Shown here: in pieces, positions 1 through 39,303 of the stretch | Position numbering within the stretch: the first letter of the stretch is position 1 | Layout of the letters: each line of letters opens with the position of its first letter | Assembly (NCBI GenBank): GCA_900318275.1 | Contig: ONJY01000020.1 | Coordinates: 1 to 39,303, forward strand | Length of the DNA stretch: 39,303 bases | From: an uncultured Bacteroidales bacterium | GTDB lineage: Bacteria; Bacteroidota; Bacteroidia; Bacteroidales; P3 | Reading direction: 5' to 3' | Position numbers and translations under genes: made by a program | Notes under the pieces: generated by a model | Databases searched by the model: none | Told to the model about the DNA's origin: nothing | Seen by the model: only the letters and a program-made list of their open reading frames with translations

Positions 1-1
1 G

Positions 2-451
2 GTCAATGCCGACGGCATCACCGCAGCCTGGCTGCTCAATCTGCTGGGGAGCCCCATCTCGACGGGCACGGCATGGGTTGTTAATGTCATCTTGGCAGGT
101 CTGGCGGCAATCTACCTGATAGCCAACGGCCTTGTCAACGAAGACACCGCCGAGAAGCAGGAACGCCATGAGCAGGAATTGGTCTACGTAAAGACCGCAG
201 CGCCCCGTCTCAAGGCACTGGTGGACGGCGCCACAGATAAAAAAGTGGAGGCAGAGCTGGAGAAACTGTACTACACCATAAACAGCAGCCCTTTGCGCTC
301 CAACGAGGCAGCCAAGAGCCTCGAGCGTCAGGTGCTCATGATGCTCAACGACCTCGAAGATGCCACAGACAAGGAAGACACGCTCCGCATCTGCGACGAA
401 ATGGTCAAACTGGCGAACCGCCGCAACAGAATGTTGAACACAAACAATTAA
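2..451 (+). CDS. C-terminal part of a membrane-associated hypothetical protein (5' truncated)
   Basis: The reading frame is open from the first bases of the window, so the gene starts upstream and only the last ~149 residues are visible. I see a hydrophobic stretch (about residues 22-42 of the visible part, around VVNVILAGLAAIYLIANGL) that is likely a transmembrane helix. After it comes a charged, mostly helical tail rich in Glu, Lys and Arg, probably cytoplasmic and able to form a coiled coil. A TTG at 92 could be read as a start, but the open frame continues upstream without a stop, so I do not use it. The stop is 10 bases before the zinc-ribbon/TPR gene, which suggests co-transcription. 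I do not recognise the family and assign no function. Confidence 0.7.
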   Translation, partial: VNADGITAAWLLNLLGSPISTGTAWVVNVILAGLAAIYLIANGLVNEDTAEKQERHEQELVYVKTAAPRLKALVDGATDKKVEAELEKLYYTINSSPLRSNEAAKSLERQVLMMLNDLEDATDKEDTLRICDEMVKLANRRNRMLNTNN

Positions 452-461
452 AACCATACCT

Positions 462-1043
462 ATGGCAACAGCAACAATTTTGGTCTGCCCCAACTGCGAC
501 AGCACCCTTGAACGCACCACCAAGAAATGCGACTACTGCCACCAGCCTGTCATCGTCGACAGTGGCTCTCTGGTCAAGATGCAGGACGACCAGGTGAAAA
601 AGTACGTAAAAAGCTACAACCAGATGCTCACCGACGGCAAAGGAACCTCGGGCGAGATGGAGAGCTACATCGCCATGTGCTTCCTGCGTCTGCACCAGTA
701 CGACAAGGCTCTTGAGCACTTCGACAAAGCCCTCGACGAGAGCTTCGACGACGCCGAGACCTACTTTATGACCGCCGTCGCCCTGATGCGCGGCAAGAAG
801 CCGTTCCTCGCACAGCGCGCCGACATCAACAAGGCGGTGAGCTATCTCGAGACAGCCTGCGAGCTTGAAGAGAAGCCCATCTATCGCCAGATGCTGGGCT
901 ACATCAAACAAGACTATTTCGACCGCAAGTACCTAAATGTAAGCCCCTCGACGGATGAAGAGTATGCCCGTGCCGAGGAGTTGGGGCTGAACGACGATGA
1001 TATCAACACCCTCGTATCTTTGCTGAACATCAAGGAGAGTTAG
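462..1043 (+). CDS. Zinc-ribbon and TPR-like domain protein
   Basis: This is a 193-residue protein. The N-terminus has a two-CxxC zinc ribbon (Cys9, Cys12, Cys23, Cys26; CPNC and CDYC), as seen in many small zinc-ribbon proteins. Residues ~50-165 are helical with TPR character (for example YIAMCFLRLHQYDKALEHF). There is no signal peptide or membrane helix, so it is probably cytosolic. It follows the truncated membrane protein by 10 bases and ends just before a strong terminator, so it closes that transcription unit. Zinc-ribbon/TPR combinations usually act as adaptors or scaffolds. The actual partner is unknown, and the membrane protein upstream is the obvious candidate only by position. Confidence 0.75.
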   Translation: MATATILVCPNCDSTLERTTKKCDYCHQPVIVDSGSLVKMQDDQVKKYVKSYNQMLTDGKGTSGEMESYIAMCFLRLHQYDKALEHFDKALDESFDDAETYFMTAVALMRGKKPFLAQRADINKAVSYLETACELEEKPIYRQMLGYIKQDYFDRKYLNVSPSTDEEYARAEELGLNDDDINTLVSLLNIKES

Positions 1044-1077
1044 CGGTTCACCCTTAGCACTATTCTATTTATATACC

Positions 1078-1117
1078 AGAGAGTCACGCCTTTATGGCGC
1101 GGCTCTCTATTTTTTTA
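1078..1117 (+). terminator. Rho-independent terminator
   Basis: A long stem runs from 1078 to 1108 (AGAGAGTC-A-CGCC, loop TTTAT, GGCG-C-GGCTCTCT, with one mismatch and one G-T pair). A run of T follows at 1111-1116. It separates the zinc-ribbon gene from purB. Confidence 0.85.
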
Positions 1118-1181
1118 TGACTTCTGGGCAATAAAAGACCTGCTTTTGAGTTAATAATGAGTTACTAAAAGGATAGGAAAA

Positions 1182-2531
1182 ATGAACAGTCTGAATGCCG
1201 TGTCGCCCATCGACGGGCGCTACCGCAGCAAATGCGAGCCCCTGGCCAAATACTTCAGCGAAGGGGCGCTGATAAAATACCGTGTCCGCGTGGAAGTGGA
1301 GTACTTCATAGCCCTCAGCGAGAGGCTGAAGACGCTGCGCCCGCAGCTGGCCATCGTGGCCTCGAAGGCCGAGGCCCTGCGCGACATATACCGCACCTTC
1401 ACCGACGAGGATGCGCAGGCCATCAAGGACATAGAGAAGGTGACCAATCACGACGTGAAGGCTGTGGAGTACTTCCTGAAGGGCAAGTTTGACGAGATGG
1501 GCCTCGCGGAACTCAAGGAGTTCATACACTTCGGCCTGACGTCGCAGGACATCAACAACACCAGCGTGCCGCTGAGCATGAAGGAGTGCCACGACGAGGT
1601 GCTGCTGCCGGCCTACAAACGCCTGCAGGCCATGCTCGACGAGCGCGCCGAGGAGTGGAAGGACATACCCATGCTGGCCCACACCCACGGCCAGCCGGCA
1701 TCGCCTACCACGCTGGGCAAGGAGTGGGGTGTCTTCGCCTACCGCCTGCGCCGCCAGATTGAGGAGCTGGAGCGCATACCCTTCACCGCCAAATTCGGCG
1801 GTGCCACGGGTAACTTCAACGCCCACCTGGCAGCCTTCCCTGAAGTGGACTGGAGAGCCTTCGGCAACGACTTCGTGGCCAACCACCTCGGCCTCGAGCG
1901 CCAGCAGCTTACCACCCAGATAGAGAACTACGACATGATGGCCGCCTGGTTCGATGCCTGCAAGCGCATCAACGTCATCCTCATAGACCTCTGCCGCGAC
2001 GTGTGGACATACGTCTCCATGGAGTACTTCAAGCAGAAGATAAAAGCCGGCGAGGTGGGAAGCAGCGCCATGCCGCACAAGGTGAACCCCATAGACTTCG
2101 AGAACGCCGAGGGCAACCTGGGGCTTGCCAACGCCATCTTTGAGCACCTGAGCCACAAACTGCCGATAAGCCGCATGCAGCGCGACCTTACGGACAGCAC
2201 GGTGAGCCGCAACATCGGCGTGCCGATAGCACACACCATGATTTCCATAGCCTCGCTGGAGAAGGGACTCGACAAGCTGCTGCTCAACGAGCAGGCCCTG
2301 GAGCGCGACCTGGAGAACAACTGGGCTGTTGTAGCCGAAGCCATACAGACAATACTGCGCAGCGTGGGCTACCCCAACCCCTACGAGGCCCTGAAGCAGC
2401 TGACGCGCACCAACGAGAAGGTGACGTCGGCAACCATAGAGAGCTTCGTGGAGACCCTTGAGGTGGCTGACGACGTCAAGGAACGCCTCAAGAAACTCAC
2501 CCCGCACAACTATATAGGCTACAGCCTATGA
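1182..2531 (+). CDS. purB: Adenylosuccinate lyase
   Basis: A 449-residue cytosolic enzyme of the fumarase/aspartase superfamily. It cleaves adenylosuccinate to AMP plus fumarate and SAICAR to AICAR plus fumarate in purine synthesis. The N-terminus (NAVSPIDGRYRSK) and the length match the E. coli-type PurB. Catalytic motifs are visible: TSQDINNTS (~residues 119-127), HTHGQPASPTTLGKE (~168-182) and the family signature SSAMPHKVNPIDFENAEGN (~290-308). The start is the ATG after an AAAGGATAGG-like stretch. It is first in a plus-strand run: its stop overlaps the ABC transporter start by 4 bases (ATGA). The purine role does not explain the downstream neighbours. Confidence 0.97.
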   Translation: MNSLNAVSPIDGRYRSKCEPLAKYFSEGALIKYRVRVEVEYFIALSERLKTLRPQLAIVASKAEALRDIYRTFTDEDAQAIKDIEKVTNHDVKAVEYFLKGKFDEMGLAELKEFIHFGLTSQDINNTSVPLSMKECHDEVLLPAYKRLQAMLDERAEEWKDIPMLAHTHGQPASPTTLGKEWGVFAYRLRRQIEELERIPFTAKFGGATGNFNAHLAAFPEVDWRAFGNDFVANHLGLERQQLTTQIENYDMMAAWFDACKRINVILIDLCRDVWTYVSMEYFKQKIKAGEVGSSAMPHKVNPIDFENAEGNLGLANAIFEHLSHKLPISRMQRDLTDSTVSRNIGVPIAHTMISIASLEKGLDKLLLNEQALERDLENNWAVVAEAIQTILRSVGYPNPYEALKQLTRTNEKVTSATIESFVETLEVADDVKERLKKLTPHNYIGYSL

Positions 2532-4330
2532 ACTTCACGCTCCACAACCTAAAGCCTTACAGCGCCCGCATGGGTCTGTACACGCTGCTGGTGGTGCTGA
2601 GCGTAGTATTCACCATGTCTACGGCACTGAGTGTCGCTGACTTCCTGAAGATACTCTTCGGCGAAAGCGAGAATACGGTGCCATCCATAAACCTTGTGGC
2701 ACAGGCTCTCGACGGCCTGTACCGATGGCTGATAACCTTCGGGCGCAAAGAGTCGCTGATACTCTTCTCGGTGATAATCTTTGTGCTCTACAGCCTGAAG
2801 AACATCTTCGGCTACCTGTCGGCAGTGCAGATAGCCATGATACGCACCGGCGTGGTGCGTGACCTGCGCAACAAGCTGTTCCGCAAGGCTATGCGCCTGC
2901 CGCTGAGCTACTACGACCGTGCCCGCAAGGGAGATGTCATGGCCCGCTTCAGCAGCGACATGGTGGAGTATGAGGAGAGCGTCCTCGGGTCGCTGCAGTC
3001 GCTGCTCTCGTCGACCATCAGCATGGTGCTGTATCTGGCCATGCTGGTGTACCTCAACGTGAAGCTGACGCTCTTTGTGCTGCTCATGCTGCCGCTGGTG
3101 GCACTGGTGGTGGCAGGCATAGCACGCAGGCTGAAGCGCAACTCACAGGTGGTGCAGGAGATGAACTCGCGGCTAATATCCCTGACCGACGAGACGATGG
3201 GAGGGCTGAAGGTCATAAAGTCGTACAACGCCATAGACTTCTCCAACCGCCGTTTTCGCAGCTACAACCGCGACTATACACGCAGACGCAACGCCATGTA
3301 CCGCCGCATTGACGCCGCTTCGCCGGTAAGCGAATTCCTCGGCAGCGTGATAGTGATAGGAATACTGCTGTTTGGCTCATGGCTGGTGATGAACGGCGAC
3401 AACGGTCTCACCGCAGACCTGTTCATCAGTTACGTGATGCTCTTTGTGCTAATGATTCCTCCAGCCAAAGACCTCACCACCGCCTTCTCGCAGATGCGCA
3501 AGGGACGCGCCTGCGCCGACCGCATAGAGGCCTTCCTCGGCGAAGAAGAGGAAGTGTGGAAAGTAGAAAATGACAGGCGGAGAGTGGAAAGCGGGAAATG
3601 CGATACAGCTGTGGAGCTGCGGCATGTAAACTTCTGCTACAACGATGAAGTGCCCGTGCTCCACGACATCAACATCAGCGTGCCACGGGGCACAACCCTT
3701 GCCCTTGTAGGTGCTTCGGGCAGCGGCAAAAGCACTATAGCCGACCTGATATGCCGCTTCTATGAATGCCACGACGGCGATATACTGCTCGACGGACAGC
3801 CTGTCAGCGACATGCCGTTGGCAGACCTGCGCTCGAGGATAGGAGTTGTGGCACAAGACACCCTGCTTTTCAACGACACTGTGGCGGCCAACATAGCCTT
3901 CGGACGCCCTGGAGCTACGCCTGAGGATATAGAACAAGCTGCACGAGCAGCACAGGCCCACGACTTCATAAGCGCCATGCCAGAGGGTTACAATACCTGT
4001 ATCGGCGAAGGTGGAGGCATGCTCAGTGGCGGTCAGCGCCAACGCATAAGCATAGCCCGCGCCCTGCTTCGCGAACCAGAGCTGCTTATCCTCGACGAGG
4101 CGACCTCAGCCCTCGACACCGAGAGCGAACACATGCTGCAAGCCACGTTGGGCGAAGTGCTGCAAGGCCGCACGGCAATAGTCATTGCCCACAGGCTCTC
4201 CACCGTGGCAGGTGCCGACAACATTGTTGTGCTCGACCATGGCCGCATTGTGGAACAAGGCAGACATGACGAGCTTATGGCTCTTGGCGGGCGCTACAAG
4301 CAAATGGTACAACTGCAGTCCCTCGACTGA
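2528..4330 (+). CDS. ABC transporter, fused permease and ATPase (MsbA-like exporter)
   Basis: A 600-residue half-transporter with the permease first and the ATPase second, expected to act as a homodimer in the inner membrane. The first ~330 residues hold about six membrane segments (for example LYTLLVVLSVVFTMST near 17-33 and YLAMLVYLNVKLTLFVLLML near 170-190). The nucleotide-binding domain begins ~365 and shows Walker A GASGSGKST (~394-402), the Q-loop VVAQDT, the ABC signature LSGGQRQRISIARAL (~498) and Walker B LLILDEATSALD (~518). The closest family is MsbA/lipid-A or multidrug exporters; the substrate cannot be read from sequence. An acidic, charged linker (GEEEEVWKVENDRRRVESG) before the ATPase is unusually hydrophilic. 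It overlaps purB by 4 bases and the next gene by 1 base. Confidence 0.93.
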   Translation: MNFTLHNLKPYSARMGLYTLLVVLSVVFTMSTALSVADFLKILFGESENTVPSINLVAQALDGLYRWLITFGRKESLILFSVIIFVLYSLKNIFGYLSAVQIAMIRTGVVRDLRNKLFRKAMRLPLSYYDRARKGDVMARFSSDMVEYEESVLGSLQSLLSSTISMVLYLAMLVYLNVKLTLFVLLMLPLVALVVAGIARRLKRNSQVVQEMNSRLISLTDETMGGLKVIKSYNAIDFSNRRFRSYNRDYTRRRNAMYRRIDAASPVSEFLGSVIVIGILLFGSWLVMNGDNGLTADLFISYVMLFVLMIPPAKDLTTAFSQMRKGRACADRIEAFLGEEEEVWKVENDRRRVESGKCDTAVELRHVNFCYNDEVPVLHDINISVPRGTTLALVGASGSGKSTIADLICRFYECHDGDILLDGQPVSDMPLADLRSRIGVVAQDTLLFNDTVAANIAFGRPGATPEDIEQAARAAQAHDFISAMPEGYNTCIGEGGGMLSGGQRQRISIARALLREPELLILDEATSALDTESEHMLQATLGEVLQGRTAIVIAHRLSTVAGADNIVVLDHGRIVEQGRHDELMALGGRYKQMVQLQSLD

Positions 4331-5520
4331 TGCACCGTATACTGCACATATTGTTGCTGTTCGCCGCACCACTGAGCATAGCGGCACAGACCCCGGTTGC
4401 ACTCTGCACAGAATGGGTGGCCACGGTCGACGACTCTCAGCATATCGTGCTTAGGTGGAATCCCTCGCCCGACAGCCGTGCCGCAGGCTACAACATCTGC
4501 ACCGGCGACACATGCCGCCCCTATGCCATAATACATAACCGCTTCGACACAACATTGGTATGCCGTGACCACAGCGTCACCGAGCGTCATGTATATCGCC
4601 TACACGTTTTCGACAACGAGAACAACCCCAGCGCACTGACGCCACATTTCGGCAACATTGTGGTGGAAGCCAACATCCCACGATGCGACACCTTGGTGAG
4701 TGTCAGTTGGAATGCCTATCGCGGCATGCCTGGAGGTATTGGGCGTTACTCTCTGCTGGGGCGCATAGAGCCTTACCAGGACTCATTCTCAGAGCTATAT
4801 AATACCGACAGCACCGGTAATATGAGCTACCATTTCGTCATGCCTGAGGGAGCCACACGGGTACACCTTAAGGTACGTGCCATAAGCGCCGACAGACGTC
4901 TGACCTCATTATCCAATACCGTCAGCGTGGAACGTGGCACCGTCGACAGCACCTCATTTGTGCGCATAGACAGCGTTACGACAGACACCGCACGCTCCAT
5001 CGTGCATGTACACATGCCTATAGACACTGCTTTTCATGGCGGACGCTACACCCTGTGGCGCAGTATTGACGGCACACCATGGAACCCCATTGCGCAGTTC
5101 AGCACGAATACACCAACCTACACATATACAGACCGGGACATTCATCCATACAGAGACTCCCTACACTGCTACCAGCTATCGGTCGTCGATGGCTGCGGCA
5201 TGAACCCCAGCTACTCGACGGCACGTTGCACCGTTGTGCCAGCACCGCCGGAACCACGCTGCTGGTTTCCCAATATCATTGTGGCAGGAAGCAGTGATAA
5301 CGGACTCTTCAGGCCAACAATACAGGGAGACATGGGCGACCTGTACGAGCTACACATATTTGACCGCCACGGGCTGCTTGTCTTCAGCAGCAAGAACAAG
5401 AACGAAGGCTGGCGCCCATCAAGCAACATACCACAGGGTACTTACGCCTACAGCCTTCGCCTACGGTTCAACAACAATATGATAAAAACCTTCACCGGCA
5501 CGGTGACAGTGATAAAATAG
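4330..5520 (+). CDS. Secreted protein with fibronectin III-like modules and a T9SS type-B C-terminal domain
   Basis: A 396-residue exported protein. The N-terminus (LHILLLFAAPLSIAAQTP) is a signal peptide. Two or three beta-rich stretches resemble fibronectin type III modules (~25-110, ~115-205, ~210-305). The last ~85 residues (YELHIFDRHGLLVFSSK, NEGW, PQGTYAYSLRL, FTGTVTVIK) match the gliding-motility-associated C-terminal domain used as a type-B signal for the type IX secretion system. The protein is therefore probably exported through the outer membrane and held on the surface or released. The ATG shares one base with the ABC transporter stop (TGATG), so the two are very likely co-transcribed. 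The repeat modules suggest binding or adhesion, but no ligand is evident. Confidence 0.85.
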   Translation: MHRILHILLLFAAPLSIAAQTPVALCTEWVATVDDSQHIVLRWNPSPDSRAAGYNICTGDTCRPYAIIHNRFDTTLVCRDHSVTERHVYRLHVFDNENNPSALTPHFGNIVVEANIPRCDTLVSVSWNAYRGMPGGIGRYSLLGRIEPYQDSFSELYNTDSTGNMSYHFVMPEGATRVHLKVRAISADRRLTSLSNTVSVERGTVDSTSFVRIDSVTTDTARSIVHVHMPIDTAFHGGRYTLWRSIDGTPWNPIAQFSTNTPTYTYTDRDIHPYRDSLHCYQLSVVDGCGMNPSYSTARCTVVPAPPEPRCWFPNIIVAGSSDNGLFRPTIQGDMGDLYELHIFDRHGLLVFSSKNKNEGWRPSSNIPQGTYAYSLRLRFNNNMIKTFTGTVTVIK

Positions 5521-5530
5521 CATCAAGACC

Positions 5531-6319
5531 ATGGAAATAGCACTCTACATACGCCACATCGAGGAAGAGGCCAAGCCTTATCTGGCCACCCTAACGGAAA
5601 CGCTCCACCGCAGCGGCATAACAACGCGACAGGTGACCGACGGCGACAGTGTCGACGGCTGTGACTTTATCTTCAGCATCGGCGGCGACGGCACACTGCT
5701 CTCGTCGGTACAGTTCGTGCACAGCAGCGACCCCGCTGCTTTCCCACCCATTCTCGGCATTAATTTCGGCCATCTGGGCTTCCTGACGGCCGCCGGCAAG
5801 GAAAGTGTAGGCACCCTCGTCGATGAACTGTTACAGGGCCATTATACGCTTGAAACACGTTCCCTGCTGGAGGTCAATGGAGGCTACGCCCTCAACGAAG
5901 TCTTCCTACATCGCAGCGATGCATCGTCGCTGCTCCGCACCGAAGTGACTGTCGACAGCGACTATGTGGCCACCTATGCTGGCGACGGCGTCATCGTGGC
6001 CACACCCACCGGCTCTACGGCCTACTCTCTGAGCTGCGGCGGCCCCATCCTGACGCCCGACTCGCGTTGTCTGGTCATCACCCCCGTCTGCGCCCACACC
6101 CTCACCCTGCGGCCCATCATAGTGCCCGACACCGCCACTGTGGTGATGCGCGTGGACGGGGCAGAAAACTATACTCTCGGCATCGACTCGCGCCGCACCA
6201 CCCTCCACGGCTCCACACAACTCACCCTGCGACGTGCACCATTCAGCATCAACCTGGTGCGCACAGGCTCACAGAGCTTCTTCTCCGCTATCCGTGACAA
6301 ACTGTCGTGGGGCAGTTGA
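5531..6319 (+). CDS. nadK: NAD kinase
   Basis: A 262-residue cytosolic kinase that phosphorylates NAD to NADP with ATP or polyphosphate. The diagnostic GGDGT motif is at residues 51-55, followed by GINFGHLGFL (~78-87) and the NAD-binding region GDGVIVATPTGSTAYSLSCGG (~152-172). It is slightly shorter than the E. coli enzyme, as is common in Bacteroidota. It starts 10 bases after the stop of the T9SS cargo gene. NAD(P) supply links it by pathway to nadA at 8884-9831, although the two lie on opposite strands. Confidence 0.96.
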   Translation: MEIALYIRHIEEEAKPYLATLTETLHRSGITTRQVTDGDSVDGCDFIFSIGGDGTLLSSVQFVHSSDPAAFPPILGINFGHLGFLTAAGKESVGTLVDELLQGHYTLETRSLLEVNGGYALNEVFLHRSDASSLLRTEVTVDSDYVATYAGDGVIVATPTGSTAYSLSCGGPILTPDSRCLVITPVCAHTLTLRPIIVPDTATVVMRVDGAENYTLGIDSRRTTLHGSTQLTLRRAPFSINLVRTGSQSFFSAIRDKLSWGS

Positions 6320-6359
6320 CAACAGCTTCATTGGCACACAAATTGCAGGAGAGAGAAGT

Positions 6360-6890
6360 ATGGACAAGATGACTTTCACCACCGACCGCACCAACCTCAC
6401 TGAGGGCGAGATTATCACCGTCACATGGGACTGCCACGAGGCAGAACGCGTAGAGCTAACCATAGACAACGGCTATAAAGCCACACCCATAGACCTTGAG
6501 TTCACAGGCACCAAACGGTTCCGCCTCAACCGCTCAAAAGGGCGTACACGTCTCACCATTACCGCCTGGGTTGGCGGCAAAAGTTACTCCAAGACCATAA
6601 AAGTGAAGGTCACTGAGATGCCTACCACCCACGCCGAGACGGTGGACGACAACGGCAACACCGTGGGTGGGGCAAAGCGGCTCACAGAGAAAATAGGTGC
6701 CTGGTGGAGGCGCCAACGCACAATCTACAACGAGCGCATGGCGGCACTCACACCCGAAAAACGTTTGGCTGTCCGCATCACCAGATGGTTAGTAGCAGCC
6801 ATAATACTACTGCCCATTCTCCCTGTCTTGGGACTCATGGGTCTTTTGGCTATTGAAATATACCTGCTGGTATTTATACGCCGCCGCTGA
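6360..6890 (+). CDS. Small membrane protein with an Ig-like N-terminal domain
   Basis: A 176-residue protein. I start it at ATG 6360, which has a good ribosome binding sequence (AGGAGAGA, 6347-6354). The frame is open upstream, but that part overlaps nadK. Residues ~1-82 form a beta-rich domain (LTEGEIITVTWDCHEAERVELTI, then TRLTITAWVGGKSYSKTIKVKV) resembling immunoglobulin-like modules. A charged linker follows, and ~140-172 is a strongly hydrophobic hairpin (WLVAAIILLPILPVLGLMGL and LAIEIYLLVFI) ending in RRR. There is no classical signal peptide, so the N-terminal domain is probably cytoplasmic with a C-terminal membrane anchor. Function unknown. It ends 9 bases before the convergent pseudouridine synthase stop. 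Confidence 0.75.
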   Translation: MDKMTFTTDRTNLTEGEIITVTWDCHEAERVELTIDNGYKATPIDLEFTGTKRFRLNRSKGRTRLTITAWVGGKSYSKTIKVKVTEMPTTHAETVDDNGNTVGGAKRLTEKIGAWWRRQRTIYNERMAALTPEKRLAVRITRWLVAAIILLPILPVLGLMGLLAIEIYLLVFIRRR

Positions 6891-6899
6891 AGGCAGACA

Positions 6900-7769
6900 C
6901 TATATTTCCATCAGTTTCATGAAAGCTGCAGGCATCGGTGTCTCGAACTTCAGCCGTTTGCCTGTGACAGGATGCGTGAAGCATAGCCTGTAGGCATGTA
7001 GGCATAAACGGCTGACAGGTGACACGTCGTCCTTGTAGCCGTACATCGGGTCGTGCACCACGGGGTGCTTCAACTCACGCAGGTGCACGCGTATCTGGTT
7101 ACGGCGCCCTGTGTCGAGCTTCAGGTCCACGAGGCTATAGCGACGCGACGTCTGGCGCACCTCGTAATGCGTAACCGCCAGCTTGCCCCCGTTGTCGGTG
7201 GGCGACGACAGCACGCAGTATTCACCGTCGGTGAGCCAGCTGCGTATCTCGCCTTGGGCGGGCTCTATATGTCCCCACGCCACCGCAACGTAGCGGCGGT
7301 CGAAGACCATACCCTTCCAATCCTCTTCGAACTTCTGCGACACTTCCTTGCTTTTGCTCACCACCATCAGTCCGCTGGTGTCGCGGTCGAGACGGTGCAC
7401 TATATGGGCATGGCAACGCTGGTGTGTAGCGTCAAGGTACTGGTTGAGCACTGTGATGACGGTCTTGTCATTGGGGTGTTTGCTATAGCTGAGAAGGCCC
7501 TCATGTTTGTTGATCACCAGCAGATGTTGGTCCTCGAAGACGATATCGAGGTCGCGCGGACGCAGCCTGTCCTTGAACGAAGCTTTTTCTATCGACACCT
7601 TCATACCCTTCTGCAGCGGGAAGTTGAACTGCGAAGTGCGACGCCCGTCAACAAAAACGTTATGCGCCAGCAGTTCCTTGACGCGGGTGCGACTGGTATC
7701 AGGCATCTGCCCAATGAGAAAATCGAGCAGTCCTTGTGGCTCGGTGACGGTATATTCTTGCTTTTTCAT
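6900..7769 (-). CDS. RluA-family RNA pseudouridine synthase
   Basis: A 289-residue enzyme that converts specific uridines of rRNA or tRNA to pseudouridine. Residues ~14-60 form an S4-like RNA-binding region (SRTRVKELLAHNVFVDGR). The catalytic motif HRLDRDTSGL lies at ~125-134 with catalytic Asp128, followed by the usual RNQIRVHLRELKHPVVHDPMY region (~225-245). The architecture (S4 plus catalytic domain) is that of RluC/RluD-type enzymes; which RNA position is modified cannot be told. The start codon at 7769 directly abuts a perfect parS palindrome (7770-7785), so a ParB-bound site would cover its promoter or leader. It is the last gene of the minus-strand run nadA-DUF3267-ybaK. Confidence 0.92.
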   Translation of the reverse strand: MKKQEYTVTEPQGLLDFLIGQMPDTSRTRVKELLAHNVFVDGRRTSQFNFPLQKGMKVSIEKASFKDRLRPRDLDIVFEDQHLLVINKHEGLLSYSKHPNDKTVITVLNQYLDATHQRCHAHIVHRLDRDTSGLMVVSKSKEVSQKFEEDWKGMVFDRRYVAVAWGHIEPAQGEIRSWLTDGEYCVLSSPTDNGGKLAVTHYEVRQTSRRYSLVDLKLDTGRRNQIRVHLRELKHPVVHDPMYGYKDDVSPVSRLCLHAYRLCFTHPVTGKRLKFETPMPAAFMKLMEI

Positions 7770-7785
7770 TGTTTCACGTGAAACA
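7770..7785. other. parS: ParB-binding palindrome (perfect consensus)
   Basis: TGTTTCACGTGAAACA is an exact 16-base palindrome identical to the ParB/Spo0J parS consensus. It sits between ybaK and the pseudouridine synthase gene, about 2 kb from the candidate origin. Such sites cluster near oriC in most bacteria with ParABS. Confidence 0.9.
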
Positions 7786-7802
7786 TTGTTTTTACTACGT
7801 TA

Positions 7803-8306
7803 TCAACAATTCTGGTCGTACAAATCAACAACCTCGTATGGGTTTCCTATTTCTTTGGCAAACTTCAACATGTCGTCGCGGCTTATCACCAACGAGGCGT
7901 GATTGTCGTTGGGATGGAAGCTCACCTTATCGGCGTTGAGCAGATTGCGGTCGATGAAGAGCGTAACCTCGTGATTGGCGTCGTTCACAAGCGTGAAAAG
8001 CGAGACACTGCCTGGTTTAACGCCTAGGTAGCGCATCATGCGCTCGGGGCTGGCGAAACTGAGCTTACCCTGGTGCAAACGGTGCTCCATGTCGTGTATA
8101 TCCATGGGGTAGCGACTATCCATGATGACCAGATAGTGGCGGTTGCCCTTATGGTTGCGGAAGAAGAGGTTCTTGCAGAGTGTCGTCCCCTCGCCACGGT
8201 AGAACTGGGCAGCAATCTCTATGGTCGGCGCCTCAGGGTGCTCATAGTAGTCGAACGGTATGCCCATCCGTTCTAAAGTATCATACACTTGCTGTTGTCC
8301 TATCAT
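7803..8306 (-). CDS. YbaK/ProX-type aminoacyl-tRNA deacylase
   Basis: A 167-residue stand-alone editing domain of the YbaK/INS superfamily. Such proteins hydrolyse mischarged tRNA, for example Ala-tRNA(Pro) (ProXp-ala) or Cys-tRNA(Pro). The N-terminus MGIPFDYYEHPEAPTIE, the core GTTLCKNLFFRNHKGNRHYLVIM (with the conserved Lys of KNLFFR), and GVKPGSVSLFTLVND match PrdX/ProX-type proteins. It is cytosolic. The start overlaps the stop of the DUF3267 gene by 4 bases, so the two are translationally coupled. The exact mischarged substrate is an inference from the family. The stop codon overlaps an isolated TTATCAACA (7800-7808), the same box as in the candidate origin. Confidence 0.9.
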   Translation of the reverse strand: MIGQQQVYDTLERMGIPFDYYEHPEAPTIEIAAQFYRGEGTTLCKNLFFRNHKGNRHYLVIMDSRYPMDIHDMEHRLHQGKLSFASPERMMRYLGVKPGSVSLFTLVNDANHEVTLFIDRNLLNADKVSFHPNDNHASLVISRDDMLKFAKEIGNPYEVVDLYDQNC

Positions 8307-8875
8307 GATTGTGCAGTTTTACGGTAGACATAGCAACCCGCTTCCGAGGGATGATCGTAGACGAGCGCATCGGAGGGATCTTTTCTTATGGCCCACACTA
8401 TCATGATATCACCTGCGGCAGACACGATGAACACAATGCCCAACAGCAACCACAGAAAACTTCCAATACAGAAAGCCAAAATTGTGGGTACAATACCAAG
8501 CAGCAACAGAGGCATCAGCGCACCAATAACATACTGCCTTTTGGGCATAGGTACATCAATATGGCAGTACACTCCGCCCGGAAGAAAGCCGAAACTGAGG
8601 TGTCTGAAACTATTATGAGTGAGGATGAGCCAAGTGATGCCGTGTATCAACTCGTGTACAGCAATACCAAGCACCATAAGCAGAACAAACCAGAGTAACA
8701 TGCCGTTCCAAGAATCCAGTTCTCTGCTACCATGAATGGAGTAAAACGCAATACCGAGCACCGCACCAATTACGACAAACATGCCGATCGCCAGCAGGTT
8801 TGCAACAAGCATGCTTATTGTCTTCTTCTGCGGCTCGTAACCCTCCACTATTGGAAGCTCTTCGTGCTTCTTCAT
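8303..8875 (-). CDS. DUF3267-family membrane metalloprotease-like protein
   Basis: A 190-residue integral membrane protein with four predicted membrane segments. The second contains HELIHG (zincin motif HExxH, residues 74-78: AVHELIHGITW), and a conserved-looking GVYCHIDVPMPKRQYVIG follows (~101-118). This is the pattern of DUF3267 putative zinc peptidases. Substrate unknown. I chose the ATG at 8875. A GTG at 8884 in the same frame shares a base with the nadA stop and adds three residues, so it is a real alternative. The gene is tightly placed between nadA and the deacylase, which suggests one transcript, but no shared pathway is evident. Confidence 0.85.
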   Translation of the reverse strand: MKKHEELPIVEGYEPQKKTISMLVANLLAIGMFVVIGAVLGIAFYSIHGSRELDSWNGMLLWFVLLMVLGIAVHELIHGITWLILTHNSFRHLSFGFLPGGVYCHIDVPMPKRQYVIGALMPLLLLGIVPTILAFCIGSFLWLLLGIVFIVSAAGDIMIVWAIRKDPSDALVYDHPSEAGCYVYRKTAQS

Positions 8876-8883
8876 CGCCCGCA

Positions 8884-9831
8884 CTATTTTATGATGCCCA
8901 GCTGGCGGCTCATGTCAAGCATGCGGACGATGGGGCGCTTGGCGGCCTCGATCATCTCAGGGCTCATCAGTATCTCGGGCTGCTCGTCGCGCAGGCAGCG
9001 GTAGAGTTTTTCGAGGGTGTTGAGTTTCATATAGGCGCAGTCGTCGCAGGCGCAACTCTTGTTGTCGCGCAGGGTGATGAACTCCTTTTCGGGGTTTTCA
9101 CGCTTCATCTCGTAGAGGATGCCAGTTTCGGTGGCCACAATGAAACGTTTGGCCGGCGAGGTCTTGATGAAGTTGAGCATAGCCTTGGTGGAACCCACGA
9201 AGTCGGCCACCTTGAGTAGCGCGGGGTTGCATTCGGGGTGCGCTATGACGGGGGCATCGGGATTCTCGGACTTGAGCTGCAGCACCGACTCGGCCTGCAT
9301 GGCGTCGTGCACAATGCATACACCGTTCCACAACACCATCTTGCGGCCGGTGACTTGGTTGATATAGCCGCCGAGGTTACGGTCGGGGGCGAAGATAATC
9401 TTCTGGTCTTCCGGCAGCGAGCGCACCAGCTTCTCGGCATTGCCCGAAGTGCAGATGAGGTCGCTGAGGGCCTTGATTTCAGCCGAGCAGTTGACATAGG
9501 AGATGACCATGTGGTCGGGATGCTGGGCCTTGAAGGCTGCAAAATCGTCGGCCTTGCAGCTCTCGGCCAGCGAGCAAGAGGCTTCCATGTCGGGCAGCAG
9601 CACCTTGCGCTGGGGGTTGAGGATTTTGGCTGTCTCGGCCATGAAATGCACGCCGCAGAAAACTATGATGTCGGCCTCGGTGCGCTGGGCTTCCTGTGCC
9701 AAAGCAAGGCTGTCGCCAACAAAGTCGGACAGCTCCTGTATCTCATGGCGCTGATAGTAGTGGCCGAGGATGACGGCATTTTTTTCCTTCTTCAGCCTGA
9801 CTATTTCCTGCTTCAATTGCTCGTTGTTCAT
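8884..9831 (-). CDS. nadA: Quinolinate synthase A
   Basis: A 315-residue cytosolic iron-sulfur enzyme that condenses iminoaspartate with dihydroxyacetone phosphate to quinolinate in NAD synthesis. Family motifs are GHYYQRHEIQELSDFVGDS near the N-terminus and the [4Fe-4S] ligands, most likely Cys115 (YVNCSAEIK), Cys201 (AHPECNPALL) and one of Cys260/262/265 (CACDDC). The frame extends to an ATG at 9861, but a -7 box (TATCTTTG, minus strand, 9866-9859) overlaps that codon and would place the transcript start downstream of it, so I use ATG 9831. No nadB or nadC is next to it. It is the first gene of the leftward operon leaving the candidate origin. Confidence 0.96.
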   Translation of the reverse strand: MNNEQLKQEIVRLKKEKNAVILGHYYQRHEIQELSDFVGDSLALAQEAQRTEADIIVFCGVHFMAETAKILNPQRKVLLPDMEASCSLAESCKADDFAAFKAQHPDHMVISYVNCSAEIKALSDLICTSGNAEKLVRSLPEDQKIIFAPDRNLGGYINQVTGRKMVLWNGVCIVHDAMQAESVLQLKSENPDAPVIAHPECNPALLKVADFVGSTKAMLNFIKTSPAKRFIVATETGILYEMKRENPEKEFITLRDNKSCACDDCAYMKLNTLEKLYRCLRDEQPEILMSPEMIEAAKRPIVRMLDMSRQLGIIK

Positions 9832-9858
9832 GGTTTCTGATGTTGTGATTTGAAGATG

Positions 9859-9866
9859 CAAAGATA
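9859..9866 (-). promoter_or_regulatory. -7 promoter box for nadA
   Basis: Read on the minus strand this is TATCTTTG followed by CA, an exact match to the Bacteroidota TAnnTTTG box. It points into nadA with a leader of about 20 bases. I see no clean TTTG -33 partner. Confidence 0.65.
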
Positions 9867-9985
9867 CGAAAAAAAAGTGACACTGCTGCCAATATTGTCG
9901 TTAAACACTGTTTTTCTGACACTCATCTTTCTTTCTTACAACGTCTTATCCTATCAACAATGGCCTCTCCGCGCCTTCCCTATGA

Positions 9986-10058
9986 CATCCCTACGGCATT
10001 CCTATTACATCTGTACAATGCATGGCCGAACCAAGGCCGAGGAAGATCCGTAGGGGTG
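9986..10058. repeat. Imperfect inverted repeat beside the candidate origin
   Basis: CATCCCTACGG (9986-9996) pairs with CCGTAGGGGTG (10048-10058) over 11 positions with one G-T pair. The flanks GGCATTCC and GGAAGATCC extend it imperfectly. It sits in a GC-richer island (9961-10080) inside otherwise AT-rich DNA. It could be a hairpin, a remnant of a small mobile element or a structural element of the origin. Confidence 0.55.
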
Positions 10059-10455
10059 GCGAAGGGGCTTGCATTAAATCCAGTACCACAAAGGGGTTCA
10101 AGAAATACGTTTTCATAAGATATTGATTTACATTATAATTTTAAATAGAATGAAAGATATTTTTTTTTCTTTTTTATGTGTGTTAATTCTGTTGAAAAGT
10201 AGGCTAAGTGTCTTTTGTATGTAAATATCGAATAACACCAATTAACATGGCTTTCAACAGTGCAAGTATTTTATTCTGTGTGATGTCTTCGTTTTATCAA
10301 CATTGTGTTTATTTGTGAGTAAACAGGTTAATGTGAAAAAGCAGAAAAGCAAGTTAGAGATGGCTAATTTTGTTGATAGAGTTATTGAAAACATGCATTA
10401 TTTCAACAACGGTTCGGTTTTCAACATGTGGGTATGGATTGTTTAACATTAGTTT

Positions 10456-10470
10456 TGACAACGGTTGTCA
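10456..10470. repeat. 15-base palindrome
   Basis: TGACAACGGTTGTCA is a perfect 7-base inverted repeat around one central base, located between the last cluster of TWTCAACA boxes and rpiB. It has the shape of a dimeric protein-binding site; the protein is unknown. Confidence 0.5.
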
Positions 10471-10572
10471 GTAAGTGGTCGTCGATGCTGATAATCAAAG
10501 AGTAGAAAGGAGATGTAGAAAATGTGTTAATAATTTGGCTACGGTGAGAGTGAACGACTTATGATTTATTCG

Positions 10573-10580
10573 TAACTTTG
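10573..10580 (+). promoter_or_regulatory. -7 promoter box for rpiB
   Basis: TAACTTTG followed by CAG fits the TAnnTTTG box and lies 34 bases before the rpiB start. A TTTG at 10534 is too far away to be its -33 partner. Confidence 0.55.
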
Positions 10581-10614
10581 CAGCCAGAAACAGTTATCAA
10601 CAAACATCAAAGAG

Positions 10615-11058
10615 ATGAAAGAAATAATACCCATTGCCTGCGACCATGCCGGCTATGAATTGAAGCTGAAAGTCATAGAACATCTGAAAGAACGTGGCTT
10701 CGAAGTTAAGGATTTCGGCACCCATAGTTCCGAAAGTTGCGACTATCCCGACTATGCCCATCAGGTGGGCACGGCGTTGAACCGCGGAGAGTACAAGCGT
10801 GGCATAGTTATTTGCGGCAGCGGCAACGGTGTGCAGATGACAGTGAACAAGTATCCCAATGTACGTTGCGCCCTTTGCTGGACGCCCGAGATAGCGCACC
10901 TTGGGCGTCAACACAACGACTGCAACTGCATCTCAATGCCCGCACGTTTTATTAGTGAGGCGGCGGCAATGCAGATTGTCGACGAGTATCTCGACACCGA
11001 GTTCGAAGGCGGTCGCCATCAGCGCCGTGTGGAGAAGATAAGCCAGTTGCTTAAATGA
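10615..11058 (+). CDS. rpiB: Ribose-5-phosphate isomerase B
   Basis: A 147-residue RpiB/LacAB-family enzyme that interconverts ribose 5-phosphate and ribulose 5-phosphate in the pentose phosphate pathway. Typical motifs are PIACDHAGYELK at the N-terminus, DFGTHSSESCDYPDYA (~34-49) and the active-site loop VICGSGNGVQMTVNK (~64-78) with its catalytic Cys. The C-terminal GGRHQRRVEKI is also characteristic. It is cytosolic. It overlaps deoC by 4 bases (ATGA), which makes sense because deoC and rpiB both handle pentose phosphates from nucleoside breakdown. It is the first gene to the right of the candidate origin, and one TTATCAACA box (10594-10602) lies in its leader. Confidence 0.96.
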   Translation: MKEIIPIACDHAGYELKLKVIEHLKERGFEVKDFGTHSSESCDYPDYAHQVGTALNRGEYKRGIVICGSGNGVQMTVNKYPNVRCALCWTPEIAHLGRQHNDCNCISMPARFISEAAAMQIVDEYLDTEFEGGRHQRRVEKISQLLK

Positions 11059-11810
11059 TGGATCGCGAGTTGGCACGCAGGGTGTTCTCCTGCATCGACA
11101 ATACTACGCTGACGGGAACAGACACAGTGCAGTCGGTCACCGACTTCTGCTGCCGTACGCTCGACATGCGACTTGACGATGGCACGACGGTGGCCGCCGT
11201 GTGTGTTTACCCTCGTTTTGTCGCTGCCGCACGGCATGTCCTCGATGGCAGCAGTGTGAAGGTGGCCTCTGTGGCCGGGGCTTTTCCGCACGGGCAGCTG
11301 CCGCTGGGGCTCAAGGTCGAGGAGGTGAAGCAGGCTGTCGGCGACGGTGCCGACGAGGTGGACATCGTGATTAACCGCGGTCTGCTGCGGGCAGGCGATG
11401 AGAACGGCATGCGCGACGAGGTGGCGGCGATGAAGGAGGCTTGCCAGGGAAGAACGCTGAAGGTTATATTGGAGTGCTGCGAGCTGCCCTCCCCCACCCT
11501 GCTGCGCCGTGCTGCAGAGCTGGCCATCGACGGTGGAGCCGACTTCATAAAGACCTCCACCGGCAAAGGCAGTGGAGGAGCTACCCCCGAGGCGGCGCGA
11601 ACGATGCTCGAAGCAGTGTCAAATTACGTTAAAATTTGTAAAAAAACTGTCGGCTTCAAGGCCGCTGGAGGCATCCGTCAGCCCGAGGAGGCGTTGCTGT
11701 ATGCCGAAGAAGCAAAAAAAATTATGGGCGATAATTATGTTAATAATCAGACATTTAGAATAGGTGCCAGCAGCCTTACAGACAAGCTGTTTTCATTTTT
11801 AACATTATAA
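11055..11810 (+). CDS. deoC: Deoxyribose-phosphate aldolase
   Basis: A 251-residue class I aldolase that cleaves 2-deoxyribose 5-phosphate into glyceraldehyde 3-phosphate and acetaldehyde in deoxynucleoside catabolism. The Schiff-base lysine is Lys166 in GADFIKTSTGK, with the second active-site lysine Lys202 in VGFKAAGGIR. ASVAGAFPHGQ and DEVDIVINRG are family motifs. ATG 11055 overlaps the rpiB stop; a second ATG at 11058 would also serve. The last ~50 codons are AT-richer than the rest. It ends close to the promoter region of spt, and no clear terminator is visible between them. Confidence 0.95.
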   Translation: MMDRELARRVFSCIDNTTLTGTDTVQSVTDFCCRTLDMRLDDGTTVAAVCVYPRFVAAARHVLDGSSVKVASVAGAFPHGQLPLGLKVEEVKQAVGDGADEVDIVINRGLLRAGDENGMRDEVAAMKEACQGRTLKVILECCELPSPTLLRRAAELAIDGGADFIKTSTGKGSGGATPEAARTMLEAVSNYVKICKKTVGFKAAGGIRQPEEALLYAEEAKKIMGDNYVNNQTFRIGASSLTDKLFSFLTL

Positions 11811-11844
11811 TTTGCCACTATTTCGGAAAATTTTTGTTTCTTTG
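11811..11844 (+). promoter_or_regulatory. Possible promoter of spt
   Basis: TTTG (11811-11814), 22 bases, then TTTCTTTG (11837-11844) followed by CA. The -7 box has T where A is usual at its second position. It leaves a leader of about 20 bases to the chosen start at 11869. Confidence 0.45.
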
Positions 11845-11868
11845 CATCTTAAAATAAAATATAATTGT

Positions 11869-13059
11869 ATGAAGCCGCTCCAACAAAAGTTAGCTCAATA
11901 CACAGTTCCGCAGGAAGCTAAAGCCGCTGGAATTTATCCTTATTTCACCCCCATCTGCAGCGAGCAGAACACAGAAGTCTACGTTAATGGCTACGACCAT
12001 CCCATCTTGATGTTCGGCTCCAACAGCTACCTTGGCCTCACCAACGACCCTCGTTTGAAAGAAGCCGCCAAGCGCGCCATCGACAAGTACGGCACCGGCT
12101 GTGCAGGATCGCCCTTCCTCAACGGCACGTTGGACATACACATACAGCTGCAGGACGAGCTGGCCGAGTTCTTGGGCAAGGATGGCGTGATGCTCTTCTC
12201 GGCAGGATTTCTGGCCAACAGCGGCGTCATACCCGATGTGGTATCGCGTGGCGACTATCTTTTCTATGACGAGCGCGACCATGCCTCTATCATGGAAGGC
12301 AAACTGATAACCTATGCCACGACACAGAAGTACAAGCATAACGACATGGCCGACCTTGAGCGCGTCCTCTCCAAGGCCCCGCTGGAAGCCAGCAAGCTGG
12401 TGGTCACCGACGGTGTCTTCTCCATGGAAGGCGATGTGGCACATGTTGACAAGATGGTCGACATCTGCAACAAGTACAATGCCACTCTTATGGTCGACGA
12501 GGCTCACGGTCTGGGAGTCTTCGGACGCGAAGGCCGTGGCACCTGCGACCACTTCGGCAAACTCAAGGATGTCGAACTTGTCATGGGCACGTTCAGCAAG
12601 AGTTTGGCCTCGGTGGGTGGCTTCATAGCCGCCGACAAGGAGACTATCAACTGGATGAAACACTCGGTGCGCCCCTATATCTTCACCGCCTCGATCACAC
12701 CTGCCAGCACCGCCTCGGTGCTCGAAGCTCTGCACATCATGCGCAGCGAGCCCGAACGCAACGCCAAGTTGTGGGATAACCAACGCTATGCTTTCAAGGC
12801 CTTCAAGGACCTCGGCTTCGAGGTGGGCAACACACAGACACCTATCATACCGCTCTTTATACGTGACAACAACAAGACTTTCACCATCACGCACGACTTG
12901 CTGGTGAACGGAGTCTTTGTCACGCCGGTCATTGCTCCCGCAGTACCCAGCGACGAGACGCTCATACGTTTCGCCCTGATGGCCACGCACACCCACGAGC
13001 AGATAGACATCGGAGTGGAGAAGATATACAAGGCCTTCAAGAAACAGGAAGTTTTATGA
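11869..13059 (+). CDS. spt: Serine palmitoyltransferase
   Basis: A 396-residue PLP enzyme of the alpha-oxoamine synthase family. I start it at ATG 11869 (MKPLQQKLAQY); the frame is open to 11812, but the promoter lies there. The PLP lysine is Lys244 in GTFSKSLAS, with DEAHGLG at 210-216 and the cofactor-stacking histidine in RDHAS (~138). Family relatives are Kbl (2-amino-3-ketobutyrate ligase) and BioF. The N-terminal GIYPYF, MFGSNSYLGLT, GCAGSPFLNGT, KYKHNDMADLE and GVFSMEGD match what I remember of Bacteroides and Porphyromonas serine palmitoyltransferase better than Kbl. It would make 3-ketosphinganine from serine and palmitoyl-CoA, the first step of sphingolipid synthesis. It overlaps the GNAT-like gene by 4 bases, which supports a lipid role. 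Confidence 0.88.
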   Translation: MKPLQQKLAQYTVPQEAKAAGIYPYFTPICSEQNTEVYVNGYDHPILMFGSNSYLGLTNDPRLKEAAKRAIDKYGTGCAGSPFLNGTLDIHIQLQDELAEFLGKDGVMLFSAGFLANSGVIPDVVSRGDYLFYDERDHASIMEGKLITYATTQKYKHNDMADLERVLSKAPLEASKLVVTDGVFSMEGDVAHVDKMVDICNKYNATLMVDEAHGLGVFGREGRGTCDHFGKLKDVELVMGTFSKSLASVGGFIAADKETINWMKHSVRPYIFTASITPASTASVLEALHIMRSEPERNAKLWDNQRYAFKAFKDLGFEVGNTQTPIIPLFIRDNNKTFTITHDLLVNGVFVTPVIAPAVPSDETLIRFALMATHTHEQIDIGVEKIYKAFKKQEVL

Positions 13060-14171
13060 TAGAAATTAGTACTGTTACCTCTCGTCGCGAACTACGACGC
13101 TTTATTGCTTTCCCCAACAAGCTCTTCAAGGATGTGCCAAGTTATATTCCGGCACTGGACTTCGACGAGGTGAACCTGCTCACCGACAAGAACCCCTCGT
13201 TGGAGCATTGCAGCAGGGAACTCTATATCGCCTACAGAGACGGCAAGGTGGTGGGCCGCGTGGCAGCCATCATCAACCGTACCGTCAACGAGCACTGGAA
13301 CAAGAAGGCTGTGCGCTTCGGATGGTTCGACTTTATCGAGGACTACGAAGTTTTCACTGCCCTGCTCGACAAGGTGATAGAGTACGGTAGACGTAACGGT
13401 ATGAACGAGATAGAGGGTCCTTTCGGCTTCACGGACATGGACAAGGAATGCTGGGCCATAGACAACTTCGACGCCCGCCAGAACACGTCCACCCTCTACA
13501 ATCCCGAGTATTATGTTCGCTTCATTGAGCGTGCCGGCTACGAGATAAAATGCCGCTGGCAGCAGTACTCCATGCAGGCCAACCAGCCCGTGCCCGACAA
13601 GGTGGCGCGCCTCAACAAGCTCATCATGGATAAATACCACCTGAAGCTTGTCAAGGTGAAGCGCCGCAAAGAGCTGATACCATACGCATGGCAGTTCTTC
13701 CACGCCATCAACGACAGCTTCAAGGACCTCTACGATTTCGTGCCCATGACGGAGAAGGAAATCAAGGTCTATATTGACGAGTACTTCCCCTTTGTGAACA
13801 TGGATTTCGTGCAGTTTGTGGTGGACGAGAACGACAAGCTCGTGGGTTTCGGCCTCTCGATACCAGATCTCACCGGAGCTTACAAGAAGGCCAACGGCAA
13901 GTTGTTCCCCTTCGGCTGGTACCACATACTGCGTGCGCTGCATAAGTTCGACACCATTGACCTGCTGCTCAACGGCGTGTTGCCCGAGTGGCAGAAACGC
14001 GGTGTGCACAGCATCTACTACTGCGACATGAACGAGGCCGCCATAAAATATGGCGTGCATACGGCCTACACCAACCCACAGATCATCGGCAACGAGGCCG
14101 TGAAGATATGGGAGACGCAGTATAACACCAAGCCGCTGATGCAGCGCGCAGTGTTTGCCAAGAGTATTTAA
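13056..14171 (+). CDS. GNAT-fold acyltransferase-like protein, candidate ceramide synthase
   Basis: A 371-residue cytosolic-looking protein without a signal peptide. The N-terminal part (~1-130) contains a GNAT-like strand-helix (RELYIAYRDGKVVGRVAAIINR) and FGWFDFIEDYEVFTALLDKV. The C-terminal half (~220-365) contains QFVVDENDKLVGFGLSIPDL and a last acceptor region, KRGVHSIYYCDMNEAAIKYG. It resembles duplicated GNAT-like proteins often found beside spt in Bacteroidota. The start overlaps the spt stop by 4 bases, so the proteins are probably made together. From the known use of a GNAT-type N-acyltransferase as bacterial ceramide synthase, I infer it may acylate the sphinganine amine. That step is inference, not read directly from the active site. 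Confidence 0.8.
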   Translation: MIEISTVTSRRELRRFIAFPNKLFKDVPSYIPALDFDEVNLLTDKNPSLEHCSRELYIAYRDGKVVGRVAAIINRTVNEHWNKKAVRFGWFDFIEDYEVFTALLDKVIEYGRRNGMNEIEGPFGFTDMDKECWAIDNFDARQNTSTLYNPEYYVRFIERAGYEIKCRWQQYSMQANQPVPDKVARLNKLIMDKYHLKLVKVKRRKELIPYAWQFFHAINDSFKDLYDFVPMTEKEIKVYIDEYFPFVNMDFVQFVVDENDKLVGFGLSIPDLTGAYKKANGKLFPFGWYHILRALHKFDTIDLLLNGVLPEWQKRGVHSIYYCDMNEAAIKYGVHTAYTNPQIIGNEAVKIWETQYNTKPLMQRAVFAKSI

Positions 14172-14180
14172 CGTAATACT

Positions 14181-15362
14181 ATGAATAAGTTTGTTCATCT
14201 TCACATGGCAGCCTTGCTTGCCATGCTGTGCCTGTTTGCTGTGTCCTGCACCAAGGATGAGCCTAAAAACATGGAATGTGACATATTGAGTGCCTGGGTT
14301 GAGGATGCGCAGTACGAGCAGTACTTCTACCAGAAGGCAGATATGCGCTGTGACAACATAGCGTCGACCGAGACAGAGATTGTCTTTCTGGTGAAGTCGC
14401 TCAGCTCGTTGCCGCAGATACCCGTGCATTTCAGCATAACAGAGGGTGCCGCGATAAGCCCGGCCAATGGGTCGTTGCAGGATTTCACGGCCGGTCCTGT
14501 TACCTACACCGTGACATCGGAGGATGGCGAGTATCGTCGCCAGTACAAGGTGTCCTTCATGGAGCAGCGTATTATTGTCGACCAGACAACGCTTTACAGC
14601 TTTGAGCATGTGGTGGACAGTGTGAACAGCATGTATAACAACGCCACCTACAATGTGTTCTACGAGCTTGGTGCCAACGGTGCTAGAGACTATATTTGGG
14701 CGTCAGGCAACGCAGGTGTTGCCATAGTACACAGCGACTTCACGCCCGAGCAGTATCCCACCAGCTCGACAGCCAACGGCTATCAAGGCAAAGGTGTGTG
14801 TCTGAAAACCATAGATGCCGGTACTTTGGGTCGCAGGATGCACAAACCGATAGCTGCTGGCAACTTGTTCCTCGGCTCTTTTGATGCTGGTCAGGTCCTC
14901 TCCGATCCGCTGAAGTGTACGGTGTTCGGCATACCCGTGAACAGGGAACCCGTCAAGGTGACAGGCTATTATAAGTACCAGCCTGGCGCCGAGTTTACCG
15001 ATGCCAACATGGATATCGTGCCTGGCCGTACCGACGAAGCCAACATCTATGCTGTGTTCTTCCGCAACCAGAACAGCGCTGGGGAGCGCGTAAACCTCTA
15101 TGGTGACAGTGTGCTCACCAGTTCCTATGTCGTTACCAGGGCACAGGTGGCTTCGCTGCCTGCCACCAACGAGTGGACACGTTTCGAGATGACCTTCGAT
15201 GAAGGTACTGTCGACCCCGAGGTGCTGGCGGCATTCGGCTACAGCATGACACTCGTATTCTCGTCGAGCAAGGGTGGCGATAGCTTCGAGGGTGCCATAG
15301 GAAGCACACTCTATGTCGATGAAGTTGAGGTTACCTATGATTTAACTAAAGCTGCAAGATGA
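14181..15362 (+). CDS. PCMD-family lipoprotein
   Basis: A 393-residue lipoprotein. The signal peptide ends in the lipobox FAVSC with the lipidated Cys23. Residues ~30-125 form a beta-rich module (PVHFSITEGAAISPANGS, GPVTYTVTSEDGEYRRQYKV) like the Ig-like modules of Bacteroidota surface lipoproteins. From ~140 on, WASGNAGVAI, GYQGKGVCLKTIDAG, PIAAGNLFLGSFDAG and LYVDEVEVTYD match the PCMD (putative carbohydrate metabolism domain) family. It is probably on the outer membrane. It starts 9 bases after the acyltransferase gene and overlaps the outer-membrane barrel gene by 4 bases, so all four genes from spt could be one transcript. The role in carbohydrate or lipid handling is unproven. Confidence 0.85.
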   Translation: MNKFVHLHMAALLAMLCLFAVSCTKDEPKNMECDILSAWVEDAQYEQYFYQKADMRCDNIASTETEIVFLVKSLSSLPQIPVHFSITEGAAISPANGSLQDFTAGPVTYTVTSEDGEYRRQYKVSFMEQRIIVDQTTLYSFEHVVDSVNSMYNNATYNVFYELGANGARDYIWASGNAGVAIVHSDFTPEQYPTSSTANGYQGKGVCLKTIDAGTLGRRMHKPIAAGNLFLGSFDAGQVLSDPLKCTVFGIPVNREPVKVTGYYKYQPGAEFTDANMDIVPGRTDEANIYAVFFRNQNSAGERVNLYGDSVLTSSYVVTRAQVASLPATNEWTRFEMTFDEGTVDPEVLAAFGYSMTLVFSSSKGGDSFEGAIGSTLYVDEVEVTYDLTKAAR

Positions 15363-16120
15363 TGAAAAAGATTGCTTTAAACATATTGGTTCTCGTCATG
15401 ATGATGCCGTCGGTACGTGCGATGGCGGAGGGTTTTGGTGTCGACATGTCGCTTAAAACCCGCGCGGGCTACAGTATCGGTGCTTCCTCCCCCTATGGCA
15501 TGCCTGCAGCCATCGTTGGCATCGAAGCATTCCGCATGACTCCGTCGTTCCGTGTGGGTGTCGACGTTGCCAAGCCGGTGGACACACAATGGGCTGTATC
15601 TATGGGTTTTTTTGTTGAAAATAAGACCATGGATGTTTCCGTGAGGACCAAGGGCTACCATATGGAGATGCGGCGTGGGGCGGAAGGATTGGAAGGCGTC
15701 TTTACAGGCCATGTCAGCCAGCAGATATCCATGTTGGTGCTTACGCTGCCGGTGTGCGCCACCTTCTCCGTGAGTACCGAGGTGAACCTCCGTGCCGGCG
15801 TCTACGGGTCGCTGCTTATGAACGGAAAGTTCTCCGGCACAGCCTCTGACGGATACATACGCCGCGGCGGTCCGACAGGCCCCAAGATAATCATCGGAGA
15901 CACCCCTGAGACTCAGGCCACCTACGACTTCTCCGACGACATGCGCAAACTGCAGGCCGGCGCTACCGTTGGCGTCGACTGGATGCCATGGTCACGTCTT
16001 GGTTTCTCGCTCGACCTCACCGTCGGCTTTACCGGCATCTTTAAGTCAGACTTTAAGACCGTGGAGCAGGCCCTCTATCCGATATACGGCACTATAGGGG
16101 TGTTCTACAAAATACTATAG
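15359..16120 (+). CDS. Outer-membrane beta-barrel protein
   Basis: A 253-residue exported protein. It has a signal peptide (KKIALNILVLVMMMPSVRAMA), then alternating hydrophobic and polar strands typical of an 8- to 10-strand barrel (for example MLVLTLPVCATFSV, VNLRAGVYGSLLMNGKF, GFSLDLTVGFTGIF) and an aromatic C-terminal strand ending YGTIGVFYKIL. This resembles the PorT/OmpW-like barrel families of Bacteroidota. It overlaps the PCMD lipoprotein gene by 4 bases, and a lipoprotein plus barrel pair suggests one envelope unit. There are two possible ATGs, 15359 and 15362; the second overlaps the upstream stop less and gives MKKIAL. No substrate is evident. Confidence 0.8.
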   Translation: MMKKIALNILVLVMMMPSVRAMAEGFGVDMSLKTRAGYSIGASSPYGMPAAIVGIEAFRMTPSFRVGVDVAKPVDTQWAVSMGFFVENKTMDVSVRTKGYHMEMRRGAEGLEGVFTGHVSQQISMLVLTLPVCATFSVSTEVNLRAGVYGSLLMNGKFSGTASDGYIRRGGPTGPKIIIGDTPETQATYDFSDDMRKLQAGATVGVDWMPWSRLGFSLDLTVGFTGIFKSDFKTVEQALYPIYGTIGVFYKIL

Positions 16121-16146
16121 AAATAAATAGGTTTCCTGCCACGGGT

Positions 16147-16188
16147 GCCAAATCCACAGTGTAATGGGTTTGGCGTAGGTCGTTTTTT
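16147..16188 (+). terminator. Probable terminator after the barrel gene
   Basis: GCCAAATCC (16147-16155) pairs with GGGTTTGGC (16166-16174) around a 10-base loop, with one T-G pair, and a T run follows at 16183-16188. The 8-base gap before the T run makes it less than ideal. The right arm overlaps the possible -33 box of the first sigma gene. Confidence 0.55.
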
Positions 16189-16201
16189 ATTAATATTTTT
16201 G
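16169..16201 (+). promoter_or_regulatory. Possible housekeeping promoter of the first tethered sigma gene
   Basis: TTTG (16169-16172), 21 bases, then TATTTTTG (16194-16201) followed by CAC. This fits the primary-sigma promoter type of the phylum. The -33 half lies in the preceding terminator stem, so it may be a coincidence. It is upstream of the bipartite element at 16211-16243. Confidence 0.5.
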
Positions 16202-16210
16202 CACCTTAGT

Positions 16211-16243
16211 GTCAGATTTCGGTCTCCAGTCGGGTATTATATT
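16211..16243 (+). promoter_or_regulatory. Bipartite element, site A (before the first tethered sigma gene)
   Basis: GTCAGATTT (16211-16219), 14 bases, then GTATTATATT (16234-16243), 4 bases before the ATG at 16248. The same two blocks with the same spacing occur at sites B and C. The layout resembles a -35/-10 promoter. If TATTAT is the -10, transcription would start at or next to the A of the start codon. Confidence 0.7.
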
Positions 16244-16247
16244 ATAT

Positions 16248-17726
16248 ATGGAACGTCATAGTGCATACGCAGAATTGCTTCGCCGCCATCGCGCAATGGT
16301 GTGGCGCATGTGCTGGCTGAGGGCACGTGGCGACTGGGAGCAGTGCCGCGACTTGGTACAGGAGGTGTCGGTGGCATTGTGGATGCATCTTGGAGAGTTG
16401 CGCACCGGCATCACGTCCGCCGAAGAGCGCGCATGGGTGCGCTGTGTGACGCGTAGCGCGCTGGACCACAAGACACGCAAACGACGCGTGGAGACACTGC
16501 CACTCACTCCGATGCACGAGGAGAGCATAGCCGACGAGGACAGACAGTCGCAGAAGGAAGACATAGATGACATGATGGCGTCGCTCAGTCACGACGAACA
16601 GCGCATTATGCAGCTGCGGTTGGAAGGTTTCAGAGCGAACGAGATTGCCTCCATCATGGGGCTGAGCAACGACGCCGTCTACCAGCGCATTCACCGCATT
16701 GCGGTGAAGTTGCGTCGCCTGATGGCGGTATTGCTTGTGCTGGCATTTACCACTACGCTGGCCATTGCCGTGGTGCCGCAGTGGCGCAAGGCGGTGTTGG
16801 AGAAAGTCCGCCATAATGAAAAAAATGATTCTCTGCAGGAAGGGATGCCCACCATCGAGCCAAAGCCTGTTTCGGAACCTTCCTACGACACAGTTCAGGC
16901 TGTATATGCTCCGCAGGCGGTACCTGCTGAAGCAGAACCGGCCCCTGTTGCCGAGGTGCAACCGCAGCAACCGCAGCAGAAATATGATTTTCTATACTTT
17001 GGCACAACGGGGGACACGTTGGCATGCTTCCTCTTGAATGATGGGCGCAGTGTAGCGGTGTCATGTATTGCCGCAGGTGCATGCGTTGTTATACCAGAAA
17101 CGGTGGAGCGTGACGGGCATGGCTATGCCGTCACGGCGCTGGCCGACAGTGCGTTCTTCCCGCTCTCGTCTATCCGCAGCGTGAGGTTGCCTGCCTCGCT
17201 GGCCAGCGTGGGCAGAGATGCTTTCTCACTTTGCTCGGGTATCGACACATTGGAGGTTCTTGCCACGGAGCCTCCCGTGGTGGCTGGCGAATGGTGCTTT
17301 TTCGGCATGGCCGACACCGTGCGTCTGCTGGTACCCTGCGGCACCGCCTCAGCCTATCGTAATGCACCGCAGTGGGATGGATTCGAGTATGTCATAGACC
17401 CCTGTGAACCGCAGCATGACCCGCTGCCAGAGGTGACAATCATCGTCAATGGTAATACCATTGTGGTCGAAGGCACAGACGACGAGCCGGTAGAAGTCTA
17501 CGATGCCCAGGGTCGCCTTGTGGCTACCGCACAGTGCAAGGGGCACTGTTCGCTGTCGATAAACATGGATCATATTGATGACCGCACCTTCAGCAAGCGG
17601 GCCACTGGTTCCTATTGGGTGAAGGTTGGCTCCAGGCCGCTTAGGCGTGTATCGCTTTTGGAAAAACATATCCCCGCCAGCAATAACATCTTCATACGCT
17701 ATCGCTCCCCGGAGCTCACTTTCTGA
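16248..17726 (+). CDS. Membrane-tethered ECF-type sigma factor with BspA-like LRR ectodomain
   Basis: A 492-residue protein with an unusual domain order. Residues ~5-75 are sigma region 2 (LLRRHRAMVWRMCW, then DLVQEVSVALWMHL). Residues ~109-157 are region 4 (LSHDEQRIMQLRLEGFRANE, then GLSNDAVYQRIHRI). One transmembrane helix follows (~158-176, VLLVLAFTTTLAIAVVPQW). A Pro/Glu-rich linker reaches ~245. Residues ~260-385 form a BspA-type leucine-rich repeat region (ALADSAFFPLSSIRSVRLP, DAFSLCSGIDTLEVL). The tail ~396-470 resembles a T9SS sorting domain (VNGNTIVVEGTDDEPVEVYD, GSYWVKVG) with a Cys430-x3-Cys434 pair. The sigma part should face the cytoplasm and the rest the periplasm. I start it at ATG 16248, because the element before it and the paralogue's start agree. 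The signal sensed and any proteolytic release are inference. Confidence 0.85.
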   Translation: MERHSAYAELLRRHRAMVWRMCWLRARGDWEQCRDLVQEVSVALWMHLGELRTGITSAEERAWVRCVTRSALDHKTRKRRVETLPLTPMHEESIADEDRQSQKEDIDDMMASLSHDEQRIMQLRLEGFRANEIASIMGLSNDAVYQRIHRIAVKLRRLMAVLLVLAFTTTLAIAVVPQWRKAVLEKVRHNEKNDSLQEGMPTIEPKPVSEPSYDTVQAVYAPQAVPAEAEPAPVAEVQPQQPQQKYDFLYFGTTGDTLACFLLNDGRSVAVSCIAAGACVVIPETVERDGHGYAVTALADSAFFPLSSIRSVRLPASLASVGRDAFSLCSGIDTLEVLATEPPVVAGEWCFFGMADTVRLLVPCGTASAYRNAPQWDGFEYVIDPCEPQHDPLPEVTIIVNGNTIVVEGTDDEPVEVYDAQGRLVATAQCKGHCSLSINMDHIDDRTFSKRATGSYWVKVGSRPLRRVSLLEKHIPASNNIFIRYRSPELTF

Positions 17727-17730
17727 CGGT

Positions 17731-18162
17731 CTACATTACTCGTATATAGACCTTCTGCGCGTCTCCCACCACAGTCATGGTCTCTTCGTCGAGATTGTAT
17801 GTCAGGCGGCTGGGATTTCCTGCGTAGTCGGAGTGAATGTACAGTTCATGGTTCATTGTGTCGAGCCTGTAGGTCATGGCGACGGTGGTGTCTTGCGTAT
17901 ATCCGGGGTTGCTGCCGGAGTAGTAGACGACGCTTTTGATGGAGACAATTTCTCCGGTGGTGTCGGTCTTGAACAACAGTCGCTCGGTGTAGTAGTCAAA
18001 CTCCCCGCCCGGCGTTTCATACCAGGCGGCTTCCCATACGGTGCCGTACAGTGGGTTGTGTGTTGTAACGGCAGTTGCAATGGGTTCTGCTTTGTCTTTG
18101 CTGCATGAGGCGGCCGCCAGTGCCATCGCGGCGAGCAGTGCGTATAAATATGTGTATTTCAT
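17731..18162 (-). CDS. Small lipoprotein, paralogue of the next upstream gene
   Basis: A 143-residue lipoprotein. The signal peptide ends in AAASC with the lipidated Cys20, followed by SKDK. The mature part is beta-rich: NPLYGTVWEAAWYE, ERLLFKTDTTGEIV, YRLDTMNHELYI and LTYNLDEETMTVV. It shares the pattern NPLxGTxW ... L-F-TD-TGE with the lipoprotein at 18180-18593, so the two are tandem duplicates, 17 bases apart and presumably one operon. It converges on the first tethered sigma gene with only 4 bases between stops. Family unknown. Its position between two sigma genes suggests it is a target or an extracytoplasmic partner of them. Confidence 0.78.
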   Translation of the reverse strand: MKYTYLYALLAAMALAAASCSKDKAEPIATAVTTHNPLYGTVWEAAWYETPGGEFDYYTERLLFKTDTTGEIVSIKSVVYYSGSNPGYTQDTTVAMTYRLDTMNHELYIHSDYAGNPSRLTYNLDEETMTVVGDAQKVYIRVM

Positions 18163-18179
18163 GTTTTGTGTTTTTGGGG

Positions 18180-18593
18180 TTATTCTTGCGGGTGAAAGAC
18201 GATACTTCCCTGCGTCAATGTTCTGTTTTCGGGGTTGTAACGAAAGTAGCCCGGGTATGGCGCTTCGTCCTCATAGAGTTCCAAGCCGTTGAGCTCCGGG
18301 TGGAATATGTAGCGGAAGTTGTATGTGGTGTCCCACCAAGGGGAATAGGAGTCTTCGCTGCCAATGTAGCTTTCCCCTGTACTGTCGGTCTGAAAAGCAA
18401 GGCGCAGTTCCTGTACCACACGGATGCCCATAATGTTTGTGTCGTTGTGGTAAACCCACTTGGTGCCGACGAGGGGGTTGTTGTACGCCAGCATTGCGGG
18501 GGTGGGTTCCTCCACTTTCTCTTTTTCGCAGCCTGCCAAGGCCAGTGTCATGGCGGCTATGGTGGCCGTAATAATTAATGGTGTCTTTTTCAT
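18180..18593 (-). CDS. Small lipoprotein, first gene of the lipoprotein pair
   Basis: A 137-residue lipoprotein. I start it at ATG 18593 (MKKTPLIITATIAAM), because the longer open frame to 18665 runs through the promoter element. The lipobox is ALAGC with lipidated Cys22, followed by EKEK. The mature part has NPLVGTKWVYHND, LRLAFQTDSTGESY, FRYIFHPELNGLELY and GYFRYNPENRTL, and resembles the following lipoprotein gene. It is divergent from the second tethered sigma gene and is preceded by bipartite site C, which overlaps TATATTTG, itself a normal -7 box. Function unknown; it probably lies in the outer membrane. Confidence 0.78.
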   Translation of the reverse strand: MKKTPLIITATIAAMTLALAGCEKEKVEEPTPAMLAYNNPLVGTKWVYHNDTNIMGIRVVQELRLAFQTDSTGESYIGSEDSYSPWWDTTYNFRYIFHPELNGLELYEDEAPYPGYFRYNPENRTLTQGSIVFHPQE

Positions 18594-18621
18594 AAAACTG
18601 TTTTTTGGGTTGTGTTCTGCA

Positions 18622-18654
18622 AATATAATACCCTGTTTGGACGCGAAATCTGAC
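18622..18654 (-). promoter_or_regulatory. Bipartite element, site C (before the lipoprotein pair)
   Basis: On the minus strand: GTCAGATTT (18654-18646), 14 bases, then GTATTATATT (18631-18622), with a 28-base gap to the lipoprotein ATG at 18593. The second block runs on into TTTGCA, so it also makes a TATATTTG box (18627-18620) for the primary sigma factor. The spacing is identical to sites A and B. Confidence 0.7.
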
Positions 18655-18670
18655 ATCAACGGCATCAGAA

Positions 18671-18694
18671 TGCAAAATAATTGTTATTTTTGCA
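18671..18694. promoter_or_regulatory. Near-palindromic pair of divergent -7 boxes
   Basis: TGCAAAATAA (18671-18680) mirrors TTATTTTTGCA (18684-18694), with one base of difference in arm length. It provides TATTTTTG (18685-18692) toward the second sigma gene and TTATTTTG on the minus strand (18680-18673) toward the lipoproteins. It lies centrally between sites B and C. Confidence 0.5.
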
Positions 18695-18701
18695 CACTGA
18701 A

Positions 18702-18734
18702 GTCAGATTTATGCCGTCGCAAGTGTATTATATT
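18702..18734 (+). promoter_or_regulatory. Bipartite element, site B (before the second tethered sigma gene)
   Basis: GTCAGATTT (18702-18710), 14 bases, then GTATTATATT (18725-18734), 4 bases before the ATG at 18739. The geometry is the same as site A down to the distance to the start codon, although the 14-base spacers differ in sequence. Confidence 0.7.
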
Positions 18735-18738
18735 GTAT

Positions 18739-19722
18739 ATGGACCGACAGAGTGCATACACACAGCTGCTTCGCCGCCACCGTGCCATGGTGTGGCGTAT
18801 GTGTTGGCGTGCCGCCAGGGGCAATTGGGCTCGCTGCAACGATTTAGTACAGGAAGTCTCCATATTGCTATGGCTGCATTTCGATGTGTTGCGTGCCGAC
18901 GCCAGTCCTGCCGAGGAGCGTTCGTGGGTGTATTGGCAGTGTCGTTCGTCGCTCTACCAACAGCGGCGCCGTCAGAAGCCTTCTATGCTACCTTTGACGG
19001 CCTTGATAGAGGAAACCCTTGCCGACGACAATTCGTTGCAGCAGAAGGAGGAAATAGAGCATTTGATAGCCTCTCTACCCTACGACGACCAGCAGTTGGT
19101 GAGGTTGCACCTCGATGGCTACTATGCCGACGAGATTGCCTCTTTGATGAGCCTCAGCCGTGATGCCGTCTATCAGAGGCTGCACCGTATCATCGTCAGG
19201 GCCCGGCGGGTAGTGGTGCTGGTTTTGTTGGTGCTTTTGGCCTCGGGATTGGCCGTTGCCGTGGTGCCGCAGTGGCGAAGTGCTGTATTTGGTGGCGCAG
19301 TACACCAAGAAGAAATGCATGAGCCACAGCATGAGGAGCCTGCCACGAGGAGGGTTGCGCCGCTAAACGAAGAAGCGGTAGGCATGGAACATGAAGTTGA
19401 GCCCGAGGTTCTGCCAGCGATAGTAGAGGAGCGCATGCCCGATGCCGACGTATTGACTATTCTCTCTGGCATCAATGATAGGAGCGATACCATGCCGCCC
19501 GTGCTCTCTTCTTTGCCACCGGAGCCTACAATATGGGTCAATGGCAACAGACTTATTATCACAGGCGTCTATGATGAACCGGTGAAAGTGTATCAGAAGA
19601 GTGGCGTCCTTGTGTCGTCACAGGTTTGCCACGGTTTCTGTGTAATCGACCTTTTCCCTCGCTGCGACATGGATTATCGCATACTTGTCGGGCGTCGGCC
19701 GGCAGTGACAATATCTCTGTAA
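18739..19722 (+). CDS. Membrane-tethered ECF-type sigma factor, short paralogue
   Basis: A 327-residue protein, collinear with the first tethered sigma factor through residue 180. It has region 2 (~5-75, LLRRHRAMVWRMCW and DLVQEVSILLWLHF), region 4 (~112-157, LPYDDQQLVRLHLDGYYADE and SLSRDAVYQRLHRI) and a transmembrane helix (~158-176, VVVLVLLVLLASGLAVAVVPQW). Both proteins reach VVPQWR at 175-180. An acidic linker rich in Glu and His follows to ~260. The tail ~263-327 (IWVNGNRLIITGVYDEPVKVY) matches the tail of the first protein, including the cysteine pair Cys297-x3-Cys301. The leucine-rich repeat is absent. I chose ATG 18739 by alignment with the paralogue. Its stop is 2 bases before the next gene, so they are probably co-transcribed. 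Regulation may be through site B. Confidence 0.85.
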   Translation: MDRQSAYTQLLRRHRAMVWRMCWRAARGNWARCNDLVQEVSILLWLHFDVLRADASPAEERSWVYWQCRSSLYQQRRRQKPSMLPLTALIEETLADDNSLQQKEEIEHLIASLPYDDQQLVRLHLDGYYADEIASLMSLSRDAVYQRLHRIIVRARRVVVLVLLVLLASGLAVAVVPQWRSAVFGGAVHQEEMHEPQHEEPATRRVAPLNEEAVGMEHEVEPEVLPAIVEERMPDADVLTILSGINDRSDTMPPVLSSLPPEPTIWVNGNRLIITGVYDEPVKVYQKSGVLVSSQVCHGFCVIDLFPRCDMDYRILVGRRPAVTISL

Positions 19723-19724
19723 AT

Positions 19725-20453
19725 ATGCTACCCATGAGACATATAATGCTATTGATGGCGTTGATGCTGCTTCCTGTAGCCAAAGCACAGGATGGTGGCG
19801 AAAGGCTTACGGTGACGGGTACTGTAATCAATGGCGCTGACGGCAACCCCCTACCCTTCTGCTTTGTGCACCTGATGCAGGACGGGCGGAGTCGGGCGAT
19901 GGCGGTGACCGACTATGCAGGCAACTATACTCTGCCGCCGATTGCCGCTGGCACCTATTCTGTTCTTGTGCTGCAGTTTGGCGACACGTTGATGCATTAT
20001 AAAGGCTTAACGTTGTCGCGCGACACTTGGGTGCGCAGTGTAGTGCTGCCACCAAGCGATGAGAATCTTAGCAATATGCCGTACTATGATGCTGGAATGT
20101 TTCGATATTTGAGACCCATTCTTATTGTGGCTCAGAAGAACATGCTGCACAATATGGGGCTGCTGATTACTAGTCCACATGACCCACGTCTGTGGGACTT
20201 TAATGGCCGATTTGATGGCGACCATAGTGCCTCAAGGGATCTCTCGGGTAGCAAAATCCATTTCGGTCTTTTAGTCCACCCTGGTTTTGAAGTGCACCCG
20301 TTAGGTAGTGCTATGAAGAATGACCTGATTCTCTATGGGCGCATTCGGGATGTTTTAATCCCAGCACCAACAGTACCTTGGGAGATAATCGCTCCAGCAT
20401 CCGATAGCACTGCGGTCGATTACAAGATATGGATACTGGGCATTAAGTTTTAG
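19725..20453 (+). CDS. Exported protein with a CarboxypepD_reg-like domain
   Basis: A 242-residue protein with a signal peptide (RHIMLLMALMLLPVAKAQ). Residues ~30-110 match the carboxypeptidase regulatory-like (transthyretin-fold) domain: TVTGTVINGADGNPLPFCFV, TDYAGNYTLPPIAAGTYSVL. This is the fold that opens many Bacteroidota surface and TonB-dependent proteins. The remaining ~130 residues are unfamiliar. Possible starts are 19725, 19734 and 19743; I use the first, 2 bases after the sigma stop. Its location directly behind the second tethered sigma factor suggests a product of that signalling unit, perhaps an envelope partner. No TonB-dependent receptor barrel follows. Confidence 0.75.
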   Translation: MLPMRHIMLLMALMLLPVAKAQDGGERLTVTGTVINGADGNPLPFCFVHLMQDGRSRAMAVTDYAGNYTLPPIAAGTYSVLVLQFGDTLMHYKGLTLSRDTWVRSVVLPPSDENLSNMPYYDAGMFRYLRPILIVAQKNMLHNMGLLITSPHDPRLWDFNGRFDGDHSASRDLSGSKIHFGLLVHPGFEVHPLGSAMKNDLILYGRIRDVLIPAPTVPWEIIAPASDSTAVDYKIWILGIKF

Positions 20454-20504
20454 CTCTTGTGGTAATTTTTTTCACTCTGCGGTGCTACGTGGTCGAGGAC
20501 TTAT

Positions 20505-20638
20505 GGGGGACAGGGGACAGTTGGGACAGTTAGTTTTTAAGCCATACACCACGTAATTATACATCTATATCTGATATAGAAATTATTTTTGGTTTGGTAA
20601 GCTATATTTTGAACTGTCCCAACTGTCCTCTGTCCCCC
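20505..20638. repeat. Long inverted repeat, 27-base arms
   Basis: The left arm 20505-20531 (starting GGGGGACAGGGGACAG) and the right arm 20612-20638 (ending CTCTGTCCCCC) are complementary over 27 bases with one mismatch; 80 AT-rich bases lie between. Each arm is itself built from short GGGACAGTT-type units. It could fold into a very stable hairpin, serve as a bidirectional terminator, or be a dispersed palindromic element. Confidence 0.8.
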
Positions 20639-20748
20639 TTCAAACAACCCTCCCCAAACTCCCCATAACCATAACACACTGTCCTACAGCCCTTACTAAA
20701 GAGAATAACCATTCTTTACCGCATATTCATTGACAAAACAGCCTCTAG

Positions 20749-20792
20749 ACGGCTAGTAAACGGCTAGTAGACGGCTAGTAGACGGTCTGTAG
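20749..20792. repeat. 11-base tandem repeat, four units
   Basis: Units are ACGGCTAGTAA (20749), ACGGCTAGTAG (20760), ACGGCTAGTAG (20771) and a diverged ACGGTCTGTAG (20782). There is no spacer, so it is not a CRISPR. Confidence 0.85.
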
Positions 20793-20854
20793 CCCGTCCT
20801 TAATGTAGGCTAAAATATGCTGTACAAGATGGTACTGCTGGGCAACAATGCTGA

Positions 20855-21658
20855 TTAGCTCTTGTAGTAATCCCGAAGAATACCAACCATCTGGTTGCCC
20901 GTCAGAACGCGTTTGATGACAGTGCTCAGCCACTGCTCGAGGTTGGCGACGACATTACGCAGAGGCGGCTTTTTCTGCTCGACGAGCTTGACGATGCGGC
21001 GCGCCAGCACTTCGGGCTGCAAGCCTCCGTTCTCCTCTTTCTCGATGATGGCCAGCGAGCGCTTGAAGATGGGGCCGTAGTCTGGGTCGTCCATGGTGGC
21101 CTGGCTGTTCTTGCGGCTACCGGTGAAGCCTGTGGCGAAGTCGCCGGGCTCAACCATGCAGACGCGGATGCCGAAGCCCGTGACCTCGGCGGCAAGGGCC
21201 TCAGTGAAGCCCTCGATGGCGAACTTGGAGGCGGAGTAGAAGCCTTGGTACGGCAGGCCCATGACACCACCTATGGAGCTGAGGTTTATAATCTTGCCCT
21301 TGCGCGCCTTGCGCATGTACGGCAGCACGGCTTGACACATGTTGACGCAGCCCATGAAGTTGGTGCCCATCTGCATGTCTATCTCCTCTTCTGTCGCCAG
21401 CTCTAGCGCACCTCCTATGCCCATGCCGGCATTGTTGATGAGAACGTCCACCCTACCCTGCTCAGCGATAATCTGTGCCACCACTGTGGCAATCTGTTCG
21501 CGGTTGCGTACATCGCACTGACGGTAACGGATATTGGTGTCCTGCATCTCGCGGCGGCATAGGCCGTAGACGGTATTTCCCTTGGCTGCAAGCATCTCGG
21601 CGGTGGCCTTGCCAAAGCCCGACGATGCACCGGTGATGATGATTACCTGTTGCTCCAT
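20855..21658 (-). CDS. Short-chain dehydrogenase/reductase
   Basis: A 267-residue classical SDR oxidoreductase. It has the nucleotide-binding motif TGASSGFG (residues 9-16), NNAG (75-78), Ser128, and the catalytic YxxxK (Tyr141, Lys145 in YSASK). The N-terminal TGASSGFGKATAEMLAAKG and the later GFTEALAAEV are typical of retinol/3-keto-sphinganine/17-beta-HSD-like SDRs. The substrate cannot be read. Because spt lies only ~8 kb away and sphinganine synthesis needs a 3-ketosphinganine reductase, that role is possible but speculative. The -7 box TATCTTTG (minus strand, 21685-21678) lies 20 bases before the start. The N-terminus fits a soluble enzyme. Confidence 0.88.
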   Translation of the reverse strand: MEQQVIIITGASSGFGKATAEMLAAKGNTVYGLCRREMQDTNIRYRQCDVRNREQIATVVAQIIAEQGRVDVLINNAGMGIGGALELATEEEIDMQMGTNFMGCVNMCQAVLPYMRKARKGKIINLSSIGGVMGLPYQGFYSASKFAIEGFTEALAAEVTGFGIRVCMVEPGDFATGFTGSRKNSQATMDDPDYGPIFKRSLAIIEKEENGGLQPEVLARRIVKLVEQKKPPLRNVVANLEQWLSTVIKRVLTGNQMVGILRDYYKS

Positions 21659-21677
21659 AATTGCTTGAAAATTTTTG

Positions 21678-21685
21678 CAAAGATA
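21678..21685 (-). promoter_or_regulatory. -7 promoter box for the SDR gene
   Basis: Minus-strand TATCTTTG followed by CA, 20 bases before the start codon at 21658. It is divergent from the box at 21717-21724. Confidence 0.6.
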
Positions 21686-21716
21686 CGAATTATTTTAGAG
21701 GTTGGAAAATTATTCG

Positions 21717-21724
21717 TATTTTTG
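21717..21724 (+). promoter_or_regulatory. -7 promoter box for the DUF4175 gene
   Basis: TATTTTTG followed by CAC, 19 bases before the GTG start at 21744. It supports that start, because no in-frame start exists between it and the preceding in-frame stop at 21741. Confidence 0.6.
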
Positions 21725-21743
21725 CACGCTCAAAAACAGGTAG

Positions 21744-24700
21744 GTGAAGCAGCAGCATGACATAATCTCCGCGCTCGACGCCTTCATTAGGAAGTACTAC
21801 AAGAACCTCCTGATAAGGGGTATTCTTTATGCTGTAGGCCTTGTGGCTGCCATCTTCCTTGCTGCGGTGCTGCTTGAGTATTTCGGTTGGATGTCTTCCG
21901 TTGGTCGCGGTCTCGTTTTCTGGCTGGGCTTGGCCGCAGTTCTTGCTGCTCTGGCGTGGCTCGTGGTGAGGCCATTGCTCAAGATGTATGGCCTTGGCAA
22001 GCGTATCAGCCGTGAGCAGGCCGCCGTTATCATCGGCCGCCATTTCCCCGAAGTCAGCGACAAGCTTCTCAACCTGCTACAGCTCAATGCACAGCTCTCA
22101 ACCGCCGATTCGCAACTACTGCAGGCGGCCATTGAGCAGAAAACAGTACAGCTCAAGCCGGTGCCGATGCTTAACGCCATCAACTTGCATGCCAACAGTC
22201 GTTATCTCAAGTACGCGCTGCCACCGCTCGCTGTCATAGCCATACTCTTGATAGCCACTCCGCAGACCGTCACAGAACCCTCCAAGCGTATTGTGAACTA
22301 CGGCACCGCCTACGAACGCCCTGCACCCTTCCGTTTCCTTATCCTCAACGAAGGTCTTGCCGTTAGCCAAGGTGACGACTTCACGCTGCAAGTGGTCACC
22401 GAGGGTGATGCAGTCCCTGCAGAGGCTTTTGTCATTGTTGACGGTCGCAGGCACAAGCTTATTGCAGAAGGTAGCCGTCAGGCGCCACAGTTCAGCTACA
22501 CATTCTCCAAAGTGTCGCGCTCCATGGTGTTTTACCTCGACGGTGGTGGTGTGACATCACCTGAATACACCCTGGAGATGATGCCAAACCCCAGTGTCAT
22601 CTCGTTCCGCATGCTCCTCTCCTACCCTGCCTACACTGGCCGCGAGTCAGAGACCGTGCTTAACCTAGGCGACGCCGCTGTGCCGGAAGGCACGCAGGTG
22701 CGCTGGCTCTTCCAGACCCAGGATGCCGACAGCCTTGCCTTCATATTCCACGATTCAAGATACATAATCAGCCCCGACGCCAACGGCCGTGTTGAGGTGA
22801 GCCGACGTGTGATGGACAATACAGACTACGCCTTCACTGTGCGCAACGGTTCCGCCATCGCCGACACCTTGCGCTACACCCTCTCCGCCATCAAGGACGC
22901 CGCGCCTATGATCGCCGTCGACGAGATGGCCGATTCGTTGTATCCCGACCGTCATATTTTTCGCGGACGCGTAAAAGACGATTACGGCTTCTCTAAACTT
23001 GTTTTTGTTCATAAGACCGACAATCCTGCCGATACAAGTCGAAATGCCGTCAGCGAGGCCGAAATTGCCCTTGACGGGGGTGCAAGCCAGGAGTTCTACT
23101 TCTCGTTCAATGCAGCAGAGCTGACGTTGGCCCCAGGCGACGTGCTCTCCTATTGGTTCGAGGTGTCGGACAACGACGCCATTCACGGTCCGAAAACCTC
23201 TCGCTCACAGGTGTTTGAAATCAAGGTGCCAACTGCCGACGAGCTCGACAGCCTGCTGGAGCAGAGCTCATCGGACGTGCGTCAGAGTGCCGAAAACCAG
23301 ATGTCCGAGCTTAAGCGACTGCAGGAGGAGATAAACGAGATGATGCGTAAACTGGTGGAAAAGAAGGACCTCGGCTGGCAGGAGAAGAAGGAGCTGGAGC
23401 AGATTGCCGAAAAGCAGAAGCAGGTGCGCCAGATGATGCAGCAGATGCAGCAGCAGATAAAGGAAAACAACCGTCTGGAACAGAAATACCGCGAGCAGAG
23501 CGAGCAGCTCATGGAGAAGCAACGCGAGTTGGACCGCCTCATGAACGAGGTGATGGACGACAAGATGAAGGAGACTATGGCCGAGATAGAGCGTATGATG
23601 AAAGAGCTCGACAAGAAGCAGGTGCAGCAGCAGTTGGAGCAGCTTAAGATGGACAATGCCGAGATTGAGAAGCAGCTTGACCAGAACATTGAGTTGATGA
23701 AACGCCTTGAGATAGAGAAAAAGGTGGAGCAGACAATCCAGCGCATGGACAAGCTGGCCCAGGAACAACGCGATGTTTCGCGTGAAACGGAGCAGGCCCG
23801 CAACAAAGACCGCGATGAGTTGCTACAGAAACAACAGGCTGTGGATGAGAAGTTCCAGCAGCTCAAGCAGGACATCGACCAGATAAAAAAGGACTACAAA
23901 GAGCTTGACCCGAGCACCGAATTCCGTGTGCCACAGGAGCTCGAACAGCAGGTGGAACAGCAGCAGAAGGAGGCCCGTCAGAGCCTGCAGAAGGGCAAGA
24001 ACAAGGATGCTTCGCAAAAGCAGAGTGGTGCCGCCGAAAGCATGGAGAAACTGAGCGAGGCTCTGGCCGAAGCCGAGGTGGACGCCGAGCAGCAGGACCT
24101 GGCCGAGGATGCCGAGGAGGTACGCCAGTTGCTCAAAAACCTTGTGCGCCTCTCCTTCAACCAAGAGGAACTCATCACCGACCTCGGTACGACCTACATA
24201 CAAGACCCGCGTTATCAGACTATTATCTCGCGTCAGAACCGCATTAGGGACGATTTCCGTGGTGTCGAGGATTCGTTGCGCTCCATGGCCCGCAGGCAGG
24301 TGAGGGTGGCCTCGGCCATAAGCAAAGACCTCGCTGAAGTGAACAACGGCATTAGCCGCTCGCTCAACGGGTTGCTCGACATGAACCAGAGTTTCTATGG
24401 CAATTATCGCAACACTGTGGCCGCCACCTCGATGCAATACAGCATGACGTCGCTCAATAACCTTGCCCTCGTGCTGGCCGAAAGTCTCGACCAGATGCAG
24501 AGCGACATGCGTCAGAACAACCAGAAAAAGCGTAGCGGGCAGTGCAAAAAGTCGGGCAAGAGTGGCCAGCAGTGCAGCAACCCAGGCAAGAAGCCGTCAC
24601 CCAAGTCGATGCGTCAGATGCAGCAAGAGCTTAACCGGCAGATGGAGGCATTGAAAAAACAGCTCGACAAGCAGGGTAAGAAGCCAGGCGGGCGCCATCA

Positions 24701-25148
24701 AATAGGCCAGGGACAGTCTATGAGCGAGGAGTTTGCCAAGATGGCGGCGCAGCAGGAGATGATACGCCGCATGATGCAGGAATATGGCCAGGAGCTCAAG
24801 GAAGGCGATGCCGGCAACGGCAAGCTGGCGCGTGAAATTGACCAAATGATGCGCCAGATGGAGCAGACGGAGACCGACCTCGTCAACCGCACCATCACCA
24901 AGCAGACAATAACACGTCAGCAGCAGATAATGACACGCCTTCTTGAGCATGAAAAGGCGGAGATGCAGCGTGAGCGCGAGGAGCGTCGCGAGAGCCATGA
25001 GGCCAAGGATCTCTACAGTCAGCCCTCGCCCGAAGAGATGGAGAAGTACAACCGCCAGGTCCGTCCGTCCGACGACCAGCTGCGCACTGTCCCCCCCACC
25101 CTGCAGCCTTACTACCGGCAGAAGGTGAACGACTACTTTTTCCATTGA
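21744..25148 (+). CDS. DUF4175-family giant coiled-coil membrane protein
   Basis: A 1134-residue protein starting at GTG 21744; an in-frame stop directly precedes it. It has two membrane helices near the N-terminus (~24-44 and ~52-74) and a third near ~153-171 (YALPPLAVIAILLIATPQ). A beta-rich extracytoplasmic part runs to ~500 (VISFRMLLSYPAYTGRE and similar). A long Gln/Glu/Lys-rich coiled coil follows from ~505 to ~830 and again ~960-1090 (QQMQQQIKENNRLEQKYREQ). This is the DUF4175 pattern of Bacteroidota, usually beside ybeY and mnmG as here. Function is not established; an envelope scaffold is a reasonable guess. A parS-like site lies inside the gene at 23774-23789, where the coding frame reads DVSRETEQ. 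Confidence 0.85.
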   Translation: MKQQHDIISALDAFIRKYYKNLLIRGILYAVGLVAAIFLAAVLLEYFGWMSSVGRGLVFWLGLAAVLAALAWLVVRPLLKMYGLGKRISREQAAVIIGRHFPEVSDKLLNLLQLNAQLSTADSQLLQAAIEQKTVQLKPVPMLNAINLHANSRYLKYALPPLAVIAILLIATPQTVTEPSKRIVNYGTAYERPAPFRFLILNEGLAVSQGDDFTLQVVTEGDAVPAEAFVIVDGRRHKLIAEGSRQAPQFSYTFSKVSRSMVFYLDGGGVTSPEYTLEMMPNPSVISFRMLLSYPAYTGRESETVLNLGDAAVPEGTQVRWLFQTQDADSLAFIFHDSRYIISPDANGRVEVSRRVMDNTDYAFTVRNGSAIADTLRYTLSAIKDAAPMIAVDEMADSLYPDRHIFRGRVKDDYGFSKLVFVHKTDNPADTSRNAVSEAEIALDGGASQEFYFSFNAAELTLAPGDVLSYWFEVSDNDAIHGPKTSRSQVFEIKVPTADELDSLLEQSSSDVRQSAENQMSELKRLQEEINEMMRKLVEKKDLGWQEKKELEQIAEKQKQVRQMMQQMQQQIKENNRLEQKYREQSEQLMEKQRELDRLMNEVMDDKMKETMAEIERMMKELDKKQVQQQLEQLKMDNAEIEKQLDQNIELMKRLEIEKKVEQTIQRMDKLAQEQRDVSRETEQARNKDRDELLQKQQAVDEKFQQLKQDIDQIKKDYKELDPSTEFRVPQELEQQVEQQQKEARQSLQKGKNKDASQKQSGAAESMEKLSEALAEAEVDAEQQDLAEDAEEVRQLLKNLVRLSFNQEELITDLGTTYIQDPRYQTIISRQNRIRDDFRGVEDSLRSMARRQVRVASAISKDLAEVNNGISRSLNGLLDMNQSFYGNYRNTVAATSMQYSMTSLNNLALVLAESLDQMQSDMRQNNQKKRSGQCKKSGKSGQQCSNPGKKPSPKSMRQMQQELNRQMEALKKQLDKQGKKPGGRHQIGQGQSMSEEFAKMAAQQEMIRRMMQEYGQELKEGDAGNGKLAREIDQMMRQMEQTETDLVNRTITKQTITRQQQIMTRLLEHEKAEMQREREERRESHEAKDLYSQPSPEEMEKYNRQVRPSDDQLRTVPPTLQPYYRQKVNDYFFH
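23774..23789. other. parS-like site inside the DUF4175 gene
   Basis: TGTTTCGCGTGAAACG. The 14-base core GTTTCGCGTGAAAC differs from the parS core GTTTCACGTGAAAC at one base. The same variant occurs at 28257-28272. Confidence 0.6.
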
Positions 25149-25165
25149 TTTTTACCCACACCCCC

Positions 25166-25189
25166 TACGGAGTTCTTTTGGACTCCGTA
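25166..25189 (+). other. Hairpin after the DUF4175 gene
   Basis: TACGGAGTTC (25166-25175), loop TTTT, then GGACTCCGTA (25180-25189) forms a 10-pair stem (one T-G pair). No T run follows, so it is a weak terminator at best, or an mRNA-end stabiliser. Confidence 0.5.
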
Positions 25190-25295
25190 CCGGAACGGTT
25201 CTGGCGTAAGAAGGCATAAAAATATGTTATACATTGATTGGCAGTGTGTTGTGTGTTGTTGGTAAATTATGTGCTGTCCATTGGCAAATATTATG

Positions 25296-25303
25296 TATAT
25301 TTG
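25296..25303 (+). promoter_or_regulatory. -7 promoter box for the RsbW-like gene
   Basis: TATATTTG followed by CA, 24 bases before the ATG at 25328. It suggests the ATPase gene has its own promoter rather than depending on DUF4175. Confidence 0.6.
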
Positions 25304-25327
25304 CATCGGGATAAGAAAATACACGTC

Positions 25328-25783
25328 ATGAAGGAATCGTTTGTTATACAGTCCGATATGGTAAATATGCCCGAGGTGGAGGAGCGATTGTTCCATTTTT
25401 GCCGTCAATGCAATGTCGGCAACTACTGTTCGGCAGTATCTGTTGCAACCATGCAGGCGGTGGAAAATGCTATCGTGCATGGCAACCAGGGCGATGCCAA
25501 CAAACGAGTCACCATCACTCTCGGTCTTTGTCGAGGAGGCATCTATGCCGAGGTGGCAGACGAGGGGAAGGGGTTCGACTATGAGAAGTTCGGAACTTTA
25601 CCCACGAACGATGAGGTCCATGGCGAAGGTATCTTCATTATGAAACAGCTCGCCGACAAATTGACATTCTCCGAGGGTGGCCGACGGGTGCGCTTGGAGT
25701 TCGAGGTTGCCGGAATTGATCCGACCGATGCCCTTCAGCGGATAGCTGTCTTGCAGCACCGTCGTGCTATGGTTGCCGCCTGA
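25328..25783 (+). CDS. RsbW/SpoIIAB-like ATP-binding protein (anti-sigma regulatory kinase family)
   Basis: A 151-residue GHKL ATPase. The N box is VENAIVHGNQ (~45-54), the G1 box is DEGKGFD (~78-84) and the G2 region is GEGIFIMKQLAD (~96-107). This is the HATPase_c_2 fold of RsbW/SpoIIAB anti-sigma kinases and related partner-switch proteins. I start it at ATG 25328 because the -7 box lies at 25296, although the frame is open upstream. No anti-sigma antagonist (STAS) or PP2C gene is beside it, and its natural target is not in view. In Bacteroidota such a gene commonly sits between DUF4175 and ybeY. Whether it acts on a sigma factor or another protein is unknown. Confidence 0.88.
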   Translation: MKESFVIQSDMVNMPEVEERLFHFCRQCNVGNYCSAVSVATMQAVENAIVHGNQGDANKRVTITLGLCRGGIYAEVADEGKGFDYEKFGTLPTNDEVHGEGIFIMKQLADKLTFSEGGRRVRLEFEVAGIDPTDALQRIAVLQHRRAMVAA

Positions 25784-25916
25784 TTGATTCCTCAATTTGC
25801 GTTGCCTAACCGATACACCTGCCGTCCAACTGACAGAATAGCGCAAGGAAAAAGGGGAATAAAAATGCTGAAAGACTGATTAATTAACTGAAAACCATCT
25901 AATTAATACTTAAAAT

Positions 25917-26360
25917 ATGCCTATTCGTTTTGCTACACAATCTGGTGATTTTGCGGTGCCGGAGGCACAAAAAGTGCAAAAATGGATTGCCGAAGTGGTA
26001 AAACGACGTGATGGGCAGGTCGGCAACATCAACTACCTCTTTTGTGACGATGAGTACCTGCTTCAGGTCAACAGGCAGTATCTTGACCATGACACATACA
26101 CCGATATTATTACTTTTGACTATGTGGCAGGAGGTTTGATTTCTGGCGACATAATGATTAGTGTAGAGAGGGTAGGGGAGAATGCCGAAAAATTCGGTGT
26201 GCCTTTTGTCAACGAGTTGCATCGTGTCGTAATCCACGGTGTGCTGCACCTTCTTGGACAGGGTGACAAAAGCGACGATGAGGCCCGTGAGATGCGGCGC
26301 CAAGAAGAAGAGGCTCTCTGTTTGTGGAACGACTTGTTTCACGAGGAACGGATAGCATAA
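25917..26360 (+). CDS. ybeY: Endoribonuclease YbeY (rRNA maturation)
   Basis: A 147-residue metal-dependent RNase needed for 16S rRNA 3' end processing and ribosome quality control. The zinc motif reads HRVVIHGVLHLLGQGDKS (~102-119), that is HGxLHLxG with Asp where E. coli has the third His. To my knowledge Bacteroidota YbeY commonly has Asp there, so this is probably not a defect. Upstream lies the family motif DIITFDY (~61-67), followed by SGDIMISVERV. It starts 133 bases after the ATPase gene and ends 12 bases before mnmG, so these two RNA-maturation genes form one unit. Confidence 0.93.
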   Translation: MPIRFATQSGDFAVPEAQKVQKWIAEVVKRRDGQVGNINYLFCDDEYLLQVNRQYLDHDTYTDIITFDYVAGGLISGDIMISVERVGENAEKFGVPFVNELHRVVIHGVLHLLGQGDKSDDEAREMRRQEEEALCLWNDLFHEERIA

Positions 26361-26372
26361 ATGTCTTAGACC

Positions 26373-28238
26373 ATGACATTTGAGCAGTACGATATAGTAG
26401 TAGTAGGTGCCGGTCACGCTGGTGCTGAGGCGGCTGCAGCCGCCGCCCGTCTCGGTGCGCGTGTTTTGCTCGTGACGCAAATGCTCGACGCTATATGCCA
26501 GATGTCGTGCAACCCAGCTATGGGTGGTGTGGCAAAGGGTCAGATTGTGCGCGAGATTGATGCCCTCGGCGGATGGTCCGGCATCGTGACCGACCGCTCG
26601 GCCATTCAGTTCCGTATGCTTAACCGCTCCAAAGGTCCGGCCATGTGGAGCCCGCGTGCACAGTGCGACAGGATGCTTTTCTCGTTGAATTGGCGCCAAG
26701 TGCTTGAATCTATACCGGGTTTGTCGTTATGGCAGGATGAGGTTGTGGGTTTACTGCTCGACGGTGGTGCTGTGGCAGGTGTCACCACCCGCATGGGACA
26801 CACTATACCGGCCAAAGCGGTGGTGCTCACCAGCGGCACTTTCCTCAATGGCAGGATTTATATCGGTGAAGACTCGTGGCAAGGTGGCAGGGTAGGGGAG
26901 GCTCCGGCTGTCGGCCTAAGCGATCAGCTGCGCGAGCTTGGGTTCGAGGTACAACGTCTCAAGACTGGTACGCCTGTGCGAATCGATGGACGCACGATAG
27001 ATTTCTCACAGCTTGTGGAGCAGCCTGGGGATGATTGCCCGGCCAAATTTTCTTTCTCAGACACCAAGCCTTTGACCGAGCAAAAGTCATGCTATCTGGC
27101 AAATACCAACCTCCAGACTCACGATATACTTCGCACAGGATTCTCCCGCTCACCGATGTTCACGGGCAGGATTCAGGGGCGGGGTCCGCGCTACTGCCCG
27201 TCTATTGAGGATAAGATTGAACGTTTTTCAGGCAAAGATCATCACCAGCTCTTCGTGGAGCCCGAAGGATGGCGTTCACAGAGTTGGTATCTCAATGGCT
27301 TTTCGTCCTCCCTACCTCTGGATGTCCAGCTTGCAGCACTCCATACTATCAGGGGTTTAGAGCATGCAAGTATCTTTAAACCGGGCTATGCGATAGAATA
27401 TGACTACTTTCCGCCCACTCAGTTGGCCTATACCCTTGAAACCAAGACTGTTGAGAACCTATACTTCGCAGGGCAGGTTAATGGCACCACGGGGTATGAA
27501 GAGGCGGCTTGCCAGGGGTTGATAGCGGGGGTCAATGCTGTACTTAAGCTACATGGAATGAAGCCGTTTGTGCTCAGCCGATCGCAGGCATACATAGGTG
27601 TCCTTATAGATGATCTTGTGACGAAGGGGGTCGACGAGCCGTATCGCATGTTTACCTCGCGTGCCGAATACCGTATCCTATTGCGTCAGGACTATGCCGA
27701 CCAGCGGCTCACTCCGCTTTCACATGCTATCGGGTTGGCTGATGATGACCGTATGCGTCATGTCGAAGAGAAGGTGCGTCAGATTCGTGAGCTTGAGGCT
27801 TTGGTCGAAGGTGCCAATGTTATTCCGTCCGATGCTAACGGTTGGCTTGAAGAACACTCATCTGCTCCCCTTGCTCAGCGTGTGAAGTTGTCTTCCCTGC
27901 TGCTCCGTCCCGAGTTGTCGTTGCGAGAGCTTTCTGCATTGTCTCCCGAAGTGTCCGCTGCTGTCGCCGGTTTGCCGGCAGAAGTGGTGCAGGAAGTGGA
28001 GACCTCTATAAAGTATCAGCGTTATATCGAGAAGGAGCAGGAGGTAGCCAATCGGATATTAAAGTTTGAGGAGATTGCTTTGCCACCCGATTTCGATTAC
28101 TTCTCGTTAGAGGCTCTCAGTTATGAAGCTCGCGAAAAGCTGCGCCGCTACCATCCCGTTTCTATCGGGCAGGCATCGCGCATAAGCGGTGTCTCTCCCG
28201 CGGATATTTCTGTTTTACTCCTTACATTTGCCAGATAA
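26373..28238 (+). CDS. mnmG: tRNA uridine-5-carboxymethylaminomethyl modification enzyme MnmG
   Basis: A 621-residue FAD protein that with MnmE makes the cmnm5U34 modification at the tRNA wobble uridine. The FAD-binding motif [10 protein letters not shown] lies at residues 11-20, the conserved Cys region [10 protein letters not shown] ~43-52, and the signature [11 protein letters not shown] ~272-282. A second family block, [15 protein letters not shown], lies at ~376-390. The C-terminal helical domain that contacts MnmE and tRNA is complete. Length is typical of the family. The terminator at 28247-28295 closes the unit. No mnmE is in the window. Confidence 0.97.
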
Positions 28239-28246
28239 TAAACGAG

Positions 28247-28295
28247 ATAGCCCTCCTGTTTCGCGTGAAACTGGAGGGCTATTGTTTTGTTTTAC
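28247..28295 (+). terminator. Bidirectional-looking terminator containing a parS-like site
   Basis: ATAGCCCTCC (28247-28256) pairs perfectly with GGAGGGCTAT (28273-28282). The inner part, TGTTTCGCGTGAAACT, extends the stem after a T-T mismatch, and a T-rich tract follows (28283-28293). It lies between convergent mnmG and the WbqC gene. Confidence 0.85.
28257..28272. other. parS-like site in the mnmG terminator hairpin
   Basis: TGTTTCGCGTGAAACT. Its 14-base core is identical to the one at 23774-23789 and one base from the perfect site at 7770-7785. The palindrome forms the apical part of the terminator stem. Confidence 0.55.
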
Positions 28296-28302
28296 CCTGT
28301 AT

Positions 28303-28911
28303 TTATGCTATTCCTTCAATATAGTCTTTTGCCTCTGGCCCCAGATTCATGAGCAAGTCAAGTGCGCTGAGGTTTGGCGTGAACGGTATGCGGTCTCCGA
28401 ACACTTGATAGTATGGTTTGAGGCTGTCGGTAGGGTAGGGGTGTTTGGGCGTAAATAAATATCGGAGGTCATGCTCGTCGCCCACTGGTGTGCTCCAGTC
28501 GGATGTAAGCTCTACTCTACATTTTATTTTGAATTGTTTCAGCAGCCACTGTACGGTAGCAATGTCTAGTTCGAGCAGCGTAGTGTATTTGCCACTGAGC
28601 AGATGTTCGATTTCGTCGCTATAATATTGGAAGTATGGAGATGCGCTGTAGGCGGCTGTGAGCGTCCGCATGTGGATGATGTTCCAGCGGTCACGGTAAT
28701 CTATTAGTACCTCTTCGGTCCGGCTATGGTTGTTTCGTATGACGGGTACTGTCAGTACTCGGACACCCCCGGCTGTCATTATCTCGGTGCGGTTGCGGTA
28801 GGTCTGTTTGGGATATGTCTCTTTGGCCTCGATGAGTATTGTGTCATACCGTCTCGCTGCAGCCATCCACGCAATTGGAGGGAAATAGGCTGTGCTGAAC
28901 AGGGCTTTCAT
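28303..28911 (-). CDS. WbqC-family protein
   Basis: A 202-residue protein. The N-terminus STAYFPPIAWMAAARRYDT and the later KQTYRNRTEIMTAGGVRVLTVP are characteristic of the WbqC family, which is often found near polysaccharide genes but has no firmly known reaction. In such proteins the first conserved stretch is predicted to bind a nucleotide-like or aromatic substrate. No membrane segment is seen. It overlaps the upstream acidic protein gene by 4 bases (28908-28911), so both come from the promoter at 29341-29371. Confidence 0.8.
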   Translation of the reverse strand: MKALFSTAYFPPIAWMAAARRYDTILIEAKETYPKQTYRNRTEIMTAGGVRVLTVPVIRNNHSRTEEVLIDYRDRWNIIHMRTLTAAYSASPYFQYYSDEIEHLLSGKYTTLLELDIATVQWLLKQFKIKCRVELTSDWSTPVGDEHDLRYLFTPKHPYPTDSLKPYYQVFGDRIPFTPNLSALDLLMNLGPEAKDYIEGIA

Positions 28912-29321
28912 TGTCCTATGATGATTGATACAAGTTCGTCTTCGTCAAAGAAGAAATCTATATTGCCTTCGGGGAAACTTACGCGTCGCTCTCCCCAGTC
29001 TTCCTCGTCGACATCTTGCTCCAGGTATTTGTTCTTCACCATGAGCTCAACCAACTGCCTCTCGGTCATGTCGAAGACATGTTCACCGAAGAGCGTGCAG
29101 TCCTCGTTGCTGATGTCTATACAGGCTAAAACGGGATTCTCTCCTTCAAAGAAGAGGGTGATTCCATGGTCGTTATAACGTAATACTGTTGTGGGTTCAT
29201 CGGCGGCATTGTCAATGTTCTCAACCTCGTCGGCGTTGCCGATGAGTGCCACAACCTCTTCAACGGGCATCATAAAGCGTATGTCGCCGAGTCCTTGTTT
29301 GATGTTTATTGTCAGGTCCAT
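28908..29321 (-). CDS. Acidic hypothetical protein
   Basis: A 137-residue, strongly acidic protein that I do not recognise. It looks alpha/beta: SFPEGNIDFFFDEDELVSII at the end, HGITLFFEGENPVLACI in the middle, and MMPVEEVVALIGNADEVEN near the N-terminus. The GITLFFE...VLACIDIS pattern recalls small immunity-like or SMI1-like stand-alone proteins, but I cannot assign it. It is first in a two-gene operon with WbqC and has a well-formed promoter. No toxin gene is next to it, so an immunity role is not supported by context. Confidence 0.65.
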   Translation of the reverse strand: MDLTINIKQGLGDIRFMMPVEEVVALIGNADEVENIDNAADEPTTVLRYNDHGITLFFEGENPVLACIDISNEDCTLFGEHVFDMTERQLVELMVKNKYLEQDVDEEDWGERRVSFPEGNIDFFFDEDELVSIIIGQ

Positions 29322-29340
29322 AGTATGTGTGTTTTATGTG

Positions 29341-29371
29341 CAAAGATACAAATAAAAACATATACGGCAAA
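29341..29371 (-). promoter_or_regulatory. Promoter of the acidic protein/WbqC operon
   Basis: On the minus strand: TTTG (29371-29368), 19 bases, then TATCTTTG (29348-29341) followed by CA. Both halves match the Bacteroidota primary promoter, and a 19-base leader reaches the start at 29321. Confidence 0.75.
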
Positions 29372-29416
29372 ATATTTATATTTTTTATGCGTTATTTTGC
29401 AAAACGACAACTTATT

Positions 29417-31240
29417 ATGAGGCTCGAACTACTTGCTCCGGCAAAGAATGCGGCGTTCGGCAAGGAGGCCGTCAACCACGGTGCTGACGCGCTGTATGTG
29501 GGTGCGCCAGCTTTTGGTGCGCGTGCTGCAGCAACAAATACTGTTGAAGATCTGGACGAGCTGGTTGCGTATGCCCATTTATATGGGGCTAAGGTCTTTG
29601 CCACAGTCAATACTCTCTTGTTTGATAATGAATTGGAGGCGGCCGTAAAGATGATACACCGTCTCTATGATATCGGTGTGGACGCCTTGATTATCCAGGA
29701 TATGGGGTTGCTGGAATGCAATCTACCGCCTATAGAGTTGCATGCCAGCACGCAATGTCACAATGCTAGCATTGAGCGCATAAAGTTCTTGGAACAAGCG
29801 GGTTTCAGTCGTGTCGTTCTGGCACGCGAAGTTTCTTTGGAGCAGATGAAGCAGATTCGTGCCGCAACCTCCGTCGATCTGGAGGCTTTTGTGCATGGTG
29901 CCCTCTGTGTCAGTTATAGTGGGCAATGCTACATGAGCCAGTATCTTAATGGTCGAAGTGGTAACAGGGGCTGTTGTTCGCAGCCTTGCCGTTCGTCATA
30001 CGACCTTTATGATGGCTCCGGACGGCTGTTGATAAAAGACCGACATCTGCTCTCGTTACGTGATTTCAATGCTTCACAACACCTTTGTTCCATGATAGAT
30101 GCCGGTATTTCTTCGTTCAAGATAGAAGGGCGTCTGAAAGATTTGTCATACGTGAAGAATGTGACGGCATATTATAGGCAATTGCTTGATAGCATGATGG
30201 ATGGCCATGAACCATCTTCATCAGGTCGGTGCACTTTCTTCTTCACGCCCGATGTTGACCGAACATTCAATCGTGGTTATACCGATTACTTCCTGTCTGA
30301 CAGACATCCGATGGCTTCATTCGAGACACAGAAGGCTCGTGGTAAGTATGTGGGCAAGGTGAAGTCCATCCGTGGTAACTATTTGGAAATTGCTGGTGAT
30401 GAGACGTTTGCCAACGGAGATGGCCTTTGTTATATTGGTGCTGACGGTCGTATGCAGGGTTTCTTGGTCAATGGTGTGAATGGGTGTCTTGTTACACCCA
30501 ACAAGATGCCGGAGATTAGCGTTGGTACTATGCTTTGGCGCAACAACGACCAGCGTTTCGAAAAGTTGCTTCAAGGGAAGACGGCAGAGCGTAAAGTCCG
30601 TGTTAATATGCGTTTTAGCGCCACGACTGATGGTTTCACTCTGGATGTAACCGATGAGGATGGCCTTTCGATATCTTCCGTCCTTGCGGCTGAACATACT
30701 CCGTCCAACGACCCAATTAATGCAAAGTCCCTTATAGTAAAGCAGTTGTCCAAGACAGGAGATACTCCGTTTGTGGTTTCAGAAGTTGATGATAGCACGG
30801 AAGGAGCGTTTTTTGTCCCGGCATCTTCGCTCAATCAATTGCGCAGAGATGCCCTGACGGCTCTTGCTGACCTGAGAATGAAGCATTTCCATCCTGTTGG
30901 CAAGCCGTTGGTTCACGCTGATACACCGTATTTTAGCGAAAACCTGGATTATAGAGCCAATGTAGTAAATGCGAAGGCGGATGAATTCTATAAACATCAT
31001 GGAGTAAAGAAGATAGAGCGTGGTATTGAGCAAACATTGGATTACGGCGGGAAAGCCTTGATGACAACAAAGTACTGTCTTCGTTACGAACTTGGCTGTT
31101 GTCTGAAAGGGAAGTGCAAGATAAAGCCCAAGATATCGCTTAAGGCCTCTGATGTCTTGGTTTTACGCAACAATAATCATCGTTTCCGCCTCGAATTCGA
31201 CTGTGCGGAGTGTCTTATGCGTATCTACGCAATAGATTGA
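29417..31240 (+). CDS. U32 peptidase-family protein (RNA hydroxylation type)
   Basis: A 607-residue protein of the U32 peptidase/collagenase-like family. The start is ATG 29417 (MRLELLAPAK); the open frame reaches 29327, but that adds a promoter-like AT-rich segment. Typical motifs are ELLAPAKNAAFGKEAVNHGA and LYVGAPAFGARAAATN at the N-terminus, HASTQCHNAS (~111-120) and GNRGCCSQPCR (~178-188). Family members of this length are now mainly linked to RNA hydroxylation (RlhA on 23S rRNA, TrhP on tRNA), and the CCSQPCR cysteines may bind a cofactor. The exact target is uncertain. It is alone on the plus strand and is followed 16 bases later by a convergent stop. Confidence 0.88.
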   Translation: MRLELLAPAKNAAFGKEAVNHGADALYVGAPAFGARAAATNTVEDLDELVAYAHLYGAKVFATVNTLLFDNELEAAVKMIHRLYDIGVDALIIQDMGLLECNLPPIELHASTQCHNASIERIKFLEQAGFSRVVLAREVSLEQMKQIRAATSVDLEAFVHGALCVSYSGQCYMSQYLNGRSGNRGCCSQPCRSSYDLYDGSGRLLIKDRHLLSLRDFNASQHLCSMIDAGISSFKIEGRLKDLSYVKNVTAYYRQLLDSMMDGHEPSSSGRCTFFFTPDVDRTFNRGYTDYFLSDRHPMASFETQKARGKYVGKVKSIRGNYLEIAGDETFANGDGLCYIGADGRMQGFLVNGVNGCLVTPNKMPEISVGTMLWRNNDQRFEKLLQGKTAERKVRVNMRFSATTDGFTLDVTDEDGLSISSVLAAEHTPSNDPINAKSLIVKQLSKTGDTPFVVSEVDDSTEGAFFVPASSLNQLRRDALTALADLRMKHFHPVGKPLVHADTPYFSENLDYRANVVNAKADEFYKHHGVKKIERGIEQTLDYGGKALMTTKYCLRYELGCCLKGKCKIKPKISLKASDVLVLRNNNHRFRLEFDCAECLMRIYAID

Positions 31241-31256
31241 AAGTAAGTTTTCTTGG

Positions 31257-31835
31257 TCAGGAATTGACCACCGCTGCGATGCCGCAACCCAGCAGCAGGA
31301 TGCAGGCGACTATCATCCAGCGGAGAGGTCGTATCGTTACTTTCTGGCGGCCGAACATTATCCCCGTGTAACCCAACAGCACCGAGCTGATGAATAGCGG
31401 CCAGATCGCCCAATGAACGTGTCCGGCAATAGGCATCACAAAACCGAGTCCTAATCCGATAAGCAGCACATTGATGCCGCTGGCTACGGACATTGCTATC
31501 ACGGAACTCCAGTTCCTTAGGTCAAATACCGGCAGTTGTGGCTTGCGCTTCAGGTGCGGCAGAAGCATTCTTAAAGCCACGAAGATAGCAAGTCCGAGGA
31601 AGATATATGCATTTGTGCGTGCATACAGTTGTGGGGCGTCGGCACCTTCGATGCGCAGCAGGTCGCCCAATGTGATGCCTAAAATGAATAGCAAGACGTA
31701 TATAGTTGCCGTAACAAACATGATTGCAAGGCCTTTCGTCAGTTTTACCGGTGTTGTTTCGGCACATCGGCGCATGAGGAGCATTGCCGTTACGCCGAAG
31801 GCGATAGAGAGGACGATGTATGTTGCTATAGACAT
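31257..31835 (-). CDS. MntP-like multi-pass membrane protein
   Basis: A 192-residue protein with about six hydrophobic segments. The middle motif SVASGINVLLIGLGLGFVMP resembles the MntP (manganese efflux pump) helix that usually reads SIDALAVGLSLG. Here the conserved Asp is replaced by Asn, and the first helix has no Asp. It may therefore be a divergent family member with another substrate or a lost pump. It overlaps the rsmA stop end by 10 bases (31826-31835) and is the last gene in the minus-strand run. I would call it MntP-like only. Confidence 0.65.
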   Translation of the reverse strand: MSIATYIVLSIAFGVTAMLLMRRCAETTPVKLTKGLAIMFVTATIYVLLFILGITLGDLLRIEGADAPQLYARTNAYIFLGLAIFVALRMLLPHLKRKPQLPVFDLRNWSSVIAMSVASGINVLLIGLGLGFVMPIAGHVHWAIWPLFISSVLLGYTGIMFGRQKVTIRPLRWMIVACILLLGCGIAAVVNS

Positions 31836-32593
31836 GATTCTATGGTTTTTGTGATTTCAATGAATTGTGCCACCGAGAGCTGCTCTGCGCGTTTTGCCAG
31901 TATTTCTTCACTTATTTTGTCGAGGGGCATATTAAGCTGTCTTAGTGCATTCCGTAGGGTCTTACGTCGTTGGTTGAAGCCGGCTTTTACCACTTGTGTG
32001 AATAGCTTTTCGTCACATTCCAAGCCCTTTACGTCATTCCGTTTGAGTCTTATTACCGCTGACTTTACTTTAGGTGGCGGGTTAAAGACATTCTCGTTTA
32101 CTGTGAAGAGGTATTCTATATTGTAGAACGCTGATAGCAAGACTGAAAGGATGCCGTAGGTCTTGCTTCCGGGGCCGGCGGCGACACGTTCCGCAACCTC
32201 TTTCTGGAACATTCCCACCACTTCGGTTACTTTGTCTCGGTTGTCAAATACTTTGAACAGTATCTGTGATGATATGTTGTAGGGGAAGTTGCCTATGATG
32301 TTGAAAGTATCTTGGAACAAGGATGTTAAGTCATATTGCAAGAAGTCGCCCTCAATCACGTCGAGGGTGGGGTAGTGGTCGTGTAGGTAAGCTACGCTTT
32401 CGCGGTCAATCTCAACTACATGGAAGTCAAGTTCCTCTTTTTTAATGAGATACTTCGTCAGCACCCCCATGCCGGGACCTATTTCCAGTACGTGGTTGGT
32501 CTCTGGCGAAAGGCTTTCCACTATCCGTTCGGCAATCTTCTCGTCGGTCAGGAAATGTTGCCCGAGGAACTTCTTTGCTTTTACTTCAGTCAT
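31826..32593 (-). CDS. rsmA: 16S rRNA dimethyladenosine transferase RsmA
   Basis: A 255-residue SAM-dependent methyltransferase (KsgA/RsmA) that dimethylates A1518 and A1519 in the 3' hairpin of 16S rRNA. The N-terminal KKFLGQHFL (~7-15), SAM motif EIGPGMGVLTKYLI (~37-50), VEIDRES, and the catalytic motif NFPYN (~119-123) are all present. The C-terminal RRKTLRNALR closes it. The start overlaps the stop of the TPR gene by 4 bases. With ybeY and mnmG in the same window, several RNA-maturation genes are near the origin. Confidence 0.96.
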   Translation of the reverse strand: MTEVKAKKFLGQHFLTDEKIAERIVESLSPETNHVLEIGPGMGVLTKYLIKKEELDFHVVEIDRESVAYLHDHYPTLDVIEGDFLQYDLTSLFQDTFNIIGNFPYNISSQILFKVFDNRDKVTEVVGMFQKEVAERVAAGPGSKTYGILSVLLSAFYNIEYLFTVNENVFNPPPKVKSAVIRLKRNDVKGLECDEKLFTQVVKAGFNQRRKTLRNALRQLNMPLDKISEEILAKRAEQLSVAQFIEITKTIESCL

Positions 32594-34413
32594 CTTGTCT
32601 TCAATGCGTTATATCGTTTGCGTGCGTTGTCGGCATACAAGCTGTTCGGGTAGTCGAGAAGCAGCTTTTCATAGCATTCCATTGCTTTGGCTTTGTTGCC
32701 CAGCTTGTCCTCGTTCAGTTCGGCCATCATCATCAGCGCATCGTCGGCTGTGATGTCGTAGGGGTAGAAGTCCACTACCTTCTGCAGCAGCGAGTCGGCC
32801 TCCGTGTAGCGTGCTTGTTTCATGCGTATCTGTGCTTTCCGCATCAGTACCTCGTCGAGCAGCGGGTGTGACAGGTTGTGCGTCTCTATATTTGTATAGC
32901 CCTCCCATGCCGACTCAAGCATCCCGCGGTAGAGCATCAGGTCGGCGTCGGCGAAGGTCTCCAGCGTCGTGTAGGTGCTGTCGTCTTCCATGTTGTCCGA
33001 AATCAGCAGCGACAGCTCCATGGCGTCGTTGGCCACAAGCTTGCTTGTCGACGCCCTCAGCACTCTGAGCTGCGAGTTGGCCCATTTGAAGTCGTGGTTG
33101 TAATAGGACAGCTTGGCGTTTTTGTATTTGGCCATAGCGCCGAGCACGTCGTTGGGGTTGGCTTTCTCCACCTGCATGTACAGCAGCGAGGCGTCCCACA
33201 CCTCGCCGGCGAAGAGCAGTAGGTCGCCCAGTTCAAGCTTCACCTCGTCGCGCACCTGCTTCTTCAGACGCGGCATCTCAAGTATATCGTCCAGTATGTC
33301 GGCGGCTGCCTGTGCGTCGCCGCCGTGATATCCCGTCAAGGTGGCGTAGTTGCGCATCAGGGTGACGGTATTCTCGTTCTTGCCGAGTTCCTCGAATGCT
33401 GTTGTGTATTTTTGGCGTAGTGCGGCCAGCTGTTTCTCGTCGATACGGTAGTTGTGGTTGATTTTTGCAAATTCCACCTCCAGCTCTCCCACGCGCGCTT
33501 CGAAGTAGTTGGGGCTTTCTTTGCCAAGAATCTGTATGTGGCGGTATCCGTCGGCGGCAACATCCAGCGCCCCGTTGCTTTGCGCTATCTTGGCCACACG
33601 AAGCACCTGCTGCCCACCCTTCTCGGGGAAGCGTGCGTCCACGGCTTCGGCCTGCTCCAGCGCGAAGGCAAAGTCTTTCTGCTGCAGCGCAAACCATATC
33701 ATCATCTCAAGGTACGTCCTGTTGTCGGGATGTTCGCGCACGCGGTTCACCAGTTCCCGTTTCACCCCTACCGCCAGCTTGCCGTCGGGGGCTTCACGCA
33801 GCGTGCGTTGCATCGACACCTGTACCGAACTTATCATCCCCGGCTGGTGATCCAGCAGGTCAAAGTATTCGGCCGTCATCGCGCTGTAGTCGCCCATGGC
33901 TTGGTACACGCCCACCAGCTCGTTGAAGTACAGCAACCTGTTGCCGGTCTTCTCCCTCGCCTTGAGGTATGTGCGTGCCGCATAGTCGGGCCGTCCGGCG
34001 TTGACGAAGGCCATCGCCAGGTCTTGTACGGGTTGGAGGTTTGACGTGAGTTTCTCGATGGCCTTGTCGAAGCATTTCAGGGCCTTCTTCTCCTCTTTCT
34101 GCTTCAGGTACACGCTGCCCTCGTCGACGTAAAGGTAAAGGTCCTTGGGGTTGTTTTTCTGCCTGCGCTCCACGAGCTTCAAGGCGTCGCGGTATTCCCC
34201 CAATTCCATGTACGTCGACAACAGCCTCTGGTAGTAGTATTTCTGCGACGTACGTTTGTAGAGGCTTTCATAGAGTTGCGCCGCCTGCTCGTATTCACCG
34301 TGGTCGTAATAGTAGGCAGCCGTCTGCTCCTGGTTATCCTGGGCGACGGCGTGAGGGGCACCTATACACGATGCCAACAAGCATGCTACCAGTATTATAC
34401 GGTGTTTTTTCAT
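32590..34413 (-). CDS. Exported TPR-repeat protein
   Basis: A 607-residue protein. I start it at ATG 34413 (MKKHRIILVACLLAS); the longer open frame runs into the tRNA-Lys gene. The signal peptide is followed by AVAQDNQ; a lipobox-like LASC at Cys16 leaves a lipoprotein possible. The rest is helical with at least 10 TPR-like repeats, clear at ~30-140 (YYYDHGEYEQAAQLYESLYK, YLKQKEEKKALKCFDKAIEK) and ~510-600 (ARYTEADSLLQKVVDFYP, KAMECYEKLLLDYPNSLYAD). It is probably a periplasmic or outer-membrane scaffold. A terminator for the tRNA ends 2 bases before the start codon, so its promoter is puzzling. It overlaps rsmA by 4 bases. Confidence 0.85.
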   Translation of the reverse strand: MKKHRIILVACLLASCIGAPHAVAQDNQEQTAAYYYDHGEYEQAAQLYESLYKRTSQKYYYQRLLSTYMELGEYRDALKLVERRQKNNPKDLYLYVDEGSVYLKQKEEKKALKCFDKAIEKLTSNLQPVQDLAMAFVNAGRPDYAARTYLKAREKTGNRLLYFNELVGVYQAMGDYSAMTAEYFDLLDHQPGMISSVQVSMQRTLREAPDGKLAVGVKRELVNRVREHPDNRTYLEMMIWFALQQKDFAFALEQAEAVDARFPEKGGQQVLRVAKIAQSNGALDVAADGYRHIQILGKESPNYFEARVGELEVEFAKINHNYRIDEKQLAALRQKYTTAFEELGKNENTVTLMRNYATLTGYHGGDAQAAADILDDILEMPRLKKQVRDEVKLELGDLLLFAGEVWDASLLYMQVEKANPNDVLGAMAKYKNAKLSYYNHDFKWANSQLRVLRASTSKLVANDAMELSLLISDNMEDDSTYTTLETFADADLMLYRGMLESAWEGYTNIETHNLSHPLLDEVLMRKAQIRMKQARYTEADSLLQKVVDFYPYDITADDALMMMAELNEDKLGNKAKAMECYEKLLLDYPNSLYADNARKRYNALKTR

Positions 34414-34414
34414 A

Positions 34415-34442
34415 CAAAAAAACCGGAATCTTGCATCCGGTT
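34415..34442 (-). terminator. Terminator of tRNA-Lys
   Basis: On the minus strand AACCGGA (34442-34436) pairs with TCCGGTT (34427-34421) around an 8-base loop, followed by T7 (34422-34416). It lies immediately before the TPR start codon at 34413. Confidence 0.8.
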
Positions 34443-34451
34443 CTTGTTGTT

Positions 34452-34527
34452 TGGTGACCCAGCTGGGGCTCGAACCCAGGACCCCAACATTAAAAGTGTT
34501 GTGCTCTACCTGCTGAGCTACTGAGTC
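34452..34527 (-). tRNA. tRNA-Lys (anticodon TTT)
   Basis: The minus strand gives a 76-base tRNA with encoded CCA. The acceptor GACTCAG pairs with CTGGGTC, the anticodon loop is CTTTTAA (anticodon at 34494-34492), and the T arm reads CTGGG TTCGAGC CCCAG. It decodes AAA and AAG. Confidence 0.95.
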
Positions 34528-34565
34528 AGTCTTTCGACACTGTTCTCTTCCCTTGAAAGAGTTTG

Positions 34566-34596
34566 CAAAAGTACTACTTTTTTCCAATACGACAAA
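34566..34596 (-). promoter_or_regulatory. Promoter of tRNA-Lys
   Basis: On the minus strand: TTTG (34596-34593), 19 bases, then TACTTTTG (34573-34566) followed by CA. It matches the TTTG/TAnnTTTG promoter and lies ~40 bases before the tRNA 5' end. Confidence 0.75.
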
Positions 34597-34744
34597 GAAA
34601 AATATTAAAAAAGTTTCTTCTATCGCGTGCATCAGTCATGTACACAGCACTATAGCAACATCGCGTCTGCGTGCCGCCAACGATTGTTTATGCTCTCTTT
34701 TTATAAAAAACTGCCGTCCGCAGGGCCGTTTTTGACCCTTCGCG

Positions 34745-35545
34745 TCATGGGATTCCCGGCGGCTCGGCGGCATCATCTGTCGCAACCTCGTCGTTTTTTG
34801 TCGCCACCTCGGCTCTGGCCTCCGGAGCCCTGCTGCTGCCTTCGGCCAGATCTACAAACTCCTGCCATTGGCTGTCGACAGGCATATAGCGCCCGCGCTC
34901 CTCGTAGTGGCTCACGCGCCCCATGCCGATATACGTCGAGTTCGATGCGCGACCCTCTTTGTCAACAACGAAGCCATAGAGGTGAACCTCATGACCTGCC
35001 CACGCCGTGGGGAGCCGCAGGGCCACCTGCTTGCTGCGCCTTGCCGCCGCTGCCGACAGGATGCCGGCACCCAGGTCGGGCGCATATACATAAAGGTATA
35101 CGCTGTCGTCGCCCGAAGCGCGCAGCGCCATACTATTCTTCTCAAAATCAACGCTCACCGTCTCGTCCTGCTCGAAGCGCGGCTGTTTGAAGTATACATC
35201 GGCGGCCGATCCTGCGGCAATCTTCAGCTGCGCGTAGTCGACCCTCACCACTCCCTCCTCGCGGTGGAAGTGCTGTTTGTTCTTCAACACGAAGTAGTTG
35301 CCTTCAGTCATCTGCGCGTCCATCGACTGCTGGCGGAAACCCAGGCGAAGGGCCCCGTTGGCTTGCGACGCGAAACGCACCATGCTCACGAACCAGTCGC
35401 GCTGCTTCTGCTGCAGCTCCGTGTTCGGGTAGTTTATGGCGTGCCGGTAGACGCGGATGCAGGGCCGGCCGCGCCACGTGTAGCCGACCACCATGCCCAG
35501 TTTTCCGCTGAATCCGCCCAGCACTCCTTGGTAAATCTTGCCCAT
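34745..35545 (-). CDS. DUF6266-family protein
   Basis: A 266-residue protein starting at ATG 35545 (MGKIYQGVLGGFSGKLGMVV); the frame extends 12 codons further, but MGKI...GGFSGK is the family's usual N-terminus. Families with this beginning (GxxGGFSGKxGxVVGxxWRG) are common and poorly understood in Bacteroidota. The middle is beta-rich and the last ~30 residues are low complexity (AEVATKNDEVATDDAAEPP). No signal peptide. The function is unknown; some resemble phage-like structural or surface proteins, but no phage gene is nearby. It stands alone, with large intergenic regions on both sides. Confidence 0.72.
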   Translation of the reverse strand: MGKIYQGVLGGFSGKLGMVVGYTWRGRPCIRVYRHAINYPNTELQQKQRDWFVSMVRFASQANGALRLGFRQQSMDAQMTEGNYFVLKNKQHFHREEGVVRVDYAQLKIAAGSAADVYFKQPRFEQDETVSVDFEKNSMALRASGDDSVYLYVYAPDLGAGILSAAAARRSKQVALRLPTAWAGHEVHLYGFVVDKEGRASNSTYIGMGRVSHYEERGRYMPVDSQWQEFVDLAEGSSRAPEARAEVATKNDEVATDDAAEPPGIP

Positions 35546-36010
35546 ACCGATGTTTTTTTTTCTCTTTACGGCATAACGCACGTCGGCGTCTTATATTGTG
35601 TGAAGAGACATTTTTTCTTGAAGACAGACAGAAGAGCAAAGGAAGAAGATAGAGAGCCTAATCTACACCGGGACACCACCTTGTCTCAAGGCGAAAAGAC
35701 GCCGCAAACACCCTTTTCAAGATTCGTGAAACCGCGCTTTTTGTCCCTCAACAATCCGCACTCTGTCAGCCCTTTACATACTCTATCTTCTTCATTACAC
35801 TTTAGTTGCTCTTTAATCGCTATTTAGTTTCGCTTTATTATGTCATACTTTTATAAGAGATAATAACCAGAAATATATGTTGTGATAAGGTTATTATCCT
35901 TCTTTTCATCGGTTATCAATATTGTTTCTGCCGTCCTTCGTGTTTGGCGAAGGCTAGTCGGGTGGGGCGGAAGGGAGCAATAAAAATGGTGAAACTGCGT
36001 TATTGGTGAC
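35546..36010. other. Intergenic region, no gene seen
   Basis: A 465-base AT-rich stretch between divergent DUF6266 and aroB. It contains a 10-base inverted repeat (35859-35898) and a small hairpin CCTTCG/CGAAGG (35935-35953). I see no coding region or RNA gene. Confidence 0.65.
35859..35898. repeat. 10-base inverted repeat upstream of aroB
   Basis: GATAATAACC (35859-35868) and GGTTATTATC (35889-35898) are perfect complements around 20 AT-rich bases, ~110 bases before aroB. The spacing would suit an operator for a dimeric regulator or a leader stem. Confidence 0.65.
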
Positions 36011-37048
36011 ATGATGAAACAAGGGAAAATCGTTTTTGGCGGCCTGACGTCGTTGGCCCGAATGCTGCGGGCGGAAGGGTGGCGCGATGCGCGCTACACC
36101 GTGCTGCTCGACGAGAACACTTTTGAGAACTGCCTGCCGGCCCTCGTGTCGAGGGTCGAGGCGCTGCAGGAGGCCGAGTTCATCGAGGTGCCTGTGGGTG
36201 AGGAGTGCAAGAGCCTCGAGGTGGCGGCTCAGGTGTGGCAGACGCTGCTTGAGTCGGGTGCCGACCGGCAGGCGGTGCTGGTGTGTCTCGGCGGCGGCGC
36301 CGTGTGCGACCTTGGCGGCTTCGTGGCTGCCGGCTACAAGCGCGGCATCCGTCACATCAACGTGCCGACGTCGCTCCTCGCTATGGTCGACGCCGCCATA
36401 GGTGGCAAGACGGCCATCGACTTCGGCGGCGTGAAGAACAGCATCGGCCATTTCTATCCCGCCGAGCTCACGGTCGTCGAGCCCTCGTTCCTGGTCACCC
36501 TCCCGCAGGCGGAGCTCCTCAACGGCCAGATGGAGATGGTCAAGACCGCCGCCGTCTGCGATGCGTCGCTCTACGGCCGACTGCTGTCGGGCGATACAAT
36601 AGACAAGGACGACATCAAGGCGGTGGCGCAGCTCAAGGCGCGTGTCGTCAAAGCCGACCCTTACGACCATGGAATCAGGCGTATACTGAACTTCGGCCAC
36701 ACCTTCGGCCATGCCGTCGAGTTGCATTCCAACCTGCCCCACGGCCTTGCCGTAGGCATCGGTATGAAGGTTGCCATGTACCTCTCGGTAAAGAAAATAG
36801 GCCTGTCGGAAGAGGTCTACAGCGCATATTCCCAATGGCTTAAGGCTCGGCTGGCCGCCGTCGGCCGCCAGCTGCCCGCTTATGGGTTGAAGGACATCGA
36901 GCAGATGCTCCCCTTGATGCACCAGGACAAGAAAAACACCGCAGAAGGGCTGCGGTGTGTGTTGTTGCAAGAGCCTGGCGCTGCGGTCATCGACGTCACG
37001 GTCGACGACAACGAGGTGCGCGACGCGCTGCTCAAGCTGGCACGATGA
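36011..37048 (+). CDS. aroB: 3-dehydroquinate synthase
   Basis: A 345-residue cytosolic NAD- and zinc-dependent enzyme for the second step of the shikimate pathway (DAHP to 3-dehydroquinate). The motif CLGGGAVCDLGGFVAAGYKRG (~94-114) is followed by NVPTSLLAMVDAAIGGKTAID (~117-137), GVKNSIGHFY (~140-149), and the zinc-binding FGHTFGHAVE (~234-243). A second ATG at 36014 could also be the start. Convergent with the aspartate kinase gene; their last 17 bases overlap (37032-37048). Upstream is the 465-base AT-rich region with the inverted repeat. Confidence 0.96.
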   Translation: MMKQGKIVFGGLTSLARMLRAEGWRDARYTVLLDENTFENCLPALVSRVEALQEAEFIEVPVGEECKSLEVAAQVWQTLLESGADRQAVLVCLGGGAVCDLGGFVAAGYKRGIRHINVPTSLLAMVDAAIGGKTAIDFGGVKNSIGHFYPAELTVVEPSFLVTLPQAELLNGQMEMVKTAAVCDASLYGRLLSGDTIDKDDIKAVAQLKARVVKADPYDHGIRRILNFGHTFGHAVELHSNLPHGLAVGIGMKVAMYLSVKKIGLSEEVYSAYSQWLKARLAAVGRQLPAYGLKDIEQMLPLMHQDKKNTAEGLRCVLLQEPGAAVIDVTVDDNEVRDALLKLAR

Positions 37049-38303
37049 GTTGCTCGGTGGTGCGGCTGCGCTGCTCGAGGAGTATGGGTCGGCCGGCGAC
37101 GATGCTGTCGATGACCTGCTGGGTGTAGTAGCGGATGGTTATGAGCTGCAGGTTGTCGTTGTAACGTACACGGAACATGTTTTTTAGCTCCTCTATGAGG
37201 GGTTGCACCAGCTGCGGGTTGTTGTCGATGCAGATGGAGAAGCTCAGGGCCGAGTTCTGCATGAGGTTCACGCGGATGCCTATCTTGCTGAGTATGCCGA
37301 AGATGACCTGCAGGTTGTCCTCGGCTATGAAGGAGTAGTCGCGTGGCAGTATGGAGAGCAGTATCTGGTTGTTCTTGAAGATGTACAGGGGGGTCTCGGG
37401 GCTGATAGTATGGTAGTTGCCTATTGCCGAGCCGTCGCCCTGCGGGGTGATGAACGAGCGTATGTAGAGGGGTATGCCTTTGTTCTGGATGGGCTTCACG
37501 GTCTTGGGATGGATGACCGAGGCGCCGTAGTAAGCCAGCTCAATGGCCTCGTTGTATGGTATTTGGTTTATCTTTACGGTATCGGGGAAGTACTTGGGGT
37601 CGGCGTTGAGGAAGCCCGGCACATCCTTCCAGATGGTGATGTTCTCGGCACCGAGGCAGTAGGCGAGGATGGAGGCCGAGTAGTCGGAGCCCTCGCGTCC
37701 CAGCGTGGTGGTGTGGCCGTCAGTGGTGCCGCCGATAAAGCCCTGCGTTATAATGACCTGATGACGGCTTAGTGTCTCGTTACCGGCGACGAGGTGCTGA
37801 CAGGCGGCTTGCGTCTTCGTCCAGTCGACGTGTCCCTCGCGGTAATGGTTGTCGGTGATGATCAGCTGGCGTGCGTCGAGCCATTGGGTACTGATTCCAT
37901 GACTGTTGAGGTATTCGGCGATGATTGTTGTGGAGATGAGCTCGCCGAAAGAGACCACCTGGTCGTAGTTGTAGTTATATTGTTCGTTGGAGGGTTGCAG
38001 GGAGTTGAGTGTGCCGTCGAGCTTGCGGAGCAGCACCTGTACGGCATTGTCGGCGTCGTCGACGCATGGAATCAGCTCTTTATATATCTCCTGATGGTAC
38101 TCCTCGAGCTGTCTGCGGAGCTCGTGGGTGTCGTCGGTCACGCCGGGCACGAGCTTCTCCAGCAGGTTGGTGGTCTTGCCCATAGCCGAGACGACCACGA
38201 CCAGCGGCTTGCCGGGTTCCAGGTGCGACTGTACTATCTGCGCCATGTTGCGCACCGCGTCGGCGCTGTTGACCGAGGCGCCACCGAACTTGAATACCTT
38301 CAT
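37032..38303 (-). CDS. Aspartate kinase
   Basis: A 423-residue monofunctional aspartokinase that makes aspartyl phosphate from aspartate and ATP, the first step to lysine, threonine and methionine. The N-terminal kinase motif is KFGGASVNSADAVRNM (~4-19), with GFIGGTTDGHTTTLGREGSDYSAS (~189-212, ending in the typical GREGSDYSA). The C-terminal ~130 residues are the ACT regulatory region, which suggests feedback control by an end-product amino acid. The 3' end overlaps the aroB 3' end by 17 bases. An 11-base direct repeat lies before its start, toward smpB. Confidence 0.93.
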   Translation of the reverse strand: MKVFKFGGASVNSADAVRNMAQIVQSHLEPGKPLVVVVSAMGKTTNLLEKLVPGVTDDTHELRRQLEEYHQEIYKELIPCVDDADNAVQVLLRKLDGTLNSLQPSNEQYNYNYDQVVSFGELISTTIIAEYLNSHGISTQWLDARQLIITDNHYREGHVDWTKTQAACQHLVAGNETLSRHQVIITQGFIGGTTDGHTTTLGREGSDYSASILAYCLGAENITIWKDVPGFLNADPKYFPDTVKINQIPYNEAIELAYYGASVIHPKTVKPIQNKGIPLYIRSFITPQGDGSAIGNYHTISPETPLYIFKNNQILLSILPRDYSFIAEDNLQVIFGILSKIGIRVNLMQNSALSFSICIDNNPQLVQPLIEELKNMFRVRYNDNLQLITIRYYTQQVIDSIVAGRPILLEQRSRTTEQLIVPA

Positions 38304-38307
38304 TTGT

Positions 38308-38341
38308 CTTAACTGCTTTGCTACTGACTACTTAACTGCTT
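38308..38341. repeat. 11-base direct repeat between smpB and the aspartokinase gene
   Basis: CTTAACTGCTT occurs at 38308-38318 and again at 38331-38341, filling most of the 40-base gap between the two genes. Confidence 0.75.
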
Positions 38342-38343
38342 GA

Positions 38344-38796
38344 TTAAGCCAACTCTCTTTCCATATCGCGACGCGAGTCTTTGGCCTTGATGGTCTCGCG
38401 CTTGTCGTAGTGGTGTTTGCCTTTGGCGAGGGCTATGGTGAGCTTGGCGTAGCCGCGTGAGTCGACATACAGCAGCTCGGGCACGATGGTGAAGCCGCGC
38501 TCCTTGATTTTGTTCTGCAGCTTGCGGAGCTCGCGGCGGTTGAGGAGCAGCTTGCGGTCGCGCTTGGCTTGGTGGCCCCAGTAGCTGCCGAACTTATACT
38601 CCGAGATGTGCATGTCGCGGACAAACAGCTCGTTGCCCACGAAGGTGCACCAGGCGTCGTTGAGGTTGGCCTTGCCTTCGCGAATGCTTTTTATCTCGCT
38701 GCCCATCAGCACCAAGCCTGCCTGGTACTCGTCCATGAGGAAGTACTCGTAAGCCGCACGTTTGTTCTTTATCTCAATGAGATTCTTTGCTTCCAT
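38344..38796 (-). CDS. smpB: SsrA-binding protein SmpB
   Basis: A 150-residue RNA-binding protein that escorts tmRNA (SsrA) to stalled ribosomes for trans-translation. The N-terminal IKNKRAAYEYFLMDEYQAGLVLMGSEIKSIREGKANL and the C-terminal KGKHHYDKRETIKAKDSRRDME are characteristic of the family, with the OB-fold core between them. Length is typical. It is upstream of, and co-directional with, aspartokinase, 40 bases away. I see no tmRNA gene in the window. Confidence 0.96.
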   Translation of the reverse strand: MEAKNLIEIKNKRAAYEYFLMDEYQAGLVLMGSEIKSIREGKANLNDAWCTFVGNELFVRDMHISEYKFGSYWGHQAKRDRKLLLNRRELRKLQNKIKERGFTIVPELLYVDSRGYAKLTIALAKGKHHYDKRETIKAKDSRRDMERELA

Positions 38797-38891
38797 GGCC
38801 CAATTAACGTGATAATGAAAGAAATATTGTGCGGTATGTCGGCATGTGTAACAATAAAATGTGCTGAGCTGCGTTTCAAAAGAAAAAGACT

Positions 38892-39303
38892 ATGGATCGT
38901 CAATCTCAAATCATCCGCACCAGCTGTGTCGGTATCGGTGCCAACGTCCTTCTGGCTGCTTTCAAGGCTGTTGTGGGCCTTGTGGCGGGCAGCGTGGCCA
39001 TCGTTATGGATGCCGTCAACAACCTCAGCGATGCTCTGTCGAGCGTCATCACCATCCTGGGTGCCAAGCTCTCCGTGCGCCCTGCCGACCGTGAGCACCC
39101 CTTCGGCTTCGGCCGCGTGGAGTATTTCAGCGCCATCATCATAGCTCTCATCGTGCTGGCCGCCGGCGTCACGTCGCTCGTAGAGTCGGTGAGGAAGATT
39201 TTCGTTCCGACGACGCCCACCTATACCACTGTCACGCTGGTGGTTATCATCGTTGCCATCGCCGTCAAGCTGCTGCTCGGCCGCTATGTGAAGCACAAAG
39301 GCG
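38892..39303 (+). CDS. Cation diffusion facilitator transporter (3' truncated)
   Basis: The window ends inside this gene; ~137 residues are visible. It begins MDRQSQIIRTSCVGIGANVL. Helices at ~10-35 and ~38-52, then VMDAVNNLSDALSSVITILG with the paired Asp residues expected for the metal site of the CDF family (CzcD/FieF/ZitB type). REHPFGFGR (usual family form HPYGHGR) follows, then two more helices. It exports divalent metals (zinc, iron or others) by proton antiport in the inner membrane. The metal cannot be told here. Divergent from smpB, with a ~95-base gap in which I see no clear promoter. Confidence 0.88.
   Translation, partial: MDRQSQIIRTSCVGIGANVLLAAFKAVVGLVAGSVAIVMDAVNNLSDALSSVITILGAKLSVRPADREHPFGFGRVEYFSAIIIALIVLAAGVTSLVESVRKIFVPTTPTYTTVTLVVIIVAIAVKLLLGRYVKHKG

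Follow-up and report, generated by a model that had tools for sequence, protein, structure and literature searches.

In the excerpts of the literature cited here, ECF (group IV sigma-70) promoters usually carry CGT in the -10, and positive autoregulation is listed as an ECF hallmark (PMC8103513). The IutY-type ECF sigma factors (ECF243; also ECF48, ECF52 and ECF53), which are activated by proteolysis, are single polypeptides made up of sigma domain, membrane segment and outer domain (PMC8999054). Flavobacterium SM6 promoters are of the ECF type with a CGT -10 and are linked to an ECF/anti-sigma pair and to type IX secretion genes (PMC9723704), and SigP of P. gingivalis is affected by a C-terminal-domain protein (PMC7712824). 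The Bacteroidetes housekeeping promoter is characterized by TAnnTTTG and TTTG boxes (PMC7366714).

Here we analysed a window of 39,303 nucleotides from an uncultured Bacteroidales bacterium, in which two ECF sigma genes and a two-lipoprotein operon share a bipartite element, GTCAGATTT-N14-GTATTATATT. Sequence comparisons indicate that this element is very probably an ECF-family -35/-10 promoter, with sigma A predicted to act on sites A and C and sigma B on site B. Among the papers listed by full-text literature searches, none dealt with tethered Bacteroidales sigmas of this kind, as judged by titles and the beginnings of abstracts, and a search on the letters of GTCAGATTT alone gave nothing relevant by title among the matches listed.

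Putatively tethered sigma factors and a shared bipartite element

The locus contains the following features:

16169-16172, + strand: TTTG near site A, 21 bp further upstream of the TAnnTTTG box
16194..16201, + strand: TATTTTTG, 9 bp before site A; fits the TAnnTTTG -7 box of Bacteroidetes housekeeping promoters
16211..16243, + strand: site A, promoter-type element of sigma A; exact match; base before block 2 is G
16248..17726, + strand: sigma A, 492 aa; comprises ECF sigma regions 2 and 4, a single hydrophobic segment and an outer part
16467..16469, + strand: His74 codon of sigma A, region 2; covaries with the base before block 2
16671..16673, + strand: Asp142 codon of sigma A, region 4.2 recognition helix; covaries with base 3 of block 1
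16716..16775, + strand: hydrophobic segment of sigma A around LMAVLLVLAFTTTLAIAVV, directly after region 4; presumed membrane anchor, judged by eye
17731..18162, - strand: lipoprotein 2, 143 aa, 17 nt after lipoprotein 1
18180..18593, - strand: lipoprotein 1, 137 aa, ATG 28 nt after site C
18622..18654, - strand: site C, promoter-type element of the two-lipoprotein operon; exact match; base before block 2 is G
18685..18692, + strand: TATTTTTG, 9 bp before site B; resembles the housekeeping -7 box
18702..18734, + strand: site B, promoter-type element of sigma B; exact match; base before block 2 is T
18739..19722, + strand: sigma B, putatively tethered ECF sigma, 327 aa, Gln74/Asp142

A pattern search found three exact matches in the window, while 100 dinucleotide shuffles gave none. 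This agrees with the preliminary description, which had reported three copies at these positions with identical blocks, a 14-base gap and unrelated spacers, no fourth copy in the window, a second block ending 4 nt before the ATG at A and B, and copies preceding both sigma genes and the lipoprotein operon. The -10 letters are GGTATT at A and C and TGTATT at B.

Both sigma A and sigma B have sigma-70 regions 2 and 4 and lack region 3, which places them among the ECF factors. TIGR02937 and Sigma70_r4_2 matched both proteins above cutoff, and Sigma70_r2 fell just below it (23.7 and 21.7 against 24 bits). The outer part of sigma A (~300 aa) gave a weak, below-cutoff match to BspA-type LRR families (Pfam/NCBIfam) and ends in a tail resembling type IX secretion (T9SS) sorting tails, as judged by a tail profile match. 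Searched alone against Pfam, the sigma A tail matched Por_Secre_tail below cutoff (E 0.013), the sigma B tail had no match, and the tail of a 380-aa sigma (L074) matched no sorting family. Three long-sigma tails matched DUF6383 in Pfam, one of them above cutoff (2.7e-5, 24.6 bits). Among the best 60 of 94 matches of the sigma-tail profile to PDB sequences, none was named as a sorting domain and most were short repeat-motif matches to beta-propellers. The AlphaFold model of sigma A (mean pLDDT 47) was too poor for fold comparison. Lipoprotein 2 is a paralogue of lipoprotein 1 (32% identity over 118 aa), which matched no Pfam family at E<=1.

Like the IutY type, sigma A appears to unite sigma, membrane segment (by eye from sequence) and outer domain in one protein, and many sigmas of the family are predicted to be membrane-tethered. 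Unlike the IutY type, the presumed membrane segment directly follows region 4, the outer part is LRR- or sorting-tail-like, and neither Pfam (E<=1) nor NCBIfam (best 25 of 51 matches for sigma A, all 25 for sigma B) showed an anti-sigma domain of the FecR or zinc type in either protein. The locus also differs from SM6 and SigP, which in the excerpts cited act on secretion machinery genes, in that many putatively tethered paralogues lie beside local surface-protein genes.

Copies of the element in the genome, the genus and the order

In the whole genome (2.28 Mb), exact matches were confined to the same three sites, and the reversed-pattern control gave none; further copies could be missing because the genome is only 88.6% complete. 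Genome counts come from searches with the pattern and with protein sequences, supplemented by fetched stretches. Allowing three mismatches added one place (G000:C39:17096), followed after 4 nt by the ATG of a further ECF sigma gene. Across 59 same-genus genomes, we detected 71 copies with at most two mismatches, site A included, compared to 2 for the reversed pattern. Nearly all of them closely precede either a sigma gene of the family or a gene for a secreted-looking protein or lipoprotein, with 32 within 250 nt before sigma genes and 39 elsewhere.

A wider set of 97 distinct copies comprised 52 scored as sigma promoters and 45 others. An ORF of at least 80 aa opens within 130 nt of 39 of these others, and 36 of the 39 products look secreted by eye; four of the 45 are in fact sigma-gene elements (that of L080, at a distance of 140 nt; L112, L144 and L201 cut or broken), and five were left without assignment (L094, L131, L139, L140 and L183). 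Viewed from the sigma genes in the fetched genus genomes, 56 of 72 distinct family members have an element above the 95% shuffle level within the 250 nt that precede them (68 of 84 if duplicates and fragments are counted) and 16 have no scoring element there; for the sigma genes of L072, L088 and L093, a copy is found ahead of a gene that precedes them.

The element and the sigma homologue tend to occur in the same genomes: copies were present in 25 of 35 genus genomes with a good sigma match and in 2 of 24 others (Fisher p=1e-6). The remaining 10 of the 35 had no copy at two or fewer mismatches, and several carry degenerate copies. Four public related loci (L005-L008) have copies at all three positions; that of sigma A in L005 has 3 mismatches. 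Spacers are unchanged in the close relative L006 and have diverged in L005, L007 and L008. Two tests set out in advance, whether random copies occur elsewhere and whether the element is conserved alongside the sigma genes, thus both came out in favour of the element.

Outside the genus, 10 matches occurred in 9 of 40 genomes, compared to 2 control matches. We inspected five, one per genome (n=5 genomes), counting ORFs of at least 80 aa that begin in the interval between 60 nt ahead of the element start and 300 nt beyond it; four had no such ORF and one lay inside an ORF, and the outside-genus copies were treated as chance. The sigma itself was found at E<=1e-25 in none of 294 other genomes drawn from the order. 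Among the genomes searched, the family is found in this genus only.

Covariation between sigma residues and promoter bases

An unbiased scan of the sigma alignment returned residue 142 as the best column for base 3 of block 1 (normalised mutual information 0.62; largest of 200 shuffle maxima 0.25) and residue 74 as the best column for the base before block 2 (1.03; largest shuffle maximum 0.29). At residue 74, H corresponds to G, D to C, L, Q, R or F to T, and N to A; the CGT version of the -10 occurs mainly in the Asp74 subfamily, in 26 of its 27 members. This rule gave the right base in 36 of 39 held-out sigmas whose residue had been seen in training, with 3 misses, and in 16 of the 19 that are <80% identical to any training sigma, the covarying sigmas being related and the held-out genomes belonging to the same genus as the training genomes. 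For residue 142, held-out sigmas with D or E had C in 24 of 25 cases (A in one) and those with N had A in 14 of 18 (C in four), while A or T was seen in 2 of 44 training sigmas with D/E142.

The held-out search found 69 sigma ORFs, of which 67 were long enough, 61 lay outside dropped loci and 41 entered the residue-74 table; two of the 41 have Ser74, absent from training, and are not among the 39. The copies of L148, L158 and L162 were left out because they come from the same genomes as L008, L006 and L005, and we also excluded sigmas shorter than 140 aa and those that match another over all of the first 140 aa. The residue-142 held-out test used a score cut-off of 8.2, the alignment scan and the residue-74 test one of 13.

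The same code appears to extend to targets other than sigma genes. Base 3 fits at least one local sigma on the same fetched stretch in 36 of 36 cases, a raw count taken without a shuffle control, and the base before block 2 does so in 32 of 36, with 4 misses, exceeding all 1000 shuffles (mean 18.6, max 29); among the 36, L007 and L068 represent one and the same locus, and several loci are orthologues of one another. A tree-based sign test yielded 1-4 independent pairs on well-supported branches, which is too few; none was opposite. One residue each in regions 2 and 4.2 appear to set the version of the element that is read. Because of this covariation with the neighbouring sigma, the earlier view that the element is the promoter type of the tethered sigmas themselves gains direct support.

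With ECF promoters in general, the element shares two short blocks at fixed spacing before the sigma's own gene and its targets, and in the Asp74 subfamily a -10 beginning with CGT. It differs in its -35, which is GTCAGATTT or GTAAGATTT and has no AAC, in the -10 letters of the window, which are GGT or TGT rather than CGT, and in often abutting the ATG.

Since the base before block 2 at site C is G, also in L005-L008, the lipoprotein promoter is assigned to the class of sigma A (H74) and not to sigma B (Q74, T). The proposed control of the lipoproteins therefore held as far as a predicted promoter at site C is concerned, with sigma A rather than both sigmas as its candidate reader. It is possible, but in our view unlikely, that the three sites are served by either sigma without distinction: A, B and C have both blocks in common, and Asp142 is present in both proteins, yet the base before block 2, T at B and G at the other two sites, tracks residue 74, and does so in L005-L008 as well (H against Q, or against L in L005, L007 and L008).

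Proposed circuit and its alternatives

In the preferred reading, an ECF promoter matched to its own sigma, block 1 (GTCAGATTT) would be the -35 read by sigma region 4.2, and block 2 (GTATTATATT) with the base before it would be the -10 read by region 2. Once free, sigma A would transcribe both its own gene (site A) and the two-lipoprotein operon (site C), and sigma B its own gene (site B). The tethered sigmas would probably be released by proteolysis. As only 4 nt separate the -10 from the ATG, the sigma mRNAs would have no leader or one of a few nucleotides. With 40 of 52 sigma elements ending 3-7 nt before the ATG, near-leaderless starts at sigma genes are plausible; this does not apply to site C, from which the lipoprotein mRNA would carry a normal short leader.

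The element itself contains neither TAnnTTTG nor TTTG, unlike the Bacteroidetes housekeeping promoter, but such a box lies 9 bp upstream of sites A and B. A TAnnTTTG box at 8-10 bp accompanies 13 of 52 sigma elements and 1 of the 45 other copies; site C and the remaining 44 have none at that distance. At A and B, this separate housekeeping-like box probably provides basal sigma transcription, on which the element would then superimpose positive autoregulation.

The same box would place the element in the early transcribed region at A and B, as if it were the operator of a separate DNA-binding activator or repressor. We regard this as improbable, given that the element is asymmetric, that the box is missing at site C and at those 44 copies, and that residues of the neighbouring sigma, in the very regions expected to read the -35 and -10, covary with the two blocks. 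Even less probable is an RNA leader, riboswitch-like or acting in translational control, in transcripts that the box would start near GTCAGATTT at A and B. No pairing between the blocks was evident by eye, the spacer of the genus's sigma-family elements is free in sequence yet nearly always 14 in length, the box is rare outside sigma promoters, and the covariation is with sigma residues. A reading of the blocks as a leader peptide or as conserved coding sequence for an N-terminus (MSDF...GII) can practically be dismissed: both blocks share one frame, TCA GAT TTN ... GT ATT ATA TTN, which stays open at all three sites, but in-frame stops within 12 codons before the ATG, often directly before it, interrupt it in 45 of 68 sigma genes whose element ends 2-8 nt before the ATG.

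A more speculative extension of the ECF promoter reading, which taken as a whole we hold only tentatively and would not expect to be correct in full, is that the genus runs dozens of parallel circuits in which the outer domain of the sigma copies the surface protein it controls. The two-residue code (residue 74 for the base before the -10, residue 142 for the third base of the -35) would keep these circuits separate, and what is copied might be an LRR protein sorted by type IX secretion, the tail of that protein, or a relative. Each sigma would then sense its own product, for instance when ligand is bound or export is blocked, and activate both itself and that product.

The covariation amounts to a sequence-level reading code for an ECF family undescribed in the literature searched, and because of this code, regulons become predictable from protein sequence and can be tested base by base. 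It also provides matched sigma/promoter pairs from Bacteroidales, which may be orthogonal. Finally, with sigmas that carry a predicted membrane anchor now linked to sorting-tailed LRR proteins of the surface, experiments can directly address what such sigmas sense.

Occurrence of the element in the window and in related genomes

The preliminary description placed three copies of a bipartite element, two blocks with a 14-base gap, before two tethered sigma genes and a lipoprotein operon. Block 1 is a proposed -35 and block 2 a proposed -10; the sigmas are of the ECF type, and the operon holds two lipoprotein genes. All three copies were confirmed exactly, where chance would be expected to yield none:

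16211-16243, plus strand: site A, exact pattern match, before the sigma A gene (16248-17726, plus strand)
18702-18734, plus strand: site B, exact pattern match, before the sigma B gene (18739-19722, plus strand)
18622-18654, minus strand: site C, exact pattern match, before the lipoprotein operon

The claim that the window holds no fourth copy also stood, and the whole genome (2.28 Mb, 88.6% complete) contained no further exact copy. Allowing three mismatches in the scan of this genome added one place (G000:C39:17096), where GTAAGATTT-N14-GTCTTTTATT ends 4 nt ahead of the start codon (ATG) of a further ECF sigma gene, the third, whose product is untethered. Elsewhere in the window, the intergenic stretch at 20500-20850, after the gene at 19725-20453, carries near-repeats (GGGGGACAGGGGACAGTTGGGACAG and its inverse) and tandem copies of ACGGCTAGTA.

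Relatives with the sigma genes conserve the element: four public loci (L005-L008), all from assemblies of Bacteroidales and two with titles that name sheep rectum and sheep rumen, each carry a copy at all three positions. The spacers are identical to those of the window in L006 and different in L005, L007 and L008. The copy at the sigma A position is weaker in L005 (3 mismatches), and L008 encodes a 159-aa sigma at that position. With at most two mismatches, 71 copies were found in 27 of 59 genus genomes, the window's own counted, compared with 2 for the reversed pattern. The element was present in 25/35 genomes with a sigma match at E<=1e-25 versus 2/24 without (Fisher p=1e-6). Among 295 genomes drawn from the order, this sigma was detected at the same threshold in the window's own genome only.

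Downstream genes and the predicted start of transcription

A sigma gene of the family lies within 250 nt downstream of 32 of the 71 copies and is missing there for 39. In a wider fetched set of 97 distinct copies, with either C or A as the third base of block 1 (base 3), the scoring assigned 52 to sigma promoters. ORFs of 80 aa or longer open within 130 nt of 39 of the 45 others; judged by eye, 36 of these ORFs have secreted-protein- or lipoprotein-like starts, the rest being two truncated sigma genes (L144, L201) and one ORF of neither kind (L131). Of the six copies left over, two belong to sigma genes (L080, L112), and four have no assigned gene (L094, L139, L140, L183), some of them lying near stretch ends. 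Six non-sigma products were scanned for families: four are BspA-type LRR proteins, among which DUF6383 and Por_Secre_tail each exceeded the cutoff in one, another has a CarboxypepD_reg-like domain, and the last is a 311-aa lipoprotein without a family.

Starting from the sigma genes, an element that exceeded the 95% shuffle level was present in the own upstream 250 nt of 56/72 distinct genes of the fetched genus genomes (68/84 rows when public copies and fragments are counted). For three of the other 16 genes (L072, L088, L093), a copy stands before a preceding gene. The same genomes encode more distant sigmas (L075 at 7613, minus strand; L116, L118, L119, L123, L125, L145) with possible, mostly low-scoring elements that differ in block 1, e.g. 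GTTACTTTT, GTCCACTTT and GTAGACTTT; these may represent further -35 classes.

Block 2 ends 3-7 nt before the ATG in 40/52 sigma elements; for the other genes, the distance to the ORF start is 15-49 nt in 29/39, at most 6 in eight and 76 in two. Because an in-frame stop occurs within 12 codons upstream in 45 of 68 near cases (element 2-8 nt from ATG), the element as coding sequence, or a translation start upstream of it in that frame, is ruled out there. Given the ordinary ECF spacing between -10 and transcription start, the sigma mRNA would begin zero to a few nucleotides before the ATG. Such near-zero leaders are rare in the phylum: ~3.7% of 5' UTRs are under 10 nt in B. thetaiotaomicron (PMC7366714), and 5.5% of mRNAs are leaderless in F. 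psychrophilum (PMC9723704). At sites A and B, 9 bp separate block 1 from an upstream TATTTTTG, which matches TAnnTTTG, the -7 box of housekeeping promoters. This box occurs at 8-10 bp in 13/52 sigma elements versus 1/45 others (p=0.001), and we read it as a putative basal promoter of those sigma genes.

A probable residue-to-base code

Base 3 varies between C and A among paralogues, often inside one genome. An all-column alignment scan with no site preselected ranked residue 142 top for base 3 and residue 74 top for the base directly preceding block 2. An alignment with M. tuberculosis SigL places residue 142 where the recognition helix begins and residue 74 in region 2. In the training loci, D/E142 went with C in 42/44 and N142 with A in 14/14; the held-out genomes gave 24/25 and 14/18, respectively. 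For residue 74, training associations were H with G (20/20), D with C (14/14), L/Q/R/F with T (20/20) and N with A (3/3). This rule was correct in 36/39 held-out sigmas whose residue occurred in training (20/20 at >=80% identity to a training sigma, 16/19 of those less similar); two further held-out sigmas have Ser74, absent from training, and base C. Elements of Asp74 sigmas contain CGT in 26/27, like the usual ECF -10 (PMC8103513).

Elements before other genes were compared with the sigmas of the same fetched stretch. The base before block 2 fits at least one such sigma in 32/36, exceeding all 1000 shuffles, and base 3 does so in 36/36, a count without a shuffle control. In L167, the sigma has N142 yet its own element has C; the adjoining target has A, as N predicts. 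The sample covers related sigmas of one genus with a weakly resolved tree, and the 1-4 comparable pairs on well-supported branches, none in the wrong direction, are too few to establish independent changes. Taken from these alignments, a residue-to-base code in these sigmas is probable.

Sigma A has H74 and its promoter G before block 2; sigma B has Q74 and T. Since site C carries G, the base of the H74 class, which is kept at the lipoprotein promoter in L005-L008, the operon is most likely read by sigma A. Apart from the base before block 2, the two blocks do not differ among the window sites, so some cross-reading by both sigmas is possible.

Outer parts of the tethered sigmas

Sigma A and sigma B match sigma regions 2 and 4, and by eye a hydrophobic segment stands right behind region 4, followed by an outer part. 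Ten tethered sigmas have C-terminal tails that match, in profile comparison, those of four secreted targets (98% probability, small alignments). The C-terminal 70 residues of both window sigmas (16248-17726 and 18739-19722) resemble a type IX secretion sorting domain in profile comparison, and a Cys-x3-Cys pair is invariant in ten aligned tails. Scans of single sequences showed a weak match: Por_Secre_tail at E 0.013, below cutoff, for the sigma A tail and no match for that of sigma B. DUF6383 was matched by each of three tails from long sigmas, in one case above cutoff.

Tethered sigmas of great length (737-815 aa) occur in L074 (4937-7273, minus strand), L078 (from 5936, plus strand), L089, L091, L092, L104, L160 and L161. 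The first six were inspected for their outer parts and have a long BspA-type LRR-like part behind the membrane segment; that of L074 retains apparent signal-peptide remains. Across 499 aligned positions, the outer part of the L074 sigma (779 aa) shows 77% identity to an LRR protein of secreted type from a second genome (L135); the gene for this LRR protein has a copy of the element. A tethered sigma in L090 (1974-3089, plus strand) has an outer part that looks by eye like a small lipocalin-type domain (LGKWF...) rather than LRR; no lipocalin family was among the Pfam matches listed.

Activation of fused sigmas by proteolysis is known for IutY (PMC8999054), and in P. gingivalis a sorting-tail protein influences the ECF sigma SigP (PMC7712824). 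We hypothesize that the tethered sigmas sense by mimicry of their product. The initial proposal, a promoter type of the tethered sigmas that combines autoregulation with control of the lipoproteins, is supported and sharpened at the level of sequence comparison: the element would define an ECF promoter family serving both autoregulation and local surface-protein targets.
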